Shown here: positions 1 through 64,000 of the stretch, in pieces
Position numbering within the stretch: the stretch's first letter is position 1
How the letters are laid out: each line of letters opens with the position of its first letter
Source of the DNA: Halolamina sp. CBA1230
Lineage (GTDB): Archaea; Halobacteriota; Halobacteria; Halobacteriales; Haloferacaceae
Direction: 5' to 3'
Assembly: GCF_002025255.2 (NCBI RefSeq)
Contig: NZ_CP054587.1
Location: 1 to 64,000, forward strand
Length of the DNA: 64,000 nt
Notes under the pieces: generated by a model
Databases searched by the model: none
The model's input: the letters and a program-made list of their open reading frames with translations, nothing else
Told to the model about the DNA's origin: nothing
Position numbers and translations under genes: made by a program

Positions 1-264
1 CCCGGCCGGTTGGACGTGCTGGCGGTGCTCCCCTACGTCGGCGACGCGCTCGCCGGCCTGTTCGTCGTCGAGACGGGCAGCCCCGCGCTGATCGTCGGAC
101 TGTTCGGCGGCGTCACCCTCTGGCTGGTCTCCTTCCCGGCGGCGCTGGTCCAGGCCGGCCGCCGGGTGGACTCGTTCGCCCCCGCGGTCGCGGCCGTGAG
201 CGCGCTCGTGCTCGGCGGGTTCGGCGTCAGCTTCCTGTTCGAAGCCTGGCGCACTCTCGGCTGA
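1..264 (+). CDS. Membrane protein, C-terminal part (5' end outside window)
   Basis: The reading frame is open from the first base of the window and stops with TGA at 262-264, so only the last 87 residues are present. A TTG at 10 could start translation, but nothing upstream is visible to decide. The fragment is hydrophobic, with about three likely membrane segments (around residues 5-22, 27-48 and 58-80) and a short charged loop (QAGRRVD). I do not recognise the family. It ends 50 bp before egsA on the same strand. Confidence 0.55.
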   Translation, partial: PGRLDVLAVLPYVGDALAGLFVVETGSPALIVGLFGGVTLWLVSFPAALVQAGRRVDSFAPAVAAVSALVLGGFGVSFLFEAWRTLG

Positions 265-314
265 CGGCGCCGACTGACGAACCGCTTTTCACCCGCGCAC
301 TCGACCACCGGAGC

Positions 315-1361
315 ATGTTCGACAAATCGTCGTGGATCCGGCTCCCACGGAACGTGCTCATCGGCCACGGGATGCTCGACGAGCTCGGCGACGCCGTCGG
401 GGAGCTCTACCTCTCCGGGACGCCGCTGATCGTCACCAGCCCCTCTCCCGAGGAGATCGTCGGTGACCAGGTCCGCGAGCAGCTCCCGACCGCGGAGACG
501 GTGATCGTCGCGGAAGCGGGGTTCGACCAGGTCCAGAACGTGATCGACGCCGCCCGGGAGGTCGACGCGGGCTACCTCGTCGGCCTCGGCGGCGGCAAAC
601 CCATCGACACCGCGAAGATGGCCAGCGACGAGCTCGACGTCGGGTTCGTCTCCGTCCCAACCGCAGCGAGCCACGACGGCATCGTCTCCGGCCGGGGGTC
701 GATCCCGGAGGGGGACACCCGCCACTCCGTCGCCGCCGAGCCGCCGCTGGCGGTCGTCGCCGACACCGAGGTGATCGCTGACGCGCCGTGGGAGCTGACG
801 ACCGCCGGCTGTGCGGACATCATCTCGAACTACACCGCGGTCGCGGACTGGCAGCTCGCCCAGCGGCTCAAGGGCGTGGAGTACTCGGAGTACGGCGGCG
901 CGCTCTCCCAGATGACCGCGGAGATGCTGGTCGACAACGCCGACCTGATCCGGCCGGGGCTGGAGGAGTCGGCGTGGATCGTCGTGAAGGCGCTGGTCTC
1001 CTCGGGCGTCGCGATGTCCATCGCCGGCTCCTCGCGCCCCGCCTCCGGCGCGGAGCATCTGTTCTCCCACCAGCTCGACCGGATCGCGCCAGGCCGTGCG
1101 CTCCACGGCCATCAGGTCGGCGTGGGGTCGATCATGACCGCGTACCTCCACGACGGACCCGACGGGCTCTGGCAGGACATCCGGACCGCGCTGGAGAGCC
1201 TGGACGCGCCGACGACGGCCGAGGACTTGGGACTGAGCGAGGAGGAACTGCTGGAGGCGCTCACGACCGCCCACGAGATCCGGGACCGCTACACGGTGCT
1301 CGGCGACGGGATCACCGAGAAGGCGGCGCGGGACGTGGCGGAGACGACCGGGGTTATCTAA
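315..1361 (+). CDS. egsA: Glycerol-1-phosphate dehydrogenase [NAD(P)+]
   Basis: This enzyme reduces dihydroxyacetone phosphate to sn-glycerol-1-phosphate, the backbone that gives archaeal lipids their stereochemistry; it is cytosolic and Zn-dependent. The 348-residue length is normal for the family. The nucleotide-binding loop GGGKPIDTAK lies at 92-101 and the phosphate/substrate loop SVPTAASHDGI at 113-123. Likely zinc ligands are Asp168 (in CADIISNYTA), His248 (GAEHLFSH) and His264 (ALHGHQVG). The ATG at 315 follows a short leader with no clear Shine-Dalgarno, as is usual for leaderless haloarchaeal genes. A lipid-pathway partner, a geranylgeranyl-lipid reductase, is encoded at 44308 but is not linked. 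Confidence 0.95.
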   Translation: MFDKSSWIRLPRNVLIGHGMLDELGDAVGELYLSGTPLIVTSPSPEEIVGDQVREQLPTAETVIVAEAGFDQVQNVIDAAREVDAGYLVGLGGGKPIDTAKMASDELDVGFVSVPTAASHDGIVSGRGSIPEGDTRHSVAAEPPLAVVADTEVIADAPWELTTAGCADIISNYTAVADWQLAQRLKGVEYSEYGGALSQMTAEMLVDNADLIRPGLEESAWIVVKALVSSGVAMSIAGSSRPASGAEHLFSHQLDRIAPGRALHGHQVGVGSIMTAYLHDGPDGLWQDIRTALESLDAPTTAEDLGLSEEELLEALTTAHEIRDRYTVLGDGITEKAARDVAETTGVI

Positions 1362-1367
1362 ACCGAC

Positions 1368-1409
1368 CTTTTGCTGCGCTCGCTCGTTCCACTCGCTCGC
1401 TGGCAAAAG
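1368..1409. repeat. Inverted repeat just after egsA (possible terminator)
   Basis: The arms CTTTTGC (1368-1374) and GCAAAAG (1403-1409) enclose a spacer made of CTCGCTCG-type repeats. It starts seven bases after the egsA stop codon, so it could help end that transcript. This is inferred from position only. Confidence 0.45.
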
Positions 1410-1420
1410 CTCGAGCATCA

Positions 1421-1524
1421 CCAGAAGCCTGCGGCTTCTGGTCGGTAGACGAGAGCTCCGCTCTCGTCGACATCACCGGAACGCAAAGCGTTCCGGTTGG
1501 CAGCCAGAAATCGGAGATTTCTGG
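1421..1524. repeat. Array of four perfect 9-3-9 hairpins
   Basis: Four consecutive 21-bp palindromes each have 9-bp perfect arms and a 3-base loop: 1421-1441 (arm CCAGAAGCC, loop TGC), 1448-1468 (arm GACGAGAGC, loop TCC), 1476-1496 (arm CCGGAACGC, loop AAA) and 1504-1524 (arm CCAGAAATC, loop GGA). Spacers are 6, 7 and 7 bp; the last is TTGGCAG. The arms differ completely from one hairpin to the next, so the format is conserved rather than the sequence. A similar pair with the same TTGGCAG spacer lies at 63163-63211. No gene overlaps the array. Confidence 0.85.
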
Positions 1525-1972
1525 CGACAAAAGCCTGCGTCAGGGGCTTCGCCCCTTCCTTGGCCTCGCGCTCACGTCCGTTCGCGCGAGTGAACCGGCA
1601 ACCGTCCGGGTCCTTCGGACCACTCACTCGTCGGACAACTCGAAAGTCAGGTCATCTGATCGCGATCTCCACGAAGAGTTCGGTATCGATGTCGATGCCG
1701 GCCGTTGGGGAGAAAGAACCGCGTCGCTCGTCGGCGTGAGAACGTCCCCGAGCGGGGAGCGAGCGCTCGGGGACGAAGGAACGCCGTGCGGCCTGTCCTG
1801 GACCGCGCGGCGAGAGTGGTCGGGCGGGCCGGTGGCGCCAGTCCGCCGCGCCGTGGGGGCCACCCCGTCGCGGCGGGAGTCGGCCCGTCCGACCGAGGAC
1901 GGGTGCGTCGCCATCACCCGTACTCACCACTTCCGCGTCATCACTGATAAACATCGGTGTATCGTCCCGAGG
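1525..1972. other. Non-coding gap with smaller palindromes
   Basis: I see no convincing gene here. Shorter palindromes continue the upstream array: arms AGGGGC/GCCCCT around a TTC loop (1542-1556), GGTCC/GGACC around TTC (about 1609-1621), and an 11-bp arm pair CGTCCCCGAGC/GCTCGGGGACG at about 1743-1775. The rest is GC-rich sequence with open frames that look like composition effects. Confidence 0.5.
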
Positions 1973-2380
1973 TCACTCACTCGCGTCCCGGACCCGCGCG
2001 GCGAGGTCGGTGGCGTCGTCGTGATCGAGTTGGTTCCGGCCGAGCGCGAGCGAGACGTCGTCGCCATCGTCGCGGGGCACCACGTGGACGTACGCGTGGC
2101 GGACCGATCCCACCAGCGGGCCGGAGGTGTAGAACACGCTGAACCCGTCGGGGTCGAGCGTCTCCCGGAGCGCCCCGGCGACGGCGTCGACCGCGCGGAA
2201 CACCGATTTCCCCGCCTCGTCCGTCCCCAGCAGCTCCTCGCGGTGGGTTTTCGGGAGTACGACCGTGTGCCCCTCCCTGGTGGGGGTGTCGTCGAGGACA
2301 GCAAGTGTGTGGTCGTCGTCGTACACGACGTGGGCGCCCCGGGCGCCGTCGGCGATGGCACAGAACTCACAGCCGTACAT
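1973..2380 (-). CDS. HIT-family protein with a substituted active-site histidine
   Basis: Histidine-triad proteins are small nucleotide hydrolases or transferases. The 135 residues carry an N-terminal CxxC (Cys4, Cys7), the family-typical TREGHTVVLPKTH stretch (34-46) and the C-terminal triad region SVRHAYVHVVPR (92-103). The expected pattern is H-x-H-x-H; here it reads His95-Ala-Tyr97-Val-His99, so the middle histidine, the nucleophile in characterised HIT enzymes, is Tyr. The codon is TAC where CAC would restore it. Otherwise the protein is full length, so this is not obvious decay. It may bind nucleotides without hydrolysing them, or use a different mechanism. It is divergent from the DUF420 gene across 82 bp. 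Confidence 0.85.
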   Translation of the reverse strand: MYGCEFCAIADGARGAHVVYDDDHTLAVLDDTPTREGHTVVLPKTHREELLGTDEAGKSVFRAVDAVAGALRETLDPDGFSVFYTSGPLVGSVRHAYVHVVPRDDGDDVSLALGRNQLDHDDATDLAARVRDASE

Positions 2381-2462
2381 GTTGGTTAGTTAACTCCCTT
2401 CCACCAAAACTTCTCGGGCCGGAACCCGAACCGCCTTGGCGTTCCGGATCTTGCTCCCGGGT

Positions 2463-3062
2463 ATGCTGGACTCCCTCCGATCGCGCGCGCGGAACCGCCC
2501 GCGGGAGACCGTCGCGGTGCTCTCGGTGCTGGGCTACGCGCTGGTCATCGGGACGTTCGCGGGCGCGCTCCCCGTCTACCCCGATCTCACGAACGCGCAG
2601 GTGAACCTGTTCTCCCACGCGATCGCCGGGATCAACACCACGGCGACGCTGTTGCTCGTGCTCGGCTGGAAGTGGATCCGCGAGGGGGAGGTCGAGAACC
2701 ACCGTAAGGCGATGGGGAGCGCGTTCGGGCTCATCATGGTCTTTCTCGTGCTCTACCTCTGGAAGATCGGCGGCGGCGGGACGAAGGAGATCGTCGGCGC
2801 GCCCGACCCCGTCTACTACGCCTACCTGCTGATGCTCGCGGTCCACATCGTCCTCTCGGTCGTCGCCGTCCCGGTCGTGCTGTATGCGCTGGTGCTCGGG
2901 CTGACCCACTCGCCGCGGGAGCTCCGCGAGGAGACGCCCCACAAGCGCGTCGGCCGTGTCGCCGCCGGCTCGTGGATCCTCTCGCTGTCGATGGGTGTGC
3001 TGACGTACGTGCTGCTCAACTGGGTGTACAGCTACGAGTTCACCGCCGGCACCGGGATGTAG
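2463..3062 (+). CDS. DUF420 membrane protein
   Basis: This is a 199-residue membrane protein of the DUF420 family, which is often found beside heme-copper oxidase or heme-assembly genes; its biochemical role is not established. Five hydrophobic segments are visible, with conserved-looking histidines in the membrane region (FSHAIAGINTTAT, AVHIVLS). I place the start at the ATG at 2463; an in-frame GTG/ATG-like start 27 bp upstream lies too close to the presumed promoter. It stands alone here, but the respiratory cluster begins about 1 kb downstream, which agrees with a respiratory role. Confidence 0.8.
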   Translation: MLDSLRSRARNRPRETVAVLSVLGYALVIGTFAGALPVYPDLTNAQVNLFSHAIAGINTTATLLLVLGWKWIREGEVENHRKAMGSAFGLIMVFLVLYLWKIGGGGTKEIVGAPDPVYYAYLLMLAVHIVLSVVAVPVVLYALVLGLTHSPRELREETPHKRVGRVAAGSWILSLSMGVLTYVLLNWVYSYEFTAGTGM

Positions 3063-3126
3063 CGCACGTCGACGACCGTCGCCCGCGACCGAACCGTTCA
3101 ACCCCGGGCGAGCGAAACGCCGGGGT

Positions 3127-3810
3127 ATGGGCGACCCACTCGAACCACGCCGCGAACAGGCGGCCGAAGTGATCGACCGCCTCGAAGCCGAGTACCCCGA
3201 CTCCACCATCTCGCTGAACTTCGAGACGCGACTCGAGCTCCTGATCGCGGTCGTGCTCTCGGCGCAGTGTACCGACGAGCGCGTGAACGAGGTGACCGAA
3301 GAGCTGTTCGAGAAGTACGGCTCCGCCGAGGCGTTCGCGAACGCCGACGAGGCGGAACTGGCCGACGACATCTACGGCATCACGTTCCACAACAGCAAGG
3401 CGGGCTACCTCCACAGCATCGGCGAGACGCTCGTCGAGGAACACGACGGCGAAGTGCCGGACACGATGGACGAACTCACCGAACTCTCCGGCGTCGGCCG
3501 GAAAACCGCGAACGTCGTGCTCCAGCACGCCCACGACGTGGTCGAGGGGATCGTCGTCGACACGCACGTCCAGCGGATCAGCCGCCGGCTCGGGCTGACC
3601 GAGGAGGAACGCCCGGAACCCATCGAGGAAGACCTCCTCGACGTGGTGCCCGAGGCGCACTGGCAGCAGTTCACCCACCTGCTGATCGACCACGGGCGCG
3701 CGGTCTGCACTGCCCGGAACCCCGACTGCGGGGAGTGCGTGCTGGCGGACATCTGTCCCTCGGAGAAAGGCGACAGCGAGGTCGATCTCGCCAGCGGCGA
3801 GGCGTGGTAG
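3127..3810 (+). CDS. nth: Endonuclease III (DNA glycosylase/AP lyase)
   Basis: This bifunctional base-excision repair enzyme removes oxidised pyrimidines and nicks the abasic site. The 227 residues contain the helix-hairpin-helix LSGVGRKTANVVL (about 120-132) with catalytic Lys126, the catalytic Asp145 in VVDTHVQR, and a canonical [4Fe-4S] loop Cys194-x6-Cys201-x2-Cys204-x5-Cys210. All key residues are present. A diverged paralogue with a different cluster spacing is encoded at 30028-30864. It is on the same strand as the preceding DUF420 gene, 64 bp downstream. Confidence 0.95.
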   Translation: MGDPLEPRREQAAEVIDRLEAEYPDSTISLNFETRLELLIAVVLSAQCTDERVNEVTEELFEKYGSAEAFANADEAELADDIYGITFHNSKAGYLHSIGETLVEEHDGEVPDTMDELTELSGVGRKTANVVLQHAHDVVEGIVVDTHVQRISRRLGLTEEERPEPIEEDLLDVVPEAHWQQFTHLLIDHGRAVCTARNPDCGECVLADICPSEKGDSEVDLASGEAW

Positions 3811-3872
3811 GGCCAACGAGCATCGAGGGGGCGGCCACCACCGTTTTTGCTCGAACGCCGCAACGTGAAGGT

Positions 3873-4085
3873 ATGAGTGAGGACGACCACGGGATCGACG
3901 TCGAGGAGGACACCGACCTGGACACCGCCGCCGACGACGAGCAGGCGGCGCCCGAGGAGGTCGAGGAGGAGAACCCGGACCGCGAGGCCGGGCGGGAGGA
4001 CGCCGACAGCCAGGTCCGGGAGACCGACGCCGAACAGCAGGAGAACCCCGACAACCACCGAGACGAGGAGCCGTTCGAGAGCTAG
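3873..4085 (+). CDS. Small highly acidic hypothetical protein
   Basis: This 70-residue protein is almost entirely Asp, Glu, Asn, Gln and Arg, with no hydrophobic core, cysteines or membrane segment, so it is probably intrinsically disordered. A T-rich promoter-like stretch (gtttttgctc) lies about 28 bp before the ATG at 3873, which supports a leaderless transcript. Short acidic proteins of this kind are common and uncharacterised in haloarchaea. The stop is followed within 9 bases by a T5 run that could terminate transcription. Confidence 0.6.
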   Translation: MSEDDHGIDVEEDTDLDTAADDEQAAPEEVEEENPDREAGREDADSQVRETDAEQQENPDNHRDEEPFES

Positions 4086-4097
4086 CACGCTCGTTTT

Positions 4098-4577
4098 TCA
4101 GACCACGTAGTCGATCAGGTACCGATAGATCCCGACCAGGTACGCCAGGATCCAGAGGATCAGGTAGCCGAACACGCCGACCCGGAGTCGGCGGCGCCAC
4201 GCGCCCATGTTCTCGTGGAGTTCGCCGATGTCGGCGTCGGGATCGGGGTTGCGGTAGAGGTCGGCCCGCCGTTTGGCCTGGAAGATGCGGACGATCCCCG
4301 TCAGCGCGAGGATCAGCAGCGCGTACGCCTGCAGGCCGAGGAACGCGTGGACGACCGCGAGCCCGCCGAACTGATCCATCAGTCGCGGGATCATCCACAG
4401 CACCATCGGCACGGTCGTCAGGACCAGCCCCGTGACGACGAACTTCAGGTGGTACAGCAGCCGGTCCCACGTCATCACCTCCGTGTCGATGGCGTACCAC
4501 GCGCCGTAGAGGAAGAAGGGGAAGCTGATCGTGACCGACAGCGCCGCGAGCGTCGCGGCCGTCGAATCGGAGACCAT
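4098..4577 (-). CDS. Haloarchaeal four-helix membrane protein (DUF7321-like)
   Basis: This 159-residue protein has about four membrane helices (roughly 8-28, 47-65, 78-98 and 130-152) and histidines in or near helices (YHLKFVV, VVHAFLGL, LHENMGAW) that could serve as heme or metal ligands. I recall this family as a conserved neighbour of the haloarchaeal cytochrome b cluster, labelled DUF7321; I am unsure of the exact DUF number. It is divergent from the 4681 gene, and each side has a TATA-like box (cttaac at about 4650; ctttagg on the minus strand at about 4600). Confidence 0.7.
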   Translation of the reverse strand: MVSDSTAATLAALSVTISFPFFLYGAWYAIDTEVMTWDRLLYHLKFVVTGLVLTTVPMVLWMIPRLMDQFGGLAVVHAFLGLQAYALLILALTGIVRIFQAKRRADLYRNPDPDADIGELHENMGAWRRRLRVGVFGYLILWILAYLVGIYRYLIDYVV

Positions 4578-4680
4578 CCTGTCGACGTTCGCGGCGGGAG
4601 CGCCTAAAGGGAGCGACTCCGGCGTGCCGCTCGCGGGGCGTTCGCGAAGCGCTTAACGGCGCGCCAGTCCAACGTCCGCT

Positions 4681-5490
4681 ATGGCCGACCCCTCCGACGA
4701 CGACGAGGCCCCGGGGCGGGCACGCGCGGACGCCGACACGGGCGACGCCGCCGAGACGACGGACCTCGAATCGCTGCGCGAGGAGGTCGAACAGAAGTAC
4801 GACTTCGACGATTTCGGCCCCGCCGACATGGCGGAGATGGAGCGCGAGGAGTGGGAGGCGGCGTTCGACCCCGACACCTGGATCACGGGCGCCGAGCTGA
4901 TCGACCGTGTCGAGCAGGACCTCCAGAACCGGATCGCCACTCGCGAGGTGTTCGCGCGACTCGAGCGCCACCCCGGCCCCGAGGGCGACCGGCTGCTCGC
5001 CTACTCCGACGAGGGGTACGCCATCGTCAACCCCGACGGGAGCGTCGAGGGCGAGGGGACCGTGCTCCGGGACGTCGAGCCGTCGGTGGCGCTGTGCTCG
5101 ATGGAGAAGTACGAGGTCCCCACCCCGCCGGAGAACCCGAGCCTGCCCGACCCCGAGGACGTCGAGTCCGGGTCGGGCGAGCTCGGCAACACGATGCTAC
5201 AGCTGGTCGCGGCCGCACAGATCCTCGCGGGGATCGGGCTGGTGATCGGCTCGCTCCTCTTCGACCTCCAGCCGGAGGTGCCACAGGGCGGCGTGATCGC
5301 CCCAGTGGTCGGCATCCTGTTCGCCCTGATCGGCGTGTTCCTGTTCACCGTCGTCGCCAACGCCCGGCTCTCGGATCGGTTCCGTGCCGAGGAGTACCGC
5401 GACCGGCTCCGGGCCGTCGAGGAGGCGGGCGAGCGCCCGGAGTTCGTCCCGCAGTTGAGCGACGACGCCGACGAGGATCGCGTCGACTGA
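4681..5490 (+). CDS. Conserved membrane-anchored protein of the cytochrome b cluster (DUF7319-like)
   Basis: The 269 residues comprise an acidic cytoplasmic-type N-terminal part (1-170) and two adjacent membrane helices (about 178-198 and 203-226), followed by a charged tail. The N-terminal region has a winged-helix-like flavour (ELIDRVEQDLQNRIATREVFARLERHPG) but I cannot assign a function. It is the first gene of the forward respiratory cluster, so an assembly or regulatory role for the bc-type complex is the most economical guess. The ATG at 4681 lies about 30 bp after a TATA-like cttaac. Confidence 0.7.
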   Translation: MADPSDDDEAPGRARADADTGDAAETTDLESLREEVEQKYDFDDFGPADMAEMEREEWEAAFDPDTWITGAELIDRVEQDLQNRIATREVFARLERHPGPEGDRLLAYSDEGYAIVNPDGSVEGEGTVLRDVEPSVALCSMEKYEVPTPPENPSLPDPEDVESGSGELGNTMLQLVAAAQILAGIGLVIGSLLFDLQPEVPQGGVIAPVVGILFALIGVFLFTVVANARLSDRFRAEEYRDRLRAVEEAGERPEFVPQLSDDADEDRVD

Positions 5491-5586
5491 GACCCCCGTT
5501 CGCGGCTGCATCGCGGCCCCGTCGACGCGCTCGAGGGTGGTTCGAAACGGAGGGTTTAAGCGCCGGCCGTCCCACGTTTTGGCCGT

Positions 5587-6195
5587 ATGAAGAGGCGGGA
5601 TTTTCTCCGAGCGACTGGCGGCTCCGGCGGAGCCGTCGCCCTCGGCTCGGGGGTCGCGGCCGGCCAGGAAGGGACCGGCACGACCACCGGCACCGAGGGC
5701 GGCGGAGGCGGCGGGGGCGGCGGCCCGACGGAAGAAGTGGTCGTCGGCCCCGGCGGGGACCTCACGTTCGAACCGGCCGATCTGACTGTCGCCACCGGAA
5801 CGACGGTGCGCTGGGTCTGGGACAGCAACAACCACAACGTCTACCCCGAGAGCATTCCCGAAGGCGCCGAATGGGATGGCGAAGGTGAACCGGGGACGAC
5901 GTTCAACGCCGGCCACGAGTACTCCCACACGTTCACGACCACGGGCACCTACGAGTACGTCTGCACTCCCCACGAGTCCGCGGGCATGGTCGGCTCCATC
6001 GAGGTCGTCGAGGAGCTGCCGGCCGGCGGCGCTGGCGGCGGCGAGAAGGAGCTCCACGAGATCGGTGCCCCGATCCACCCCCACTGGGTGGGCGCGGCGA
6101 CCATCCTGATGATGTTCGTCAGCATCGTGTTCACGTTCTACGTGCTCAAGTACGGCGAGTCGCCCAACACCGGCAACACCGGGGGTGGTGAGTGA
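5587..6195 (+). CDS. Membrane-anchored halocyanin (blue copper protein) of the bc-type cluster
   Basis: This is an extracytoplasmic type-1 copper electron carrier. It has a Tat signal (RRDFLRATGG, 3-12), a glycine/threonine-rich linker (27-47), a plastocyanin fold (49-144) with copper ligands His83, Cys126, His129 and Met134, and a C-terminal membrane helix (about 163-184). The C-terminal anchor and position immediately before the cytochrome b genes suggest that it takes electrons directly from that complex. The ATG follows a tttaa box by about 30 bp. The stop overlaps the next start (TGATG), so translation of the two genes is probably coupled. A paralogue with a different linker is encoded at 39673-40386. 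Confidence 0.92.
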   Translation: MKRRDFLRATGGSGGAVALGSGVAAGQEGTGTTTGTEGGGGGGGGGPTEEVVVGPGGDLTFEPADLTVATGTTVRWVWDSNNHNVYPESIPEGAEWDGEGEPGTTFNAGHEYSHTFTTTGTYEYVCTPHESAGMVGSIEVVEELPAGGAGGGEKELHEIGAPIHPHWVGAATILMMFVSIVFTFYVLKYGESPNTGNTGGGE

Positions 6196-6584
6196 TGTCC
6201 ACGTCGGGATCCACCTACGGCGACATCCACCGCTACGAGCCGGCACGTGAGAGCACGGCCGCGGCGATCGCGATCGTGCTGCTGACGCTGCTGGAGATAG
6301 TCTTCGTGTTCATGTTCACCTGGGGGCTGGTCTCCGGCTGGGGGCTGACCGCCGACGGGAACATGTTCCTCGGTGGCCTGCTCGCCATCGTGTTCATCGA
6401 CCTCGCCTTCATCCTCGCGCTGTACCGCAAGGAGTTCCTCCCCGACGTGATGGTGGTCAAGAAGCGCCGCCGCAAGTGGGAGGACCTGTACATCCGCGGC
6501 GACCAGGCCGACGGCGAGGAGCTCGAGGGTGCCGGCGTCTGGGACCAGATCAAGCGCGCGGTGTACCCCTACTACAAGCGATAA
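6195..6584 (+). CDS. Small two-helix subunit of the cytochrome b cluster (DUF7318-like)
   Basis: This 129-residue protein has two membrane helices (about 22-46 and 56-76) and a basic/acidic cytoplasmic tail with KKRRRKWEDL. The ATG at 6195 overlaps the halocyanin stop by one base, and the cytochrome b gene follows after three bases, so it belongs to the same operon. A GTG three bases upstream is an alternative start. It has no heme-binding motif, and I expect a structural or accessory subunit. The family label is from memory. Confidence 0.75.
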   Translation: MSTSGSTYGDIHRYEPARESTAAAIAIVLLTLLEIVFVFMFTWGLVSGWGLTADGNMFLGGLLAIVFIDLAFILALYRKEFLPDVMVVKKRRRKWEDLYIRGDQADGEELEGAGVWDQIKRAVYPYYKR

Positions 6585-6587
6585 CCA

Positions 6588-7388
6588 ATGAGCCTCAAAG
6601 AGAAAGACGAACACGACCATCTCGGCTGGATGGAGGAGAAGCAGCTCTCCCCCATCGAGAAAGGGTATCTGTTCACCCTCATCTGGCTCGACAAGCGGTT
6701 CCGCATCGTCGACTACCTGGAGCTGCTGGAGACGATGTACTACCGCGTCAACCTCCAGATGCCCAAGAGCCACACCGAACAGTACAACCTCGACAACAAG
6801 TTCTGGTACTGGTACCCGCTGTACGCGCTGGGGTCGTTCTCGACGCTCGCGTACGTCGTCGCGGCGCTGTCCGGCGCCTTACTGGGGTTCTACTACGCCC
6901 CGTCGGCGGCCGCTGCGGAGCCGGGTACCGTCGCGTACTCCCAGATCGCGATGATCATGCAGGACCTCCAGTTCGGCTTCATGCTGCGCTCGATCCACCG
7001 CTGGTCGGCGCAGGTGATGACTGCGGCGGTGTTCCTCCACATGCTCCGGGTGTACTTCACCGGCGCGTACAAGGAGCCTCGCGAGCTGAACTGGCTGCTC
7101 GGGATCGTCCTGATCAGCCTCACGATGGGATTCGGGTACACGGGCTACCTGCTGCCGTGGGACCAGCTCGCCTACTGGGCGGGACAGATCGGCGTCGAGA
7201 TGGCGCTGTCGATCCCCGTCGTCGGCGAGTGGGTCGCCCAGCTGGTGTTCGGCGGCTTCTCGCTCGGCGCACCGACGCTCCAGCGGATGTACTTCCTCCA
7301 CGTGTTCCTGCTCCCGTTCGTGGTGACCGCGCTGATCGGGATCCACATCGCTATCGTCTGGATGCAGGGCATCGCGGAACCCCACTGA
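6588..7388 (+). CDS. petB: Cytochrome b (b6-like), N-terminal heme-bearing subunit
   Basis: This core subunit of a quinol-oxidising cytochrome bc-type complex spans the membrane and carries two b hemes. The 266 residues include the heme-ligand pairs in RSIHRWSAQVMTAAVFLH (His-His spacing 14) and FLHVFLLPFVVTALIGIH (spacing 15); the longer second spacing is the cytochrome b6 pattern. The quinone-site helix GFGYTGYLLPWDQLAYW is conserved. A long soluble N-terminal extension (1-65) precedes the first helix. It sits three bases after the previous gene and four bases before the C-terminal-half gene, giving the split organisation of b6f complexes. Confidence 0.93.
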   Translation: MSLKEKDEHDHLGWMEEKQLSPIEKGYLFTLIWLDKRFRIVDYLELLETMYYRVNLQMPKSHTEQYNLDNKFWYWYPLYALGSFSTLAYVVAALSGALLGFYYAPSAAAAEPGTVAYSQIAMIMQDLQFGFMLRSIHRWSAQVMTAAVFLHMLRVYFTGAYKEPRELNWLLGIVLISLTMGFGYTGYLLPWDQLAYWAGQIGVEMALSIPVVGEWVAQLVFGGFSLGAPTLQRMYFLHVFLLPFVVTALIGIHIAIVWMQGIAEPH

Positions 7389-7392
7389 TACC

Positions 7393-8154
7393 ATGAGCGA
7401 CGACACCAACTCCGACGCACGAACCGACGGCGGGACGGGGATCGTCCCCCCGGACGACGACACGCCCACCTGGAGTGAGCGGAAGAGTCGTCGGGCCGGA
7501 CTCCCCCGTCTCACCTACGAGTACTTCGAGCGGGCCCGCCGCGAGGATCAGGACCTGCGCGAGGAGTCGACGTACGTCGAGCGCGACGTGCTCGGCTTCC
7601 CGACGTGGCCCCACGAGCTGATCCGCAACCTCGCGCTGACCTGCTTCTTCGTCGGCATGCTGCTGCTGCTGTCGGCGACGCTGCCGCCCCACATCGGCGC
7701 GCCGGCGAACCCGAGTTCGACGCCGTCGATCATCCTGCCGGACTGGTACCTCTACTGGTCGTTCGGCCTGCTGAAGCTGGGTGACCTCAACCCCGCTATC
7801 TCGCTGCTGGGCGGCCAGAAGCTGATGGCCGACCGGACGTACGGCGTGATGGCGAACGTCGTGATCGTCGGCGCGATCGCGATCGTCCCGTTCCTCAACA
7901 AGGGGAGCGCCCGGCGTCCCGTCGAGCAGCCGTTCTGGGCGGCCGTCGGCGTCGGCGGGCTGACGTTCGCGTTCACCATCTCGCTGCTGTCGATCCAGAA
8001 CATCATGCCGATGAACGTCACCCTCCTGTTCGACCTGACGTTCCTCGTGCCGATCGTGATGGCCGGGATCACCTACGCGGTGCTGAAAACGATGCGGGAG
8101 GGGTACATGTACGACCTCAACCGCCGCTACTACCGGCTGCGGCCCCCGAAGTAG
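7393..8154 (+). CDS. petD: Cytochrome b, C-terminal subunit (subunit IV-like)
   Basis: This 253-residue second half of cytochrome b has an acidic N-terminal tail (1-70), then FPTWPHELIRN and about five membrane helices. The quinol-oxidation motif reads PDWYLYW (about residues 116-122) where PEWY is the common form, a conservative change at the site that accepts the quinol proton. No heme ligands are expected in this half. It lies directly behind the N-terminal half and directly before two small membrane proteins. I see no Rieske iron-sulfur gene anywhere in the window. Confidence 0.9.
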   Translation: MSDDTNSDARTDGGTGIVPPDDDTPTWSERKSRRAGLPRLTYEYFERARREDQDLREESTYVERDVLGFPTWPHELIRNLALTCFFVGMLLLLSATLPPHIGAPANPSSTPSIILPDWYLYWSFGLLKLGDLNPAISLLGGQKLMADRTYGVMANVVIVGAIAIVPFLNKGSARRPVEQPFWAAVGVGGLTFAFTISLLSIQNIMPMNVTLLFDLTFLVPIVMAGITYAVLKTMREGYMYDLNRRYYRLRPPK

Positions 8155-8157
8155 GCC

Positions 8158-8490
8158 GTGGCCGACGACGATCGCCGAACCGAGGGCCGTGACGGGCGCG
8201 ACGTTGAGGTGCCCATGCGGCTCTACAAGACCGTCACCGTCTTCTCCACGCTGATCGCGGTGTTCGCCGTCGTGTTCGGCTTCCTGCTCTTAGACGCCGC
8301 CGCGCTCGGCACCGGACTGCTCCGCCGGTTCGTCCGTTCGATACTCGCCGCGCTCTCGCTTTCGGTTTCGGACTCGCTGCTCTCGGGCGCCTTCGCCGTC
8401 GCCGGACTGCTCTCGATCGCGACCGGTGCCGCCGTCTACGTGCTCGGGACTCGGTTCAAGGCGCCGGAGATGGACGACGAGTCGGCGTAG
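8158..8490 (+). CDS. Small membrane protein of the cytochrome b cluster (DUF7315-like)
   Basis: This 110-residue protein has two membrane helices (about 22-45 and 78-99) joined by a serine/leucine-rich amphipathic stretch. It starts with GTG at 8158, three bases after the cytochrome b stop. It probably belongs to the same transcript and may be an accessory subunit; no catalytic motif is visible. Confidence 0.7.
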   Translation: MADDDRRTEGRDGRDVEVPMRLYKTVTVFSTLIAVFAVVFGFLLLDAAALGTGLLRRFVRSILAALSLSVSDSLLSGAFAVAGLLSIATGAAVYVLGTRFKAPEMDDESA

Positions 8491-8542
8491 TCGCCGACGG
8501 GATGGGAAACGCTGAAGAGGGCTCGCGGCCCAGTTTCCGATA

Positions 8543-8812
8543 ATGGCTGACGAGTTCATGAAGGGGTTCGCGCTGTTCAGCGTGGCCTCCCTCGTGTGGA
8601 TGATCTCCGCGGCGTGGTACCGCACGCCCAGTTTCGATAGCACCCGCCAGCTGGTGGCGGCACCGCCCGAGGATCCCGGCACGGTGTTCGACTCGCTGGG
8701 GATCTTCCTGGGTGACCTGATGTTCTGGACCGCCCTGATCGGCGCGTTCACGTTTTGGGTGATCATCCCCGCGGGCAGGCAGGCCCGCGAGGCACTGGTC
8801 GTCGACGAGTAG
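8543..8812 (+). CDS. Small membrane protein of the cytochrome b cluster (DUF7314-like)
   Basis: The 89 residues contain two membrane helices (about 7-26 and 58-80) separated by a Pro-rich soluble loop with PEDPGTVFDSLG. It lies 52 bp after the previous gene on the same strand and is the last forward gene of the respiratory cluster. Its function is unknown; conservation of this neighbourhood in haloarchaea suggests a role in the same complex. Confidence 0.7.
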   Translation: MADEFMKGFALFSVASLVWMISAAWYRTPSFDSTRQLVAAPPEDPGTVFDSLGIFLGDLMFWTALIGAFTFWVIIPAGRQAREALVVDE

Positions 8813-9120
8813 CGCTTCCCTATTTCTCCCGCCAACGCCCGCACCTACAGCTGTCGCTCTCTCGACGATCTCCACGTCGACGCAGTCTCCACAGCGGACA
8901 GACTACGGCGCCGTCCCTGCGCGTGTGGTGGCGAGCCGTGAGCCATCGAACGTCCCCTCCGGAGTCACTGCCGACGTGCGTCGCTCCTCGACTGCGAGAG
9001 TGTCCGAAGGCGAACTCCGTAGTACTTCCCGGCGTTGAAGGAGCGGCGACGGCGCTGGCCGGAAGATGCGGCGGAGAAAGCAGTGCGCGCGTCAGCGCTC
9101 GAACGTCGTCGGCGGCGTCG
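8813..9120. other. Gap with no recognised feature
   Basis: These 308 bases lie between two convergent genes of the respiratory cluster. I find no credible gene, tRNA or strong hairpin here. Confidence 0.5.
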
Positions 9121-9561
9121 TTAGATGATCGCTTCCCACGGCCCCTGAATCACCCAGAACAGGGCCAGGTAGGCGGCGTACAGCAGGGCGAGGATCGACA
9201 ACGTGATCGCACCCTTGGGTCGCTCGACGTCGAGGTTGTTCCGGGCCTCGACGTTCCGGGCCTCGAACTCGAAGAGGTCGGCGACGACTGTCCCGATCGC
9301 GAGCACGGAGATCACCATCCCCGAGTGGGGTTCGATCACCAGATAGAGCAGACAGACGAGCACGAGCACGGCAGAAACGACGACGTGGGGCGTGTAGCGG
9401 TCCAGCGTGTCGGCGCCGTCGTTGGCAGCGCGCTTGTAGCTGCTGAACGCGCGGTGCCGCGTGGCGAAGTTGACCAGTACGAGCGCCAGAATCACGTAGG
9501 GGAGCGCTCCGGAGACCGACTCGAGCGCCCCGACCGGGACGGCGAACTGCAGTGGGGTCAT
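9121..9561 (-). CDS. Four-helix membrane protein (DUF7313-like)
   Basis: This 146-residue protein has four membrane helices (about 13-31, 57-77, 81-99 and 121-140) and a charged loop with FEFEARNVEARNNLDVERPKG. It is encoded opposite to the preceding respiratory genes but is a usual member of that neighbourhood in haloarchaea as far as I recall. It has a conserved-looking His59 (RYTPHVVVS). Function unknown. Confidence 0.7.
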   Translation of the reverse strand: MTPLQFAVPVGALESVSGALPYVILALVLVNFATRHRAFSSYKRAANDGADTLDRYTPHVVVSAVLVLVCLLYLVIEPHSGMVISVLAIGTVVADLFEFEARNVEARNNLDVERPKGAITLSILALLYAAYLALFWVIQGPWEAII

Positions 9562-9609
9562 ACCCGCATATCGGCACAGGACGGTTTAGTGCTTTTCCAA
9601 TTCCGGCGG

Positions 9610-10293
9610 CTACTCGACCAGCGGTCGGAGGCAGGTGAACTCGGAGATTACGGCGATCTCGACGGGGTCGTCAGGTCCGACCCGGCGGCGCTCGTCGCCG
9701 TCGACGAACAGCGACACGTCGCCCTCGTCGCGCTCGACGCTCAGGGTGAGCGGGCCGGGCACGACCCACGGGCTCACGCGGGTCGAGAACGGGGCGACGG
9801 GAACGACCGAGAGGCCGCCGCCGGGGGTGACCACCGGTCCGCCGGCCGCGCGACCGTAGCCGGCCGACCCCAGCGGCGTCGAGACGACGACGCCGTCAGC
9901 GCGCACGTCGAACAGGGGCTCGTCCTCGACCGAGAGCGCGTACTCGGAGATCCGGGCGGGCTCGCTGGTCATCAGCGTGGCGTCGAACACCGCGCGGCCG
10001 ATACGGTCGCCGTTCACGTCGACGCCGAGCACTGGGTGGCTGACGCTACGGTAGGCTCCGTTGGCGAGTGCTGTGGCGGCGGCGTCGAGTCGGTCGCGTG
10101 TCGCCCCGTGACGGCCGTCTTGGGCGTCGACGGCGAGGATCGGCAGCCCGTCGTCACCGAGGGCGGCGCGTTCGACCGCGTCCTGGCCGACGGCGACGAT
10201 CGCGTCGGCGTCGTCGTCGTCGAGCGAAAGCGAGGGGAGGTCGGCGTCCGCCCCACGCAGGCTGACCCGACTGATCGGCGTCGGCTGGGTCAT
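9610..10293 (-). CDS. NAD-kinase-like protein with a degraded GGDG motif
   Basis: The C-terminal half clearly belongs to the ATP-NAD kinase fold: DGVVVSTPLGSAGYGRAAGG (about 133-152) matches the NAD-binding loop, and a beta-rich tail with SVERDEGDVSLFVDGDERR follows. The N-terminal half is short; where NAD kinases have GGDGT, this protein reads VGQDAVERAAL (about 35-45), keeping the Asp but losing two glycines. At 227 residues it is shorter than typical NAD kinases. It could be a non-catalytic NAD-binding paralogue or a kinase with altered phosphoryl-donor binding. I infer the family from motifs only. Confidence 0.75.
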   Translation of the reverse strand: MTQPTPISRVSLRGADADLPSLSLDDDDADAIVAVGQDAVERAALGDDGLPILAVDAQDGRHGATRDRLDAAATALANGAYRSVSHPVLGVDVNGDRIGRAVFDATLMTSEPARISEYALSVEDEPLFDVRADGVVVSTPLGSAGYGRAAGGPVVTPGGGLSVVPVAPFSTRVSPWVVPGPLTLSVERDEGDVSLFVDGDERRRVGPDDPVEIAVISEFTCLRPLVE

Positions 10294-10417
10294 GCTCGCG
10301 TCGTCGGGCGGGCCGGGTAAAACGACGGTGGTCTGTGTGTCGTTCGTGGGTCGAGTTGGCTCGTTCGATGTCTCTGTTGACAGTATCGCTCTTCGGTATC
10401 AGCGACTGCCTCTCGAT

Positions 10418-10740
10418 CGTTAGCCACTGAGACAGCGACCGCGACAGCAACGGTGTCTCGTTCGTAGACTACTTGCGACCGCAGCATGGAGTCCCCACCC
10501 CTCCCCCCGCGCTCGCCAACGTGGCGAGCGCGAGGCGTCCACCGCCACCGCACCGCCGTGGCTGTCGGCGCGAAACGCGAGTCCCTCCGTGGACGAGCCA
10601 GCGCGAGGGACGAGTGAACGGACGTGAGCGAGTCGGTTGGGGAGGTGTGAGGGCTGTGCGGGGCGGTGCGGTCACAAGTGGCCAACGATTGAGCTGCTCT
10701 CGCGGTTGTTGTCGCAGGCGAAACCACCGTCTCAGTACCC
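10418..10740. repeat. Foldback repeat element, copy 1
   Basis: This is the shortest of three related non-coding elements. The left end (10418-10442) matches the other copies. Inner terminal repeats are TACTTGCGACCGCAG (10470-10484) and GCGGTCACAAGTGG (10668-10681), which are largely complementary and extended by imperfect outer complementarity. Conserved internal blocks include GAGTCCCCACCCCTCCCC (10489-10506), a perfect 9-3-9 hairpin (10510-10530, arm CGCTCGCCA, loop ACG), GCGAGGCGTCCACCG, and the right block GGGGAGGTGTGAGGGC (10639-10654). CCTCCCC of the left block can pair with GGGGAGG of the right. There is no coding potential. Confidence 0.85.
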
Positions 10741-10779
10741 GCCCCATCGAGCACTCCTCCCGAAAACGACCGAGAACCG

Positions 10780-12096
10780 TTACTCGAACTCGTACGGCCA
10801 GTCGCCCGTTTTCTTCATCCCGATCGCCTGGTCCTCCTCCTTCAGGTAGCCGGCCATCGTCTCCGCGTCGGCGTGCTCGATCGTCACCTCGCTGTCCGCC
10901 ACCTCCACCACAAGTTCCGTGAGCAGGATCGCCTGTTCACGCAACGTCCGACTCTCCAGTTTGTCGAGCGTGTCGGCCTCGGTGTGCCCCCAGCCACGGC
11001 CCGCGGAGTCGGACACGCTCGACACCGTGTACCCCGGAACGCCCCAGCGCACGAACGGCCAGTGGTCCGAGTGGGGTACCATCCGCGGCACCGTCGATAT
11101 CGGGTGGTCGAACCGCTCGCTCACCCGCTCGGCGGCGGCAGCGAGCTCGTCGAAGCGGTGGGTGGTGAGTTCGAGCGTCCGGCTCCCCATGTTGGAGTCG
11201 ACGTTGACGGTCGCTCGGATCGCGTCGCGGTCGGCGGTCTCCGACGCCAGCTCCGACCCCACGAGGCCGACCTCCTCGGCGCCGTAGGCGATACACTTCA
11301 CCCGCGTGTCGAGGTCGTCCTCGCGCGCGGCGAGTGCCTTCGCGATCTCGACGATCGTCGCCGTGCCGGCGCCGTTGTCCCGCGCGCCCTCCGCGATGTC
11401 GTGGGCGTCGACGTGGCTGGAGAGGATCACCACCTCCTCCGTGTCGGGACCGAGCTCGGCGACCGCGTTGCCCGACTCGGTTTCGGGCGTCTCACACTCG
11501 ACGGCAACCGTCACCTCGTCGCCGTCGAAGCGCCGAGCGAGGCGCGCGCCGGTCTCCGCGGAGACACCGACTGCCGGGATGTCGCCGTACGGGTCGCCGT
11601 CGCTGCCGCCGACGCTGCCCGTGGGCGGGAGTTCGCCGGGGACGTGGTTGGCGTAGATGAAGGCCGCCGCGCCGCCCTCGACGGCGTACTGGTACTTCTC
11701 GGTCCGGTGGATGTAGCGGTCGAAGTACTCCGGCACGTCCGAGGTGGCGAGGACGACCTTCCCCTCGACGTCGTGCGCCTCGAAATCCGCAGGGAGCCCC
11801 GCCCCGAGGTCGATCAGCTCCGCGTCGACTTCGCCCGCCGGCCCGCGCGGGAGCGCGATGGACTCCTCGACGGTCTCGGGGGTCGCGATGGAGCTGTCGC
11901 CCCGGACCCACCCCGCGAGGTCGAACGTCTCCACACGGGCGTCGCGGGCGCCCGCCGTCGCGAACGCGCCGCGCGTGGCCTCGAGTCCCTCCATCTCCCC
12001 CGGCTGCCCCGCCATGCGGTTGCCGATGTCGACGAGCCTTTCGAGGTGGTTCCAGCCCGTGTCGCTGCGGAACGTCTCCGCGATCCAGTCTGCCAT
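10780..12096 (-). CDS. M28-family zinc aminopeptidase with PA domain
   Basis: This is a predicted metallo-aminopeptidase acting on peptides. The 438 residues begin without a signal peptide, so it is probably cytosolic. A PA-like insert (about 88-190) holds the DVEGKVVLATSDVPEY segment. The zinc-binding residues of M28 are visible: SSHVDAHD (first His/Asp pair), ARDNGAGTA (bridging Asp), YGAEEVGLVGS (Glu-Glu, catalytic base and ligand), NVDSNMGS (Asp) and the late HTEADTLDKL (His). It lies next to repeat copy 1 and is divergent from the regulator at 12287. Confidence 0.88.
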   Translation of the reverse strand: MADWIAETFRSDTGWNHLERLVDIGNRMAGQPGEMEGLEATRGAFATAGARDARVETFDLAGWVRGDSSIATPETVEESIALPRGPAGEVDAELIDLGAGLPADFEAHDVEGKVVLATSDVPEYFDRYIHRTEKYQYAVEGGAAAFIYANHVPGELPPTGSVGGSDGDPYGDIPAVGVSAETGARLARRFDGDEVTVAVECETPETESGNAVAELGPDTEEVVILSSHVDAHDIAEGARDNGAGTATIVEIAKALAAREDDLDTRVKCIAYGAEEVGLVGSELASETADRDAIRATVNVDSNMGSRTLELTTHRFDELAAAAERVSERFDHPISTVPRMVPHSDHWPFVRWGVPGYTVSSVSDSAGRGWGHTEADTLDKLESRTLREQAILLTELVVEVADSEVTIEHADAETMAGYLKEEDQAIGMKKTGDWPYEFE

Positions 12097-12286
12097 ACTC
12101 CTTCGGTCGCGTGGCGAGGGCTATCACCTGTCGGCTCCGGCCGGGTTCGCCGCTTCCGCGGGCGGCGGACGGGGACCACCAGTCGAACGACGGGACGAGC
12201 GACGCGCTGTCGGAAGCGGGCACGAGACCCGGCCACGGCGTACAGGGAGGCCGGTGTTTATGTAGACCCCGGACGACGCTTTGCCC

Positions 12287-13066
12287 ATGAGCGACGCGCT
12301 GGCGGACAAACGCACTGCGAGCCGCTTTCGCATCCTCGCGGAGATCGCCGACCGGCAGCCGGCGGTGAGCCAGGGCGAGATCGCCGACGCCGTCGGCGTC
12401 ACGAGCCAGGCGGTCAGCGAGTACATCCGCGAACTCGTCGACGACGGGCTGGTCGAGAAGGAGGGCCGCTCGCGCTACCGCGTCACCAAGGAGGGCGTCG
12501 ACTGGCTGTTCCGCGAGGCCAAGTCGCTGCGGCGGTACGTCGACCACGTCACCGACGACGTGCTGGAGAGCCTGCAGGAGGACGCCGCCATCGCGGTCGA
12601 GGACGTCGAAGCCGGCGACACGGTCTCGCTCTCGATCCGGAACGGGCTACTTCACGCGACGCCGGGCGAGGAGGGAGCGGCAACCGGCGTCGCGACGACC
12701 GACGCCGAGGCGGGCACCGACGTGGGCGTCACGGGGTTCGAGGGCGTCATCGACATGGCGCCCGGCACGGTTACCGTCTACCAGGTGCCGCCGGTGCGGG
12801 CCGGCGGGAGCCGGGGGGTCGACGCCGACGCGCTCGCAGCGGCCTGCGAGTCCGCGGAGCTGGTGCTCGCCAGCGGTATCGAGGCGGTCGTCGCGCTCCG
12901 GCGGATCGACTACCCGCCCGCCGTCGCCGCCGGCGCGGGCGAGGTGGCCGCCGAGGCCGCGGCTCGGGGACAGGAGGTCGTGGTCGCGGTCACTCGCGAC
13001 GAGGTCGGCCGAGTGACGGACACGCTGCGGGACGGCGACACCGAGTACGTCGTCGAGGGTGGCTGA
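12287..13066 (+). CDS. Winged helix-turn-helix transcriptional regulator
   Basis: The N-terminal MarR/IclR-like winged helix (about residues 8-70) includes QGEIADAVGVTSQAVSEYIREL (recognition helix about 36-50) and the wing EGRSRYRVTKEG. The remaining 190 residues are an acidic alpha/beta domain with no cofactor motif that I recognise (GTVTVYQVPPVRAGG, ASGIEAVVALRRIDYP); it may sense a ligand. I use the ATG at 12287, 31 bp after a TATA-like gtttatg, which fits a leaderless transcript. Its stop codon abuts the stop of the convergent amphi-Trp gene with no gap. Confidence 0.8.
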   Translation: MSDALADKRTASRFRILAEIADRQPAVSQGEIADAVGVTSQAVSEYIRELVDDGLVEKEGRSRYRVTKEGVDWLFREAKSLRRYVDHVTDDVLESLQEDAAIAVEDVEAGDTVSLSIRNGLLHATPGEEGAATGVATTDAEAGTDVGVTGFEGVIDMAPGTVTVYQVPPVRAGGSRGVDADALAAACESAELVLASGIEAVVALRRIDYPPAVAAGAGEVAAEAAARGQEVVVAVTRDEVGRVTDTLRDGDTEYVVEGG

Positions 13067-13348
13067 TCACTCGATCTGCAGCTCGCCGCCGCTCTCGCTC
13101 CCGGTTTCGCCCTCGGTCCACTCCAGTTCGAACTCGATGCTCTTCTCCGGCCGGTCGGCCGGCCCCTCGCGTTCGACTTTCACTTCGAACGTCGGCCGTT
13201 CCGGGGGGTTGAGGCTGACCGACTCGCTGCCGGCCTGGAGGCTGATCTCCCCGCCGCCGTCCAGCGAGTCCGCCACCTGCCGGAGGTAGTCGGCGATCTC
13301 GCTCCGGCTCCTGCTACTTTCGGTTTTGAACAGCACTTCTTCTGCCAT
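13067..13348 (-). CDS. Amphi-Trp domain protein
   Basis: This 93-residue small acidic soluble protein begins MAEEVLFKTESSRSRSEIADYL and ends its domain with FELEW, the features of the amphi-Trp family, whose role is unknown. The internal ATG at 13348 is chosen over an upstream start nine codons earlier because family members begin at this point. The gene shares a zero-base boundary with the convergent regulator. Confidence 0.85.
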   Translation of the reverse strand: MAEEVLFKTESSRSRSEIADYLRQVADSLDGGGEISLQAGSESVSLNPPERPTFEVKVEREGPADRPEKSIEFELEWTEGETGSESGGELQIE

Positions 13349-13390
13349 ACCCCGAGGGAGGGTGCCCACGACCATAAGTCGTCCGTGGCG

Positions 13391-14071
13391 TCAGCTGGCG
13401 TACTCCTTCGCGGTGGTGTACGCCTCCTGCAGTCGCTTGAACTCCTCCTCGCTGCCGCCCTGGTCCGGGTGGAGATCCTTCACCTGCTCGCGGTAGGCCG
13501 ACTGCACCTCGTCGGCGTCGGCGTCGCGCTCCAGTTCGAGGAACTCGAACGCGTCGCCCACCGGATCGCCGCGGCCGGGGGCTGCACCAGGAGCCCCGCC
13601 CGGCCCCGCACGGGCACGAGCGCCGCGCGGCCCCGAGCGCCCGCCGCGTGGCCCGGCACCGGTCGCCCGCGAGCGCGCGTCGACGCCGAGGTCGAACGGG
13701 AGGCGGTGGGCGATCGTGGCGCCCGGCACCTCGTGTTCACACAGCACGACGTGTGTGGGGCCGTCGACCAGCCGGAGGTACGCCCGCGGGTCGAACGTGA
13801 TCGCGACGTCCCGGTCCGGGAGGTAGAACGCGACCGTGGTGGTGCCGAGCTCGTAGTCCTCGAGGAACGGCTCGTCGGCGGCGTCGAACACGGCGCGGAT
13901 CTCGGCTCGCTGCCGGCCGGGCCCGCCGACGCGGCGCCCGCTCCGCTCCGGGTCGGGGATGTACCGCTCGCCCAGCGCGAACACGACGGCGACGACGACG
14001 GAGGCGGCGACGCCGAGCAGCAGGCCCGAGACCAGCCACGACGGCAGCGTGGTGGGGACGGCGGGGAGCAC
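13391..14071 (-). CDS. Membrane-anchored J-domain protein
   Basis: A co-chaperone-like protein of 226 residues. It has an N-terminal membrane helix (about 8-30), a soluble region with CEHEVPGATIAHRLPFD, a low-complexity Gly/Arg/Ala-rich linker (about 135-165), and a C-terminal J-domain carrying the HPD motif in VKDLHPDQGG. The J-domain should stimulate an Hsp70 (DnaK) ATPase; C-terminal placement with an N-terminal anchor is unlike DnaJ itself. I choose the GTG start at 14071 because upstream extensions run into the divergent gene's promoter and are basic and non-haloarchaeal in composition. Confidence 0.8.
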   Translation of the reverse strand: MLPAVPTTLPSWLVSGLLLGVAASVVVAVVFALGERYIPDPERSGRRVGGPGRQRAEIRAVFDAADEPFLEDYELGTTTVAFYLPDRDVAITFDPRAYLRLVDGPTHVVLCEHEVPGATIAHRLPFDLGVDARSRATGAGPRGGRSGPRGARARAGPGGAPGAAPGRGDPVGDAFEFLELERDADADEVQSAYREQVKDLHPDQGGSEEEFKRLQEAYTTAKEYAS

Positions 14072-14196
14072 GCCCCCCCGTAGGGTCGGCAGCCTCTTCA
14101 ACGGCTCGCCGGCGGCGCATTGCTCCCGCCGGCGCGGCCCCAGCGGGGTGCCCGCGACCCGAACTACCTTTGCCCCACACCGCGAACCGACGAGTC

Positions 14197-15999
14197 GTGA
14201 CAACGTACGACATCGAACGGTACCTCAACGTCCGGAGCGCGTACGGCGGCTCGTTCGGCCCCGACGGCGAGCGGCTGGCGTTCCTGATGGACACGACCGG
14301 CACCGCACAGATCTGGACCGTCGACGGCCCGGGCGAGTGGCCCGTCCAGCGCACGTTCTACGACGACCGCGTCACGTTCGTCGACTACTCGCCCGAGCGC
14401 CAGGAGTTCGCGTTCGGGAAGGATCAGGGCGGCGACGAGCGCGCCCAGCTGTACACGCTCGACGCCGCGACCGGGGAGATCACCAACCGCACGCGGCGCC
14501 CCGACGCGAAACATCGCTGGGGCGGCTGGGACAGCGACGGCGAGCGCTTCGCGTTCGCCTCGAACCGCCGGGACCACACGGTGTTCGACATCTACGTACA
14601 GGACCGCGAGGGCGTGGGTGCGGACGCCGAGCTCGTCCACGAGGGCGACGGTTGGCTCTCGCTGTCGGGCTGGTCGCCCGACGACGACCGCCTGCTCGTC
14701 CACGAAGCCCACTCCAGCTTCGACCACGACGTGCACGTGCTCGACGTGAGCGACGGCGGGATCAGCCACGTCACGCCCCACGAGGGGCGTGCGCGGTTCA
14801 GCAGCGTCGAGTGGGGGCCCGAGGGCGACTCGCTGTACATGGTCACGGACCACGACTCCGACACCCTCCGGCTCGAACGACTGGACCTCTCGGAGGGCGA
14901 GTTCACGGTCGTTGAGGACGGGGGCGAGTGGAACGTCGACGGCGTCTCGATCCACGAGGAGAGCCGCCGCGTCGTGTACACCCGGAACGTCGACGGCTAC
15001 ACCGACCTCTCGGTCGGCGAGCTGGTCGACGCCGACCGCATCGACCCGGCCGAGGACACGTCGTTCCCCGAGGGTGTCGTCGCGGGCGTCGACTGGGGCC
15101 CGGACGGTGACCGGTACGCCGTGACGGTCACCGCCAGCGCCGACAACACGAACGTCCACGTCGCCGACGTGCTCTCCGGCGAGAGCGAGCGCTGGACGAA
15201 CGCCGCGACGGCGGGGATCCCCCGCGACACGTTCGTCGAACCGCAGCTGGTCCACGTGCCCACGTTCGACGGTCGGGAGATCCCCGGCTTCTTCTCGGTG
15301 CCGGAGGACGCCGAGGGCGAACGTCCGGTCATCGTCGACATCCACGGCGGCCCGGAGAGCCAGCGCCGCCCCTCGTTCCACGCGGTGAAGCAGTACTTCC
15401 TCAACAACGGGTACGCGGTGTTCGAGCCGAACGTCCGGGGCTCCTCGGGGTACGGGAAGGAGTACGCCGGACTCGACGACGTGCGCAACCGCATGGACTC
15501 GGTGAAGGACCTCAAGGCAGGGGTGGAGTGGCTGCAGGACCACCCCGACGCCGACGCGGACCGCATCGTCGCCTACGGCGGCTCCTACGGTGGGTTCATG
15601 GTGCTCTCGGCGCTGACGGAGTACCCCGACCTCTGGGCCGCGGGCGTCGACGTGGTGGGGATCGCGAACTTCGTCACGTTCCTCGAGAACACCAGCGACT
15701 GGCGGCGCTCGCTGCGCGAGGCGGAGTACGGCAGCCTCGACGACGACCGAGAGTTCCTGGAGGAAATCTCGCCGACCAACAACATCGAGAACATCGAGGC
15801 GCCGCTGTTCGTGCTCCACGGCGAGAACGACCCGCGCGTGCCCGTGAGCGAGGCCGAAGGGATCGTCGAGGACGCCCGCGACCAGGGCGTTCCGGTCCGG
15901 AAGCTGATCTTCCCCGACGAGGGCCACGGGTTCGCCAAACTGGAGAACCGTATCGAGGCGTACTCCGCGGTGGTGGAGTTCCTCGACGAGCACGTCTGA
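14197..15999 (+). CDS. S9-family prolyl oligopeptidase / acylaminoacyl peptidase
   Basis: This 600-residue serine peptidase has an N-terminal beta-propeller (about 1-350, with repeated blades such as GPDGERLAFLMD and WSPDDDRLLVHE) and a C-terminal alpha/beta-hydrolase domain. The catalytic triad is Ser in YGGSYGGF (about 463), Asp in GENDPRVP (about 544) and His in DEGHGFAK (about 575). No signal peptide is seen, so it is probably cytosolic and degrades short peptides. I use the GTG at 14197 (MTTYDIERYLNV), which matches homologues; a TTG at 14170 is less likely. Confidence 0.93.
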   Translation: MTTYDIERYLNVRSAYGGSFGPDGERLAFLMDTTGTAQIWTVDGPGEWPVQRTFYDDRVTFVDYSPERQEFAFGKDQGGDERAQLYTLDAATGEITNRTRRPDAKHRWGGWDSDGERFAFASNRRDHTVFDIYVQDREGVGADAELVHEGDGWLSLSGWSPDDDRLLVHEAHSSFDHDVHVLDVSDGGISHVTPHEGRARFSSVEWGPEGDSLYMVTDHDSDTLRLERLDLSEGEFTVVEDGGEWNVDGVSIHEESRRVVYTRNVDGYTDLSVGELVDADRIDPAEDTSFPEGVVAGVDWGPDGDRYAVTVTASADNTNVHVADVLSGESERWTNAATAGIPRDTFVEPQLVHVPTFDGREIPGFFSVPEDAEGERPVIVDIHGGPESQRRPSFHAVKQYFLNNGYAVFEPNVRGSSGYGKEYAGLDDVRNRMDSVKDLKAGVEWLQDHPDADADRIVAYGGSYGGFMVLSALTEYPDLWAAGVDVVGIANFVTFLENTSDWRRSLREAEYGSLDDDREFLEEISPTNNIENIEAPLFVLHGENDPRVPVSEAEGIVEDARDQGVPVRKLIFPDEGHGFAKLENRIEAYSAVVEFLDEHV

Positions 16000-16123
16000 G
16001 CCGTCGCGGCCCAGCCCGTCGCTGCCGTTTCCGGACCAGCCTCCATCCGGATCGTGACCCGTTCGCTCCCAGTCGGTGGGACCGCAGCGAGCGCCTTTCA
16101 CGTCGCGGCACCTACAGGAGGGC

Positions 16124-16585
16124 ATGAGCACAGACCACCCCAACGAGATGACCGACGAGGAGCGGGACGCGTTCCTCGGAACGGGGGGGACGGGCGTCCT
16201 CTCGCTGAACACCTCGAACGACGAACCACCTTTCTCCGTGCCGGTGTCTTACGGCTACGACGACTCGACGGGGACGTTCTACTTCCGGCTCGCGGCGGGC
16301 AGCGACAGCCGGAAGGGCGATCTCGCGGACCGCCCGGTGACGTTCGTCGCGTACGGCAGTCCCGAGGACCGATGGCAGAGCGTCGTCGCGCAGGGACGAC
16401 TGGAGCCCACGACGGCGGATTCGGTCGCGATCGAGAGCCTCGAAGGGCTCCGACGCGTCGACCTCCAGTACGTCGACATCTTCGACCAGCCGCTCGAGAC
16501 GGTCGAGTTCGAGTTCTACCGACTGGCCCCGGAGCGGATCGGGACCCGTCGGGAGTCCCACACCGGCGTCTACGGTCCCTCGTAG
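16124..16585 (+). CDS. Pyridoxamine 5'-phosphate oxidase-like flavoprotein
   Basis: This 153-residue protein has a split-barrel FMN-binding fold. It begins with the haloarchaeal signature MTDEERDAFLGTGGTGVLSL, then PFSVPVSYGYD and FYFRLAAGSDSRKGDL, where FMN or F420 would bind. The substrate is unknown. The ATG at 16124 is preceded by a run with GGAGGGC, an acceptable ribosome-binding site. A paralogue of about the same length is encoded at 45805-46269. Confidence 0.85.
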   Translation: MSTDHPNEMTDEERDAFLGTGGTGVLSLNTSNDEPPFSVPVSYGYDDSTGTFYFRLAAGSDSRKGDLADRPVTFVAYGSPEDRWQSVVAQGRLEPTTADSVAIESLEGLRRVDLQYVDIFDQPLETVEFEFYRLAPERIGTRRESHTGVYGPS

Positions 16586-16654
16586 ACTACAGCCTACGCG
16601 TCGGTCCCAATCAGGGAAACTGTTAAGTCAGTATCGAGAGGCTTTCAGCCGTAT

Positions 16655-17383
16655 ATGCTCGAAGAAGGTCTCTCGTACCCGTTGGAGGGTGACAGCGCGC
16701 TCGGACGAGTCCTCATCGGTGGACTGCTGGGGTTCGGTAGCTTCCTGATCATCCCGGCGTTCGCGCTGCTGGGCTATCTGGTCTGGGTGCTCGGCGACGC
16801 CGCCCGCGGCGAGGAGGAGCCCCCGGCGTTCGAGAACTGGGGTGAGATGATCGTCGACGGCCTGAAAGCGACGGCCGTGGGGATCGTCTACGGTATCCTC
16901 CCGTTCGTGCTGGTGTTCGTCAGCATCGTCGTCGCCGGGAGTGGCGGGACCACCGGGAGCGACACCGCCGCGGGAATCCTCGGCAGTATCGGGCTGCTGG
17001 GGCTGCTCGTGAGTTTCGTCGCGATGTTCGTGCTCTACTACCTGATCCCGGCGGCGCTGACGAACATGGCGCTCGAGGACTCCTTCAGCGCCGCGTTCGA
17101 CTTCGGCACGATCAAGCAGGTGATCCTCACGGGCGACTACCTCGTCGCGTGGCTGATCCCGTTCGTGCTCGCGGCCGGGGTCCAGATCCTCTTCTCGGCG
17201 CTGACACTCGTCCTAGTGCTGTCGGTCGTCGGGATACTTGCTCTCCCGCTGTTGTTCCTCGTCGGCCCGATCGTCCAGTTCTACGTGCAGGTCGCCGCGT
17301 TCTACATGTTCGGCGCCGCCTTCGGCAAGGTCGCCGACACCGATAACGCCGTTAATACCGATTACGGGAACTTAACGGCGTAA
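16655..17383 (+). CDS. DUF4013 membrane protein
   Basis: This 242-residue protein has about six hydrophobic segments and the N-terminal pattern LEEGLSYPLEGD followed by VLGDAARGEEEPPAFENWGEM, characteristic of DUF4013 proteins. The topology resembles a small membrane channel or assembly factor, but no function is known. The AT-rich string ending in the ATG (gtatatg) and ttaag about 30 bp upstream provide a promoter. It is the last normal-GC gene before an AT-rich stretch. Confidence 0.8.
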   Translation: MLEEGLSYPLEGDSALGRVLIGGLLGFGSFLIIPAFALLGYLVWVLGDAARGEEEPPAFENWGEMIVDGLKATAVGIVYGILPFVLVFVSIVVAGSGGTTGSDTAAGILGSIGLLGLLVSFVAMFVLYYLIPAALTNMALEDSFSAAFDFGTIKQVILTGDYLVAWLIPFVLAAGVQILFSALTLVLVLSVVGILALPLLFLVGPIVQFYVQVAAFYMFGAAFGKVADTDNAVNTDYGNLTA

Positions 17384-17558
17384 GAAGCTGCCTCGTTCGT
17401 TTTCTCTCGGCAGTGAGAACTCTCAGGTGAATCCTCTTTAGAGATGCTGTATTGACCTGTGATTGCTCGATAATCGAATATTTAAAAGTATATAAAGTAG
17501 CAATATTCTTAAATGTATTCTCAAACTTTATGTTCCGACTGGTATACCTTCGCTTGAC
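17384..17558 (+). promoter_or_regulatory. AT-rich upstream region of the 17559 gene
   Basis: About 60 bases (17467-17530) are strikingly AT-rich for this genome, with tatttaaaag and tatataaag (about 17478-17497) as obvious TATA boxes and a second candidate, cttaaatg, at about 17508. The composition change continues into the gene. It could be a strong promoter or the edge of acquired DNA. Confidence 0.55.
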
Positions 17559-18569
17559 ATGAGTTCTGACGGAAAAGTTCCTGAATTCACTCGCCAAGAG
17601 CTCCGAGAAGCCGATACTTTCGTTGAAGGCGATTACAGCGGAGTCAATCCTCGTGGTTTCTATCGGAAACTGAAACGACGCCTCGAAGAGGTGCAGACGG
17701 ATTTCGGATTCAAATACCACATTCAGGGTCACCAAGACACTGATCTCACTATCGACAAGGAAAGTGTTGGACAGAAGACAGGGACGATCACTGGAAGGCT
17801 GAAAGCGTACTCCGACTGGGAACCCCTCGGATTCAGTACGTTGACGTATCGTCCCTACGCTGGATACGGGATTATCAGCATCCTCCTCGGTGTGATATTC
17901 CTGCTTCAGATCTCGAACAGCCTCCCGATCGGATTCCTGGGGCTCGTTCTTATCGGTGCAGGGATCTACGGATACATGCAGACCAAGCGAGGAGAATTCC
18001 CGATCACGGAACGAAGTGAGATCCGTGTCCTCCTCAGCGGGGAGGTCAGCGAACGGAAAGTCACTGACGACGGTGTCGAGAAGACGAACATGCACAGCGA
18101 GATGTCCGTCGTTTTCGCCGGTGAAACGTTCGTGCGGGTGGATACTGCACAGCTACGGGATCTGCACTGGGCACTACGACGGGAACTCGTCGAGGAAGTC
18201 AAACGGTGGAACAACGACATCGCTCAGGACCCGAATAACCGAGTCGAGGTGTCAAGCGGTCTTATTTGGCATCTCCGTGGCGTTGTCGACCGGAGTCTGA
18301 AAGACCACCGGGACGAGATTGACAGGATTCAGGGACGCTGGTGGAACGCCGGGTTCGAGGAGCGAATCGCATTCAACGAGAAGGTGAAAGAGCAGCTCAC
18401 CCAGGAGAACCGCGAGAAAGTGGAGACCCACGAGGAAAACGTCATCCTCGAACTGGAAGATCTCGCCGAGGATCTGGACATCTTCATCGAGCGGGAAGGA
18501 TACGACGAGGTAGAGAACATTCAGCGGGACCAGGAACGGAACCCGGAACTCGAATCGGGCGATCGGTAG
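17559..18569 (+). CDS. Orphan membrane protein with lower GC
   Basis: I do not recognise this 336-residue protein. Residues 1-95 are soluble and charged, two membrane helices lie at about 106-122 and 126-142, and the C-terminal 190 residues are soluble, with a likely coiled coil at about 260-310 (ERIAFNEKVKEQLTQENREKVETHEENVILELEDL). It has no cysteine and no signal peptide. It uses many more A/T-ending codons than its neighbours, and its upstream DNA is AT-rich, which suggests recent acquisition or an accessory role. It might be a stress or defence effector, but nothing in the sequence proves that. Confidence 0.75.
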   Translation: MSSDGKVPEFTRQELREADTFVEGDYSGVNPRGFYRKLKRRLEEVQTDFGFKYHIQGHQDTDLTIDKESVGQKTGTITGRLKAYSDWEPLGFSTLTYRPYAGYGIISILLGVIFLLQISNSLPIGFLGLVLIGAGIYGYMQTKRGEFPITERSEIRVLLSGEVSERKVTDDGVEKTNMHSEMSVVFAGETFVRVDTAQLRDLHWALRRELVEEVKRWNNDIAQDPNNRVEVSSGLIWHLRGVVDRSLKDHRDEIDRIQGRWWNAGFEERIAFNEKVKEQLTQENREKVETHEENVILELEDLAEDLDIFIEREGYDEVENIQRDQERNPELESGDR

Positions 18570-18681
18570 CGAGCGGCTGCCCTGTTTTCTGAAAAGCAGT
18601 CTCCCACCGTGTCGAGCACCGTTCAGCGAAGTACGACATCAACGGTGTTGAAAACGTTCCTGTGGTTCTCCGCCCACTTTC

Positions 18682-19146
18682 TCACTTCGCTTCGACGACC
18701 ACCGTCTCCGCGGCCAGATCACCGACGCGCTGCCCGCGATCGGTGACGACGATCAGCACCGCGCCGAGGAGAAAGAACGCCGGCAACGCGTCGACGACCC
18801 GGAGCACGTTCCGGACCAGCGCGTCGCCGTAGCCGATCGGCTCGCCGTCCTCGGTCACGACCACGAGTCCCACTGCACGCTTGCCGAGCGTCTGGCCGTA
18901 CGCACCCTCCGTGTAGACGAAGTACGCCAGCCCGACGACAGTGGTGACTGACTGGAGTACGAGAACGGCAACCTCGACCGCGAGCGGGCTCGTCGGATCC
19001 GCGACGAGCACGAACGCGAGTGCAGTGGCCAGCCCGGCAACGACGCCGAACGTCACACCGACCAGCAGGAGGTCGAGGAGCAACGCGCCGACGCGCTGGC
19101 CGAACGTCTTCCCCTCGGTGCCGAGGCGGGGGGCGGGCCGATCCAT
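18682..19146 (-). CDS. RDD-family membrane protein
   Basis: The 154 residues show three or four membrane helices and the RDD signature: Arg-x2-Gly-Ala-Leu-Leu-Leu-Asp (about 18-26), YGQTLGKRAVGLVVV and a later DALVRNVLRVVDAL with the conserved Arg/Asp pair. RDD proteins are membrane proteins of mostly unknown function; some act in ion exchange. I use the ATG at 19146 (MDRPAPRLG), since the upstream extension is not conserved-looking. Confidence 0.85.
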   Translation of the reverse strand: MDRPAPRLGTEGKTFGQRVGALLLDLLLVGVTFGVVAGLATALAFVLVADPTSPLAVEVAVLVLQSVTTVVGLAYFVYTEGAYGQTLGKRAVGLVVVTEDGEPIGYGDALVRNVLRVVDALPAFFLLGAVLIVVTDRGQRVGDLAAETVVVEAK

Positions 19147-19205
19147 GGGGCGAGATGGTGGCCCGGTTCCTTCACCGTTGTGCCAGAAACCGCCGGCAAC
19201 CGCAC

Positions 19206-19355
19206 TCACTCAGCCCGGGCTTTCGAGAGGTTCTCGACCGGTCCGCCACACTCCGGACAGACGCTGATCCTGTCGGAACTGGTGTGGTGGCCGAGGCAGT
19301 CCGAACACTCGTACAGTTTCTCGCCGCTACTGTGCTCGATCCACGAGTCGTCCAT
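19206..19355 (-). CDS. Rubrerythrin-like zinc ribbon mini-protein
   Basis: This is a 49-residue protein. Translation from the ATG at 19355 gives two Cys pairs, YECSDC (16-20) and VCPECGGPV (32-40), spaced like the rubredoxin-type knuckles of haloarchaeal rubrerythrin-like domain proteins, and it ends in ENLSKARAE. It should bind one Zn or Fe ion. The gene ends 60 bp before the RDD start on the same strand. Small zinc finger proteins of this kind are common in haloarchaea, and most have no assigned function. Confidence 0.85.
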   Translation of the reverse strand: MDDSWIEHSSGEKLYECSDCLGHHTSSDRISVCPECGGPVENLSKARAE

Positions 19356-19505
19356 TGTTGCGTGTTACCAATGGTCACTATCTATCTTCAATCCTTCGGT
19401 GGTATGCGAACAGTTGGACAGTCGTGCAGTCGGGACAGTCGACGGCGACCGCCCGGCACTGCCGACCCGTTAGAGTGAAACCGCCGCCGGGCGAAGTAGC
19501 CCCCA

Positions 19506-19922
19506 ATGAGCGCAGATCAGGAGCAACGAACCATCCGCTGTCTCGTCGCCAAAGTCGGGCTGGACGGCCACGACCGTGGCGCCCACGTGATCGCGCGGGC
19601 GTTCCGCGACGCCGGCTTCGAGGTGATCTACTCCGGGCTCCACCGCGCGCCCGAGGAGATCGTCCAGGCGGCGGTCCAGGAGGACGTCGACGTGCTCGGG
19701 ATCTCGATCCTCTCGGGCGCGCACAACACGCTGGTCCCCAAGGTGATCGAGGGGCTGAAGGAGTACGACGCGTTCGACGACACGCTCGTGCTCGTCGGGG
19801 GGATCATCCCCGACGAGGACAAGGAGGAGCTGCTGGAGATGGGCGTCGCCGAGGTGTTCGGCCCCGGCACGCCGATGGAGGAGACCGTCGAGTTCGTCGA
19901 GGCGCACGCGCCCGAGCGATGA
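19506..19922 (+). CDS. Methylmalonyl-CoA mutase, cobalamin-binding (small) subunit
   Basis: This B12-binding domain partners the catalytic large subunit encoded 28 kb away at 47578. The 138 residues form the Rossmann-like cobalamin fold: LDGHDRG (19-25) gives the DxHxxG motif with axial His22, followed by GISILSGAHNTL and LVGGIIPDED. The separate subunit is the archaeal type, unlike the fused bacterial mutase. It overlaps MeaB by four bases (ATGA), so the two are co-translated. Confidence 0.93.
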   Translation: MSADQEQRTIRCLVAKVGLDGHDRGAHVIARAFRDAGFEVIYSGLHRAPEEIVQAAVQEDVDVLGISILSGAHNTLVPKVIEGLKEYDAFDDTLVLVGGIIPDEDKEELLEMGVAEVFGPGTPMEETVEFVEAHAPER

Positions 19923-20989
19923 ACGCGGCCGTCGAGACCGAGCTGGTCGACGAGCTCCTCGCGGGCAAACACCGCGCGCTGGCCCGCGTCATTTCCAAAG
20001 TCGAGAACCGCGCGCCGGGGTACCGCGATATCGTCTCACAGCTGCACGAGCACACCGGCCACGCCGACGTGATCGGCGTCACCGGCTCCCCCGGCGCGGG
20101 GAAGTCGACGCTTGTGGACAAGCTCGCGAAGCAGTACCGCGACCGCGGGGAGACCGTCGGCGTGATCGCGGTCGACCCCTCGTCGCCGTACACCGGCGGT
20201 GCCGTGCTCGGCGACCGCATCCGGATGGCGAGCAACGTCGGCGACATGGACGTGTTCTTCCGGTCGATGTCCGCCCGCGGCACGCTCGGCGGGCTCTCGA
20301 CGGCCACCTCCGACGCGATCAAGGCGCTCGACGCGTTCGGCAAGGACCGCATCATCGTCGAGACGGTCGGCGCCGGCCAGAACGAGGTCGACATCGTCCG
20401 CACCGCCGACACCGTCGTGGTACTCGTCCAGCCCGGCTCGGGCGACGACGTACAGATGCTCAAAGCCGGCATCCTCGAGATCGGCGATATCTTCGTGGTC
20501 AACAAGGCCGACATGGACGGCGCGAGCCAGACCGTGGCCGACCTGGAGGAGATGCTCCACATGGAGCGCGACCCGACGGCGAAGCTCGACACGGGCGGGT
20601 TCGAGAAGCCGGACCACCCGGACGAGGAGTCGATGGCCGGCGACGGGACCGAGTCCGCCGACGAGGAGGAGATCTGGGAGCCGATGGTGCTCGAGACGGT
20701 CGCGAAGTCGGGCGAGGGCGTCGACGAACTGCTCGAGACGCTCGACGACCACTCGGCGTGGCTCGACGAGACGGGCCGCCGGGAGACGAAGGCGAAGCAG
20801 CGCTACGCCGCCGAGATCCGACAGCTGCTCCGGGCCGACGCGGCGGACCTGATCGACAGCGAACTGGATCGTCGTGGGGGAGTGGAGGCGATGGCCGAGC
20901 GCGTGTTGGATCGGGAAAGCGACCCGTACACGGTGGCGGACGAGGTGCTCGGTCCGATCGAGGAGTGTGTCGACGAGCAGCGGGAGTAG
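19919..20989 (+). CDS. meaB: Methylmalonyl-CoA mutase-associated GTPase MeaB
   Basis: This G3E-family GTPase protects and reloads the B12 mutase. The 356 residues contain the P-loop GVTGSPGAGKST (53-64), the switch region VDPSSPYTGGAVLGDRIRM, ETVGAGQNEVD (G3 region) and VVNKADMDG (G4). An acidic insert of about 35 residues (around 220-250, rich in Asp/Glu) looks like a haloarchaeal addition. It starts at 19919 inside the mutase small-subunit stop. The gene order small subunit-meaB, apart from the large subunit, supports a dedicated cofactor-loading unit. Confidence 0.93.
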   Translation: MNAAVETELVDELLAGKHRALARVISKVENRAPGYRDIVSQLHEHTGHADVIGVTGSPGAGKSTLVDKLAKQYRDRGETVGVIAVDPSSPYTGGAVLGDRIRMASNVGDMDVFFRSMSARGTLGGLSTATSDAIKALDAFGKDRIIVETVGAGQNEVDIVRTADTVVVLVQPGSGDDVQMLKAGILEIGDIFVVNKADMDGASQTVADLEEMLHMERDPTAKLDTGGFEKPDHPDEESMAGDGTESADEEEIWEPMVLETVAKSGEGVDELLETLDDHSAWLDETGRRETKAKQRYAAEIRQLLRADAADLIDSELDRRGGVEAMAERVLDRESDPYTVADEVLGPIEECVDEQRE

Positions 20990-21008
20990 GTCGTTTTTCG
21001 TGTTTTCG
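20990..21008 (+). terminator. T-rich run after meaB
   Basis: Two T runs (gtttttcg and gttttcg) follow the meaB stop within 18 bases. U-rich tracts of this kind are the usual archaeal termination signal; inferred from sequence only. Confidence 0.5.
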
Positions 21009-21067
21009 AGGTGAGTGACGGTTGTTCGATGAGGGGTGTTCGACAGTGATCGCGAGGACATCTCGTT

Positions 21068-21450
21068 CGTTGGCTACTGGGACAGCAACCGCAACAGCAT
21101 CTCGACGCATGACCACTTGTGACCGCAGTGTGTCGGGCACGAGGCCCGACACAGCGCCGAGTCCCCACCCCTCCCCACTCGGGCGCGACCATCGCGCCCG
21201 CGAGGCGTCCACCGGCACTGCACCGCGGTCGCTGTCGGCGCGAAGCGCACGCGGCCTCGTGGCGCGTGTCGGAGTGGGACCGAAGGTCCCACAGGCCGTA
21301 CGGGCGACGCACGGGTCGCCCGTACGACAGCGCGAGGGACGACTGACTGAACGCAGTGAGGGAAGGAGTCGGCTGGGGAGGTGTGAGGGCTGTGCGGGGC
21401 GGTTCGGTCGCAAGTGGTCTACGATCGAAGTGCTGTCGCGGCAGAGCAAG
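21068..21450. repeat. Foldback repeat element, copy 2
   Basis: This is the second copy of the element seen at 10418 and 63073. The left end (21068-21092) differs by two bases from the solo copy at 40484. Inner repeats ACCACTTGTGACCGCAG (about 21112-21128) and CGGTCGCAAGTGGT (about 21406-21419) are nearly complementary. The conserved block GAGTCCCCACCCCTCCCC leads into a 9-3-9 hairpin (21180-21200, arm CGGGCGCGA, loop CCA). Extra hairpins unique to this copy are 21130-21152 (arm GTGTCGGGC), 21274-21292 (arm GTGGGACC, loop GAA) and 21297-21326 (12-bp arm CGTACGGGCGAC). It lies between convergent genes. Confidence 0.85.
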
Positions 21451-21474
21451 CGTTCCTGAACCCCTCGCTTACCG

Positions 21475-22461
21475 CTACCGAGCCGCCTCGATAACGCGCT
21501 CCTCCGTCTCCCGATCAGGCCCGTTTTCGGCGCCATCACGACCCTCCTCCCGATGCGCACGTGCCGTCCTCGCAACCGCCTCTGCCGGATCGGTCGATTC
21601 CCATCCCAGCGCGGCCAGCTTCCCCGTCGCCGCCAGCGCAGGCTGGGGAGTGTACAGCGGGAAGTCGGTGGCGTCGACGCCCGCCGCATCGAGATCACTC
21701 GGCCCCGTCCGGACGATCTCCACGTCGGTATCCAGCCCCGCCGCAGCGAGTTCGAGCGAGCGCGAGAGCGAGAACGTGTTCCGGTCCGCGACGTTGTACG
21801 CTTCCCCCGCGTCCCCACGTTCTGCGACGATCCGGAGCGCACTGGCCACGTCCTCGACGTAGGAACGGTGGAGGAGGCTGTCGCCGTCGAACGGGACGAC
21901 CACTTCGTCGTACTCCGCGACGCGGTCGGTCCAGTAGGCGAACCGCTCGGTGTAGTCGTGCGGGCCGTAGACGAGCATCGGGCGGACCGCCATCGCGTTC
22001 ACGCCCTGCTCGGCCGCGCGGGCGACGACGCGGTCGCCCTCGGCTTTCCGCGGCCCGTAGCTCTCCATCGAGTCGTCGGTCGCCTGCTCGGGCGTACAGT
22101 CGTGGAGCGCGGTCCCGTCCTCGCGCAGCGGCACGTCCGGCGCGTCGTAGGCGGAGCCGGAGGAGACGTACACGTACGCTTCGGCGTCGGCGAACACCTC
22201 CGTCGCGGTCTCCACGTCGCCGGGGTGGTACGCGCAGGTGTCGATCACGATCTCGGGGTCGACCGCGTCGCGGGCGTCCTCGAGCGCGGAGCGGTCCGTC
22301 CGGTCGCCGTGGACCGACTCGACGGGCTCCCGATCCGCGAACGGGTTCTCGGACTCCCCGCGGGTGAACGTCGTGACGTGGTAGTCGTTGGTGAGCAGCT
22401 CCTCGACGGTGTGGCGGCCGACGAAGCGGGTGCCGCCGACGACGAGCGCGGTGTCGGGCAT
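21475..22461 (-). CDS. NAD-dependent epimerase/dehydratase (extended SDR)
   Basis: This 328-residue protein has the N-terminal Rossmann loop GGTRFVGRHT (9-18), VYVSSGSAYD and the catalytic pattern Tyr-x3-Lys in SYGPRKAEGD, followed by VRPMLVYGPHDYTERF and SYVEDVASALRIV, the substrate-domain signature of nucleotide-sugar epimerases. The exact sugar substrate is not visible. It is followed on the same strand, upstream of its start, by a CinA-like gene 54 bp away. Confidence 0.85.
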   Translation of the reverse strand: MPDTALVVGGTRFVGRHTVEELLTNDYHVTTFTRGESENPFADREPVESVHGDRTDRSALEDARDAVDPEIVIDTCAYHPGDVETATEVFADAEAYVYVSSGSAYDAPDVPLREDGTALHDCTPEQATDDSMESYGPRKAEGDRVVARAAEQGVNAMAVRPMLVYGPHDYTERFAYWTDRVAEYDEVVVPFDGDSLLHRSYVEDVASALRIVAERGDAGEAYNVADRNTFSLSRSLELAAAGLDTDVEIVRTGPSDLDAAGVDATDFPLYTPQPALAATGKLAALGWESTDPAEAVARTARAHREEGRDGAENGPDRETEERVIEAAR

Positions 22462-22515
22462 GGATGGGCGTGTGGCGCCGCCGGCAAAAACACGCGCACC
22501 GCGGCAGTCGAGGCG

Positions 22516-23247
22516 CTACGTCTCGGGCGTCGCGACGCGCTCCCGGAGCCAGTCGACCCCCTCGGCGACGGCGTCAGGGTCGCTCCCGGTGACTTTGAGC
22601 CGGTTCCGCCCCGAACGGGAGGGGTAGCTGCCGACGACGAGGTCGAACTGCTCGCGGAACTGATCGAGCGTGTCGGTCAGCGACCCCTCAGGTGCCGTGG
22701 TCTCGAACGTCTCGCTGACCGCGTCGCCGCCGAACGCCTCGGCGACCAGGTCGAACATCGCCTCGAACTCCGCGGGCGGGCCGGGGAACACGTAGACGTT
22801 CTCGACGACAGCGCCCGGACAGAGCCCCACGGGGTTGAGAAGCGGTCGCGCGCCGGCCGGCGTCGCGCCCCAGGCTTCGAGATCCAGGTCGACCTCCGCG
22901 GGATCGAGATCGTCGGGATCGACGCCCTCGTAGTCGGCCATGTGCTCGATCAGGTCCTCACGAACCTCCGCCTCCAGCACGAGTTCGCGGCCGAACGCGT
23001 CGGCGACGGCGGCCATCGTCACGTCGTCGTGCGTGCCGCCGAGGCCGCCGCCGACGATCACGGCGTCGAACTGCCGGCGCCAGTCGTCGACGATCCCGGC
23101 GATCAGTTCGCGGTCGTCGGGGATCGTGAGCATCCGGGCGACGGTCGCGCCGCGTTCGTCGAGCCGGCGCGCGAGCCGCTCGGCGTTCGTGTTCCGCGTG
23201 TCGCCGGCGAGGATCTCGTCGCCGACGGTGACGATGGCCACCTCCAT
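22516..23247 (-). CDS. CinA N-terminal / molybdopterin-binding-fold protein
   Basis: This 243-residue protein starts with the MoaB/MogA-like fold MEVAIVTVGDEILAGDTRNTN and contains VIVGGGLGGTHDDVT, the nucleotide/pterin-binding loop of CinA-type proteins (usually GGLGPTxDD). The C-terminal nicotinamide-nucleotide amidase domain of bacterial CinA is absent, as in most archaeal members. In CinA the N-terminal domain is an ADP-ribose pyrophosphatase; whether this version shares that is inferred. I take the ATG at 23247 because sequence before it lacks the fold. Confidence 0.82.
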   Translation of the reverse strand: MEVAIVTVGDEILAGDTRNTNAERLARRLDERGATVARMLTIPDDRELIAGIVDDWRRQFDAVIVGGGLGGTHDDVTMAAVADAFGRELVLEAEVREDLIEHMADYEGVDPDDLDPAEVDLDLEAWGATPAGARPLLNPVGLCPGAVVENVYVFPGPPAEFEAMFDLVAEAFGGDAVSETFETTAPEGSLTDTLDQFREQFDLVVGSYPSRSGRNRLKVTGSDPDAVAEGVDWLRERVATPET

Positions 23248-23338
23248 GCGACCCTGGAGGGCTGCCAGCCCCGTGAGTCGTTCGGCTCCGGCGCGGGCGA
23301 TCACGGGAGCTATGGCCCCGGATCGTCCAGCCACGGGT

Positions 23339-23656
23339 ATGGCGTGGTACCTCCTGCTCGCGGCAGGGCTGTTCGAGATCGCGTGGGCGATCGGACTCGA
23401 GTACTCCGACGGGCTCACGGAGCCGTTGCCGACCGCCGGCACGGTCGTCGCGCTCGTGGCGTCGATGATCCTGCTCGCGAAAGCCGTCCAGCAGCTCCCC
23501 GTGGGGACCGCTTACGCGGTCTGGACCGGGATCGGCGCCGTCGGGACGGCCTCGCTGGGCGTGGTGCTGTTCGACGAGTCCGCCAGCCCCGAGCGGTTGG
23601 CGTTCATCGGCGTGATCGTGGTTGGGATCGTCGGGCTCCACATGACCTCCACGTAA
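23339..23656 (+). CDS. Small multidrug resistance-family exporter (Gdx/SugE type)
   Basis: This 105-residue protein has four membrane helices. Helix 1 reads LLLAAGLFEIAWAIGLEYS with the essential Glu13, and the GLFEIAWAIGL pattern matches the guanidinium-exporting Gdx branch rather than the EmrE multidrug branch. It probably works as a proton-coupled dual-topology dimer. The ATG at 23339 lies 91 bp from the divergent CinA-like gene. No guanidine riboswitch is seen in that gap. Confidence 0.85.
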   Translation: MAWYLLLAAGLFEIAWAIGLEYSDGLTEPLPTAGTVVALVASMILLAKAVQQLPVGTAYAVWTGIGAVGTASLGVVLFDESASPERLAFIGVIVVGIVGLHMTST

Positions 23657-23688
23657 CGGGTGACGACCGGCTCGGCGGGCGGTCCGAA

Positions 23689-24711
23689 TCAGGGGACGAT
23701 CACCGACCGGAACCGCACGTCACCCTCGTGCATGGCTTCGAACGCGGCCGCGGCCTCGTCGAGCGGGAACGTCTCGACCATCGGCGTCACGTCCCGCAAC
23801 GCACTGAACTCCAAGGTATCCTGCGAGTCGCGTGCGGTCCCCGACGCCCACCCATTCACGCTGCTGCGCCCGTCGATGAGCGATCCGACGGGGAGCTCGA
23901 CGGGCTCCTCCGGCCCCGCGACGAGGACGAGCTGGCCGTTCGGGCCGAGGCCGCCGACGACCGACTCGATGGCCGCCTTCGACGGCGCCGTGCCGAAGAC
24001 GACGCGGGCGCCGCCGAGCTCCCGCAGCGCCGCGGCGGGGTCCTCGGCCTCGCTGTCGACGAAGTGGTCCGCGCCGAGCTCCCGCGCCAACTCCGCCTTC
24101 TCGGTCCCCCGCGAGACGGCGACCGTCTCGAAGCCGGCGTGGCTGGCGAACTGCAGCCCGAGGTGGCCGAGGCCGCCGATACCCAGCACGGCGACGAGAT
24201 CGCCGGGACCCGCGCCGGTGTTCCGGAGGCCGTTGAACGTCGTTACGCCCGCACAGAGCAACGGGGCGGCCGCCACGGCGTCGAGCTCCTCCGGAACGGC
24301 AGCGAGGGCCTCCCGCGGAGCGGTCATGTACTCCGCGTAGCCGCCGTCGGTGTGGATCCCGGTGATGGTCTGGTGCTCGCAGTTGATGAAGTCGCCCCGT
24401 CGACACGGCTCACAGGCGAAACAGTGGCCGCCGTGCCAGCCGACGCCGACGCGGTCGCCGACCGACCACGCCGTGACGTCCTCGCCGACCGCGTCGATCC
24501 GTCCCGCAACCTCGTGGCCCGGCGTCCGCGGGTAGTCGATTCCGGGGTAGCTACCCGCCTCCACGAAGCTGTCGCTGTGGCAGACCCCGCAGGCGTCGAC
24601 GCCGATCCGCACCGCCTCGGGACCCGGCGCGGGAACCTCTCGTTCGACGAGTTCGAACCCGCCACCCGGTTCGGGGACCTGCACCGCACGCATCGTTCCG
24701 TTGCTGTTCAT
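23689..24711 (-). CDS. Zinc-dependent alcohol dehydrogenase (MDR family)
   Basis: This 340-residue enzyme oxidises an alcohol or reduces an aldehyde with NAD(P). Catalytic zinc ligands are Cys41 (DACGVCHSD), His66/Glu67 (PGHE) and Cys about 153 (APLLCAG). A structural zinc site is formed by Cys97, Cys100, Cys103 and Cys111. The cofactor loop is GIGGLGHLG. The set is intact, so activity is expected. The substrate cannot be deduced. Start is at the first Met (24711); Met7 is an alternative. Confidence 0.92.
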   Translation of the reverse strand: MNSNGTMRAVQVPEPGGGFELVEREVPAPGPEAVRIGVDACGVCHSDSFVEAGSYPGIDYPRTPGHEVAGRIDAVGEDVTAWSVGDRVGVGWHGGHCFACEPCRRGDFINCEHQTITGIHTDGGYAEYMTAPREALAAVPEELDAVAAAPLLCAGVTTFNGLRNTGAGPGDLVAVLGIGGLGHLGLQFASHAGFETVAVSRGTEKAELARELGADHFVDSEAEDPAAALRELGGARVVFGTAPSKAAIESVVGGLGPNGQLVLVAGPEEPVELPVGSLIDGRSSVNGWASGTARDSQDTLEFSALRDVTPMVETFPLDEAAAAFEAMHEGDVRFRSVIVP

Positions 24712-24885
24712 ACGATACGTGTTAGCACGCTTCGACGTATAGTGGTTCCCGATTCCGACCGGACAACCAACTACGCGGGCTAATCGAGGGCCGGGGAGAG
24801 CGTCCGGCGACTCGCCGTCGGTCCCGGGTGTGCCGATGGAAACGGGACCGGTCGCGGTTCGGGCTCCGAAACCGGCAGCCGACGT

Positions 24886-26370
24886 TCAGTAGGACTTCGC
24901 GAAGTAGGCGGTCTCCTCGGCGTCGTCGCCACAGACGGCACACTCGGCGTCGCCCGCGAGCACGTCGTCGTGGTGTTTCTCCTCGTCGTCGGGGAACGGC
25001 ACCATCACGATCTCGGCGGCCATCTGGTCGCCGATCTCCTCCTCGCAGGCCTCGTCACCGCACCACGGCGTCCGGACGTAGCCGCCGTGCTGGCCGAGCG
25101 TCCCGAGGATGCCGGCACGGTCGTCGGCGTCGCGGACGTTCGCCTCGATGTTCTCCTCGGCGTCGGCGTAGAGCTTCGCGTAGACAGTGTCCAGTTCCTC
25201 CTGTGCCGCGTCGGCGACGCCGTCGCGGTCGATGGTGACCTCCTCGCCGTCGGGGCGGTGGACCGCCGTGATCTCGCCGTCCTCGACCTCGTGGGGGCCG
25301 ATCTCGAAGCGAACGGGGACGCCTTTCAGCTCCCACTCGTTGAACTTGAACCCGGGGTTGCGCTCGTCGCGGTCGTCGAGTTCGACGCGGACGCCGGCGT
25401 CCTCGAGCTCGTCGGCGATCCCGTCGGCGTAGTCAAGCACTTCCTCCTTGGTGTCGGACTGGTAGATGGGGACGATCACGACCTGCTCGGGGGCGAGCGT
25501 CGGGGGGAGGACGAGCCCCTGATCGTCGGAGTGGGTCATGATCAGCGCGCCCAGCGAGCGCCAGGAGAACCCCCAGGAGGTGGTGTGGGCGACGCGCTCC
25601 TCCTCGTCCTCGTCGCTGTAGGTGATGTCGAACGCCTCCGCGAACGACTGGCCGAGGTGGTGGGATGTCGCGCCCTGCACGGATTTCCCGTCGGGCATCA
25701 GCGCCTCGACCGTCGTGGTCGTGTCGGCGCCGGGGAACTTGTCGTGCTCGGGCTTCTGGCCGCGCATCACGGGGATCGCGAGCACGTCCTCGTACACCTC
25801 CTCGTACTGGTCGAGGCGGAGCAGCGTCTCCTCCCACGCGTCCTCGCTGGTCTCGTGGGCGGTGTGACCCTCCTGCCAGAGGAACTCCTTGGTTCGGAAG
25901 AACGGCTTCGTCTCCGTCGCCTCCCAGCGCACGACGGAGGCCCACTGGTTCACGCGGAGGGGGAGGTCACGGTGGCTCCGGATCCACTGGGACATGTACG
26001 GCGCGATGATGGACTCGGAGGTGGGCCGGACCGCCAGTCGTTCCTCGAGCTCGTCGTGGCCGCCGTGGGTGACCCACGCGACCTCGGGGTCGAACCCCTC
26101 GACGATCTCCTTCTCGCGTTCGAGGTAGGACTCGGGGATAAAGAGGGGGAAGTAGGCGTTCTGGACGCCGGTGTCCTTGAACCGGGCGTCGAGTTCGCCC
26201 TGCACGCGCTCCCAGAGGCCGTAGGCGCGCGGGCGGGCGACGATGAACCCCGACATCCCCTCGGGGCCGTAGTTGGTCAGCCCCGCCTTCTGACAGACTT
26301 CGGCGTACCAGTCGCCGGTGGCGTACTCCTTCGACTCGGTGATCCCGAGCGTCTGGTCGTCGTCGCTCAT
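24886..26370 (-). CDS. proS: Prolyl-tRNA synthetase
   Basis: This class II synthetase charges tRNA-Pro. At 494 residues it is the archaeal/eukaryotic-type enzyme without the bacterial editing insertion. Motif 2 region (RWEATETKPFFRTKEFLWQEGHTAH) and motif 3 are present, then the anticodon-binding domain (about 290-390) and a zinc-binding C-terminal domain with Cys pairs CGDEACEEE and CAVCGDD, ending in a C-terminal Tyr as in this subclass. Only the first 20 residues of a motif are quoted elsewhere; the enzyme looks complete. Confidence 0.95.
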   Translation of the reverse strand: MSDDDQTLGITESKEYATGDWYAEVCQKAGLTNYGPEGMSGFIVARPRAYGLWERVQGELDARFKDTGVQNAYFPLFIPESYLEREKEIVEGFDPEVAWVTHGGHDELEERLAVRPTSESIIAPYMSQWIRSHRDLPLRVNQWASVVRWEATETKPFFRTKEFLWQEGHTAHETSEDAWEETLLRLDQYEEVYEDVLAIPVMRGQKPEHDKFPGADTTTTVEALMPDGKSVQGATSHHLGQSFAEAFDITYSDEDEEERVAHTTSWGFSWRSLGALIMTHSDDQGLVLPPTLAPEQVVIVPIYQSDTKEEVLDYADGIADELEDAGVRVELDDRDERNPGFKFNEWELKGVPVRFEIGPHEVEDGEITAVHRPDGEEVTIDRDGVADAAQEELDTVYAKLYADAEENIEANVRDADDRAGILGTLGQHGGYVRTPWCGDEACEEEIGDQMAAEIVMVPFPDDEEKHHDDVLAGDAECAVCGDDAEETAYFAKSY

Positions 26371-26419
26371 ACCGCGACGAAGTGGTGGTCGCGGCTTAAA
26401 ACGTCCGAAGGTGTGTTCC

Positions 26420-26920
26420 TCACTCGCTCGCGAGCGTCACACCCTGTTCGACCCGGACCGTCTCCGGTTCGCCGTCGCTGTAGACGAACCGCCCGCGGAA
26501 CGTCCCGCCGTCGAGCACGATGGGGAGCCACTCGCGGTCGGTCTGCCACATCTCGGAGAAGGGGAGATCGTCGACGGGGAACCACGCGGGGTCGGCCTCC
26601 GCGCTCTCCTCCGGCGTTCCCTCGTACTCGGTCGCGCGGAACACGTGGACGACGGCGTCCCAGCCGTCCGAGCGGTAGACGAACACGCCGGCCTTCTCGG
26701 GATCCAGCACGTCGATGCCGACCTCCTCGCGCACCTCGCGGACCACGCACTCCCGGGGCGTCTCGCCGGGTTCGACCTTGCCGCCGGGGCCGACCCACTG
26801 CCCGCTGCCGACGCCGCGTTTCTTGTGGATGAGTAGGGTCTCCTCCTCACCGTCGTCCCCGTCCACGAGGTGACACAGCGTCGCCGCCGGCAGTTCCTCG
26901 ACGGGGTCGTCCTCGAACAC
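26420..26920 (-). CDS. NUDIX hydrolase (MutT-like)
   Basis: This 166-residue protein hydrolyses a nucleoside diphosphate linked to another moiety. The NUDIX box is complete: GKVEPGETPRECVVREV with the following REEVGI (about 43-65). It resembles MutT/8-oxo-dGTP diphosphatases (IHKKRGVGSGQWVGPGG at the start of the fold), so nucleotide-pool cleansing is likely but not proven. It lies 49 bp upstream of proS on the same strand and may be co-transcribed. Confidence 0.88.
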   Translation of the reverse strand: MFEDDPVEELPAATLCHLVDGDDGEEETLLIHKKRGVGSGQWVGPGGKVEPGETPRECVVREVREEVGIDVLDPEKAGVFVYRSDGWDAVVHVFRATEYEGTPEESAEADPAWFPVDDLPFSEMWQTDREWLPIVLDGGTFRGRFVYSDGEPETVRVEQGVTLASE

Positions 26921-26987
26921 GGTCGTCGGTTCGCCGGCGCGGGAAAAAGCGTGTCGGCCCGCTATCGGTTTGGGAAGGCTTTTACTG

Positions 26988-27094
26988 CCGCGCGGAAATA
27001 CCTCCGGGTAAGCGGGTTCTCGCCGTACTTTCCCGCGCGGCTACACCGGAGAGAATTACCGCCACTCTCGCGTCGGGCACGCTGTCGACGCGAG
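26988..27094 (+). promoter_or_regulatory. Two stem-loops in the leader of the aCPSF1 gene
   Basis: A TATA-like gcttttactg (about 26979) should start a leader of roughly 100 nt. It contains arms CCGCGCGGAAA (26988-26998) and TTTCCCGCGCGG (27029-27040), complementary with one bulged C, and a second stem with perfect 9-bp arms CTCGCGTCG (27067-27075) and CGACGCGAG (27086-27094) ending 12 nt before the ATG. Long structured leaders are unusual in haloarchaea. Confidence 0.6.
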
Positions 27095-27106
27095 CGTCTT
27101 CGACAC

Positions 27107-29038
27107 ATGAGTCAAGTAGATACGCAACTCGAGGAGTTGAAAAGTGAGATCGAGGCAGAGATCCCGTCCACGATCTCCATCACCGACGTGAAGTACGAGG
27201 GGCCGGAGCTGGTCGTCTACACCCGAGACCCCAAGGAGTTCGCGGGCGACGGCAACCTCGTCCGCGAACTCGCCTCCAAGCTTCGCAAGCGCATCACGGT
27301 CCGCCCCGATCCCGACGTGCTCTCCCGCCCCGCGGAGGCCCGGGAGAAGGTGATGGACGTGATCCCGGAGGAAGCCGGCGTCCAGGATCTGGACTTCCAC
27401 GAGGACACCGGCGAGGTCGTCATCGAGGCCGAGAAGCCCGGCATGGTGATCGGCCGCCACGGCTCCACGCTCCGGGAGATCACCCGCGAGGTGGGCTGGA
27501 CGCCCGAGGTCGTCCGCACGCCGCCGATCGAGTCCTCCACCGTCTCGAACGTCCGGAACTTCCTGAAGCAGGAACGGCAGGAGCGTCGGGAGATCCTCGA
27601 ACGCGTCGGGCGGCAGATCCACCGCGAGGAGATGCAGGACGAGCAGTGGGTCCGGATCACCACGCTCGGCTGCTGTCGCGAGGTCGGTCGCGCCGCGTTC
27701 ATCCTCAACACCGCGGAGACGCGCGTGCTGGTCGACTGCGGCGACAAGCCCGGCGCCGAGGGCGAGGTTCCCTATCTTCAGATCCCGGAGGCGCTGGGCG
27801 CCGGCGCCCAGAACCTCGACGCGGTCGTGCTGACCCACGCCCACCTCGACCACTCCGCGCTGATTCCGCTCCTGTTCAAGTACGGGTACGACGGCCCGAT
27901 CTACTGCACGGAGCCGACCCGGGACCTGATGGGGCTGCTCACGCTCGACTACCTCGACGTCGCCACGAAGGAGGGGCGGACGCCCCCCTACGAGTCCGCG
28001 CAGGTCCGCGAGGCGATCAAGCACTGCATCCCCCTCGAGTACGGCGACGTGACCGACATCGCGCCCGATCTCAAGCTCACGTTCCACAACGCGGGCCACA
28101 TCCTCGGCTCCGCAGTCTCCCATTTCCACGTCGGCGACGGGCTGTACAACGTGGCGTTCTCGGGCGACATCCACTACGACGACACCCGGCTGTTCAACGG
28201 CGCCGTCAACGACTTCCCCAGAGTCGAGGCGCTGGTGATGGAGTCCACTTACGGCGGCCGGAACGACTACCAGACCGATCAGGAGGACTCCGAGCGCAGA
28301 CTCATCGAGGTGATCAACGAAACCCACGAGGAGGGCGGGAAGGTACTCATCCCGGCGTTCGCCGTCGGGCGCTCCCAGGAGATGATGCTCGTCATCGAGG
28401 AGGCGATGCGCAACGGGAAGATCCCGGAGATGCCGGTCCACCTCGACGGGATGATCTGGGAGGCGACCGCGATCCACACCACCTACCCCGAGTACCTGCG
28501 TGACGACCTGCAGGACCGCATCTTCCACGAGGACGAGAACCCGTTCCTCGCCGAGCAGTTCAACCACATCGACGGCGGCGAGGACGAGCGCCAGGAGGTC
28601 GTCGACGGCGGGCCGGCGATCATCCTCTCGACCTCCGGGATGGTCACCGGCGGCCCGATCATGTCCTGGCTGCGCCACCTCGGCAGCCACGAGGACTCCA
28701 CGCTCACCTTCGTCGGCTACCAGGCCCAGGGGACGCTCGGCCGACGCATCCAGAACGGCTGGGACGAGATCCCGGTCTCGGACTTCGGTTCGAACCGCGA
28801 CGGCCGCACCTCGACGCTCACGCTGGAGATGGACGTCGAGACCGTCGACGGGTTCTCCGGCCACGCCGACCGCGAGGGGCTGATGAACTTCGTGCGCAAC
28901 ATGAGCCCGCGCCCGGAGAAGGTGCTCTGTGTCCACGGCGACGAGAGCTCGGTGCAGGACTTCTCCTCGGCGCTGTACCACGAGTTCAACATGCGCACGT
29001 TCGCGCCGAAGAACCTCGAGACGTTCCGATTTAAATAG
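27107..29038 (+). CDS. aCPSF1 (FttA) beta-CASP ribonuclease / transcription termination factor
   Basis: This is the archaeal homologue of the polyadenylation endonuclease CPSF73; aCPSF1/FttA cleaves nascent RNA and drives general transcription termination. The 643 residues hold two N-terminal KH RNA-binding domains (about 1-145, with the GxxG loop MVIGRHGS at 113-120), a metallo-beta-lactamase core with HAHLDH (244-249), and the beta-CASP domain with AGHILGS, FSGDIHYDD, FAVGRSQE and late GFSGHADREG. All zinc ligands are present. I use the ATG at 27107 (MSQVDTQLEEL). A structured leader precedes it. Confidence 0.96.
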   Translation: MSQVDTQLEELKSEIEAEIPSTISITDVKYEGPELVVYTRDPKEFAGDGNLVRELASKLRKRITVRPDPDVLSRPAEAREKVMDVIPEEAGVQDLDFHEDTGEVVIEAEKPGMVIGRHGSTLREITREVGWTPEVVRTPPIESSTVSNVRNFLKQERQERREILERVGRQIHREEMQDEQWVRITTLGCCREVGRAAFILNTAETRVLVDCGDKPGAEGEVPYLQIPEALGAGAQNLDAVVLTHAHLDHSALIPLLFKYGYDGPIYCTEPTRDLMGLLTLDYLDVATKEGRTPPYESAQVREAIKHCIPLEYGDVTDIAPDLKLTFHNAGHILGSAVSHFHVGDGLYNVAFSGDIHYDDTRLFNGAVNDFPRVEALVMESTYGGRNDYQTDQEDSERRLIEVINETHEEGGKVLIPAFAVGRSQEMMLVIEEAMRNGKIPEMPVHLDGMIWEATAIHTTYPEYLRDDLQDRIFHEDENPFLAEQFNHIDGGEDERQEVVDGGPAIILSTSGMVTGGPIMSWLRHLGSHEDSTLTFVGYQAQGTLGRRIQNGWDEIPVSDFGSNRDGRTSTLTLEMDVETVDGFSGHADREGLMNFVRNMSPRPEKVLCVHGDESSVQDFSSALYHEFNMRTFAPKNLETFRFK

Positions 29039-29104
29039 CGAACGGGCTACCCTCTTCTCTCCCGAGCGCCTGAAAGCATATACCGCGTCCGACGCCAGTT
29101 CGGG

Positions 29105-30031
29105 ATGATGCCCTCCGTCGACCGTGACCGCCGAGCGCTGCTCATCGGCCTGGGCGGCGCCGTCGTTCTCGCCGGCTGTCAGACCGGCGACGATCAGTCC
29201 GACACCGACTCGCCGTCGTCGACCGGCTCCGAGACGGCGACGACAACGCAGTCGCCCACGCCGTCGGGACAGTTCTCGCTCACGCCAACCGACCCAAGAG
29301 CAGCAGAGGAGCCGGTGACGGTGCTCCCCGCGGACCTCCCGGCGTGGCTCCGCGACGTGGCGACCGCCGACACGACGGTCCGTGAGCACGCCGGGGTCGA
29401 CTTCGCCCCGGCCGTACAGGCGTACGAACCGATCCCGCCGCTGCCGGTGTTCGACCGCGTCGAGATCGACGATCCGGGCGGCGACGCGGGCGGGCGGTAC
29501 GATTTCGACGCCGAGGGCGGCGTTCGCTACGACCTGCTCGTCGGCGCGGAGGCGGTGTCACCACCGGAGGACGCCGAGGTGACGCCGATCTCGGAGCTGT
29601 CGGGGGAGCGCCGAGAGATCGCGCTCGCGGCCGTCGGTGCCGAGAGCGATCGGGACCGACGGGTGTACCCCGAGACGGAACTCGGCTCGTGGGCCAGAAC
29701 GGCGTTTTTCGGCGGCTACTACCGATACGACGGAACCACCTACCGCGGCAACGAGGTACAGCAGACCGACGCGGCGTTCTTCTCGAAGCGGATCTGGTAC
29801 GTGATCTCGGCGTCAGAGACGGACGCCGAGGCGTCGGTGACACTCGCGCTCGACGAGGTGGATTCGCGGGTTCGAGCGGTCGTCGACGAACTGCGCGGCG
29901 AACACGAGACGATCGAACCGATGGCACGCCGTGTCGAGGGGGAGACGGCCGCCGTGCTGGCAGCGTTCGCGGAGGGGGGAACGCTGCTGCTGACCCACGA
30001 GGCGGTCTACCGGGCCGCGTTCGAGGATTAG
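29105..30031 (+). CDS. Predicted lipoprotein, function unknown
   Basis: This 308-residue secreted protein has twin arginines (RR at 9-10), a hydrophobic stretch and a lipobox VLAGC with Cys25, followed by a Thr/Ser-rich linker (28-60), the layout of haloarchaeal Tat lipoproteins. The mature part is acidic with YDFDAEGGVRYDL and FGGYYRYDGTTYRG; I do not recognise a domain. It follows aCPSF1 by 66 bp and overlaps the convergent Nth-paralogue gene by four bases at the stops. Confidence 0.8.
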   Translation: MMPSVDRDRRALLIGLGGAVVLAGCQTGDDQSDTDSPSSTGSETATTTQSPTPSGQFSLTPTDPRAAEEPVTVLPADLPAWLRDVATADTTVREHAGVDFAPAVQAYEPIPPLPVFDRVEIDDPGGDAGGRYDFDAEGGVRYDLLVGAEAVSPPEDAEVTPISELSGERREIALAAVGAESDRDRRVYPETELGSWARTAFFGGYYRYDGTTYRGNEVQQTDAAFFSKRIWYVISASETDAEASVTLALDEVDSRVRAVVDELRGEHETIEPMARRVEGETAAVLAAFAEGGTLLLTHEAVYRAAFED

Positions 30032-30864
30032 TCGTCCGCGACGACCTCAGAGGGATCAACGACCTCTCCGGAGAGTTCGTCGACGCCCACCTGGTCGCAG
30101 TACTCCACCAGCGGGCACGCCTCCGGGCCATCGAGACACGCCGGCTCGCGGGCGGTACAGTACTCCCGCCCGAACTGGATCATTGCGGTGTGACCGAACC
30201 CACATTTCTCCCCGGGGACGGCGGCCTCCATCGCCTGTCGGACCTGCTCGTGGTCGGCGTCGGCGGGCGCGAGGCCCATCCGGCGGGCGATCCGGTGGAC
30301 GTGCGTGTCCACTGGGAAGACGCCGTTGCGACCGCCCGCGAACAGCAGTACGCAGTCGGCGGTCTTCGGGCCGACGCCCTTCATCTCGAGGAGTGCGTCC
30401 CGAACCTCGTCCGGATCGCCGGACTTCACGAACTCGTCGAAACCGTCCTCGCCGCCGTACTCGTCGACGATGTGGTTCGCGAGGCGGACGATGGTCTCCG
30501 ACTTCTGGTTGTACAGCCCTGCCGAGGCGATTGTCTCGGCGAGTTCGTCCTGAGCGGCGTCGGCGAGCGATTCGGCGAGGTCGGTCTCGTCACCGCCATA
30601 CCGACTCATCAGGCTGTCGTGGGCCGGCTGGCTGGCTTTGTCGCTCGTGTTCTGGCTGAGGATCGTCCGAACCAGACACTCGAAGGCGTCCTGCCCGCCG
30701 TAGGCTTTCTGCCAGTACATCTCCCCGAGTTCGTCGACGACCGCTTCGGCGCGGCTCTCGGCGCTCTCGGCGTCGCCGGGGACCACCGACTCGCCGCCGC
30801 CGTCGGGGCCGCCGCTGATGTTCTCGGCTGGCTCCGCGGGCCGGTCGTCGGCGTCGTCGCTCAT
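30028..30864 (-). CDS. Endonuclease III paralogue with altered iron-sulfur loop
   Basis: A HhH-GPD DNA glycosylase of 278 residues. A disordered acidic N-terminal tail (1-45) precedes the glycosylase fold. MKGVGPKTADCVLLF carries the helix-hairpin-helix with Lys167, and PVDTHVHR carries Asp186, so both catalytic residues are kept. The cluster cysteines are Cys236-x6-Cys243-x6-Cys250-x5-Cys256, four residues longer in the middle than the usual x6-x2-x5. A standard endonuclease III is encoded at 3127, so this may have a different lesion preference. Archaeal members of this branch are often just annotated as endonuclease III. Confidence 0.88.
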   Translation of the reverse strand: MSDDADDRPAEPAENISGGPDGGGESVVPGDAESAESRAEAVVDELGEMYWQKAYGGQDAFECLVRTILSQNTSDKASQPAHDSLMSRYGGDETDLAESLADAAQDELAETIASAGLYNQKSETIVRLANHIVDEYGGEDGFDEFVKSGDPDEVRDALLEMKGVGPKTADCVLLFAGGRNGVFPVDTHVHRIARRMGLAPADADHEQVRQAMEAAVPGEKCGFGHTAMIQFGREYCTAREPACLDGPEACPLVEYCDQVGVDELSGEVVDPSEVVADD

Positions 30865-30914
30865 ACCCGTCCTTGGCGCGGCTGCTGCAAAAAGCGCCCG
30901 GCAGCAGTGGCGGG

Positions 30915-31391
30915 CTACGCCTCGACTGTCAGCGTCAGCGTGAGCTCCGCGCCGGCCGCGAGCGCGTCGATCAGTTCGCGGTCCAGATCCGCCGCAGCCC
31001 CGTCGGCGCCGACGAACACGGTCCTGCCGTCGACGTACTCGCTCGTTCTGCCCACGAGGCTCCGATCGCCGTCGAACGTGAGCTCCGGATCGCCGCGGCC
31101 GGTGATCGTGTCCGTCAGCGCTCCGTCGGCCGTCTCGACGGCGAACTCGGCGCTGATCGTCGCGTCGGCCGACCGGCAGGCGTCGACGAACGCGTCGTCG
31201 AACGCCTCGGGGGTCGTGTCGGCTTCGACGCCGACGATACAGTCGCCGGCGGGGGTGAGCCAGTCGTCGCTGGTCACCTCGACGGTGCTCCCGTGCTCGC
31301 CGGTGACGTTCTCGTGGCCCCGGGCGTGGATCCGCTCGACGTGGGTCGTTCCGTTCCCGCCTCCGCTGGCGCTCGCGTCCGCGTCGGTCAT
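30915..31391 (-). CDS. DUF371 protein
   Basis: This archaeal conserved protein of 158 residues has the family signature HVERIHARGHENVTGEHGST near the N-terminus, then a beta-rich body (TISAEFAVET, DPELTFDGDRSL) and an ELIDALAAGAELTLTLTVEA end. It is soluble, with one Cys pair (CIVGV, ACRSA). Function unknown. It lies 50 bp upstream of the Nth paralogue on the same strand, so they may be co-transcribed. Confidence 0.85.
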   Translation of the reverse strand: MTDADASASGGGNGTTHVERIHARGHENVTGEHGSTVEVTSDDWLTPAGDCIVGVEADTTPEAFDDAFVDACRSADATISAEFAVETADGALTDTITGRGDPELTFDGDRSLVGRTSEYVDGRTVFVGADGAAADLDRELIDALAAGAELTLTLTVEA

Positions 31392-31672
31392 GTCTCGTGG
31401 TCGGCGACGCCCCGGGAAGTGGTTGCCGGACCGGGTCGACCTCCGAGGGGGTGTGAGACAGCGTGACGGGCGGTAGAGGCCGTGTGACGCAATTACACCC
31501 GTGAATCACCGAAGAATTTAACTACTCGAGTACCATACGCTCAGGTACCAGAACGCCTCCGGCGCTGGTGGCACCGCACGCAGAATGATCGGGAACTCTT
31601 ATCCACGATTTACTGCGGTCCCGCGAGCGTCCGCTGTGTCCGGAGGGCGGATGGTACAGAGGTTCGATTAGC

Positions 31673-32596
31673 ATGGTAACGAAACAGGACGTACTCGAGA
31701 AGTACGACATCGAAGCACTGAGCGAAGAGGACAACGTCGATCTCCCCGAGGAGAAGCTGGAAGACGGCTCCAAGGGTGAGCTGATCAAGCTCGCCGGCCA
31801 GCTCCGCGATCGGCGGAACGACCTGAACCAGATCGCTTCCGAGCGCGCCTCCAAGCGCGACGACCTGAACGCGGAGACCCGCGAGAAGGTCGACGAGGCA
31901 CAGGAGCACCGCGAGAAGCGTGACGACCTGAACGAGCAGGTCCAAGAGCACAAGGAGAAGCGCAACGAGCTCAACGCCGAGGCGAACGAGCTGTTCGACG
32001 AGGTCGAGGAGATGAAGGAGGACCTCGAGCTCGACGACGGCAAGGACGCCGAGGAGCTCCGCGAGGAGATCGAGGACCTCGAGTTCAAACAGCAGACCGA
32101 GGTGCTCTCCGCCGAGGAGGAGCGCGAACTCATCGAGAAGATCGAGGACAAGCGCGAGCAGCTCGCCGAGCGCGAGGAGAAGGTCGACCAGAGCGACGAG
32201 CTCGAGGAGAAGATCGAGAAGGCCGAGGAGGTTCGCTCGGAGGCCAGCCAGCACCACCAGAAGGTGACGGAGCTGGCGGACAAGGCCCAGGAGCACCACA
32301 ACGAGATGATCGAGGCCTACCGCGAGGCCGACGAGATCCGTGACGAGGCCGACGAGATGCACGAGCTGTTCGTCGAGGCCCAGGAGGCGGCCGACCGCCA
32401 CCACGAGGACTTCGTGCGCGTCCAGAAGCGCCTGCGCGAACTCGACAAGGAGGAAGAGGAGGAGCGCAAGGACGAGCGCGAGCAGAAGATGGAAGAGGAG
32501 AAGGAGGAGGCCGAGGAGATCTACCAGAAGTTCAAGGAGGGCGAGACCCTCGACACCGAGGACCTGATGAAGCTGCAGAAGACCGGCCTGCTGTAA
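31673..32596 (+). CDS. Conserved archaeal coiled-coil protein
   Basis: The 307 residues are almost wholly Glu/Lys/Asp/Arg/Leu heptads from about 35 to 290, giving a long coiled coil, with a short globular start (TKQDVLEKYDIEAL) and end (LDTEDLMKLQKTGLL). Proteins of this type are widely conserved in archaea; I recall it as a DUF7121-type protein of unknown role, perhaps structural or ribosome/phosphatase associated. A 281-bp gap precedes it. The base composition reflects the repeated GAG/AAG codons. Confidence 0.8.
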   Translation: MVTKQDVLEKYDIEALSEEDNVDLPEEKLEDGSKGELIKLAGQLRDRRNDLNQIASERASKRDDLNAETREKVDEAQEHREKRDDLNEQVQEHKEKRNELNAEANELFDEVEEMKEDLELDDGKDAEELREEIEDLEFKQQTEVLSAEEERELIEKIEDKREQLAEREEKVDQSDELEEKIEKAEEVRSEASQHHQKVTELADKAQEHHNEMIEAYREADEIRDEADEMHELFVEAQEAADRHHEDFVRVQKRLRELDKEEEEERKDEREQKMEEEKEEAEEIYQKFKEGETLDTEDLMKLQKTGLL

Positions 32597-32624
32597 CCTT
32601 TCTGAGAAACGTTCCCGTTTTTGC
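32597..32624 (+). terminator. Hairpin-like and T5 run after the coiled-coil gene
   Basis: ctttctgagaaacg gives a small imperfect inverted repeat, and gtttttgcg follows at about 32617-32625. Together they make a plausible termination site. Confidence 0.45.
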
Positions 32625-32709
32625 GTGACGCCGCGTCCGCCAGCGACGGCGCCCTCGACACGGGTCGACGCGGCCACCCTTTTTGTACTATCGCGACCCA
32701 GTACCCCGC

Positions 32710-33720
32710 ATGTCCGACAGTTCCGACCGACTGGGGCGCCTGCTGGTGATCGCGGGCGTGACCCTCCTCTCGCTGCTCGCGGGCTGGGCGCTGTTCGTCG
32801 AGTACGCGGCCGACCTCGCGGACCTGCTGGGGATCCTGCTCGTGTTCGCGCTCGGAGCCGCCGCCGTCCGGACGGGGGCGAGCATCGCCGCGAGCCAGTT
32901 CCCGGGGTACAACGTCGCGGAGGTCGGCGTCGAGGGGCCGATCACCCGCGACGGCGGCGGCAACCCTCCGATCCCGACCGGTCCCGTGGGGGCGACTGCC
33001 GACGAGATCGCCGACCAGATCGACCTCGCGGACGACGATCCCGCGGTCGACGCGCTGCTGGTCAAACTCAACACCCCGGGCGGCGAAGTAGTCCCGAGCG
33101 AGGACATCCGCAACGCCGCGGAGCGCTTCGACGGGCCGACGATCGCGTACGCGACCGACGTGTGTGCAAGCGGCGGCTACTGGATCGCCTCCGGCTGTGA
33201 CGAGATCTGGGCGCGCGAGCCCTCGATCGTCGGCTCGATCGGCGTGATCGGCTCTCGCCCGAACGTCGCCGACCTCGCGGATCGGCTGGGGGTCAGCTAC
33301 GAGCAGTTCACCGCCGGCGAGTACAAGGACGCCGGCACGCCGCTGAAGGAGATCGAGGAGGACGAACGCGAGTACCTCCAGAGCCTGATCGACGGGCTGT
33401 ACGACCGGTTCGTCGACCGCGTCGCCGAGGGGCGGGAGCTGAGCGAGGGGGAGATCCGGGAGACGGAGGCACGGATCTACCTCGGCACCGAGGCCGCGGA
33501 GATGGGGCTGGTCGACGAGATCGGCACTCGCGAGGACGTCACCGACCGCCTGGAGGACGAGCTCGGTGAGGACGTGTCGGTCCGCGAGTTCGAACCCCAG
33601 CGCGGCCCGCTGGCCCGCGTCGGCATGGGCGCTCGTTCGGCCGCCTACGCGTTCGGCGCCGGCCTCGCCAGCCGCGTGACCGGCGAGGACGGCGGGACCG
33701 ACGTCCGGTTTCGCGTCTGA
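32710..33720 (+). CDS. sppA: S49-family signal peptide peptidase (SppA-like)
   Basis: This membrane-anchored serine/lysine protease cleaves leftover signal peptides. The 336 residues have two N-terminal hydrophobic segments (about 12-32 and 36-56), then the ClpP-like domain with VKLNTPGGEV, the nucleophile in CASGGYW (Ser about 154) and the base in EYKDAG (Lys about 205). The length matches the short SppA class, so it should act as an oligomer. The start is the ATG at 32710, after a TATA-like ctttttg box about 25 bp upstream. Confidence 0.9.
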   Translation: MSDSSDRLGRLLVIAGVTLLSLLAGWALFVEYAADLADLLGILLVFALGAAAVRTGASIAASQFPGYNVAEVGVEGPITRDGGGNPPIPTGPVGATADEIADQIDLADDDPAVDALLVKLNTPGGEVVPSEDIRNAAERFDGPTIAYATDVCASGGYWIASGCDEIWAREPSIVGSIGVIGSRPNVADLADRLGVSYEQFTAGEYKDAGTPLKEIEEDEREYLQSLIDGLYDRFVDRVAEGRELSEGEIRETEARIYLGTEAAEMGLVDEIGTREDVTDRLEDELGEDVSVREFEPQRGPLARVGMGARSAAYAFGAGLASRVTGEDGGTDVRFRV

Positions 33721-33802
33721 TGGCGCCTGACGCGACTGGACAAGTGTCCGACCACGGGGTCCCGACCCGAAGCTTAACGTCCCGGGGCACGTCCCACCGC
33801 CC

Positions 33803-34945
33803 GTGAGCACGCTGGTCCTCTGTGTGGACCGCTCGAACGACGTCGGCGCCAAGACGGGTGCGGCGATGCCCGTCGCCGGCTGGGAGGCGGTGCGCTCGCT
33901 GGTGACCGACGTCGGGCTCGCCGACCCCGAGGACGCGAGCGTCAACTGCCTGCTCGAAGCCCTCCGCGTTAGCCGGGACCTGACCGACGACGGCGACGAC
34001 GCCACCGTCGCGGTCGTCTCCGGCGGCGCCGACTCGCGGGTGAACGCCGACCGTGCGATCGCCCGCCAGATCGACGAGCTGATCGAGCGCTACGACCCCG
34101 AATCCGCGATCGTCGTCGTCGACAGCGCCGAGGACGAGCGCGTGGTGCCGATCGTCGAGTCACGCGTCGGCGTCGACGGCGTCGACCGCGTGGTCGTCCG
34201 GCAGGCCCGGGATATCGAGTCCACCTACTACCTGCTCAAGCAGTTCCTCGGCGACGAGGAGATGCGCGAGACCGTCCTGGTGCCGCTTGGCGTCGCCCTC
34301 CTCGTGCTGCCCGCCTTGGCGATCCGGTTCTCGCCGGAGATCGCGATGGCCGGCCTCGCGTCGCTGCTCGGCGCGGTGTTGCTGTACAAGGGGCTCGCGA
34401 TCGACGACCGGCTCGAGAACACGCCCGAACAGGTGCGCGAGGCGCTGTACTCCGGGCAGGTGTCGGTCGTCACGTACGCCGTCGGCGTCGGGCTGGCGCT
34501 GGTGGGCGCGTTCCTCGGCGGGCTCTCGGCGACCGAGGCCGGCGCCGAGCCGCCGCTGATCCAGTTCGTGTTGTTCGTCTACGACGCGGTGCCGTGGCTG
34601 GCGCTGGCGGCGCTGACGGCCTCCGCGGGCCGGCTGATCGACGAGCGAATCCGCGACGAGGGGCTCTCCTCGCCCGTGCTGAACCTCCCGTTCGGCGTCG
34701 TCGCTGTCGGGCTGGTGATCCGCGGCTTCGCGGGCTATTTCCTCGAACAGCAGGCCGACGTCTCCCACCTGACGCTCTCGTTGTGGACCGTCGAGATCAC
34801 GTTCCAGCCGGGCCAGCGGCTGCTGGGCTTCATCGTCGCCGGCATCGTCGTCTCACTGATCGGCGTCCGGGTCGCCTCCCGGGTCACCGACGAGGTCGAA
34901 GAGGAGAGCGTCGCTACCGAGGAGTCCGAGCTCGAACAGTCCTAG
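33803..34945 (+). CDS. DUF373 membrane protein
   Basis: This archaeal-specific protein of 380 residues has a soluble N-terminal domain (1-150) with LVLCVDRSNDVGAKTG and VVSGGADSRVNADRAIARQ, and a C-terminal part with about six or seven membrane helices (from 155). The DUF373 N-terminal domain looks like a nucleotide-binding alpha/beta fold, but no function is known. It starts with GTG at 33803. The stop overlaps the convergent next gene by four bases. Confidence 0.85.
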   Translation: MSTLVLCVDRSNDVGAKTGAAMPVAGWEAVRSLVTDVGLADPEDASVNCLLEALRVSRDLTDDGDDATVAVVSGGADSRVNADRAIARQIDELIERYDPESAIVVVDSAEDERVVPIVESRVGVDGVDRVVVRQARDIESTYYLLKQFLGDEEMRETVLVPLGVALLVLPALAIRFSPEIAMAGLASLLGAVLLYKGLAIDDRLENTPEQVREALYSGQVSVVTYAVGVGLALVGAFLGGLSATEAGAEPPLIQFVLFVYDAVPWLALAALTASAGRLIDERIRDEGLSSPVLNLPFGVVAVGLVIRGFAGYFLEQQADVSHLTLSLWTVEITFQPGQRLLGFIVAGIVVSLIGVRVASRVTDEVEEESVATEESELEQS

Positions 34946-35709
34946 AACTGTCCCGGGCTGCCCGAGCGGCTTCGGCTCTTCTGCTTCGGCCGGATCACGT
35001 CGGCCAGCGCGACCACGGCGCCGAGCAGCCAGCCCAGCGGGACCGCGATCCCGAACCACATCGCCACGTAGGCGGGCCCTTCGAGCGCGAAGTTCTGCCG
35101 GATGATCTCGTTCAGCCCGCCCACGGTCAGCACGTTGTCGAGGATCCAGATCGCGAGGTTGGTGCTCCCGGTGAGCACGCCCGCCAGCGCCGGGGAGTAG
35201 AGCGCCGCCACGACCGGCGGGAGGAACAGCGCGGTCATCGCCGCCGGGTACGCGAACAGCACGCTCGTCAGCCGGCCGCCGCGCCGGGAGAGCACGACCG
35301 ACAGCCCCGCGGAGACGGTGGCGACCCCGCCAGCGGCGGCGACGGCGATCAGCCCGTTCGTCGAGAACTGCCGGACCCACGCGCCGACGGTCAGCAGCCC
35401 CCACGCGACCGCGGCGAGACCGACGACGCCGACGATCCCCAGCCGGGTGGTCGCGGAGTCGAGCTTGCCCGCGTAGTACCGCGTCGCGAAGCCGAGCAGG
35501 AGGAGGGGGTAGCCGATCACCACCAGCGGGACCCCAAGCGCGGCCCAGGCGTAGTAGGCGGCCTTCTGGCCTCCGGTTTCGGGCTCCCAGCGGCCGAGCA
35601 CGCTGCTGGGGTCGAGCTGTCGCGGGAACACCAGCTCCATCCACGTCGCGTGGAGGCGGGCGACGTCGATGCGGATGGCGTCGATCAGTCCGGTTCGCTG
35701 CCCTTGCAT
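34942..35709 (-). CDS. Multi-helix membrane protein, function unknown
   Basis: This 255-residue protein has about six membrane helices and an N-terminal cytoplasmic segment with MELVFPRQLDPSSVLGRWEPE. It resembles haloarchaeal hypothetical membrane proteins with no assigned function. It shares a four-base overlap at the stop codon with the DUF373 gene. Confidence 0.75.
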   Translation of the reverse strand: MQGQRTGLIDAIRIDVARLHATWMELVFPRQLDPSSVLGRWEPETGGQKAAYYAWAALGVPLVVIGYPLLLLGFATRYYAGKLDSATTRLGIVGVVGLAAVAWGLLTVGAWVRQFSTNGLIAVAAAGGVATVSAGLSVVLSRRGGRLTSVLFAYPAAMTALFLPPVVAALYSPALAGVLTGSTNLAIWILDNVLTVGGLNEIIRQNFALEGPAYVAMWFGIAVPLGWLLGAVVALADVIRPKQKSRSRSGSPGQF

Positions 35710-35786
35710 TGGGCGAGAAGAGCAGTCCCGCCGAAGTGAAAGTTGCGGTGCGAACGGAAAGCGTCAGAGTCGGCTCGATAGCCGGT

Positions 35787-36638
35787 TCAGCGGTTCCACG
35801 GGGCGAAATCCGGATCGACCATCCGCCGGCCGTCCTCGAGCGCGTCGATCCGTTCGAGCTCGCCGTCGTCGAGCTGGAGCGAGAGCGACGCCCAGTTGTC
35901 GTGGAGATGCTCCTCGCTCGAGGCTTTCGGGATCGCGGTGATCCCCTGCTCGCGGAGCCACGCCAGACACACCTGCGCCTCGGTGACGTTGTGGACGCCC
36001 GCGATGTCGCTGACGACTTCGTGGCCGAACATCTCGCCGCGGGCCAGCGGGGAGTAGGCGACCGGCTCGATGTCGTGTTCCTCGGTCGCCTCGATCACTG
36101 CCTCCTGCTGGAGCAGGGGGTGACACTCGAACTGGTGGGCGAAGATCTCGTGGTCGGCGGCGGCCTGTGCTTCCTCGATCTGCTCGGGCTCGAAGTTGGA
36201 GATGCCGATGCGGTCGGTGACGCCCTCCTCGACCAGTTCGTCCAACGCGCGGAACGTCTCCGAGGGGTCGTACGCTCCGGCCGGCCAGTGGACGTACAGC
36301 AGGTCGACCGAGTCGACGCCGAGGTTGTCGACGGCGTCGTAGGCGGCGTCGACCGCGTCGTCGTACCCCAGATCCGAGTTCCAGATCTTCGTCGCGAGGA
36401 AGATATCCTCCCGGTCGACGTCGCTGCGGGCGATCCCGTCGCCGACCAAGTGTTCGTTGCCGTACGCCTGTGCCGTGTCGACGTGGCGGTACCCCATCTC
36501 CAGCGCGGTCGCGACCGCCTCGGGACAGGTCGCCTCGTCGGTCAGCTCCCAGGTCCCCATCCCGAGCATCGGCATGCCGCTCGCGCGCGGACAGTCCTCG
36601 GCTGTCGCGATCCGATCGGCAGCGGGCTTCTCGCTCAT
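35787..36638 (-). CDS. Aldo/keto reductase
   Basis: This 283-residue NAD(P)H-dependent carbonyl reductase has a TIM-barrel fold and the complete catalytic tetrad Asp54, Tyr59 (GYRHVDTAQAYGNE), Lys84 (LATKIWN) and His117 (LYVHWP). The cofactor-binding end has IPKASSEEHLHDN. It probably reduces small aldehydes or keto compounds; the substrate is not evident. It is separated by 81 bp from the M42 peptidase gene upstream on the same strand. Confidence 0.92.
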   Translation of the reverse strand: MSEKPAADRIATAEDCPRASGMPMLGMGTWELTDEATCPEAVATALEMGYRHVDTAQAYGNEHLVGDGIARSDVDREDIFLATKIWNSDLGYDDAVDAAYDAVDNLGVDSVDLLYVHWPAGAYDPSETFRALDELVEEGVTDRIGISNFEPEQIEEAQAAADHEIFAHQFECHPLLQQEAVIEATEEHDIEPVAYSPLARGEMFGHEVVSDIAGVHNVTEAQVCLAWLREQGITAIPKASSEEHLHDNWASLSLQLDDGELERIDALEDGRRMVDPDFAPWNR

Positions 36639-36719
36639 GCGTTCGGACGGTGGGTTTTGCGAGGAAAAGTCATTGCGGCCGGGGCAGTCGCGGTATCGAC
36701 CCCCCAGCGCCGTCGGGCG

Positions 36720-37766
36720 CTACAGCGAGTAGTCGTGCCCGCCGTCCTCGCTCTCGAGGAACGCGGTCAGCAGGTCGATCGTCGCGCGGATGTCGTCGCC
36801 GTTGGCGGTCTCGGTGACCGTGTGGAGGTAGCGCGTCGGGATCGAGATGGCGCCGACGGGCTTGGCGCCGTTGGTGTTCTGGAACCCGGCCGTGTCGGTG
36901 CCGCCGGAGGGGAGTACCTCGATCTGGTGGTCGATCCCCTCCTCTTCGGCGACCGCCTTGATGCGCTTGTGGACTTTCGGCGTCGTGATCACAGAGCTGT
37001 CCTTCAGCTTGATCGCGGCGCCGTCGCCGAGTTCCGTGACGTGCTTGTCCTCGCTGACGCCCGGGATGTCGCTCGCGATGGTCACGTCGAGTGCGATCGC
37101 GAGGTCCGGATCGACGTCGACGCCGAGCGCCGTCGCGCCGCGCAGACCGACTTCCTCCTGCACCGTGGCACAGAAGTGAATCGTCACGTCGGGGTTCTCG
37201 ATCGCGCGGGCGGCTTCGAGCATCGCGAACAGGCAGACGCGGTCGTCGAGCGCCTTGCCCGTGACCGAGTCACCCATCTGCACCGTCGTCTGATCCATCG
37301 TGACCAGATCGCCGACGCTCACGAGCTCCTCGACCTCCTCGGCGTCCCGGCCGAGATCGACGACGCGGTCGCCGACCTCCTCCTCGCCGTCGGGCTCCTC
37401 GTCGAGCGTGTGGGGCGGGACGGAGCCGATCACGCCGGTGACGTCCTCCTCGCCGTGGACGGTCACGCGCTGGGCGCGCAGCACGCGGGCGTCCCAGCCG
37501 CCGAGGGCGTCGATCTTGACGAACCCGTCGTCGGTGACGTGTTTGACCATGAAGCCGATCTCGTCCATGTGGGCTGCGACGGCGACGGAGTAGTCGGAGT
37601 CGCCCTCAACGGTCCCGACCACGTTGCCCATCGCGTCGGTCCGGACGCGATCGGTGTTGGCTTCCAGTTCCTCTCGCACGAGGTCGCGGACGCGGTCCTC
37701 GTAGCCGGGGACGCCCCGCTCCTCGGTCAGCCGCTTCAGCAGGTCGAAGTCGAACTCGAACGCCAT
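36720..37766 (-). CDS. M42-family metallo-aminopeptidase
   Basis: This cytosolic dinuclear zinc/cobalt aminopeptidase of the TET/glutamyl aminopeptidase type has 348 residues. The metal ligands are visible: VAAHMDEIGF (His66, Asp68), VQEEVGLRG (catalytic Glu and ligand Glu), ALDVTIASD (Asp) and a late HTVTETANGDD (His). These enzymes form dodecameric particles that trim peptides from the proteasome. With the M28 and S9 enzymes, the window encodes a peptide-degradation set. Confidence 0.92.
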   Translation of the reverse strand: MAFEFDFDLLKRLTEERGVPGYEDRVRDLVREELEANTDRVRTDAMGNVVGTVEGDSDYSVAVAAHMDEIGFMVKHVTDDGFVKIDALGGWDARVLRAQRVTVHGEEDVTGVIGSVPPHTLDEEPDGEEEVGDRVVDLGRDAEEVEELVSVGDLVTMDQTTVQMGDSVTGKALDDRVCLFAMLEAARAIENPDVTIHFCATVQEEVGLRGATALGVDVDPDLAIALDVTIASDIPGVSEDKHVTELGDGAAIKLKDSSVITTPKVHKRIKAVAEEEGIDHQIEVLPSGGTDTAGFQNTNGAKPVGAISIPTRYLHTVTETANGDDIRATIDLLTAFLESEDGGHDYSL

Positions 37767-37861
37767 ACTCGGTAGCTCCGGCCGAACCGTCTAAAACGGG
37801 GCGGTTCCGGCCAGCGGTCGGGGGTTCCCGGGCGCCGTGAGAACCCGCCGTGCGTTCTCCT

Positions 37862-37876
37862 GCGTTTCGGAAACGC
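37862..37876. promoter_or_regulatory. 7-1-7 palindrome before the DUF5789 gene
   Basis: Perfect arms GCGTTTC and GAAACGC flank a single G, directly upstream of a TATA-like cttatcc and 30 bp before the ATG at 37906. It occupies the BRE position, so a regulator bound here could block or recruit TFB. This is a candidate only. Confidence 0.4.
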
Positions 37877-37905
37877 TTATCCGGCGTTCGGCGGCATTGG
37901 CGTGT

Positions 37906-38169
37906 ATGGCCGACGAGGAAACCGAACGCGAACTCCGTGCACAGCTCACCGACGCCTTCGAGAGCGCCGACTTCCCGGTCGACAGCCAGATGGATCTCGT
38001 GCCCGCGCTCCCCGAGGGGCCGAGCACGCGGTTCGAGGCCGGCGACGTGTCGTTCACCGCGATGGAGCTGGCCGCCAAGCTCGGCGGGCAGCAGGAGTTC
38101 CCCTACAGTGACGTGGAGTCGCTCGTCGACGACGTGATGGAGGGGCTGGAAGCCGAGGGGATGCTCTGA
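37906..38169 (+). CDS. DUF5789 protein
   Basis: This 87-residue small acidic soluble protein has the recognisable haloarchaeal pattern ALPEGPSTRFEAGDVSFTAMELA and SLVDDVMEGLEAEGML. Function unknown. It is preceded by a short palindrome and followed by a tandem repeat in the convergent intergenic region. Confidence 0.82.
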   Translation: MADEETERELRAQLTDAFESADFPVDSQMDLVPALPEGPSTRFEAGDVSFTAMELAAKLGGQQEFPYSDVESLVDDVMEGLEAEGML

Positions 38170-38173
38170 CCGC

Positions 38174-38362
38174 TACGGCGAGATCACTGCCGGAGCCTGC
38201 GTGCTCCGGCGACGGATACTCCGCAGTGGTCGTGTTGTAACCGATACGGCGAAATCCCTGCCGGAGCCTGCGTGCTCCGGCGACGGATACTCCGCCGTGG
38301 TCGTGTCGTAACCAAAACGGCGAAATCCCTGCTGGAGCCTCCGTGCTCCGGCGAAGAACGCT
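38174..38362. repeat. Tandem 71-bp palindromic modules (2.7 copies)
   Basis: Units begin at 38174, 38245 and 38316 with a strict 71-bp period. Each carries an 8-6-8 hairpin (arms GCCGGAGC and GCTCCGGC; 38189-38210, 38260-38281, and the third with one G-T wobble) and a partly complementary start and end (ACGGCG / CGCCGT). The array fills the gap between two convergent stop codons, where it could stop transcription from both sides. Confidence 0.85.
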
Positions 38363-38363
38363 C

Positions 38364-38507
38364 CTAGATGAAGAAGATCATCAGTACGCCGCCGCCCAGC
38401 ACCAGCACCAGCCAGAGGAACGTGATGAGCAGGAGGCGGTTGGCGTAGTACTGCTCCTCGTCCGTCGTGCCGCTGGACTGGTCGTCCTCCGGAGTCGAGT
38501 TTGCCAT
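38364..38507 (-). CDS. 47-residue single-helix membrane protein
   Basis: Translation from the ATG at 38507 gives an acidic N-terminus (ANSTPEDDQSSGTTDEEQYY) followed by one membrane helix (RLLLITFLWLVLVLGGG) and VLMIFFI before TAG. Composition and codon use are typical of this genome, so I consider it real. It has no recognised family. Small single-helix proteins often act as accessory subunits or regulators of larger membrane complexes. It is divergent from the 38616 glycosyltransferase. Confidence 0.75.
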   Translation of the reverse strand: MANSTPEDDQSSGTTDEEQYYANRLLLITFLWLVLVLGGGVLMIFFI

Positions 38508-38615
38508 TACCCGTAATACCCGTTCGTCCCTTACTTAGCTACCGGTGGCGAACGGCGGTGCGACCGCCAAAACGAGTCGGGGCTGTTTTTACCCCCCGGG
38601 AAGCTACCCCACGCC

Positions 38616-39671
38616 GTGCACGTCGCGTTCGTCTCCATGGAGACCGCCCACAGCAGCGACCGCCGGGGGCTGGAGCGAGCGCGTCGAACCGCCCGCCTGC
38701 TCGCCGACCACGGGCACGACGTGACGTATCTCTGTTCGCAGTGGTGGGGCGGCGACGCCGTCCCGACGTTCGATCACGAGGGAGTCGAGTACCGCCGCGT
38801 GACCCACGAGCCCGCGACGGGGGCGTTCACCGCGAAGCTCCCGGCCGCGCTGTGGCGCACCGGCGCCGACGTCGTCCACGCGGTTCACGGGCCGCCGCGC
38901 CACGTCGCCGTCGCCGAGAAAGTCGGCACGCTGCTCCGGACTCCCGTCCTCGTCGACTGGTTCGGCGACGGCGCGGCCGAGCCGGGCAGTCAGGAACGCG
39001 CCGCGAACGGGGGGGATCTCGTCGCGACGCCCTCGGAGCTGGTCCGAACGCGGGTCAGGGAGCACGGCGCGAACGACGGCTCAGTGCGGGTGGTCCCGGA
39101 GAGCATCGACCTCGAGCCGGTCCGCGAGGCACCCGTCGACGACCGCTTCGACGTGGTGTACGCCCGCCGGCTGGACGAACACGCCAACGTCGGGACGCTG
39201 CTGCTCGCACTCGCGGAGCGTCGCCGCCGGGACTGGTCGGCGGCGATCGTCGGCGACGGCCCGGAACGCGAGGCCGTCGAGACCGCCGCACGGGACCTCC
39301 GTATCGACGACCGAATCACGTTCACCGGATCGCTTCCGGAGCGCGAGCGGGTGAGTATCTACAAGGGTGCCCACGTGTTCGCCCAGACCGCGAGCGCGGA
39401 GCCGTTCGCGACGGAACTCCTCCGCGCGCTCGCGTGTGGCTGTCTCGGCGTGGTCGAGTACCAGGCCGGCTCCAGCGCCCACGAACTGGTTGAGGGCGTC
39501 GACCGCGGCCGGCGGGTCACCAGCCCGGAGGAGTTGGCCGACGTGATCACGGAGGCCGGGAACGTGCCACGGCGCGAGTACAACGAGTCGTTCGAGCGGT
39601 TCGACCACGACGCCGTGCTCGACACGTACGTCGACTGTTACGAGGGGATCCGGGGAAGCGGGCTGTTGTAG
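38616..39671 (+). CDS. Glycosyltransferase, GT4-like
   Basis: This 351-residue enzyme has a GT-B fold: the N-terminal Rossmann half (MHVAFVSMETAHSSDRRGLERARRTARLL) and the C-terminal half with VVYARRLDEHANV, IVGDGPEREAVE, ITFTGSLPERERVSIYKGA and TELLRALACGCLGVV, the nucleotide-sugar binding end. It likely transfers a sugar in surface glycan or glycolipid synthesis. It starts with GTG at 38616 after a T-rich TATA-like box. The gene ends one base before the stop of the convergent halocyanin, which carries several glycosylation sequons. Confidence 0.85.
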   Translation: MHVAFVSMETAHSSDRRGLERARRTARLLADHGHDVTYLCSQWWGGDAVPTFDHEGVEYRRVTHEPATGAFTAKLPAALWRTGADVVHAVHGPPRHVAVAEKVGTLLRTPVLVDWFGDGAAEPGSQERAANGGDLVATPSELVRTRVREHGANDGSVRVVPESIDLEPVREAPVDDRFDVVYARRLDEHANVGTLLLALAERRRRDWSAAIVGDGPEREAVETAARDLRIDDRITFTGSLPERERVSIYKGAHVFAQTASAEPFATELLRALACGCLGVVEYQAGSSAHELVEGVDRGRRVTSPEELADVITEAGNVPRREYNESFERFDHDAVLDTYVDCYEGIRGSGLL

Positions 39672-39672
39672 C

Positions 39673-40386
39673 CTACTCCTCGGAGTCGTGTCCGGGGCTG
39701 TCGCCGCCGAACTGAAGGAAGAAGTACGCGATCAGCAGCGTCGCGACCATCGCGAACGCCGCGCCGACGCCGAGCGTCTTGGCGCTGTCGGGCACCGCCG
39801 GGCCGGTCGGTGCGGGCGTCTCGATGTTCTCGACGACCTCGATCGCGCCGACCATACCGGCGGACTCGTGGGGCGTACAGACGTAGTCGTAGGTCCCGGT
39901 GGTGTTGAACGTGTGGGAGTACTCGTGGCCGGCGTTGAACGTCGTCCCGGGTTCTCCCTCACCCTCCCAGTTCGCGCCGTCGGGCTGACTCTGGGGGACG
40001 ACGTTGTGGTTGTCGCTGTCCCAGACCCAGCGTACGGTCGTCCCGGTTTCGATCGTCAGCTCTTCGGGGGCGAACGTGAGGTTACCACCCGGACCGACCG
40101 TCACTTCCTCCGTCGGGCCGCCCCCGCCGCCACCGCCGCCCGCGGTGCCCGTGGCGGTCCCATTGCCGGTTCCGGTCGCGGTGCCGTTCCCAGAGGGTGT
40201 GCCGGTCGCGGTGCCGTTCCCCGACGGCGTGGCCGTCGCCGTCCCGTTCCCGGTTTCGGTGGCCGTCGCAGTCCCGTTCTCGGTCCCCTCCTGTGCCGCC
40301 GCGGTCCCGACCGCCATCGTCGCGGCGGCGCCGGCGGTGCCCGCGCGAATGAACGAGCGGCGAGAAAGGGCGTCGTCGTTCTCCAT
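39673..40386 (-). CDS. Membrane-anchored halocyanin with NGT decapeptide repeats
   Basis: This 237-residue blue copper protein has a Tat signal (RRSFIRAG, 9-16), a linker (35-80) of near-decapeptide repeats with five Asn-Gly-Thr sequons (Asn37, 47, 57, 67, 75), a poly-Gly stretch, the cupredoxin domain (91-185) with ligands His127, Cys170, His173 and Met178, and a C-terminal membrane helix (about 205-225). It is a clear paralogue of the 5587 protein, with a different linker. The sequons predict a heavily N-glycosylated stalk outside the cell. Confidence 0.92.
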   Translation of the reverse strand: MENDDALSRRSFIRAGTAGAAATMAVGTAAAQEGTENGTATATETGNGTATATPSGNGTATGTPSGNGTATGTGNGTATGTAGGGGGGGGPTEEVTVGPGGNLTFAPEELTIETGTTVRWVWDSDNHNVVPQSQPDGANWEGEGEPGTTFNAGHEYSHTFNTTGTYDYVCTPHESAGMVGAIEVVENIETPAPTGPAVPDSAKTLGVGAAFAMVATLLIAYFFLQFGGDSPGHDSEE

Positions 40387-40483
40387 ACCCCGGGCTTGTG
40401 GACGCCCGATAGTGAATACTTTGGTTCGGGCCGGATATGACGGCGCGTCGAGCAGGGCGGACGGGCATCACCGTGGGCCTAGT

Positions 40484-40508
40484 GCGGTTGCTGTCTCAGT
40501 TGCCAACG
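40484..40508 (-). repeat. Solo left-end fragment of the foldback element
   Basis: On the minus strand these 25 bases match the left ends of the three full elements (10418, 21068, 63073), differing by only two bases from the 21068 copy. The rest of the element is absent, so this looks like a remnant or an independent use of the end sequence. Confidence 0.65.
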
Positions 40509-40590
40509 ACAGAGACGCTGTTGCGGTCACCGACGAGGAGAGATGCTGATACTGTCGAGAGTGTGCTTCAGCAGTCGACGTTCGCTCGCC

Positions 40591-40743
40591 GTGACCGGTG
40601 CCTACACAGCCGCGGCATCCCGCTCCGAAGTGCCGACACGGAGGTCGGCACAGGTCACGCGCCGTGACCGGTGTCTACACAGCCGCGGCATCCCGCTCCG
40701 AAGTGCCGACACGGAGGTCGGCACAGGTCACGCGCCGCGGCTG
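40591..40743. repeat. Two tandem 73-bp modules with palindromic ends
   Basis: Units start at 40591 and 40664 and differ at one base in 73. Each carries an 8-6-8 hairpin (arms GTGCCGAC and GTCGGCAC; 40630-40651 and 40703-40724). The last module has 10-bp perfect ends CAGCCGCGGC (40680-40689) and GCCGCGGCTG (40734-40743) spanning 64 bp. A module with the same 10-bp ends and the same 64-bp span lies at 61811-61874. The near identity suggests a recent duplication. Confidence 0.88.
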
Positions 40744-40746
40744 GTG

Positions 40747-41394
40747 CTACCCGAAGCTCTCGACTTTCGCCCCGTCCGGATCGACACCCGCACGCTCGAT
40801 CGCGTCGGTCGCCGCCTCCACGAACTCGGCGAAGCCGTAGACGAACACGCCTTCGCCGTCCGCGCCCGTCACGACCGCGTCGACCGCCGCGTCGAACTCC
40901 TGCCCGTCCGCCTCCCCACCCAGCAGCGTCACGTCGGCGCCGGCGTCGACCAGCGCGTCGAGGCGCTCCTCGTGGGCCGGTTCGCCCTCGTAGCGGTACA
41001 CGACCGCCGCCTCGGCGTCGTTCGCGACCGCGGCCTCGGCGATGGCGACGGCGGCGCCGATTCCGGGACCGCCCGCGAGCACCACCGCGCGTGCCTCACC
41101 GTCGTAGTACTCGTCGCCGAACGGGCCGGCGACCGGGACCTCGTCGCCGGCGGCGAGATCGGCGAGGTAGTCGCTGAACGGGCCGCTCTCCTCGGCGACC
41201 TCGACGGTGATCTCGAACGTCCCCTCGGTGTCGGGCGAGGAGAGCGTGTAGAAGCGAGCGTACTCCTCGCCGTCGATCTCGCCGGCGAGTCGAACGAACT
41301 GGCCGGCGACCCCCTCGAACCCGTCGGGGGTGTCGAACGTGAGCGTGAACGTGTTCGGGCCGACCGACTCGCGGTCGACGACGGTCGCATCCAT
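40747..41394 (-). CDS. Ferredoxin-NADP+ reductase-like flavoprotein
   Basis: This 215-residue two-domain oxidoreductase has an FAD-binding beta-barrel with the RFYTLSSP motif (about 47-54) and a nucleotide-binding half with VVLAGGPGIGAAVAIAEAA (about 105-123) and late YGFAEFVEAA. It lacks a Cys-rich 2Fe-2S extension. It is divergent from korAB across 161 bp; both use ferredoxin, so coupling of KorAB-reduced ferredoxin to NAD(P)H is a reasonable inference. Confidence 0.85.
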   Translation of the reverse strand: MDATVVDRESVGPNTFTLTFDTPDGFEGVAGQFVRLAGEIDGEEYARFYTLSSPDTEGTFEITVEVAEESGPFSDYLADLAAGDEVPVAGPFGDEYYDGEARAVVLAGGPGIGAAVAIAEAAVANDAEAAVVYRYEGEPAHEERLDALVDAGADVTLLGGEADGQEFDAAVDAVVTGADGEGVFVYGFAEFVEAATDAIERAGVDPDGAKVESFG

Positions 41395-41457
41395 ACTGCC
41401 GGCTTCCGTCGCCGCGCTAAAGCCGCTTTCCTTCGCGGCCGCCGGGGCTCGGCGGAA

Positions 41458-41504
41458 CGAACGGTCAGTTTCGCCGGTTCTACACGGACGTAACTGACCG
41501 TTCG
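41458..41504. promoter_or_regulatory. 13-bp perfect inverted repeat between the FNR-like gene and korA
   Basis: Arms CGAACGGTCAGTT (41458-41470) and AACTGACCGTTCG (41492-41504) are perfectly complementary and 21 bp apart, so their centres are 34 bp apart (about three helical turns). They lie 52 bp before the korA ATG and 64 bp before the divergent start, upstream of a TATA-like cttttgc box. This is a strong operator candidate for both genes. Confidence 0.6.
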
Positions 41505-41555
41505 ACCCGGCGGTTCAGAAGGCTTTTGCAGGGGCCGTTGGTAGTTCGTGCCAGC

Positions 41556-43307
41556 ATGCCTGCGGACTTCAACTGGGCCATCGGTGGCGAAGCCGGCGAT
41601 GGCATCGACTCCACCGGGAAGATCTTCGCGAGAGCGCTCTCCCGGGCCGGTCGACACGTGTTCACCTCGAAGGATTTCGCCTCCCGTATCCGAGGTGGGT
41701 ACACGGCGTACAAAGTTCGGACCGCCATCGACCAAGTAGAGAGCACCGTCGACCGTCTCGACGTGCTGATCGCGCTGACCCAGCGCACCGTCGACGAGAA
41801 CATCGACGAGCTCCACGAGGGGTCGGTGATCATCTACGACGGCGAGCGCACGTCGATGCAGGATCTCGAGATCCCGGAGGGGATGATCGGGATGGACATC
41901 CCCCTCAAGTCGCTGGCCGAGGACGCCGGCGGCGCGATCATGCGCAACATCGTCGCGCTGGGCGCCGCGTGTGAGGTGACGGAGTTCCCGATCGAACATC
42001 TCGGCTCCTCGCTGGAGAAACGCTTCAGCGACAAGGGCCAGTCGATCGTCGAGAACAACAAGACCGCCGCCGACCTCGGCGCCGAGTACGTCCAGGACAA
42101 CTACGAGACCGAGAGCGCCGAGTTCGAGTACGAGCTCGAGACCACCGACGAGGACTACGTCCTGATCAACGGCGACGAGGCGATCGGGATGGGCGCCATC
42201 GCCGCCGGCTGCCGGTTCTACTCGGGCTACCCCATCACGCCCGCGACCGACGTGATGGAGTACCTCACCGGCCGGCTGGAGCGCTACGGCGGCCACGTCG
42301 TGCAGGCCGAGGACGAGCTCTCGGCGATCAACATGGCACTCGGTGCCGCCCGGGCCGGCGCGCGGTCGATGACCGCCACCTCCGGCCCCGGGATCGACCT
42401 GATGGCCGAGACGTTCGGCCTCGTCGCCCAGAGCGAGACGCCGCTGGTGATCTGTGACGTGATGCGTTCGGGCCCCTCGACGGGGATGCCGACCAAGCAG
42501 GAGCAGGGCGACCTCAACATGACGCTGTTCGGCGGCCACGGCGAGATCCCGCGGTTCGTGGTCGCGCCGACGACCATCTCGGAGTGTTTCTGGAAAACTG
42601 TCGAGGCGTTCAACCTCGCCGAGAAGTACCAGACGCCCGTCTACCTGGTTTCGGACCTCGAGATGGCGGTGACCGAGCAGACGTTCCCGCCGGAGGCGTT
42701 CGACATGGACGACGTCGAGATCGACCGCGGGAAGATCGTCGACGAGGACGAGGTCGAGGAGTGGCTCGACGACGAGGGTCGCTTCCGGGCCCACGCCGAC
42801 ACCGAGGACGGCGTCAGCCCGCGCGCGCTGCCGGGGACGACCGACGGCGCCCACATGTCCACGGGGCTGGAACACAACGAGCTCGGCCGCCGGACCGAGG
42901 ACACGGATATCCGCGTCGAGCAGGTCCAGAAGCGCCAGCGAAAGGCCGAGACCGCCGAGGCGGAGGAGGACTGGAGCCCCCGCGAGTTCGGCAACGCCGA
43001 CTCCGACAACCTCGTCGTCTCCTGGGGGTCGAACGAGGGGACCATCGTCGAGGCGATGGACCACCTCGACGAGGACGACCCGGACTTCCAGTTCCTCTCG
43101 GTGCCGTACCTGTTCCCGCGGCCGGACCTGACCGAGGCGGTCGAGGACGCCGAGCAGGTGGTCGTCGTCGAGTGTAACGCGACCGGGCAGTTCGCGGACG
43201 TGCTCGAGCACGACACGCTCGAGCGCGTGGATCGAGTGAACAAGTACAACGGCGTCGGCTTCAAGGCCGACGAACTGGCCGCGGAGATCACGGAGGTGCT
43301 CCAATGA
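41556..43307 (+). CDS. korA: 2-oxoacid:ferredoxin oxidoreductase, fused gamma-alpha subunit
   Basis: This is the larger subunit of the enzyme that oxidatively decarboxylates 2-oxoglutarate (or pyruvate) to an acyl-CoA with ferredoxin as acceptor. The 583 residues join the gamma domain (about 1-190, GGEAGDGIDSTGKIFARAL) to the alpha domain (about 200-583, GDEAIGMGAIAAGCRFYSGY with the TPP-side YPITPATDVMEYL). Length and domain order fit the haloarchaeal KorA more than PorA; that choice is inferred. The ATG at 41556 overlaps nothing upstream; the stop overlaps korB by four bases. Confidence 0.92.
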   Translation: MPADFNWAIGGEAGDGIDSTGKIFARALSRAGRHVFTSKDFASRIRGGYTAYKVRTAIDQVESTVDRLDVLIALTQRTVDENIDELHEGSVIIYDGERTSMQDLEIPEGMIGMDIPLKSLAEDAGGAIMRNIVALGAACEVTEFPIEHLGSSLEKRFSDKGQSIVENNKTAADLGAEYVQDNYETESAEFEYELETTDEDYVLINGDEAIGMGAIAAGCRFYSGYPITPATDVMEYLTGRLERYGGHVVQAEDELSAINMALGAARAGARSMTATSGPGIDLMAETFGLVAQSETPLVICDVMRSGPSTGMPTKQEQGDLNMTLFGGHGEIPRFVVAPTTISECFWKTVEAFNLAEKYQTPVYLVSDLEMAVTEQTFPPEAFDMDDVEIDRGKIVDEDEVEEWLDDEGRFRAHADTEDGVSPRALPGTTDGAHMSTGLEHNELGRRTEDTDIRVEQVQKRQRKAETAEAEEDWSPREFGNADSDNLVVSWGSNEGTIVEAMDHLDEDDPDFQFLSVPYLFPRPDLTEAVEDAEQVVVVECNATGQFADVLEHDTLERVDRVNKYNGVGFKADELAAEITEVLQ

Positions 43308-44167
43308 GCAGCGACGTTCAATTCATCGACTTCAAATCCGACAAGCAGCCCACCTGGTGTCCCGGATGCGGCGACTTCGGGACGATGAACGGCATGATGA
43401 AGGCGCTGGCGAACACGGGGAACGACCCCGACAACACGTTCGTCGTCGCCGGCATCGGCTGTTCGGGCAAGATCGGCACGTACATGCACAGCTACGCGCT
43501 CCACGGCGTCCACGGCCGCGCGCTACCCGTGGGCACGGGCGTGAAGATGGCCAACCCCGACCTCGAAGTGATGGTCGCGGGCGGCGACGGCGACGGCTAC
43601 TCCATCGGTGCCGGCCACTTCGTCCACGCGGTGCGGCGCAACGTGGACATGAGCTACATCGTGATGGACAACCGCATCTACGGCCTCACCAAGGGCCAGG
43701 CCTCGCCGACCAGCCGCGAGGACTTCGAGACGGCGACGACGCCCGAGGGGCCGAAGCAGCCGCCGGTCAACCCCCTCGCGCTCGCGCTGTCGGCGGGCGG
43801 GACGTTCATCGCCCAGTCGTTCGCCTCCGACTCCCAGCGCCACACGGAGCTGGTCCAGGAGGCCATCGAGCACGACGGGTTCGGCTTCGTCAACGTGTTC
43901 TCGCCGTGTGTCACGTTCAACGACACGGACACGTACGACTACTTCCGCGACAACCTCACGGATCTCGCGGAGACCGACCACGACCCGAACGACTTCGACG
44001 AGGCCAAAGACCGGATCATGGACCCCGACGGCGAGTACCAGGGGATCCTCTATCAGGACGAGAGCTCGACGCCGTACCACGAGGCCCACGGCGTCACCGA
44101 GGACATGACCGAGATCCCCGACGGCGCACCCGAGAACGCGACCGACCTCGTCCGGGAGTTCTACTGA
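43304..44167 (+). CDS. korB: 2-oxoacid:ferredoxin oxidoreductase, beta subunit
   Basis: This 287-residue subunit carries thiamine diphosphate and one [4Fe-4S] cluster. The cluster cysteines are in WCPGCGDFG (two), GIGCSGKIG and FSPCVTFN. The TPP/Mg motif is GGDGDGYSIGAGHFVHAVRRN, followed by MDNRIYGLTKGQASPTS. The gene begins inside the korA stop codon (ATGA), so the two are translationally coupled. It ends 15 bp before a T5 run. Confidence 0.93.
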   Translation: MSSDVQFIDFKSDKQPTWCPGCGDFGTMNGMMKALANTGNDPDNTFVVAGIGCSGKIGTYMHSYALHGVHGRALPVGTGVKMANPDLEVMVAGGDGDGYSIGAGHFVHAVRRNVDMSYIVMDNRIYGLTKGQASPTSREDFETATTPEGPKQPPVNPLALALSAGGTFIAQSFASDSQRHTELVQEAIEHDGFGFVNVFSPCVTFNDTDTYDYFRDNLTDLAETDHDPNDFDEAKDRIMDPDGEYQGILYQDESSTPYHEAHGVTEDMTEIPDGAPENATDLVREFY

Positions 44168-44195
44168 ACGCCGCGCCGCCTCGTTTTTCGCGGAC
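44168..44195 (+). terminator. T5 run after korB
   Basis: cctcgtttttcgcgg follows the korB stop by about 14 bases; a GC-rich stretch and U-tract of this type commonly end archaeal transcripts. Confidence 0.45.
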
Positions 44196-44307
44196 TAAGT
44201 GTTCCGACCCCGCTCGAACGACGGAATCCGACGGACTGCGCTACGTACTCGCAGGATTCGCTGCGAAGTTAGCAACACTCATAACGCACACGGCGTTTCG
44301 TGTGTGC

Positions 44308-45540
44308 ATGTCCGACCGTTTTGACGTGGTCGTCGCGGGTGCGGGACCCGCGGGCGCGCAGTGTGCCCGCGACCTCGCCCAGCGAGGCTACGACGCCGTC
44401 CTCCTGGAACTGGAGTCGGAGGACGAGTTCCCGCGTCAGAGCAACAAGTCGACCGCCGGCACGTTCCCGTCGATGATGGCCGCCTTCGGCGTCCCCGACG
44501 ACGTGGTGATGAACTACACCGACGACGTGGTGCTGGAGTCGCCCAACGACCACTACGTCCAGAACCAGCCCGGCGCCGTGCTCGAGTTCGCGGAGTTCAA
44601 GCAGTGGCTGGTCGCCGACGCCCGCGAGAAGGGCGCCGAGGTGTGGTTCGACGCTCGCGTCTCCCGGCCGATCACGGAGGGTGACACGCCCGTCGGCGTT
44701 CGGTACAACGGCGACGAGGAGGTGTACGCCGACATCATCGTCGACGCCACCGGCCCTGCGGCGCCGCTGGCGAAGGATCTGGGCGTCAGTGAGCTCAAAC
44801 GCGAGAAGCAGGCTATCGGCGTCGAGTACGAGATGGAGGGGATCGAGATCGACCACCCCGAGTACGCGGATCTGACGGACTCGATGATGCTCCGTCTGGA
44901 CCACGACCTCGCGCCCGGCGGCTACTCGTGGATCTTCCACACCGGCGGCGACGAGGCGAAAGTCGGGATCTGTTACATCCAGAACGACAGCCACCAGCGT
45001 CACGGCAAGGAGGGGATGGGGATCGACGACTACCTCCAGTACTGGCTCGACACCGACCCCCGCTTCGAGAACGCCGAGCGTCTGGAGGGGAAGGTCCACC
45101 GCGGCTCGGCCCACATCCAGACGCCGGGCGACCTGAGCACTGACAGCTTCATGGCGATCGGCGACACCGTTCCCAGCGTCGACCCGCTCTGGGGCGAGGG
45201 GATCCACAAGGGGATGCAGTCCGGCCGCGCGGCGGCGACGGTCGCCGACCGATGTCTCACGCCCGAGGAGCCCGACACCTCCGCGTCGGCGATGGCGGTG
45301 TACAACAAGCTCTGGCACAGCGAGGTCGCGCCGCGGATGCGCGAGCGCCTGCTGATGACCGAACTGCTGTACCTCGCGCCCAACTCCCGCTACGACAAGC
45401 TGATGGCCGACCTGAACGACACCGAGGAGGAGACGCTGGCGAAAGTCAACGCCGGCAACCTCGGCGCGATGCGGAAGCTCCTGCACCTCGGCGACGTGCC
45501 GCTGCTCGCGAAGTTCGCGCGCGAGCGACTCTCCGAGTAG
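44308..45540 (+). CDS. Geranylgeranyl-lipid reductase family flavoprotein (digeranylgeranylglycerophospholipid reductase-like)
   Basis: This 410-residue FAD enzyme saturates the isoprenoid chains of archaeal lipids. The N-terminal FAD loop is VVVAGAGPAGAQCA (7-20), then RQSNKSTAGTF and the second FAD motif GDTVPSVDPLWGEGIHKGMQSG (around 283-300). The C-terminal region is helical and may contact the membrane. It belongs to the geranylgeranyl reductase/FixC superfamily, so substrate assignment is by analogy. The ATG at 44308 is preceded by a gcgcacac-type stretch with no clear Shine-Dalgarno. Confidence 0.85.
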   Translation: MSDRFDVVVAGAGPAGAQCARDLAQRGYDAVLLELESEDEFPRQSNKSTAGTFPSMMAAFGVPDDVVMNYTDDVVLESPNDHYVQNQPGAVLEFAEFKQWLVADAREKGAEVWFDARVSRPITEGDTPVGVRYNGDEEVYADIIVDATGPAAPLAKDLGVSELKREKQAIGVEYEMEGIEIDHPEYADLTDSMMLRLDHDLAPGGYSWIFHTGGDEAKVGICYIQNDSHQRHGKEGMGIDDYLQYWLDTDPRFENAERLEGKVHRGSAHIQTPGDLSTDSFMAIGDTVPSVDPLWGEGIHKGMQSGRAAATVADRCLTPEEPDTSASAMAVYNKLWHSEVAPRMRERLLMTELLYLAPNSRYDKLMADLNDTEEETLAKVNAGNLGAMRKLLHLGDVPLLAKFARERLSE

Positions 45541-45666
45541 CACGACATCGACGACTTCCGCGGGCTCGTTCCTACACGGTGGGAGTTACCGACACCGACT
45601 CCTAAGAGGAAACCTCTTTCTCGGGTAGGGTCGAACCACGACTACCCCGGCACGAGTGACCGATCG

Positions 45667-45804
45667 ATGAAGGAGTACGAGTACGTCTGTCAGGAATGCG
45701 GGCAGCAGATCGAGGTCAACGGACCGATGCGTGAGGCGATCCTGAACAACGGCTGCCCGGTCTGTTCGGCATCCGCCCGGTCCGACGACTTCTCCGAGGC
45801 GTAG
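45667..45804 (+). CDS. Zinc ribbon mini-protein (DUF7560-like)
   Basis: This 45-residue protein is MKEYEYVCQECGQQIEVNGP then REAILNNGCPVCSASA and a short acidic tail. The two Cys pairs CQEC and CPVC make one zinc site. I recall this as a conserved haloarchaeal DUF7560 zinc ribbon; function unknown. Its stop abuts the stop of the convergent flavoprotein gene. Confidence 0.8.
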   Translation: MKEYEYVCQECGQQIEVNGPMREAILNNGCPVCSASARSDDFSEA

Positions 45805-46269
45805 TCAGGCGTCGCGCTCGACTTCGGTTCGGCGCCCGGTCACGTTCGTCGTCTCGAACTCGTAGAGCCGGATGTCCAGTTCCTCTTTGGACTCCCCCCA
45901 GATCTCGAACAGCGGGCGCTTCGCCTCCCCGTACTGCTCGATCTGATCGACGGAGAGCTCCGAAGGGTCGATCTCCGAGAGCGTGCCCGCAGCGACGACG
46001 CTGCGGTACACTTCCTCGGGGCCCGCCCCCTCGTCGCCGTAGACGACGAACCGCGCGCTGGTGCTGGCTTTCAGGAAGCGGCGCTTCTCGCTCTCGGGCG
46101 TCGAGACGAGTCGGAAGAAGAACGAGCGCTTCTCGGGATCGTAGCCGTACGAGACCGGCGCGGCGTAGGGGTCGTCGGCCTCGGCGAGCGAGAGCACTCC
46201 CGTCTCGTTCTCACCGAGGAACGCGTCCGTCTCCTCCCGCGTCATCTCGGTCTCTCGGGCGAGTGGCAT
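45805..46269 (-). CDS. Pyridoxamine 5'-phosphate oxidase-like flavoprotein (second copy)
   Basis: This 154-residue protein is a paralogue of the 16124 product: MTREETDAFLGENETGVLSLA and PYAAPVSYGYDPEKRSFFFRLV align with it. The fold should bind FMN or F420; the substrate is unknown. It is transcribed away from the Bat-like regulator region. Confidence 0.83.
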   Translation of the reverse strand: MPLARETEMTREETDAFLGENETGVLSLAEADDPYAAPVSYGYDPEKRSFFFRLVSTPESEKRRFLKASTSARFVVYGDEGAGPEEVYRSVVAAGTLSEIDPSELSVDQIEQYGEAKRPLFEIWGESKEELDIRLYEFETTNVTGRRTEVERDA

Positions 46270-46339
46270 GCGTACTCCGACCCAACGGAGCGTCGGGTTA
46301 AGCGGTTACGGTTGAGTCGATCGCCGGGACCACGAGCGC

Positions 46340-46969
46340 CTACCCGTCGTCGAACACGTCCGCGAACAGCTTCCGCTGGGCGGCGACGAGATGCTCGGTG
46401 AACGTCGACTGGGAGATGCCCAACTGTTCGGCGAGCTCGGTGGCGTTCGCCCCGCGCGGACGTTCGAAGTACCCCTCGCGGTAGGCGGTTCGGAGCACCT
46501 CCAGCTGTCGGTCGGTGAGCTTCCCGCGGTTGACGAACCGCTGGTCGTCCGGGCTCCCCGACAGCGGCGGCTGGAGGAGCTGCTGGACGTCCGCCGACGG
46601 GAACCGTTCGCGTAACGTCCCCATCACCGACTGCAGCTGGTCGAACGTCTCGGCGTGGAACACGACGGTGAGCTCCCCGCCGTCCGCGAGGTACCGGTGG
46701 ATCGGGCAGTCGAACTCCCCCAGACAGGTACACGGGCAGTCGCCCGCGTGCTCGACCCGGTAGACGTCGGCGCTGCCGTAGGAGAACACCGGCTCGGCGT
46801 CGGTGACCGTCCTGGCGGCGTCGATCAGGAACTCCGTCATCGGCGCCCCGTCGGCGGAGACGCTGGTGGCGACGCTGTCGATCGCCACGTCGGCCGCCGC
46901 GGCGAGTCGGGCGACCGGACAGCCCGCCGGGCTCTCGAACGTCACCGTCGCCCGGATGCCGGTGCTCAT
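46340..46969 (-). CDS. Bat-like HTH-10 transcriptional regulator
   Basis: This 209-residue protein has a sensor-like N-terminal part with the Cys/His cluster CPCTCLGEFDCPIH (about 81-94), which could bind metal or sense redox, and a C-terminal HTH-10 domain LTDRQLEVLRTAYREGYFERPRGANATELAEQLGISQSTFTEHL (about 150-193; the recognition helix is near the end). It belongs to the bacterioopsin-activator family. I use the ATG at 46969. It is divergent from another helix-turn-helix gene at 47099, which suggests shared or mutual regulation. Confidence 0.85.
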   Translation of the reverse strand: MSTGIRATVTFESPAGCPVARLAAAADVAIDSVATSVSADGAPMTEFLIDAARTVTDAEPVFSYGSADVYRVEHAGDCPCTCLGEFDCPIHRYLADGGELTVVFHAETFDQLQSVMGTLRERFPSADVQQLLQPPLSGSPDDQRFVNRGKLTDRQLEVLRTAYREGYFERPRGANATELAEQLGISQSTFTEHLVAAQRKLFADVFDDG

Positions 46970-47098
46970 CGTCCGGCCCCGAGTCGGACTCGAACCACCT
47001 TGAGTGCGGTGGTCCCATGGAGGCCCGCGGGATCGCACTTAAACCACCCACGATATCCGTGCTCCACGCTTGTGGGGGAGACGATCCCACTGTGAACC
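46970..47098. promoter_or_regulatory. Divergent promoter region of two regulators
   Basis: This 129-bp gap carries a TATA-like cttaaa for the minus-strand regulator (about 47037) and a T-poor region before 47099. The partly palindromic tgctccacgcttgtgggggag (about 47059-47079) may be an operator; evidence is positional. Confidence 0.35.
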
Positions 47099-47467
47099 AT
47101 GAGCTACGCCATCACTGGATCACAGTCCCGGCGTCCGAACGGGGACTCGGCGGAGGTTTTCAGCACCGAGCGCGAGATCACCGATCTCCTCGGCGCCCTC
47201 GACGACCCGGACTGCCGTGCCGTGCTCGAAGTCACCGGCGACCAGCCCCTGTCCGCCAAGGAGATCGTGGAACGGTGTGAGATCCCCTCCTCGACGGCGT
47301 ACCGCAAGATCGACCGACTCGTCGAGGTCGGCCTCCTCCGTGAGGGGGTCCGGATCCGGAGCTCGGGCAAACACGCCAGCGAGTACCGTCGCGACGTCGA
47401 GACCGTCTCGCTGTCCATCGGCGACGACGGCACCGAGGTGCGCGTCGTGAACTGCGACGAGTCGTGA
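47099..47467 (+). CDS. Winged helix-turn-helix regulator (ArsR-like)
   Basis: The 122 residues hold a single winged helix: ITDLLGALDDPDCRAVLEVT, then PLSAKEIVERCEIPSSTAYRKIDRLVEVGLLREG (about 51-84) and a wing ending SEYRRDVETVSLSI. It resembles haloarchaeal HTH proteins that pair with Bat-type regulators. It precedes the mutase large-subunit gene by 110 bp on the same strand but has its own promoter. Confidence 0.82.
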   Translation: MSYAITGSQSRRPNGDSAEVFSTEREITDLLGALDDPDCRAVLEVTGDQPLSAKEIVERCEIPSSTAYRKIDRLVEVGLLREGVRIRSSGKHASEYRRDVETVSLSIGDDGTEVRVVNCDES

Positions 47468-47577
47468 ACGCCCGGGCGATTCTGTATCGCGAGAAACGAT
47501 TCATTAGTCGTGTTCGCCGGGGTGGATCCGATTCGCTACCCGAACCCTTCATAATCGTTCCGGCGAAACAGGAAGCT

Positions 47578-49278
47578 ATGTACGACGAGGAGGATCTCGC
47601 GGAGATCCGCGAGAGCCGCGAGGAGTGGGAAGAGGAGACGCTCGACCCGACCCTCGACGCCTACGGCGAACGCAAGGATCGGTTCGCGACGGTGTCGAAC
47701 CTCGAGATCGACCGGCTGTACGATCCGACCGACGTGGCCGACCTCGACTACGAGGAGGATCTGGGCAACCCCGGCGAGTTCCCCTACACCCGCGGTCCGT
47801 ACCCGACGATGTACCGCGGGCGGACGTGGACGATGCGACAGTTCGCCGGCTTCGGCTCCGCGGAGGACACCAACGAGCGCTTCCACTACCTGATCGAGGA
47901 GGGTCAGACCGGGCTCTCGACGGCGTTCGACATGCCGTCGTTGATGGGGATCGACTCCGACGACCCGATGGCTCTCGGGGAAGTGGGGAAAGAGGGCGTC
48001 GCCGTCGACACGCTCCGGGACATGGAGATCCTGTTCGACGGGATCGACATCGGCGAGGTGTCGACCTCGTTCACGATCAACCCCTCCGCGCCGGTGATCT
48101 ACGCGATGTACCTCGCGCTGGCCGACCAGCAGGGCGTCCCCCGCGAGGAGGTGCGTGGGACCCTCCAGAACGACATGCTGAAGGAGTTCATCGCCCAGAA
48201 GGAATGGGTGATCCCCCCGGAGCCGTCGCTGGATATCGTCACGGACACGATCGAGTTCGCGACCCAGGAGACGCCGAAGTTCAACCCCGTCTCCATCTCC
48301 GGCTACCACATCCGGGAGGCCGGCTCGACGGCGGTCCAGGAGCTCGCCTTCACCCTCGCGGACGGGTTCGCGTACGTCGAGGACTGTCGCGAGCGTGGGA
48401 TGGACACCGACGAGTTCGCCCCCCAGCTCAGCTTCTTCTTCAACTCCCACAACTCCATCTTCGAGGAGGTGGCGAAGTTCCGCGCCGCGCGGCGCATCTA
48501 CGCCCGCGTGATGGACGAGTGGTACGACGCCGAGAACGAGGACTCGAAGAAACTCAAGTTCCACACCCAGACGGCGGGCCAGTCGCTGACCGCCCAGCAG
48601 CCGCTCAACAACATCGTCCGCGTGACGATCCAGGCGCTGGCGGGCGTGTTCGGCGGCAGCCAGAGCCTCCACACCAACTCCTACGACGAGGCGCTGGCGC
48701 TGCCCAGCGAGGAGGCGGTCCGGGTCGCGCTGCGCACTCAGCAGATCATCGCCGAGGAGTCCGGCGCCGCCGACAGCGTCGACCCGCTCGCGGGCTCGTT
48801 CATGGTCGAGAGCCTCACCGACGAGGTTGAGGAGGAGGCCATGGAGTACATCGAGTCGATCAAGGAGATGGGCGACGGCTCGGTGCGTGACGGCGTGCTG
48901 ACGGGGATCGAGGAGGGCTTCTTCCACCGTGAGATCCAAGAAGCCTCCTACGAGTACCAGGAGCGCGTCGAGGACGAGGAGGAGGTCGTCGTCGGCGTCA
49001 ACGAGTACGTCTCCGACGAGGACACCTCGCCGGAGGTGCTCAAAGTCGACGAGGAGGTCGCCGAACACCAGCGCGAACGCCTCGAGTCGGTCAAGGAGGA
49101 ACGCGACGACGACGCCGTCGAGGCCGCGCTCGACGACCTGCGCGAGGCCGTGGAGAACGACGAGAACGTGATGCCGTACATCGTCACCGCGGTCAAGGCG
49201 TACGCGACGATGGGCGAGATCATGGACGTGTTCGAGGCCGAGCACGGCGGGTACCGCGAGAAGATCGGGCTGGCTTGA
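47578..49278 (+). CDS. Methylmalonyl-CoA mutase, large (catalytic) subunit
   Basis: This subunit interconverts (R)-methylmalonyl-CoA and succinyl-CoA with adenosylcobalamin supplied by the small subunit at 19506. The 566 residues show the mutase TIM barrel: YTRGPYPTMYRGRTWTMRQ (CoA-binding start), GLSTAFDMPSLMGID, FTINPSAP, SGYHIREAGSTAVQEL and HTQTAGQSLTAQQPLNN. No B12 domain is present, so the subunits are split. The 566-residue length fits archaeal type. It is followed after 75 bp by acetyl-CoA synthetase. Confidence 0.95.
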   Translation: MYDEEDLAEIRESREEWEEETLDPTLDAYGERKDRFATVSNLEIDRLYDPTDVADLDYEEDLGNPGEFPYTRGPYPTMYRGRTWTMRQFAGFGSAEDTNERFHYLIEEGQTGLSTAFDMPSLMGIDSDDPMALGEVGKEGVAVDTLRDMEILFDGIDIGEVSTSFTINPSAPVIYAMYLALADQQGVPREEVRGTLQNDMLKEFIAQKEWVIPPEPSLDIVTDTIEFATQETPKFNPVSISGYHIREAGSTAVQELAFTLADGFAYVEDCRERGMDTDEFAPQLSFFFNSHNSIFEEVAKFRAARRIYARVMDEWYDAENEDSKKLKFHTQTAGQSLTAQQPLNNIVRVTIQALAGVFGGSQSLHTNSYDEALALPSEEAVRVALRTQQIIAEESGAADSVDPLAGSFMVESLTDEVEEEAMEYIESIKEMGDGSVRDGVLTGIEEGFFHREIQEASYEYQERVEDEEEVVVGVNEYVSDEDTSPEVLKVDEEVAEHQRERLESVKEERDDDAVEAALDDLREAVENDENVMPYIVTAVKAYATMGEIMDVFEAEHGGYREKIGLA

Positions 49279-49353
49279 TCGGTCGCGGTCTCTCGGTTTT
49301 CGGTCGCGTTGTAGGTGGGTTTATGTCCGCTCCGACCCACAGTATCCCTGACT

Positions 49354-51342
<1,989 letters not shown>

Positions 51343-51434
51343 ATCGGATAGAACGATACGAAAGCTGGCGAGTCAGTCGTTCGGGGAGCCGCCCCGGGTA
51401 TTTTTGGCGGCGCAGTGTCACGGGCTACCCTGAC

Positions 51435-52424
51435 GTGGACGACCCGACCCAGCCGTCGGTCGAGCAGTTGACCCAGTCGGTCGAGACGGGCGCGTACGAC
51501 GACGCGACCGCGTCCCTTCGGCGGTTCGAGACGGCGTCCGCCGACACACGGAAGGCGGCGGTCCGGGCGGTCCGACGCCTCGCGAACGAGCGTCCGGTCG
51601 CGGTGGGGCAGCTGCTCCCCGCGCTCGCGCCGTTTCTGACGGACGACGACCGTTCGGTCCGGCTGACGACGTCGAAACTGTTCGTCGCCGTCGCCCGCGA
51701 GTCACCGTCGGCAGTCGTCCCCCACATCGACGATCTCGCCGCCCGATTGGCCGACGAGGCGGAGTTCTACTACGTCCGGGCGCGCGCCGCCGAGGCGCTG
51801 GGCTACGTCGCGCTCGACTACCCCGAGGAGGTGGCGTCGCCGGCGTTGCTAGCCGACCTGCGGGTCGGGCTCTCGTTCGACGAGCCCGAGGTCAGGGAGA
51901 AGCTCGCGAAGGCGCTGGCCTCGCTCGCGATCGGCGACCCCGACCGCCTCAGCCACCAGACCTCGAATCTCGGGGAGCGTCTCGACGACGACAACGATCT
52001 CGTTCGGTACCACCTCTGTACCGCACTCACCGTGATCGGTACTGCGTTCCCGTCGGCGCTCGCGTCCGTGACGGGGCCGCTGGCGGAGCGCCTGACCGAC
52101 GACTGCCCGTACGTCCGCGGGCGGGCCGCCGAGGCGCTCGGGGTGGTCGTCCGGACGGAGCCGGTGGCGGCGACGTTCGCGGACAGCCTGTCCGAGGGTG
52201 CCAACGAGTTCGAGGCCGAACGGGTCCAGTTCGTGCGTGCGGCGCTCGCGGGGGACGATCCGGCACCCGACCGCGTAGCCAGCGCCGACGCGATCCGTGA
52301 GACGACCGACGAGATCGCGACGGCGGTCGCGACGCCCGATTCGGCGCACGACTGCCCCCGCTGCGGGCTCTCGCTCCCGGACGGGGGGCCGCCGACGTGC
52401 CCCGGATGTGGCGTTCCCCGGTAG
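51435..52424 (+). CDS. HEAT-repeat protein with C-terminal zinc ribbon
   Basis: This 329-residue protein is largely helical repeats of about 38-40 residues (repeated DDDRSVRLTTSKLF, YYVRARAAEALGYVAL, PYVRGRAAEALGVVV), the HEAT/PBS-lyase-like solenoid, followed by a Cys4 zinc ribbon (CPRCGLSLPDGGPPTCPGCG). It is probably a protein-protein scaffold. It starts with GTG at 51435 after a strong T-rich box (gtattttt). No specific partner can be assigned. Confidence 0.85.
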   Translation: MDDPTQPSVEQLTQSVETGAYDDATASLRRFETASADTRKAAVRAVRRLANERPVAVGQLLPALAPFLTDDDRSVRLTTSKLFVAVARESPSAVVPHIDDLAARLADEAEFYYVRARAAEALGYVALDYPEEVASPALLADLRVGLSFDEPEVREKLAKALASLAIGDPDRLSHQTSNLGERLDDDNDLVRYHLCTALTVIGTAFPSALASVTGPLAERLTDDCPYVRGRAAEALGVVVRTEPVAATFADSLSEGANEFEAERVQFVRAALAGDDPAPDRVASADAIRETTDEIATAVATPDSAHDCPRCGLSLPDGGPPTCPGCGVPR

Positions 52425-52474
52425 CTTCGACGCCGGTCCGCCACGAACCCAACGATCGAAACGGCTTTATTCGT

Positions 52475-52488
52475 TTAGGCGGGCCTAA
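52475..52488. promoter_or_regulatory. DtxR-like palindrome before the iron operon
   Basis: The 14-base palindrome TTAGGCGGGCCTAA is a perfect 6-2-6 repeat lying six bases before the ATG at 52494 and just after a TATA-like ctttatt (about 52465). It matches the TTAGGCN2GCCTAA shape of iron-dependent DtxR-family (SirR/Idr) sites. A repressor here would cover the transcription start. The downstream genes fit iron control. Confidence 0.7.
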
Positions 52489-52493
52489 TCTAC

Positions 52494-53411
52494 ATGGACG
52501 ACGAGACAGGGGGGACGCCGTCCGACCACGACGTCGCGATCGTCGGCGGCGGCCCCGCCGGCTGTTCGGCGGGCGTGTTCACCGCCCGCGCCGGGCTCGA
52601 TACGGTGATATTCGACCGCGGCCGCTCGTCGATCCAACGGTGTGCCCACCTGGAGAACTACCTCGGCTTCCCGGGCGGCGTCGACATCGGGACGTTCTAC
52701 GACCTGCTGCACGACCACGTCGCGGACGCGGGCGGAGAGGTCGTCCCGGATCTCGTCGAGTCGGTCGAACACGGCGACGAGGCCCGTTTCCGCGTCGAGC
52801 GCCAGTCCGGCGAGACCGTGACGGCCCGCCGGGTGATCGCCGCCACGCGCTACGACGCCGGCGAGTACCTGCGCGGCCTCGATGACGCGATGTTCGTGAC
52901 CACGGAGTACGACGGGGAGACGCGGGAGCAGTTCGACGACGAGTACGCCGACGCGGACGGCTCGACGCCGGTCGAGGGGCTATTCGTCGCCTCCCCGTCC
53001 GGCCCGACCAGCCAGCAGGCGATCATGGCCGCGGGCCGCGGTGCCCGGGTCGGCGTCGCCGTGGTCGAGGCGGCTCGGCGCGAACGGGAGTACCCCGAGC
53101 CCCTCGCCGACTACTACGACTGGGTGCGCGCCGAGAGCGAGCGCACCGGTGAGTGGAGCGAGCGCGACCGCTGGCGGGAGTTCTACGACGGGCGCTTCCC
53201 CGACGACCACGACCTCTCCCCGGATCGGGTCGAGGAGATCCGCGAGCGGGAGATCGACCGACGGCTCGACCAGTACGTGGGCGACGAGACGATCGAGCGC
53301 CGTTCGAACGCGGGGCAACGCCGGCTGCTCGACCACGTCGACGACGACCTCGTGCTCGAAGCCGCCCGCGAGATCGAGGCCGAACGCGGGACGACGGAAC
53401 CGGACGACTGA
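52494..53411 (+). CDS. FAD-dependent oxidoreductase (thioredoxin-reductase-like, no CxxC)
   Basis: This 305-residue protein begins with VAIVGGGPAGCSAGVFTARAG (15-35), the FAD loop of the TrxR family, and RCAHLENYLGFPGG. The redox CxxC of thioredoxin reductase is absent, and no second NAD(P)-binding glycine loop is seen. The last 130 residues are an acidic, Arg-rich helical extension. It heads a two-gene unit with an iron-type binding protein 16 bp downstream, so an iron-related reductase role is suggested only by context. Confidence 0.75.
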   Translation: MDDETGGTPSDHDVAIVGGGPAGCSAGVFTARAGLDTVIFDRGRSSIQRCAHLENYLGFPGGVDIGTFYDLLHDHVADAGGEVVPDLVESVEHGDEARFRVERQSGETVTARRVIAATRYDAGEYLRGLDDAMFVTTEYDGETREQFDDEYADADGSTPVEGLFVASPSGPTSQQAIMAAGRGARVGVAVVEAARREREYPEPLADYYDWVRAESERTGEWSERDRWREFYDGRFPDDHDLSPDRVEEIREREIDRRLDQYVGDETIERRSNAGQRRLLDHVDDDLVLEAAREIEAERGTTEPDD

Positions 53412-53427
53412 CACACGCGATCCAACC

Positions 53428-54669
53428 ATGAACGACGATCACGATCTGACGCGGCGCGAGTATCTCACCTACGGAAGCGCGATCGGCGCGAGCGCCCTGC
53501 TCGCCGGCTGTGCCGGCGGCGACGGCACGGCGACGCCGACTGGGGGCGACGGCGACGATCCGACCGAGGCCAGCGAATCGACCGAGCCTGCCGAGGGGAC
53601 CGAAACGTCCAGCGGCTACACGGCGTCGATGGCGCCCGTCGGCGACGTCGAGTTCGACTCGGTGCCCGAGAGCGTGATGGTGTACAGCCTGCTGTACGCC
53701 GACATGGCCGTCGCGTACGGCCACGGCGACGCGGTGAACTCGCTGGGGTTCAGCGCCCAGGCCGGCGGGAACACGCTCGACGCCTACTACGAGCGGCTCC
53801 CGGGCGTCTCGTTCGATCACGAGGGTATCGAGCAGCTCAACACCGGCAACAGCGGCGTCAACATCGACAGGGAGCTGTTCTACGAACTGAACTCCGACCT
53901 CCACCTGGTCGATCCGGCGCTGGTGCTGGGGTTCGACGGCTGGGCGGAGGACGACGTCGAGGAGATCCGCGAGAACGTCGCGCCGTGGTTCGGCAACGTC
54001 CTCAGCCGGCGCAACAGCGAGCCGCCGGCGGCGTACGCCGACGAGTACGAGTACTACACGCTGTGGGAGATCGCGGATCGCACCGCGGACGTGTTCCGCG
54101 CCGGCTCGACGTACGAGGAACTCGCCGCGGTCCACGCCGACCTGCTCGCGACGATCGAGGCCGACCTCCCGCCCGAGAGCGAGCGACCCACGGTCGCCTC
54201 GGTGATCTTCATGGACGGGACGTTCTACCCCTCCCGCGTCGACACCGCGGGGTTCAGCAACGCCCACATCCGCCCGCTCGCGCCGGCCGACGCGTTCGCC
54301 GCCGACGACGTGAGCTTCGAGACGTCCTACGACTACGAGCGGCTGCTGGAGGTCGACCCCGACGTGATCCTCCACCGCTACGGCATCAACGCCTACTACG
54401 ACGTGGGGGCGATCCGCGACAGTATCGCCTCGGACCCGGTCGGCGAGGAGCTCTCGGCCGTCCAGAACGGCCGCGTCTACGCCGGCGCCCACCCGGTGCA
54501 GGGGCCGCTGATGAACCTGTTCCAGATCGAGATGACCGCCAAGCAGCTCTACCCCGAGCAGTTCGGCGAGTGGCCGGGGTACGAGCAGGGTGATCCGTAC
54601 CCGGAGATCCCCGAGGACGAACGGCTGTTCGACCGCGGGCGCGTGGCCGACATCGTCGGCGGCGAGTAG
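53428..54669 (+). CDS. ABC-type iron (siderophore) substrate-binding lipoprotein
   Basis: This 413-residue Tat lipoprotein has RR at 9-10, a lipobox ending Cys28, a Thr/Gly/Asp-rich linker, then the two-lobed helical-backbone binding fold of metal-siderophore receptors (PESVMVYSLLYADMAVAYGHGD, LHLVDPALVLGFDGW). Tyr-rich stretches such as YEYYTLWEIADRT are typical of this fold. No permease or ATPase gene follows, so the transporter may be elsewhere. It is 16 bp after the flavoprotein gene and shares its DtxR-like box. Confidence 0.85.
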   Translation: MNDDHDLTRREYLTYGSAIGASALLAGCAGGDGTATPTGGDGDDPTEASESTEPAEGTETSSGYTASMAPVGDVEFDSVPESVMVYSLLYADMAVAYGHGDAVNSLGFSAQAGGNTLDAYYERLPGVSFDHEGIEQLNTGNSGVNIDRELFYELNSDLHLVDPALVLGFDGWAEDDVEEIRENVAPWFGNVLSRRNSEPPAAYADEYEYYTLWEIADRTADVFRAGSTYEELAAVHADLLATIEADLPPESERPTVASVIFMDGTFYPSRVDTAGFSNAHIRPLAPADAFAADDVSFETSYDYERLLEVDPDVILHRYGINAYYDVGAIRDSIASDPVGEELSAVQNGRVYAGAHPVQGPLMNLFQIEMTAKQLYPEQFGEWPGYEQGDPYPEIPEDERLFDRGRVADIVGGE

Positions 54670-54726
54670 GGTCGTCGCGTTCTCACGCCGTCACGTCGTC
54701 GTGCGTCGAGAAATCGGCGAGGGTGG

Positions 54727-56388
54727 TTACTCTTCGCGTTCCGGTGCCGCTTCCGCAGGAGCGTCCTCCTCGAGCAGCTCGCTTTCCTCGCCCTCGTACA
54801 GCTCCCGCAGATCCTTCTTGGAGAACTTTCCGGTGGCCGTCTTCGGGATCTCGTCGATGAACTCGAACCCGTCCGGGATCCACCATTTCGGATACTCCTC
54901 GCGGAGCATCTCCCGGAGCTCCGCGGTCAGCCGGTCGTGGTCGGTCCCCTCGGGCGCGACGACCATCGCCACGGGTCGTTCCTGCCAGCGCTCGTGTGGC
55001 ACGCCGATGACCGCCGCCTCGCTGACGTCGTCGTGGGCCATGATCGCGTTCTCGAGTTCCTGTGAGGAGATCCACTCGCCGCCGGACTTGATCACGTCGT
55101 CGGCTCGATCGACGATCTCGATGTACCCGTCCGCGTCGACGGTGACGATGTCACCGGTGCGGAGCCACGACCCCTCGAACTCCTCCTCGTTGGCTTCCGG
55201 CCGGTTGAAGTACTCCATCGTCACCCACGGACCGCGGACGAGCAACTCGCCGAACGCCTCGCCGTTCCAGTCGATCTCGTCGCCGTCGTCGCCGACCACC
55301 CTGAACTCGAGGCCGGGAACGATCAGCCCCTGTTTCGACTTCACGTTGAACTGCTGCTCTTTCGGGGCGTCGACGAGGTCGTGTTTCAAGTTCGCGACCG
55401 TCCCGATCGGTGACGTCTCGGTCATCCCCCACGCGTGAAGGACCTCCACGCCGAGTTCGTCGAACTGCTCGATCAGCGCTTCCGGGGCCGCCGCCCCGCC
55501 GACGACGATCCGTTCGAGCGAGGAGAGGTCGACGTCGTTGTCCTCCATGTACTCGAGGAGGCCGAGCCAGACCGTCGGGACGCCCGCAGTCAGCGTCACT
55601 CCCTCCTCCTCGATGAGTCGGGCGATGTCTTCCGGTTCTGGCGACGGTCCGGGGAAGACCTGCTTGGCCCCGGCAGCAGCCGCCGAAAACGGGATCCCCC
55701 ACGCGTTGACGTGGAACATCGGAACGACCGGCATCACCACGTCCGAGTCGTCGATGCCCAGCGCCTGCGGGACCATCGTCGCCATCGTGTGGGCGTGGAG
55801 CATCTTGTGGGTGTACTCGACGCCCTTCGGCATTCCAGTCGTCCCCGACGTGTAACACATCCCCGCGGGCTGTTCGTCGTCGAGTTCCGGGAACTCGTAC
55901 GTCGTCGACTGGTCGCCGATGAACGACTCGTAGTCGGTGACGGGTTCGAACGGCAGGTCGGGAACCTCCGCGCCCATGACGACGAACTGCTCGACGCTCT
56001 CGAAGGCGTCGGGCTCGTACGCCGAGGCGAGCTTCTCGGCCAGCGACGGATCGACGAAGATCACCCGGTCCTCGGCGTCGTCGACGATGTGCTGGATGTG
56101 TCCGTCAGGTAACAACGGATTGATCGTGTGGAGCTGCGCCCCACAGTTCGGGACCGCAAAATACGTCTCGAAATGTCGGTCGGTGTTCCAGCAGATCGTC
56201 CCGACGCGATCCCCCGTTTCGACGCCACTCTGTTCGAGGGCGTTCGCCAACTGCCGAACGCGGTCACCGTACTCGGCGTAGGTGTACCGCTTCGTCCCCT
56301 CGTGTGTCCGTGCGACGATCTCCCGATCCGGGGTGATGTTTTCAGCACGCCACAGGAACGGCTTCAGCGTCTGTTGGTACCCAGTCAC
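54727..56388 (-). CDS. Acyl-CoA ligase (AMP-forming, medium/long chain type)
   Basis: This 553-residue adenylate-forming ligase activates a fatty or related acid. The P-loop YTSGTTGMPKGVEYTHK is at about 179-195, GMTETSP (about 320) and the hinge region DVIKSGGEWIS follow, and the C-terminal Lys lies in PKTATGKFSKK (about 512). GTG at 56388 (MTGYQQTLKPFLW) is the most sensible start; longer upstream frames encode a basic stretch unlike the family. Substrate is not set by the sequence. Confidence 0.9.
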   Translation of the reverse strand: MTGYQQTLKPFLWRAENITPDREIVARTHEGTKRYTYAEYGDRVRQLANALEQSGVETGDRVGTICWNTDRHFETYFAVPNCGAQLHTINPLLPDGHIQHIVDDAEDRVIFVDPSLAEKLASAYEPDAFESVEQFVVMGAEVPDLPFEPVTDYESFIGDQSTTYEFPELDDEQPAGMCYTSGTTGMPKGVEYTHKMLHAHTMATMVPQALGIDDSDVVMPVVPMFHVNAWGIPFSAAAAGAKQVFPGPSPEPEDIARLIEEEGVTLTAGVPTVWLGLLEYMEDNDVDLSSLERIVVGGAAAPEALIEQFDELGVEVLHAWGMTETSPIGTVANLKHDLVDAPKEQQFNVKSKQGLIVPGLEFRVVGDDGDEIDWNGEAFGELLVRGPWVTMEYFNRPEANEEEFEGSWLRTGDIVTVDADGYIEIVDRADDVIKSGGEWISSQELENAIMAHDDVSEAAVIGVPHERWQERPVAMVVAPEGTDHDRLTAELREMLREEYPKWWIPDGFEFIDEIPKTATGKFSKKDLRELYEGEESELLEEDAPAEAAPEREE

Positions 56389-56498
56389 ACCTCGTGTTGT
56401 GGTAACATCTGTAATAGTTTTTTGTCGGTTTTGCTGAGTAGTTCGCTCGTTGTGTCTCCGCCAGTGGGTTTCGCAGGGCCGCAGTACCCTCTCGGCGG

Positions 56499-57845
56499 CT
56501 ACCGGTACGCGTCGAACTCCCGCCCGAACGCGAGGAAGTAGCCCGTGCCGGCGACGCCGACCGCGGCCGCGATCGTGAACGCCAGCTCCGGGCTCACGTA
56601 CTGCCAGAGGTACCCCCCAAGCGCCGCGCTCGGGATCACGACCGTGTTCCGGAGAAGGTAGTACGTCCCCGTGACGCGCCCGCCGGCGTCCTGCTCGGCC
56701 GGGCCGACGATCAGCGCCTTGTGGGAGGGCAGCCCCGCAAAGCGCAGTCCCGAGAACGCGAACAGCAGCACCAGCGCCCACTGGAGCGACATCACTGGTT
56801 CGAGCACTTCCGGCCCGTAGATTAGCACGACCGGGAACGTCCCGTACACTAGGAACCCGAGGCCGACGACGGGTTTGAGGCCGACGCGTTCGGCCAGCTT
56901 CGCGGCGGGCATCATCGTCGCCAGCGCGACCAGCATCTCGACGCCCAGCAGGTAGCCGAAAAAGGCCGCCGGCGAGAGCGAGACGGCGTAGGACCCCCCC
57001 AAAAGCGGGAGCGAGGCGTTGAACCCCACCTCGTAGAACTGCGTGATCACGAGTACGAAGAACACGTACACCATCCCGTTGGCGAACCGCACCAGCGTGT
57101 CGCCGATCAGGAGCGGTCGGAGTTCGCTCGGCATCTCCCGCAGGTCCGCCCGTACCTGTGCCAGCCCGGAGAAGGAATCGCCGATGCTGTCGCCCTCGGA
57201 GTCGTAGAGGAAATGCTGGACGACCGTGCCGACGGCACCGAAGGCTACGGCGACCGCGAGCACGTACTGGAAGCTCACGGTGAACTGCGGGTGAAGGCCG
57301 ATCAGCGCCGCCGCGAGCACGGGCCCCGTGAAGAAGGCGGTCCGGCGGAACGTCTCGGTGCTGGCGAACCCGGCCGCCAGCTTCGAGGGGTCGGTCGCCT
57401 GCTTCACGACGGCGAACGTCGCGCCCAGCCCGAACGACTTCCAGGCCTGAGCCAGCAACAGGCCGACGAAGACCCAGAACCAGGGCTCGATCGTGATCCC
57501 GGCCACCTCGACCGTGCCGACGGTCGGCGCGACCAGCCAGACGCCGAACCCGAGCGTCGACAGCAGACCGAACGCCGTGAGCGCGTACCGCGAGCCCAGT
57601 CGGTCCGATATCGCACCCCCCGGGTAGGGGTAGACTGCCGAGATCACGTTGCCGACCGTCCCGTAGAGGCCGATCACGAACCCCGAGGCGCCGAGGGCGG
57701 TCATGTACTCGGGGAGGTAGCGACTGGTCATCTGGAACCCCAGGCTGAACGCGAACATCGCGAGCGAGAGCACCAGCACGTCCCGCTCCAGCGCGAAGAA
57801 CTGGCGGAACTGGTCGCGGACCGTCGGCTCCTCGTCGGCGGCCAT
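56499..57845 (-). CDS. MFS transporter
   Basis: This 448-residue protein has about 12 membrane helices and the MFS loop GAISDRLGSRYAL between helices 2 and 3. A central loop (about 215-240) with FLYDSEGDSIGD separates two halves. The substrate is unknown. It is transcribed with the YeiH-type gene upstream on the same strand, 43 bp apart. Confidence 0.85.
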   Translation of the reverse strand: MAADEEPTVRDQFRQFFALERDVLVLSLAMFAFSLGFQMTSRYLPEYMTALGASGFVIGLYGTVGNVISAVYPYPGGAISDRLGSRYALTAFGLLSTLGFGVWLVAPTVGTVEVAGITIEPWFWVFVGLLLAQAWKSFGLGATFAVVKQATDPSKLAAGFASTETFRRTAFFTGPVLAAALIGLHPQFTVSFQYVLAVAVAFGAVGTVVQHFLYDSEGDSIGDSFSGLAQVRADLREMPSELRPLLIGDTLVRFANGMVYVFFVLVITQFYEVGFNASLPLLGGSYAVSLSPAAFFGYLLGVEMLVALATMMPAAKLAERVGLKPVVGLGFLVYGTFPVVLIYGPEVLEPVMSLQWALVLLFAFSGLRFAGLPSHKALIVGPAEQDAGGRVTGTYYLLRNTVVIPSAALGGYLWQYVSPELAFTIAAAVGVAGTGYFLAFGREFDAYR

Positions 57846-57888
57846 CGGCCGACGCTTGGATCGCCCCCGGCGAATAGCTACCGATGGC

Positions 57889-58914
57889 TCAGAACGCCGC
57901 CCGAACGATCGTCAGTCCGACCGAGGAGACCGCGAGCAGCGTGACCAGCACGGCGAGCACCGGCCGGTAGCCCGTCGCCCGGAGCTCGTCGAGTCGGATC
58001 TCCATCCCCAGCCCAACGAAGGCCAGCAGGAACAGCCAGTCGGCGGCGTTCGCGAGCGACGTGATCTCCCGTCCGTCGAGCAGCCCCAAGTTCGCAATGG
58101 CGACGACCGCGACGAAGCCGACGACGAACTTCGGGAACGGCGCCCAGAGCCGGGCGAGGAGGCCACGGTCGCGCCCGTCCCGCGTCGCGTTCGTCCCCTT
58201 TCGAACCGCGTTCGCGCCTGCTCGGGTGCTCGCGTACACGCCAGCGTAGGCGACCGCCACCAGCCCGATCGCGGCGTTCCGGGTCAGCTTCACCAGCACC
58301 GCCCACTCCCCCGCGGTTTCCGAGACGGCGAACCCGGCGGCCGTCACTGGGCCGGTGCTGAACATCGTGAGGCCGGCCCAGATCCCGAAGACCCGGTCGG
58401 GGAGCCCGATCGCCGCAGCCACGGCCGGGTAGGTCGCGAGCGTCACCGCGTCGAACAGGAGGATCGTGGTGGCGGCGTAGGCGACCGCCGTCTCGTCGGC
58501 GTCGATGCTCTCGGCGACGGCGACGACCGCCGAGACGCCACAGATCCCGGAGCCCGCCGCGAGCAGCGATCCAGTCTCGTCGTCGATCCGGAACGCCAGC
58601 CGAGCGAGCGCCTCGACGAGCAGGATCGTCACGGTCACCGCGCCGGCGATCAGCAGCAGCAGTCGCGGGCCGGCGGCGACCACGCGGTCGAGCGCGACGC
58701 TCGCGCCCGTGAGCACGATCCCCGTCTTGAGCCAGAGCTTGTGCGTCCCGACGCCTGCGCGGACGAGGTCGGGAACGCCGAGCGTGTTCCCGACCGCCAG
58801 TCCGAGCAGGATCGCGAGCAGGAGGTGGTTCAGCGGGAGAACGCCGGCGAACAGGCGCGCGCCGAGCCCCAGCGCGAGGAGGAGCGCCAGACCAGGGAGG
58901 AGCGACCGGGGCAT
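57889..58914 (-). CDS. YeiH/UPF0324-family putative anion exporter
   Basis: This 341-residue protein has about ten membrane helices, a GSGICGVSAVVAVAESI motif and late LGMEIRLDELRATGYRP, the features of the YeiH family of putative sulfate/sulfite exporters. Start ATG at 58914 follows the stop of a 36-residue gene by two bases, so translation is likely coupled. The substrate is not proven. Confidence 0.85.
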   Translation of the reverse strand: MPRSLLPGLALLLALGLGARLFAGVLPLNHLLLAILLGLAVGNTLGVPDLVRAGVGTHKLWLKTGIVLTGASVALDRVVAAGPRLLLLIAGAVTVTILLVEALARLAFRIDDETGSLLAAGSGICGVSAVVAVAESIDADETAVAYAATTILLFDAVTLATYPAVAAAIGLPDRVFGIWAGLTMFSTGPVTAAGFAVSETAGEWAVLVKLTRNAAIGLVAVAYAGVYASTRAGANAVRKGTNATRDGRDRGLLARLWAPFPKFVVGFVAVVAIANLGLLDGREITSLANAADWLFLLAFVGLGMEIRLDELRATGYRPVLAVLVTLLAVSSVGLTIVRAAF

Positions 58915-58916
58915 AG

Positions 58917-59027
58917 TCACCACGGGACCGAGAGCCCGAGCCGGACAGCGGCGACGAGCAGCAGCCCCAGTAGGACTGCCTGCCACCCCTCACCGAGCTC
59001 CATCCAACGGCGCGCGGCGTCGATCAC
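58917..59027 (-). CDS. 36-residue single-helix membrane peptide before YeiH
   Basis: Translation from GTG at 59027 gives MIDAARRWMELGEGWQAVLL followed by a hydrophobic stretch and SVPW, then TGA two bases before the yeiH-like ATG. A tttacc box 24 bp before the GTG suits a leaderless transcript; ATG at 59003 would give 28 residues. The peptide has one membrane helix and fits as a small partner or regulator of the exporter. Confidence 0.6.
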   Translation of the reverse strand: MIDAARRWMELGEGWQAVLLGLLLVAAVRLGLSVPW

Positions 59028-59085
59028 GGCCGGTTCTGGGTGGGTAAGCGGTAAACGGTTTGTGCTGTCGGCCAGCCGCGCCGGG

Positions 59086-59865
59086 TTAGCCGCCGTAGAC
59101 GGCGTCCCAGCGCATCGCGCGCCGACGGTTATCGCAGTCGTTACAGACGAACTCGTCCATCGAGCCGACGCTCACGTCGAAGCTGTTACAGTTCCCGCAG
59201 TACCAGCCGTACTGCTCGTCGCGGTCGTCAGCGAGGTAGGTCGGGTGGAACGCCCCCTCCGACCCACGCTCGCTCTGGTCGTACGCGACCACGACCGACT
59301 CGCCGTCGTCGGTCTCGTAGGTTTCGTTGCTCGGCTCGGTGCCGTCGCCGGGGATGTCGTCCTCGCCGATCAGCGTCAGTTCGGCGACGCGGTTGCCCGC
59401 GATGCGGACCTGCCGGGTGTGGTCGTGGTCGTAGCCGTGCTCCTCGTAGAACGCGCGGCCGGCCTCGTTCTCCTCGATCACGCTGGCCTCGATCCGGTCG
59501 GCGCCGCGGTCGGCGAGTTCGGACTCGATGCGGTCGAGCAGCTGGCTCGCAGCCCCCTCCCCTCGGCGGTCAGGGCTGACGTGGAGCCACTCGATCCGGC
59601 CCACAGTTGGCTGCTCGCCCGAGAGGAACGCCTGCGCGAAGCCGACGATATCGTCGTCATCCTCGGCGACGATCACGACCGTCCGGCCGTCGACGATCTC
59701 CTCCGCCAGCGCCCCGGCCGAGACGTCGTCGGTGCCGTACCACGACTCGACCGCCTGCTGTCGTGTCTCGGCGTCGAGCACGTCGTCGTACGACGCGGCG
59801 AGCGAGCGGTTGGCGACGTCCCTGATCCCGGGGATGTCCGTCTCTCTGGCGACTCGTAGGTTCAT
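59086..59865 (-). CDS. GNAT acetyltransferase with C-terminal zinc ribbon
   Basis: The N-terminal 150 residues are a GNAT fold with the acetyl-CoA loop RRGEGAASQLL (about 98-108) and SVIEENEAGRAFYEEHGY. The last about 50 residues add a zinc ribbon (YCGNCNSF, VCNDCDNRR), which may bind nucleic acid or a protein partner. The 259-residue total is longer than simple GNATs. I use the ATG at 59865 (MNLRVARETD). The substrate is unknown. Confidence 0.86.
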   Translation of the reverse strand: MNLRVARETDIPGIRDVANRSLAASYDDVLDAETRQQAVESWYGTDDVSAGALAEEIVDGRTVVIVAEDDDDIVGFAQAFLSGEQPTVGRIEWLHVSPDRRGEGAASQLLDRIESELADRGADRIEASVIEENEAGRAFYEEHGYDHDHTRQVRIAGNRVAELTLIGEDDIPGDGTEPSNETYETDDGESVVVAYDQSERGSEGAFHPTYLADDRDEQYGWYCGNCNSFDVSVGSMDEFVCNDCDNRRRAMRWDAVYGG

Positions 59866-59941
59866 ACGTCCCCGTAGGCTGCGACGCTTGTTCAATCTAC
59901 GGGCGGCTCTCGCTCAGCCCCCGAGGCGGCCGCGACGGGCG

Positions 59942-61597
59942 CTAGGCGGTATCAGCTTTCACGAGTTCGACGACGAACACCGCCCCCCGCGGGTCGTTGT
60001 CCTCGATCCATACGTCGCCGCCGAACTGGTCGGTCAGCGTGTGGACCAGATAGAGGCCGATCCCCGAGCCCGGGCTGTCGAGCCCCTTCTCGCCCCTGCC
60101 GAACACTCGTTCCTTCTGCTCGTCGGGGATACCGGGGCCGTTGTCGGCGATCCGGACACGGACGGTGTCGTCGGTTTCGGCCGTATCGACGGTGATCTCG
60201 GGCGTCTCGCTGTCGTTGTGGCGGACGGCGTTCTCGAGGAGGTTCCGGAACGTCGAGGCGAGCATCTCGTTTGCCAGCACCGAAACGGCGAGGACCTCGC
60301 CGTCGACCCGGAACTCGGCGTCGGGGAACGTCCCCTGGACGGCCTCGAGTTCGGTCTCGAGGTGGCGGCGCAGCTCCGTGGGCCGCGGCTCGATCGCCTC
60401 GCCGGAGAGCGACTCGGCGAACTCCCGGGCGGTCTCGGTGAGTTCGATCACGTGCTCGGACTTCCGGAGGACCCGCTCCAACGCGTCCTGCCCCGCCTCG
60501 TCGACGTGGGGCGAGAGCGTCTCGGCCCATCCGCGGACGACGGTCATGTCGTTCCGGATGTCGTGGCGGACCACGCGGTTGAGCGCCTCGAGCTGCTCGG
60601 TCTTCTCCTCCAGCCGTCGGCGGTACGTCTCCCGTTCGGTCACGTCGCTGACCGTCACCAGCCGCCCGGTCGTCACGCCGCCGGCGGTGAACGGGGAGAC
60701 GGAGAGTTCGTAGTACTGCCGGTCGTCGCCGTCACCGTGGGCGAACACGCCCGGCTCGTCGAGGTGGTCCGCGAACACGGGGGTGACTTCCTCGACTGGC
60801 TCCCCGATCGAGTCCCGGAGCGCCGGGAACAGGTCGGCCGCCGCGCGGTTGTAGTCCCGGACGCAGTCCTCCCGGTCGAGGAAGACGGTTGGATCGTCGC
60901 TCTCGCCGGTGAACTGGACGGCTTCGAACTGCCGGACGTAGACGAACAGGGTGCCGACCGCGAACACGGCGACGCCCGGCGGCTCGTACATCAGCGGCAG
61001 CAGCCAGCCGACCTCCGTGGCGACGACGGTCGCGAGCGCCGGCACGCCGGTCACTCCAGCCAGCACGGCGAGTGGCCGGCTGTCGCTCCCGGTGTGGTAG
61101 AACTGTTCGATCAGCATGAAGAAGCCGACCGCGGTGACCGCGTAGGAGAGCCCCAACAGCAGCCAGTAGAGCACTTCGAGGTGGATCGCGAGGTGGGGGA
61201 ACGGCTCGGTCGTCCACGCGGTCGTGAAGTAGAGGTTGTGCAGGGGGTTGGTGAGCTTGAGCAGGACGAACAGGAGGAACACGCCGACAACGACCCGTCG
61301 GTACGGCGCCTGGCTGGGTGGTCGCCCCGTGTAGGCGGCACAGAAGTAGATCCACGCTGCGACGGCGACGAACGCGAACACGTAGCCGCCGGTGTACGAC
61401 GCCACCCGGAGGGCGTCGGTCGGCGCGAGCAGGTAGCCGACGTACCCGAGCGACCACAGCGTGACCGAGAGCAGCAGGGCGACCAGTCCCTCGCGAGTGC
61501 CGGGGTGTTTGATCCGCCACGCCCGGGGGAGACAGAGCAGACAGGCGACCGCGGAGACCACAAAGACCCCGACGTGAGCCAGGAGAATGAGGTCCAT
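59942..61597 (-). CDS. 7TM sensor histidine kinase
   Basis: This 551-residue membrane kinase has seven N-terminal helices (about 1-220) forming a 7TM sensor domain, a PAS-like region (about 230-320), HisKA with RVVRHDIRND (phospho-acceptor His345), and a HATPase domain with NLLENAVRH, DNGPGIP and GSGIGLYLV. The key residues are all present. No response regulator is encoded nearby, so its partner is unknown. It is divergent from the DRG GTPase, with a palindromic array between. Confidence 0.92.
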   Translation of the reverse strand: MDLILLAHVGVFVVSAVACLLCLPRAWRIKHPGTREGLVALLLSVTLWSLGYVGYLLAPTDALRVASYTGGYVFAFVAVAAWIYFCAAYTGRPPSQAPYRRVVVGVFLLFVLLKLTNPLHNLYFTTAWTTEPFPHLAIHLEVLYWLLLGLSYAVTAVGFFMLIEQFYHTGSDSRPLAVLAGVTGVPALATVVATEVGWLLPLMYEPPGVAVFAVGTLFVYVRQFEAVQFTGESDDPTVFLDREDCVRDYNRAAADLFPALRDSIGEPVEEVTPVFADHLDEPGVFAHGDGDDRQYYELSVSPFTAGGVTTGRLVTVSDVTERETYRRRLEEKTEQLEALNRVVRHDIRNDMTVVRGWAETLSPHVDEAGQDALERVLRKSEHVIELTETAREFAESLSGEAIEPRPTELRRHLETELEAVQGTFPDAEFRVDGEVLAVSVLANEMLASTFRNLLENAVRHNDSETPEITVDTAETDDTVRVRIADNGPGIPDEQKERVFGRGEKGLDSPGSGIGLYLVHTLTDQFGGDVWIEDNDPRGAVFVVELVKADTA

Positions 61598-61659
61598 CGC
61601 GTGTGGCTCTCCGCCTCGCGCGCATAACTGCTTTGAATCGGGAGCGGGGCGTCGACGCG

Positions 61660-61874
61660 TGGTTTGAACGTAGCACGCGAGCTCCGTGGTGCCGGCACGG
61701 AGGCCGTCGTGGGTCGCGAGCCGTGTTGGGTTGGACACAGTCACGGCGTAGACTCCGCGCTCGCGGCACGGAGGCCGTCGTCGGTCGCGAGCCGTGACTG
61801 GTTTGGAACACAGCCGCGGCATCTAGCTCCGTAGCCGCGCGACGGAGCGCGCGGCAGTTCGCTCGCCGCGGCTG
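61660..61874. repeat. Array of three about 72-bp palindromic modules
   Basis: The modules share GCACGGAGGCCGTCGT and GGTCGCGAGCCGTG and are spaced about 70-72 bp. The middle one has perfect 10-bp ends CAGTCACGGC (61738-61747) and GCCGTGACTG (61791-61800); the last has CAGCCGCGGC (61811-61820) and GCCGCGGCTG (61865-61874), a 64-bp span. The last matches the module at 40680-40743 in ends and length. It lies in the divergent promoter region of a kinase and a GTPase gene. Confidence 0.85.
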
Positions 61875-61920
61875 GTTGGAAGGAACAGCTTTAACGACGC
61901 CCACGGCGGATTTTCGGCCG

Positions 61921-63033
61921 ATGGGACTCGAGGAGGAGATCGAGGAACTCCGCGAGGAGATCGCCGAGACGCCCTACAACAAGTCCACCGAGAGCCACAT
62001 CGGGCGGCTGAAAGCGAAGCTCGCGGAGAAGAAGGAGAAGCTGGAGAACCAGTCCTCCTCCGGCGGCGGCCACGGCTACGCCGTCGAGAAAACCGGCGAC
62101 GCGACGGTCGCGCTGGTCGGGTTCCCCAGCGTCGGCAAGTCGACGCTGATCAACGCGCTCACCAACGCCGAGAGCGAGACCGGCGAGTACGAGTTCACCA
62201 CGCTCGACGTCAACCCCGGGATGCTCAAGCATCGCGGCGCGAACATCCAGATCCTCGACGTGCCGGGGCTGATCGAGGGCGCCGCCAGCGGCCGCGGCGG
62301 CGGGCAGGAGGTGCTCTCGGTCGTCCGGACTGCGGACCTGGTGGTGTTCATGCTCTCGGTGTTCGAGATCGACCAGTACGAGCGGCTGGCCCACGAGCTC
62401 TACGAGAACAAGATCCGGCTGGACACCGAGCCGGCGAGTGTCTCGATCAGTAAGGGCCACACCGGCGGGCTGCAGGTCACCCTCAGCGACTCGGTGTCGA
62501 TGGACAAGGAGACGATCAAGGACGTGCTGCGCGAGCACGGCTACGTCAACGCCGAGGTGACCGTCCGCGGCGACCCCTCCATCGACGAACTGATCGACGC
62601 GATCATGGACAACCGCGTCTACCTCCCGTCGATCGTCACGGTCAACAAAGCCGACCTGATCGATCAGGACTACCTCCCGACGGTGAAGGAGAACCTCCGG
62701 AGCCACGACATCGACCCCGAGGAGGCGATCTTCATCTCCGCCGAGGAGGAGCGCGGGCTCGACGGGCTGAAAGAACGCATCTGGGAGGAGCTGGGCCTGA
62801 TCCGGGTGTACATGGACAAGCCCGGCCGCGGCGTCGACTACGAGGAGCCGCTCGTTTTGCCGCCGGAGTCGACCGTCGAGGACGCCTGCCTCGACATCGG
62901 CGGCGACGAGTTCCTCGATCGCTTCCGGTTCGGACGGGTGAGCGGGCCGTCCGCGAAACACGACGACCAGCAGGTGGGGAAGGACCACGAGCTGGCGGAC
63001 GAGGACGAACTGCGGATTATTACTCGGAAGTAG
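61921..63033 (+). CDS. DRG/OBG-family GTPase with TGS domain
   Basis: This 370-residue ribosome-associated GTPase has an N-terminal helix-turn-helix-like coiled segment (1-45), a G domain with P-loop GFPSVGKST (67-75), DVPGLIEGAASGRGGG (G3) and NKADLID (G4), and a C-terminal TGS domain (about 290-368) with GRGVDYEEPLVLPP and DACLDIGGDEF. It is conserved across archaea and eukaryotes. The start follows a ctttaacg box by about 30 bp. Confidence 0.95.
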   Translation: MGLEEEIEELREEIAETPYNKSTESHIGRLKAKLAEKKEKLENQSSSGGGHGYAVEKTGDATVALVGFPSVGKSTLINALTNAESETGEYEFTTLDVNPGMLKHRGANIQILDVPGLIEGAASGRGGGQEVLSVVRTADLVVFMLSVFEIDQYERLAHELYENKIRLDTEPASVSISKGHTGGLQVTLSDSVSMDKETIKDVLREHGYVNAEVTVRGDPSIDELIDAIMDNRVYLPSIVTVNKADLIDQDYLPTVKENLRSHDIDPEEAIFISAEEERGLDGLKERIWEELGLIRVYMDKPGRGVDYEEPLVLPPESTVEDACLDIGGDEFLDRFRFGRVSGPSAKHDDQQVGKDHELADEDELRIITRK

Positions 63034-63072
63034 TCGTTTTACTGGAACCGCGAACAGCAATAGCGGCTGGAT

Positions 63073-63545
63073 CGTCGACCACTGAGACGGCAACCGCGAC
63101 AGCGACGGTATCTCGAAGCATGTCCACTTGTGACCGCAGTGCGCCGGACACGAGGTCCGTCATCAGAAATCAAAGATTTCTGATTGGCAGACGAGAATCT
63201 TCGATTCTCGTCGACGGCGCTGGATGGAGTCCCCACCCCTCCCCCCGCGGGCGCGACCGTCGCGCCCGCGAGGCGTCCACCGCGACCGCACCGCTGTGGC
63301 TGTCGGCGCGAAGCGTCGGCGCCTCCGGGCGCCGACCGAGCGCGAGGTCCTCGCGAGTGAAACGAGCGAGGGCACGAGGGAGCTTCGCTCCCTCGGAGGA
63401 CGAACGAGCGAAGTTCTCGTGAACGAAGTGAACGAGAGCACGGCAGAGCTTCGCTCTGCCGGAGCGAGTGAGTCGGCTGGGGAGGTCTGTGGGCTGTGCG
63501 GGGCGGTTGCGGTCACCAGTGGTCATGCTCACTCCGCGGTACTGT
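63073..63545. repeat. Foldback repeat element, copy 3 (longest)
   Basis: Left end 63073-63097, inner terminal repeats CCACTTGTGACCGCAGTG (about 63123-63140) and GCGGTCACCAGTGGTC (about 63509-63524) are almost perfectly complementary. The common slot hairpin is at 63248-63268 (arm CGGGCGCGA, loop CCG). Extra 9-3-9 hairpins are 63163-63183 (arm TCAGAAATC), 63191-63211 (10-bp arm GACGAGAATC with loop TTC), 63375-63395 (arm CGAGGGAGC) and 63441-63461 (arm CGGCAGAGC). It contains the TTGGCAG spacer (63184-63190) seen at 1497. There is no coding gene. Confidence 0.88.
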
Positions 63546-63640
63546 TCGCGGTCGAAATAGCGATTTCTGCGGTGGCGTTCACAGTCGAAACAGCGATCTC
63601 CTCGGTCGCGTTCGCGGTCGGGCTATCGATCTCGTTTCAA
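63544..63640. repeat. Three tandem 33-bp imperfect repeats
   Basis: Units begin at 63544, 63577 and 63610 with exact 33-bp spacing, sharing gttc-c-gtcg and gcgat-tc. In one frame they read as an 11-residue hydrophobic repeat (such as FAVEIAISAVA), but no start codon or complete gene supports coding. They adjoin the right end of foldback copy 3. Confidence 0.65.
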
Positions 63641-63754
63641 CATCGCGCATGCCCACGCGAGCAAGAGACAAAACCCCCGACTAAACCCCTCGATTCGACA
63701 ACCCACCACCGGCTTCGGTACGCTTTTCGCTCCCACGAACCAAACCCCGCCCGT

Positions 63755-64000
63755 ATGAGCCACGAACTTGACCACGTGATGATGCGGGTCGAGGACCTCG
63801 ACGAGTCGCTCGACTGGTACACCACCCATCTCGACTACGAGGAGAAGGGGCGCTGGGAGGCCGACACGTTCACGAACGTCTTCCTCGGGCCCGGGGATGT
63901 CCACGACGACGGCGCGCTGCTCGAGCTCACCTACAACCACGACGGGCGCTCCTACGACATGGGCGACGCGTGGGGCCACATCGCCGTCCGCGTCGAGGAC
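63755..64000 (+). CDS. Glyoxalase I (lactoylglutathione lyase-like), 5' part
   Basis: The gene runs off the window after 82 residues. It begins SHELDHVMMRVEDLDESLDWY, then FTNVFLGPGD, ALLELTYNHDGRSYDMGDAWGHIAVRV, the VOC-fold signature of glyoxalase I: His6, Glu in LLELTYN and His in GHIAVRV are expected metal ligands. It should isomerise a thiohemiacetal of methylglyoxal; the haloarchaeal thiol would not be glutathione. Confidence 0.85.
   Translation, partial: MSHELDHVMMRVEDLDESLDWYTTHLDYEEKGRWEADTFTNVFLGPGDVHDDGALLELTYNHDGRSYDMGDAWGHIAVRVED

Follow-up and report, generated by a model that had tools for sequence, protein, structure and literature searches.

A mosaic palindromic repeat of Halolamina and other haloarchaea that may act as folded single-stranded DNA

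What is the gene-free foldback structure near the right end of the first 64,000 nucleotides of contig NZ_CP054587.1 of Halolamina sp. CBA1230? This stretch, the window, comes from a 2.90-Mb contig in a 3.47-Mb genome, and its genes are ~88% identical to the loci of Halolamina salifodinae and H. rubra. A sequence-only reading of the window had described a gene-free foldback element with modular hairpins in three copies. That description is right: the foldback elements are real in all three places, and every block that was quoted lies where it had been placed. GAGTCCCCACCCCTCCCC is found exactly at 10489, 21159 and 63227 (0.36 chance matches expected at up to 3 mismatches), and GGGCTGTGCGGGGCGGT has exact matches at 10651, 21387 and 63491. 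GCGAGGCGTCCACCG alone is not significant in the same chance test; its register with the other blocks is constant. The inner ends of all three copies pair, and the three cores score 205, 199 and 185 bits with covariance model R1 (see below). The features are as follows, in window coordinates.

10427..10725, + strand: whole element, copy 1, arms and core (inverted arms, local score 48, versus at most 28 when shuffled; right limit set by eye).
10469..10681, + strand: core of copy 1, enclosed by CTACTTGCGACCGC and GCGGTCACAAGTGG as inner inverted repeats, without hairpin P2 (R1, 205.5 bits at 10466-10684).
10508..10532, + strand: hairpin P3 of copy 1, CGCGCTCGCCA-ACG-TGGCGAGCGCG (covarying helix, 89 copies).
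10609..10634, + strand: P6 tandem-GA helix of copy 1, GAC-GA-GT-GA-AC-[GGAC]-GT-GA-GC-GA-GTC.
21031..21455, + strand: whole element, copy 2 (inverted arms, score 44, versus at most 31 when shuffled; right limit set by eye).
21113..21417, + strand: core of copy 2 (R1, 199.1 bits at 21110-21420).
21338..21370, + strand: P6 tandem-GA helix of copy 2, GAC-GA-CT-GA-CT-GA-AC-[GCA]-GT-GA-GG-GA-AG-GA-GTC.
63064..63610, + strand: whole element, copy 3, the element under study (inverted arms, score 49, versus at most 32 when shuffled; right limit set by eye).
63124..63522, + strand: core of copy 3 (R1, 184.8 bits at 63121-63525).
63159..63214, + strand: AT-rich hairpin module GTCATCAGAAATC..TTGGCAGACGAGAATC.. 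inserted in P2 of copy 3 (aligned insert; type present 24 times in the genome).
63227..63244, + strand: GAGTCCCCACCCCTCCCC, 5' side of P4, the long closing helix.
63399..63474, + strand: P6 helix of copy 3, with a module in place of the loop; the module has its own GA helix and a GAA triloop.
63470..63485, + strand: GAGTCGGCTGGGGAGG, 3' side of P4 and class-wide signature.

The number three proved far too small. At least 67 copies are present in the genome, counted among loci taken from it and scored with R1, which was built from 22 compact copies. All 67 lie on the largest contig, the main replicon, a restriction with a chance probability of ~7e-6 as judged from contig sizes. CCACTTGTGACCGC and GCGGTCACAAGTGG limit the core, whose length is 239-251 nt in compact copies and 213-514 nt overall; within it are hairpins P2, P3 and P5, one long-range helix and helix P6. 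The proposed pairing of CCTCCCC with GGGGAGG survives as a long-range helix but not in that simple form: in the covariation model TCCCCACC pairs with GG-UGGGGA, and CCTC with the GAGG of GCGCGAGGG. Similarly, copies had been thought to differ in length only by inserted palindromes. The inserts exist, as hairpin pairs of ~57 nt at three fixed places (in copy 3 they occupy P2, the interval between P5 and P6, and the P6 loop), and thus explain most length differences; 'only' is too strong, as the copy at 10.4 kb has lost P2. The arms outside the core are partly inverted copies of each other. In many copies they consist of tandem repeats that are degenerate and lack a sharp limit, and in the copies at 456629 and 1927738 the left and right arm types are swapped. 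A weak model match at 39385-39487 of the window lacks the unit signature and looks like chance.

Two kinds of variation deserve mention. In variants at 956076 and 1149203 of the main contig (G000:C1; loci L045 9598-9971 and L049 2870-3220), other hairpins replace the 5' half, while P6 and the 3' half are kept. The module TTGGCAGACGAGA..TCTCGTC (63184-63212 of the window) has 24 copies in the genome, of which ~17 lie within elements and ~7 outside; it is present also at G000:C1 68138, 731447, 2131834, 2247781, 2381691, 2502991 and 2679913, and may be a small mobile repeat in its own right. Related stretches are carried by plasmids of Halocatena, Salinigranum and others, and where the whole element matches plasmids, the matching part is mostly the P2/AT-rich module and not the core.

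Is the element confined to Halolamina? A search of 99 genomes with R1 found matches in 7/7 Halolamina genomes and in 24 of the 54 genera sampled, the weaker ones including chance matches. A strict unit signature, GCGAGGGAYGA-N-RTCGGYTGGGGAGG, is present in 148 of 391 Halobacteria genomes and in 44 of 86 genera, with up to ~75 matches per genome; the exact unit is missing from the other 243 genomes, and the reversed control gave zero matches in the same 391. In a search of a genome collection the signature was found in haloarchaea exclusively among the matches listed, which include Haladaptatus, Natrinema, Halosimplex, Halorussus, Halococcus, Natronorubrum and others. The unit of other genera is ~115-130 nt long and has two hairpins, in the order GGCGCGYGCTG-hairpin-GCGCGAGGGAYGA-P6-RTCGGYTGGGGAGG. 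Where two units lie close together they are inverted in 22/22 pairs and direct in none, and some plasmids of other genera carry copies. We infer that the Halolamina elements are a derived composite of class-wide units.

The element, found in about half of the sampled haloarchaeal genera, is new to Rfam, to the viral and phage collections searched and to the open literature, in keeping with the statement of the sequence-only reading that no haloarchaeal element of such architecture has been described. Rfam cmscan of the window and the locus, at gathering and relaxed thresholds, gave nothing at the gathering score and chance-level matches otherwise. Phage records hold no match to the element and IMG/VR does not hold the unit signature. 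Searches of open papers by sequence and by words found no description, though subscription literature or ISFinder might hold one; the main text of the RepRanger survey of archaeal REPs is without any 'Halo' term.

Is the fold itself under selection? In 89 Halolamina cores, a single-strand structure of 69 pairs has 96.2% of its cells paired. Changes on both sides are seen in 42/69 pairs, with 563 doubly changed cells compared with 166 after shuffling; no shuffle reaches any of the pairing measures, and slid versions fail. As this alignment was fitted to the model, the test was repeated without a model on 66 distinct P6 helices from other genera, aligned by their ends only. These are 95.5% paired, versus 61% when shuffled and 26-45% with slid partners. 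P6 is the conserved heart of the element, a helix of 2-bp steps alternating with tandem GA/GA and usually capped by a GNA triloop. It is built of three Watson-Crick pairs, then GA/GA alternating with two-pair steps (three GA/GA) and a very small loop; there is next to no variation in the GA columns, and the dinucleotides between them covary. Strong selection acts on the internal fold as well as on the ends. In several genera the unit has, instead of the simple GA helix, a P6 of a second style, GATGAGNANCGCAG..CGAGNANCGCAATC (e.g. in G215, G218, G308), which resembles a further symmetric code of internal loops.

Which strand folds, and as RNA or as DNA? At inner helix positions of 139 P6 helices (Halolamina and other genera) GT and AC combinations are found in a ratio of 39:7, and in Halolamina P6 alone GT is seen 22 times versus AC twice; helix P2 shows no strand bias (GT 5 versus AC 7). 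The excess of GT implies that, for P6 at least, it is the + strand of the core that folds. Wobble pairing does not discriminate between RNA and single-stranded DNA, the GT excess being expected equally of RNA. The loops may. In the same 139 helices they are GNA in 85, GNAB in 15, GNYA in 13 and GNRA in 4. GNRA is the usual tetraloop of RNA, GNAB is a stable loop motif of DNA as well, and PyGAPu tandem GA pairs are stable in DNA. In published DNA studies, GNA and GNNA loops are extraordinarily stable, with a Tm of 78 C for d(GCGAAGC), and stable mini-hairpins have these loops closed by G-C pairs (PMC4686876). Loop types reported to be extra-stable in DNA thus make up ~113 of the 139, compared with 4 GNRA, and may point to DNA rather than RNA. 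This balance favours an interspersed mosaic palindromic repeat of haloarchaea, similar to REPs and BIMEs and acting as folded single-stranded DNA, an explanation to which we give an even chance of being right. The ViennaRNA parameter sets give no bonus for these triloops, so calculated loop energies do not separate DNA from RNA.

How do the elements behave over time? Comparisons with five sister species found an element in the same intergenic space as one here in 32 of 42 cases, with the core inverted in 6 of the 32 shared sites. Sharing a site does not make two cores more similar than cores from other sites: 0.805 versus 0.799 between this genome (G000) and G004, and 0.742 versus 0.755 between G000 and G003, with flanking genes commonly ~80-90% alike. 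Shared sites, dissimilar cores and flips together support, as the simplest reading, the persistence of sites whose cores are either swapped by conversion or inverted without leaving the site. At the locus of copy 3 itself, G003 has the core inverted between arms of unchanged order. In G002 and G006 the element is absent from this locus, but the neighbouring GTPase-like gene is reversed, so the locus does not represent a clean empty site; neither a clean empty site nor a target duplication was found in the sister-species comparison. One site in G004 (L248) has a rearrangement breakpoint at the element. The neighbouring gene, a probable GTPase by its sequence (61876-63033 of the window), has the same direction in G000, G003 and G004 and the opposite one in G002, G005 and G006. 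Directly before it, at 61682-61884, are three tandem 58-nt copies (spacing 71-74) of another hairpin repeat, CTCCGTGGTGCCGGCACGGAG..., with matching stretches at many places in the sister genomes.

The elements are intergenic and lie mostly at the 3' side of genes. With gene arrangement taken from a crude ORF caller, flanking genes are convergent in 25 cases, tandem in 34 and divergent in 6 in this genome (convergent versus divergent, P ~4e-4), and 28, 39 and 15, respectively, in other genera. Orientation among tandem genes has no preference (19 versus 15). A link with replication strand was considered and rejected, as a runs test of the strands shows no clustering along the chromosome (P 0.23 and 0.21). 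A search for a recurrent neighbour gene as a partner gave small sets of orthologues or members of large families and nothing broader. A unit lies ~120-245 bp from the start of a putative Hel308 helicase gene, in the same orientation, in Halosimplex, Salinibaculum and Natrinema (L128 6393, L152 4062 and L180 5249; three genera of at least two families). This might reflect either very old conservation of the site or a hot spot.

Could the element instead be an RNA, one of the explanations offered initially? Transcription of the core would then yield its + strand as a folded non-coding RNA, large and multi-copy, similar to the ornate RNAs or acting in the 3' regions of transcripts, and the copies would represent either RNA genes of one dispersed family or cis elements. 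Covariation in Halolamina and other genera, the wobble bias towards one strand, conserved unpaired blocks, the position near gene ends and an RNA fold z-score of -7.4 for the core of copy 3 are all consistent with this, and transcription of REPs was argued by the authors of a REP survey from GT pairing and location (PMC3733652). But the same core has a z-score of -7.4 with DNA parameters, GNA, GNAB and GNYA loops predominate over GNRA, elements are randomly oriented to tandem genes, and cores flip at their sites. In addition, Rfam has no match, and a non-systematic look at the sequence of the arms and of the core, which is 70% G+C, showed no AT-rich stretch resembling a promoter. An RNA is therefore a tentative alternative, possible but with the odds against it. 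The other initial suggestion, a non-autonomous mobile element, fares less well. An ordinary DNA transposon of the MITE/foldback or PATE type, moved by a transposase in trans and now decaying, with the arms as terminal inverted repeats, would account for dispersed, gene-free, multi-copy elements with inverted arms. It would also agree with the 57-nt module residing both within and outside elements, and Haloquadratum is known to have PATEs as well as small mobile repeats that enter palindromes (PMC3119063). The sites, however, are mostly static, strong selection acts on the internal fold and not on the ends alone, the arms have no sharp limit, and the viral and phage collections searched are devoid of the element. 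A Y1 transposase (PF01797) is lacking in 10/25 unit-rich genomes, and many unit-free genomes have one, a distribution that rules out a Y1/RAYT enzyme as partner. An ordinary transposon is thus unlikely.

The third suggestion, a chromosome-organising or topology-control site kept for protein binding to double-stranded or cruciform DNA, has a bacterial parallel: in E. coli, gyrase, IHF and Pol I are bound by BIMEs. Restriction to the main replicon in this genome, long-term conservation of sites, the units near Hel308 in three genera and the strong inverted repeats are compatible with it. A strand-symmetric cruciform, however, would yield neither a GT excess over AC nor conservation of GA/GA on one strand; moreover, copies are present on some plasmids of other genera and most genomes of the class are without the exact unit. 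We consider this explanation very improbable.

How does the element compare with known systems? Like REPs, which form opposed pairs and are located between genes that converge or run in one direction (PMC3733652, PMC2817692), it is present in many intergenic copies at convergent and tandem gene pairs, in opposed units, and consists of imperfect palindromes with compensatory changes and frequent GT pairs. REPs, however, have a palindrome of 20-40 bp, whereas the class-wide unit here is far longer at ~115-130 nt, has two hairpins and a tandem-GA helix, is archaeal and has no link to a Y1 (RAYT-type) transposase. With the REP/BIME pattern present but the defining enzyme absent, the element is called BIME-like and not filed as a BIME. 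As to the GTAG/CGTC foot of REPs, the Halolamina core has GGCGTCCACCG; other genera have no consistent foot by eye. Among haloarchaeal sequences, the PATEs, small mobile repeats (SMRs) and SwitchRepeats of Haloquadratum walsbyi would be the closest, judged by their description: they are gene-free and palindrome-rich, small repeats enter their palindromes, and SwitchRepeats have the opposite orientation or another repeat at the same position (PMC3119063). They appear to differ in ends and origin, PATEs having near-terminal palindromes akin to the ends of IS605-type transposons, from which they derive, and lacking inverted terminal repeats (PMC3119063), as opposed to the inverted arms and covarying core found here. 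The large RNAs OLE, GOLLD and ROOL are likewise long, multi-hairpin and covarying, with conserved blocks. They are usually single genes, in contrast to many copies per genome, flips in place, DNA-type loops and no Rfam match. Foldback elements and MITEs share long inverted arms, the lack of genes and a modular interior, but not the species-stable sites and selected interior; neither transposase nor target duplication was found here.

How might a BIME-like repeat that acts as folded DNA work? We propose that in the cell one strand would fold when the DNA becomes single-stranded during replication, repair or recombination, forming hairpins with motifs that are very stable in DNA, i.e. tandem sheared GA pairs and GNA, GNNA or GNAB loops. 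The folded strand, or pairing between inverted arms or inner repeats, could create hot spots of gene conversion and inversion, and the same hot spots might receive small hairpin modules. The folded sites would probably be bound by a putative single-strand-processing protein, which may earlier have spread the unit and which would maintain the fold by selection; that the unit dispersed at all is something we infer. Taken further, this would be a haloarchaea-wide system of single-strand-folding repeats with its own putative non-Y1 enzyme, in which fixed sites swap or invert a structured cassette. This fuller version is doubtful, but if true it would be the first such family in archaea, with a helix alternating Watson-Crick steps and tandem GA and capped by GNA loops.

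A REP-like repeat of this kind would give archaea a counterpart of the REP/BIME system, and a RAYT transposase would no longer be a general requirement for such repeats. The tandem-GA/GNA helix is a strong natural candidate for selection on the shape of single-stranded DNA, and the elements would mark hot spots of inversion and conversion that are relevant to the comparison of haloarchaeal genomes.
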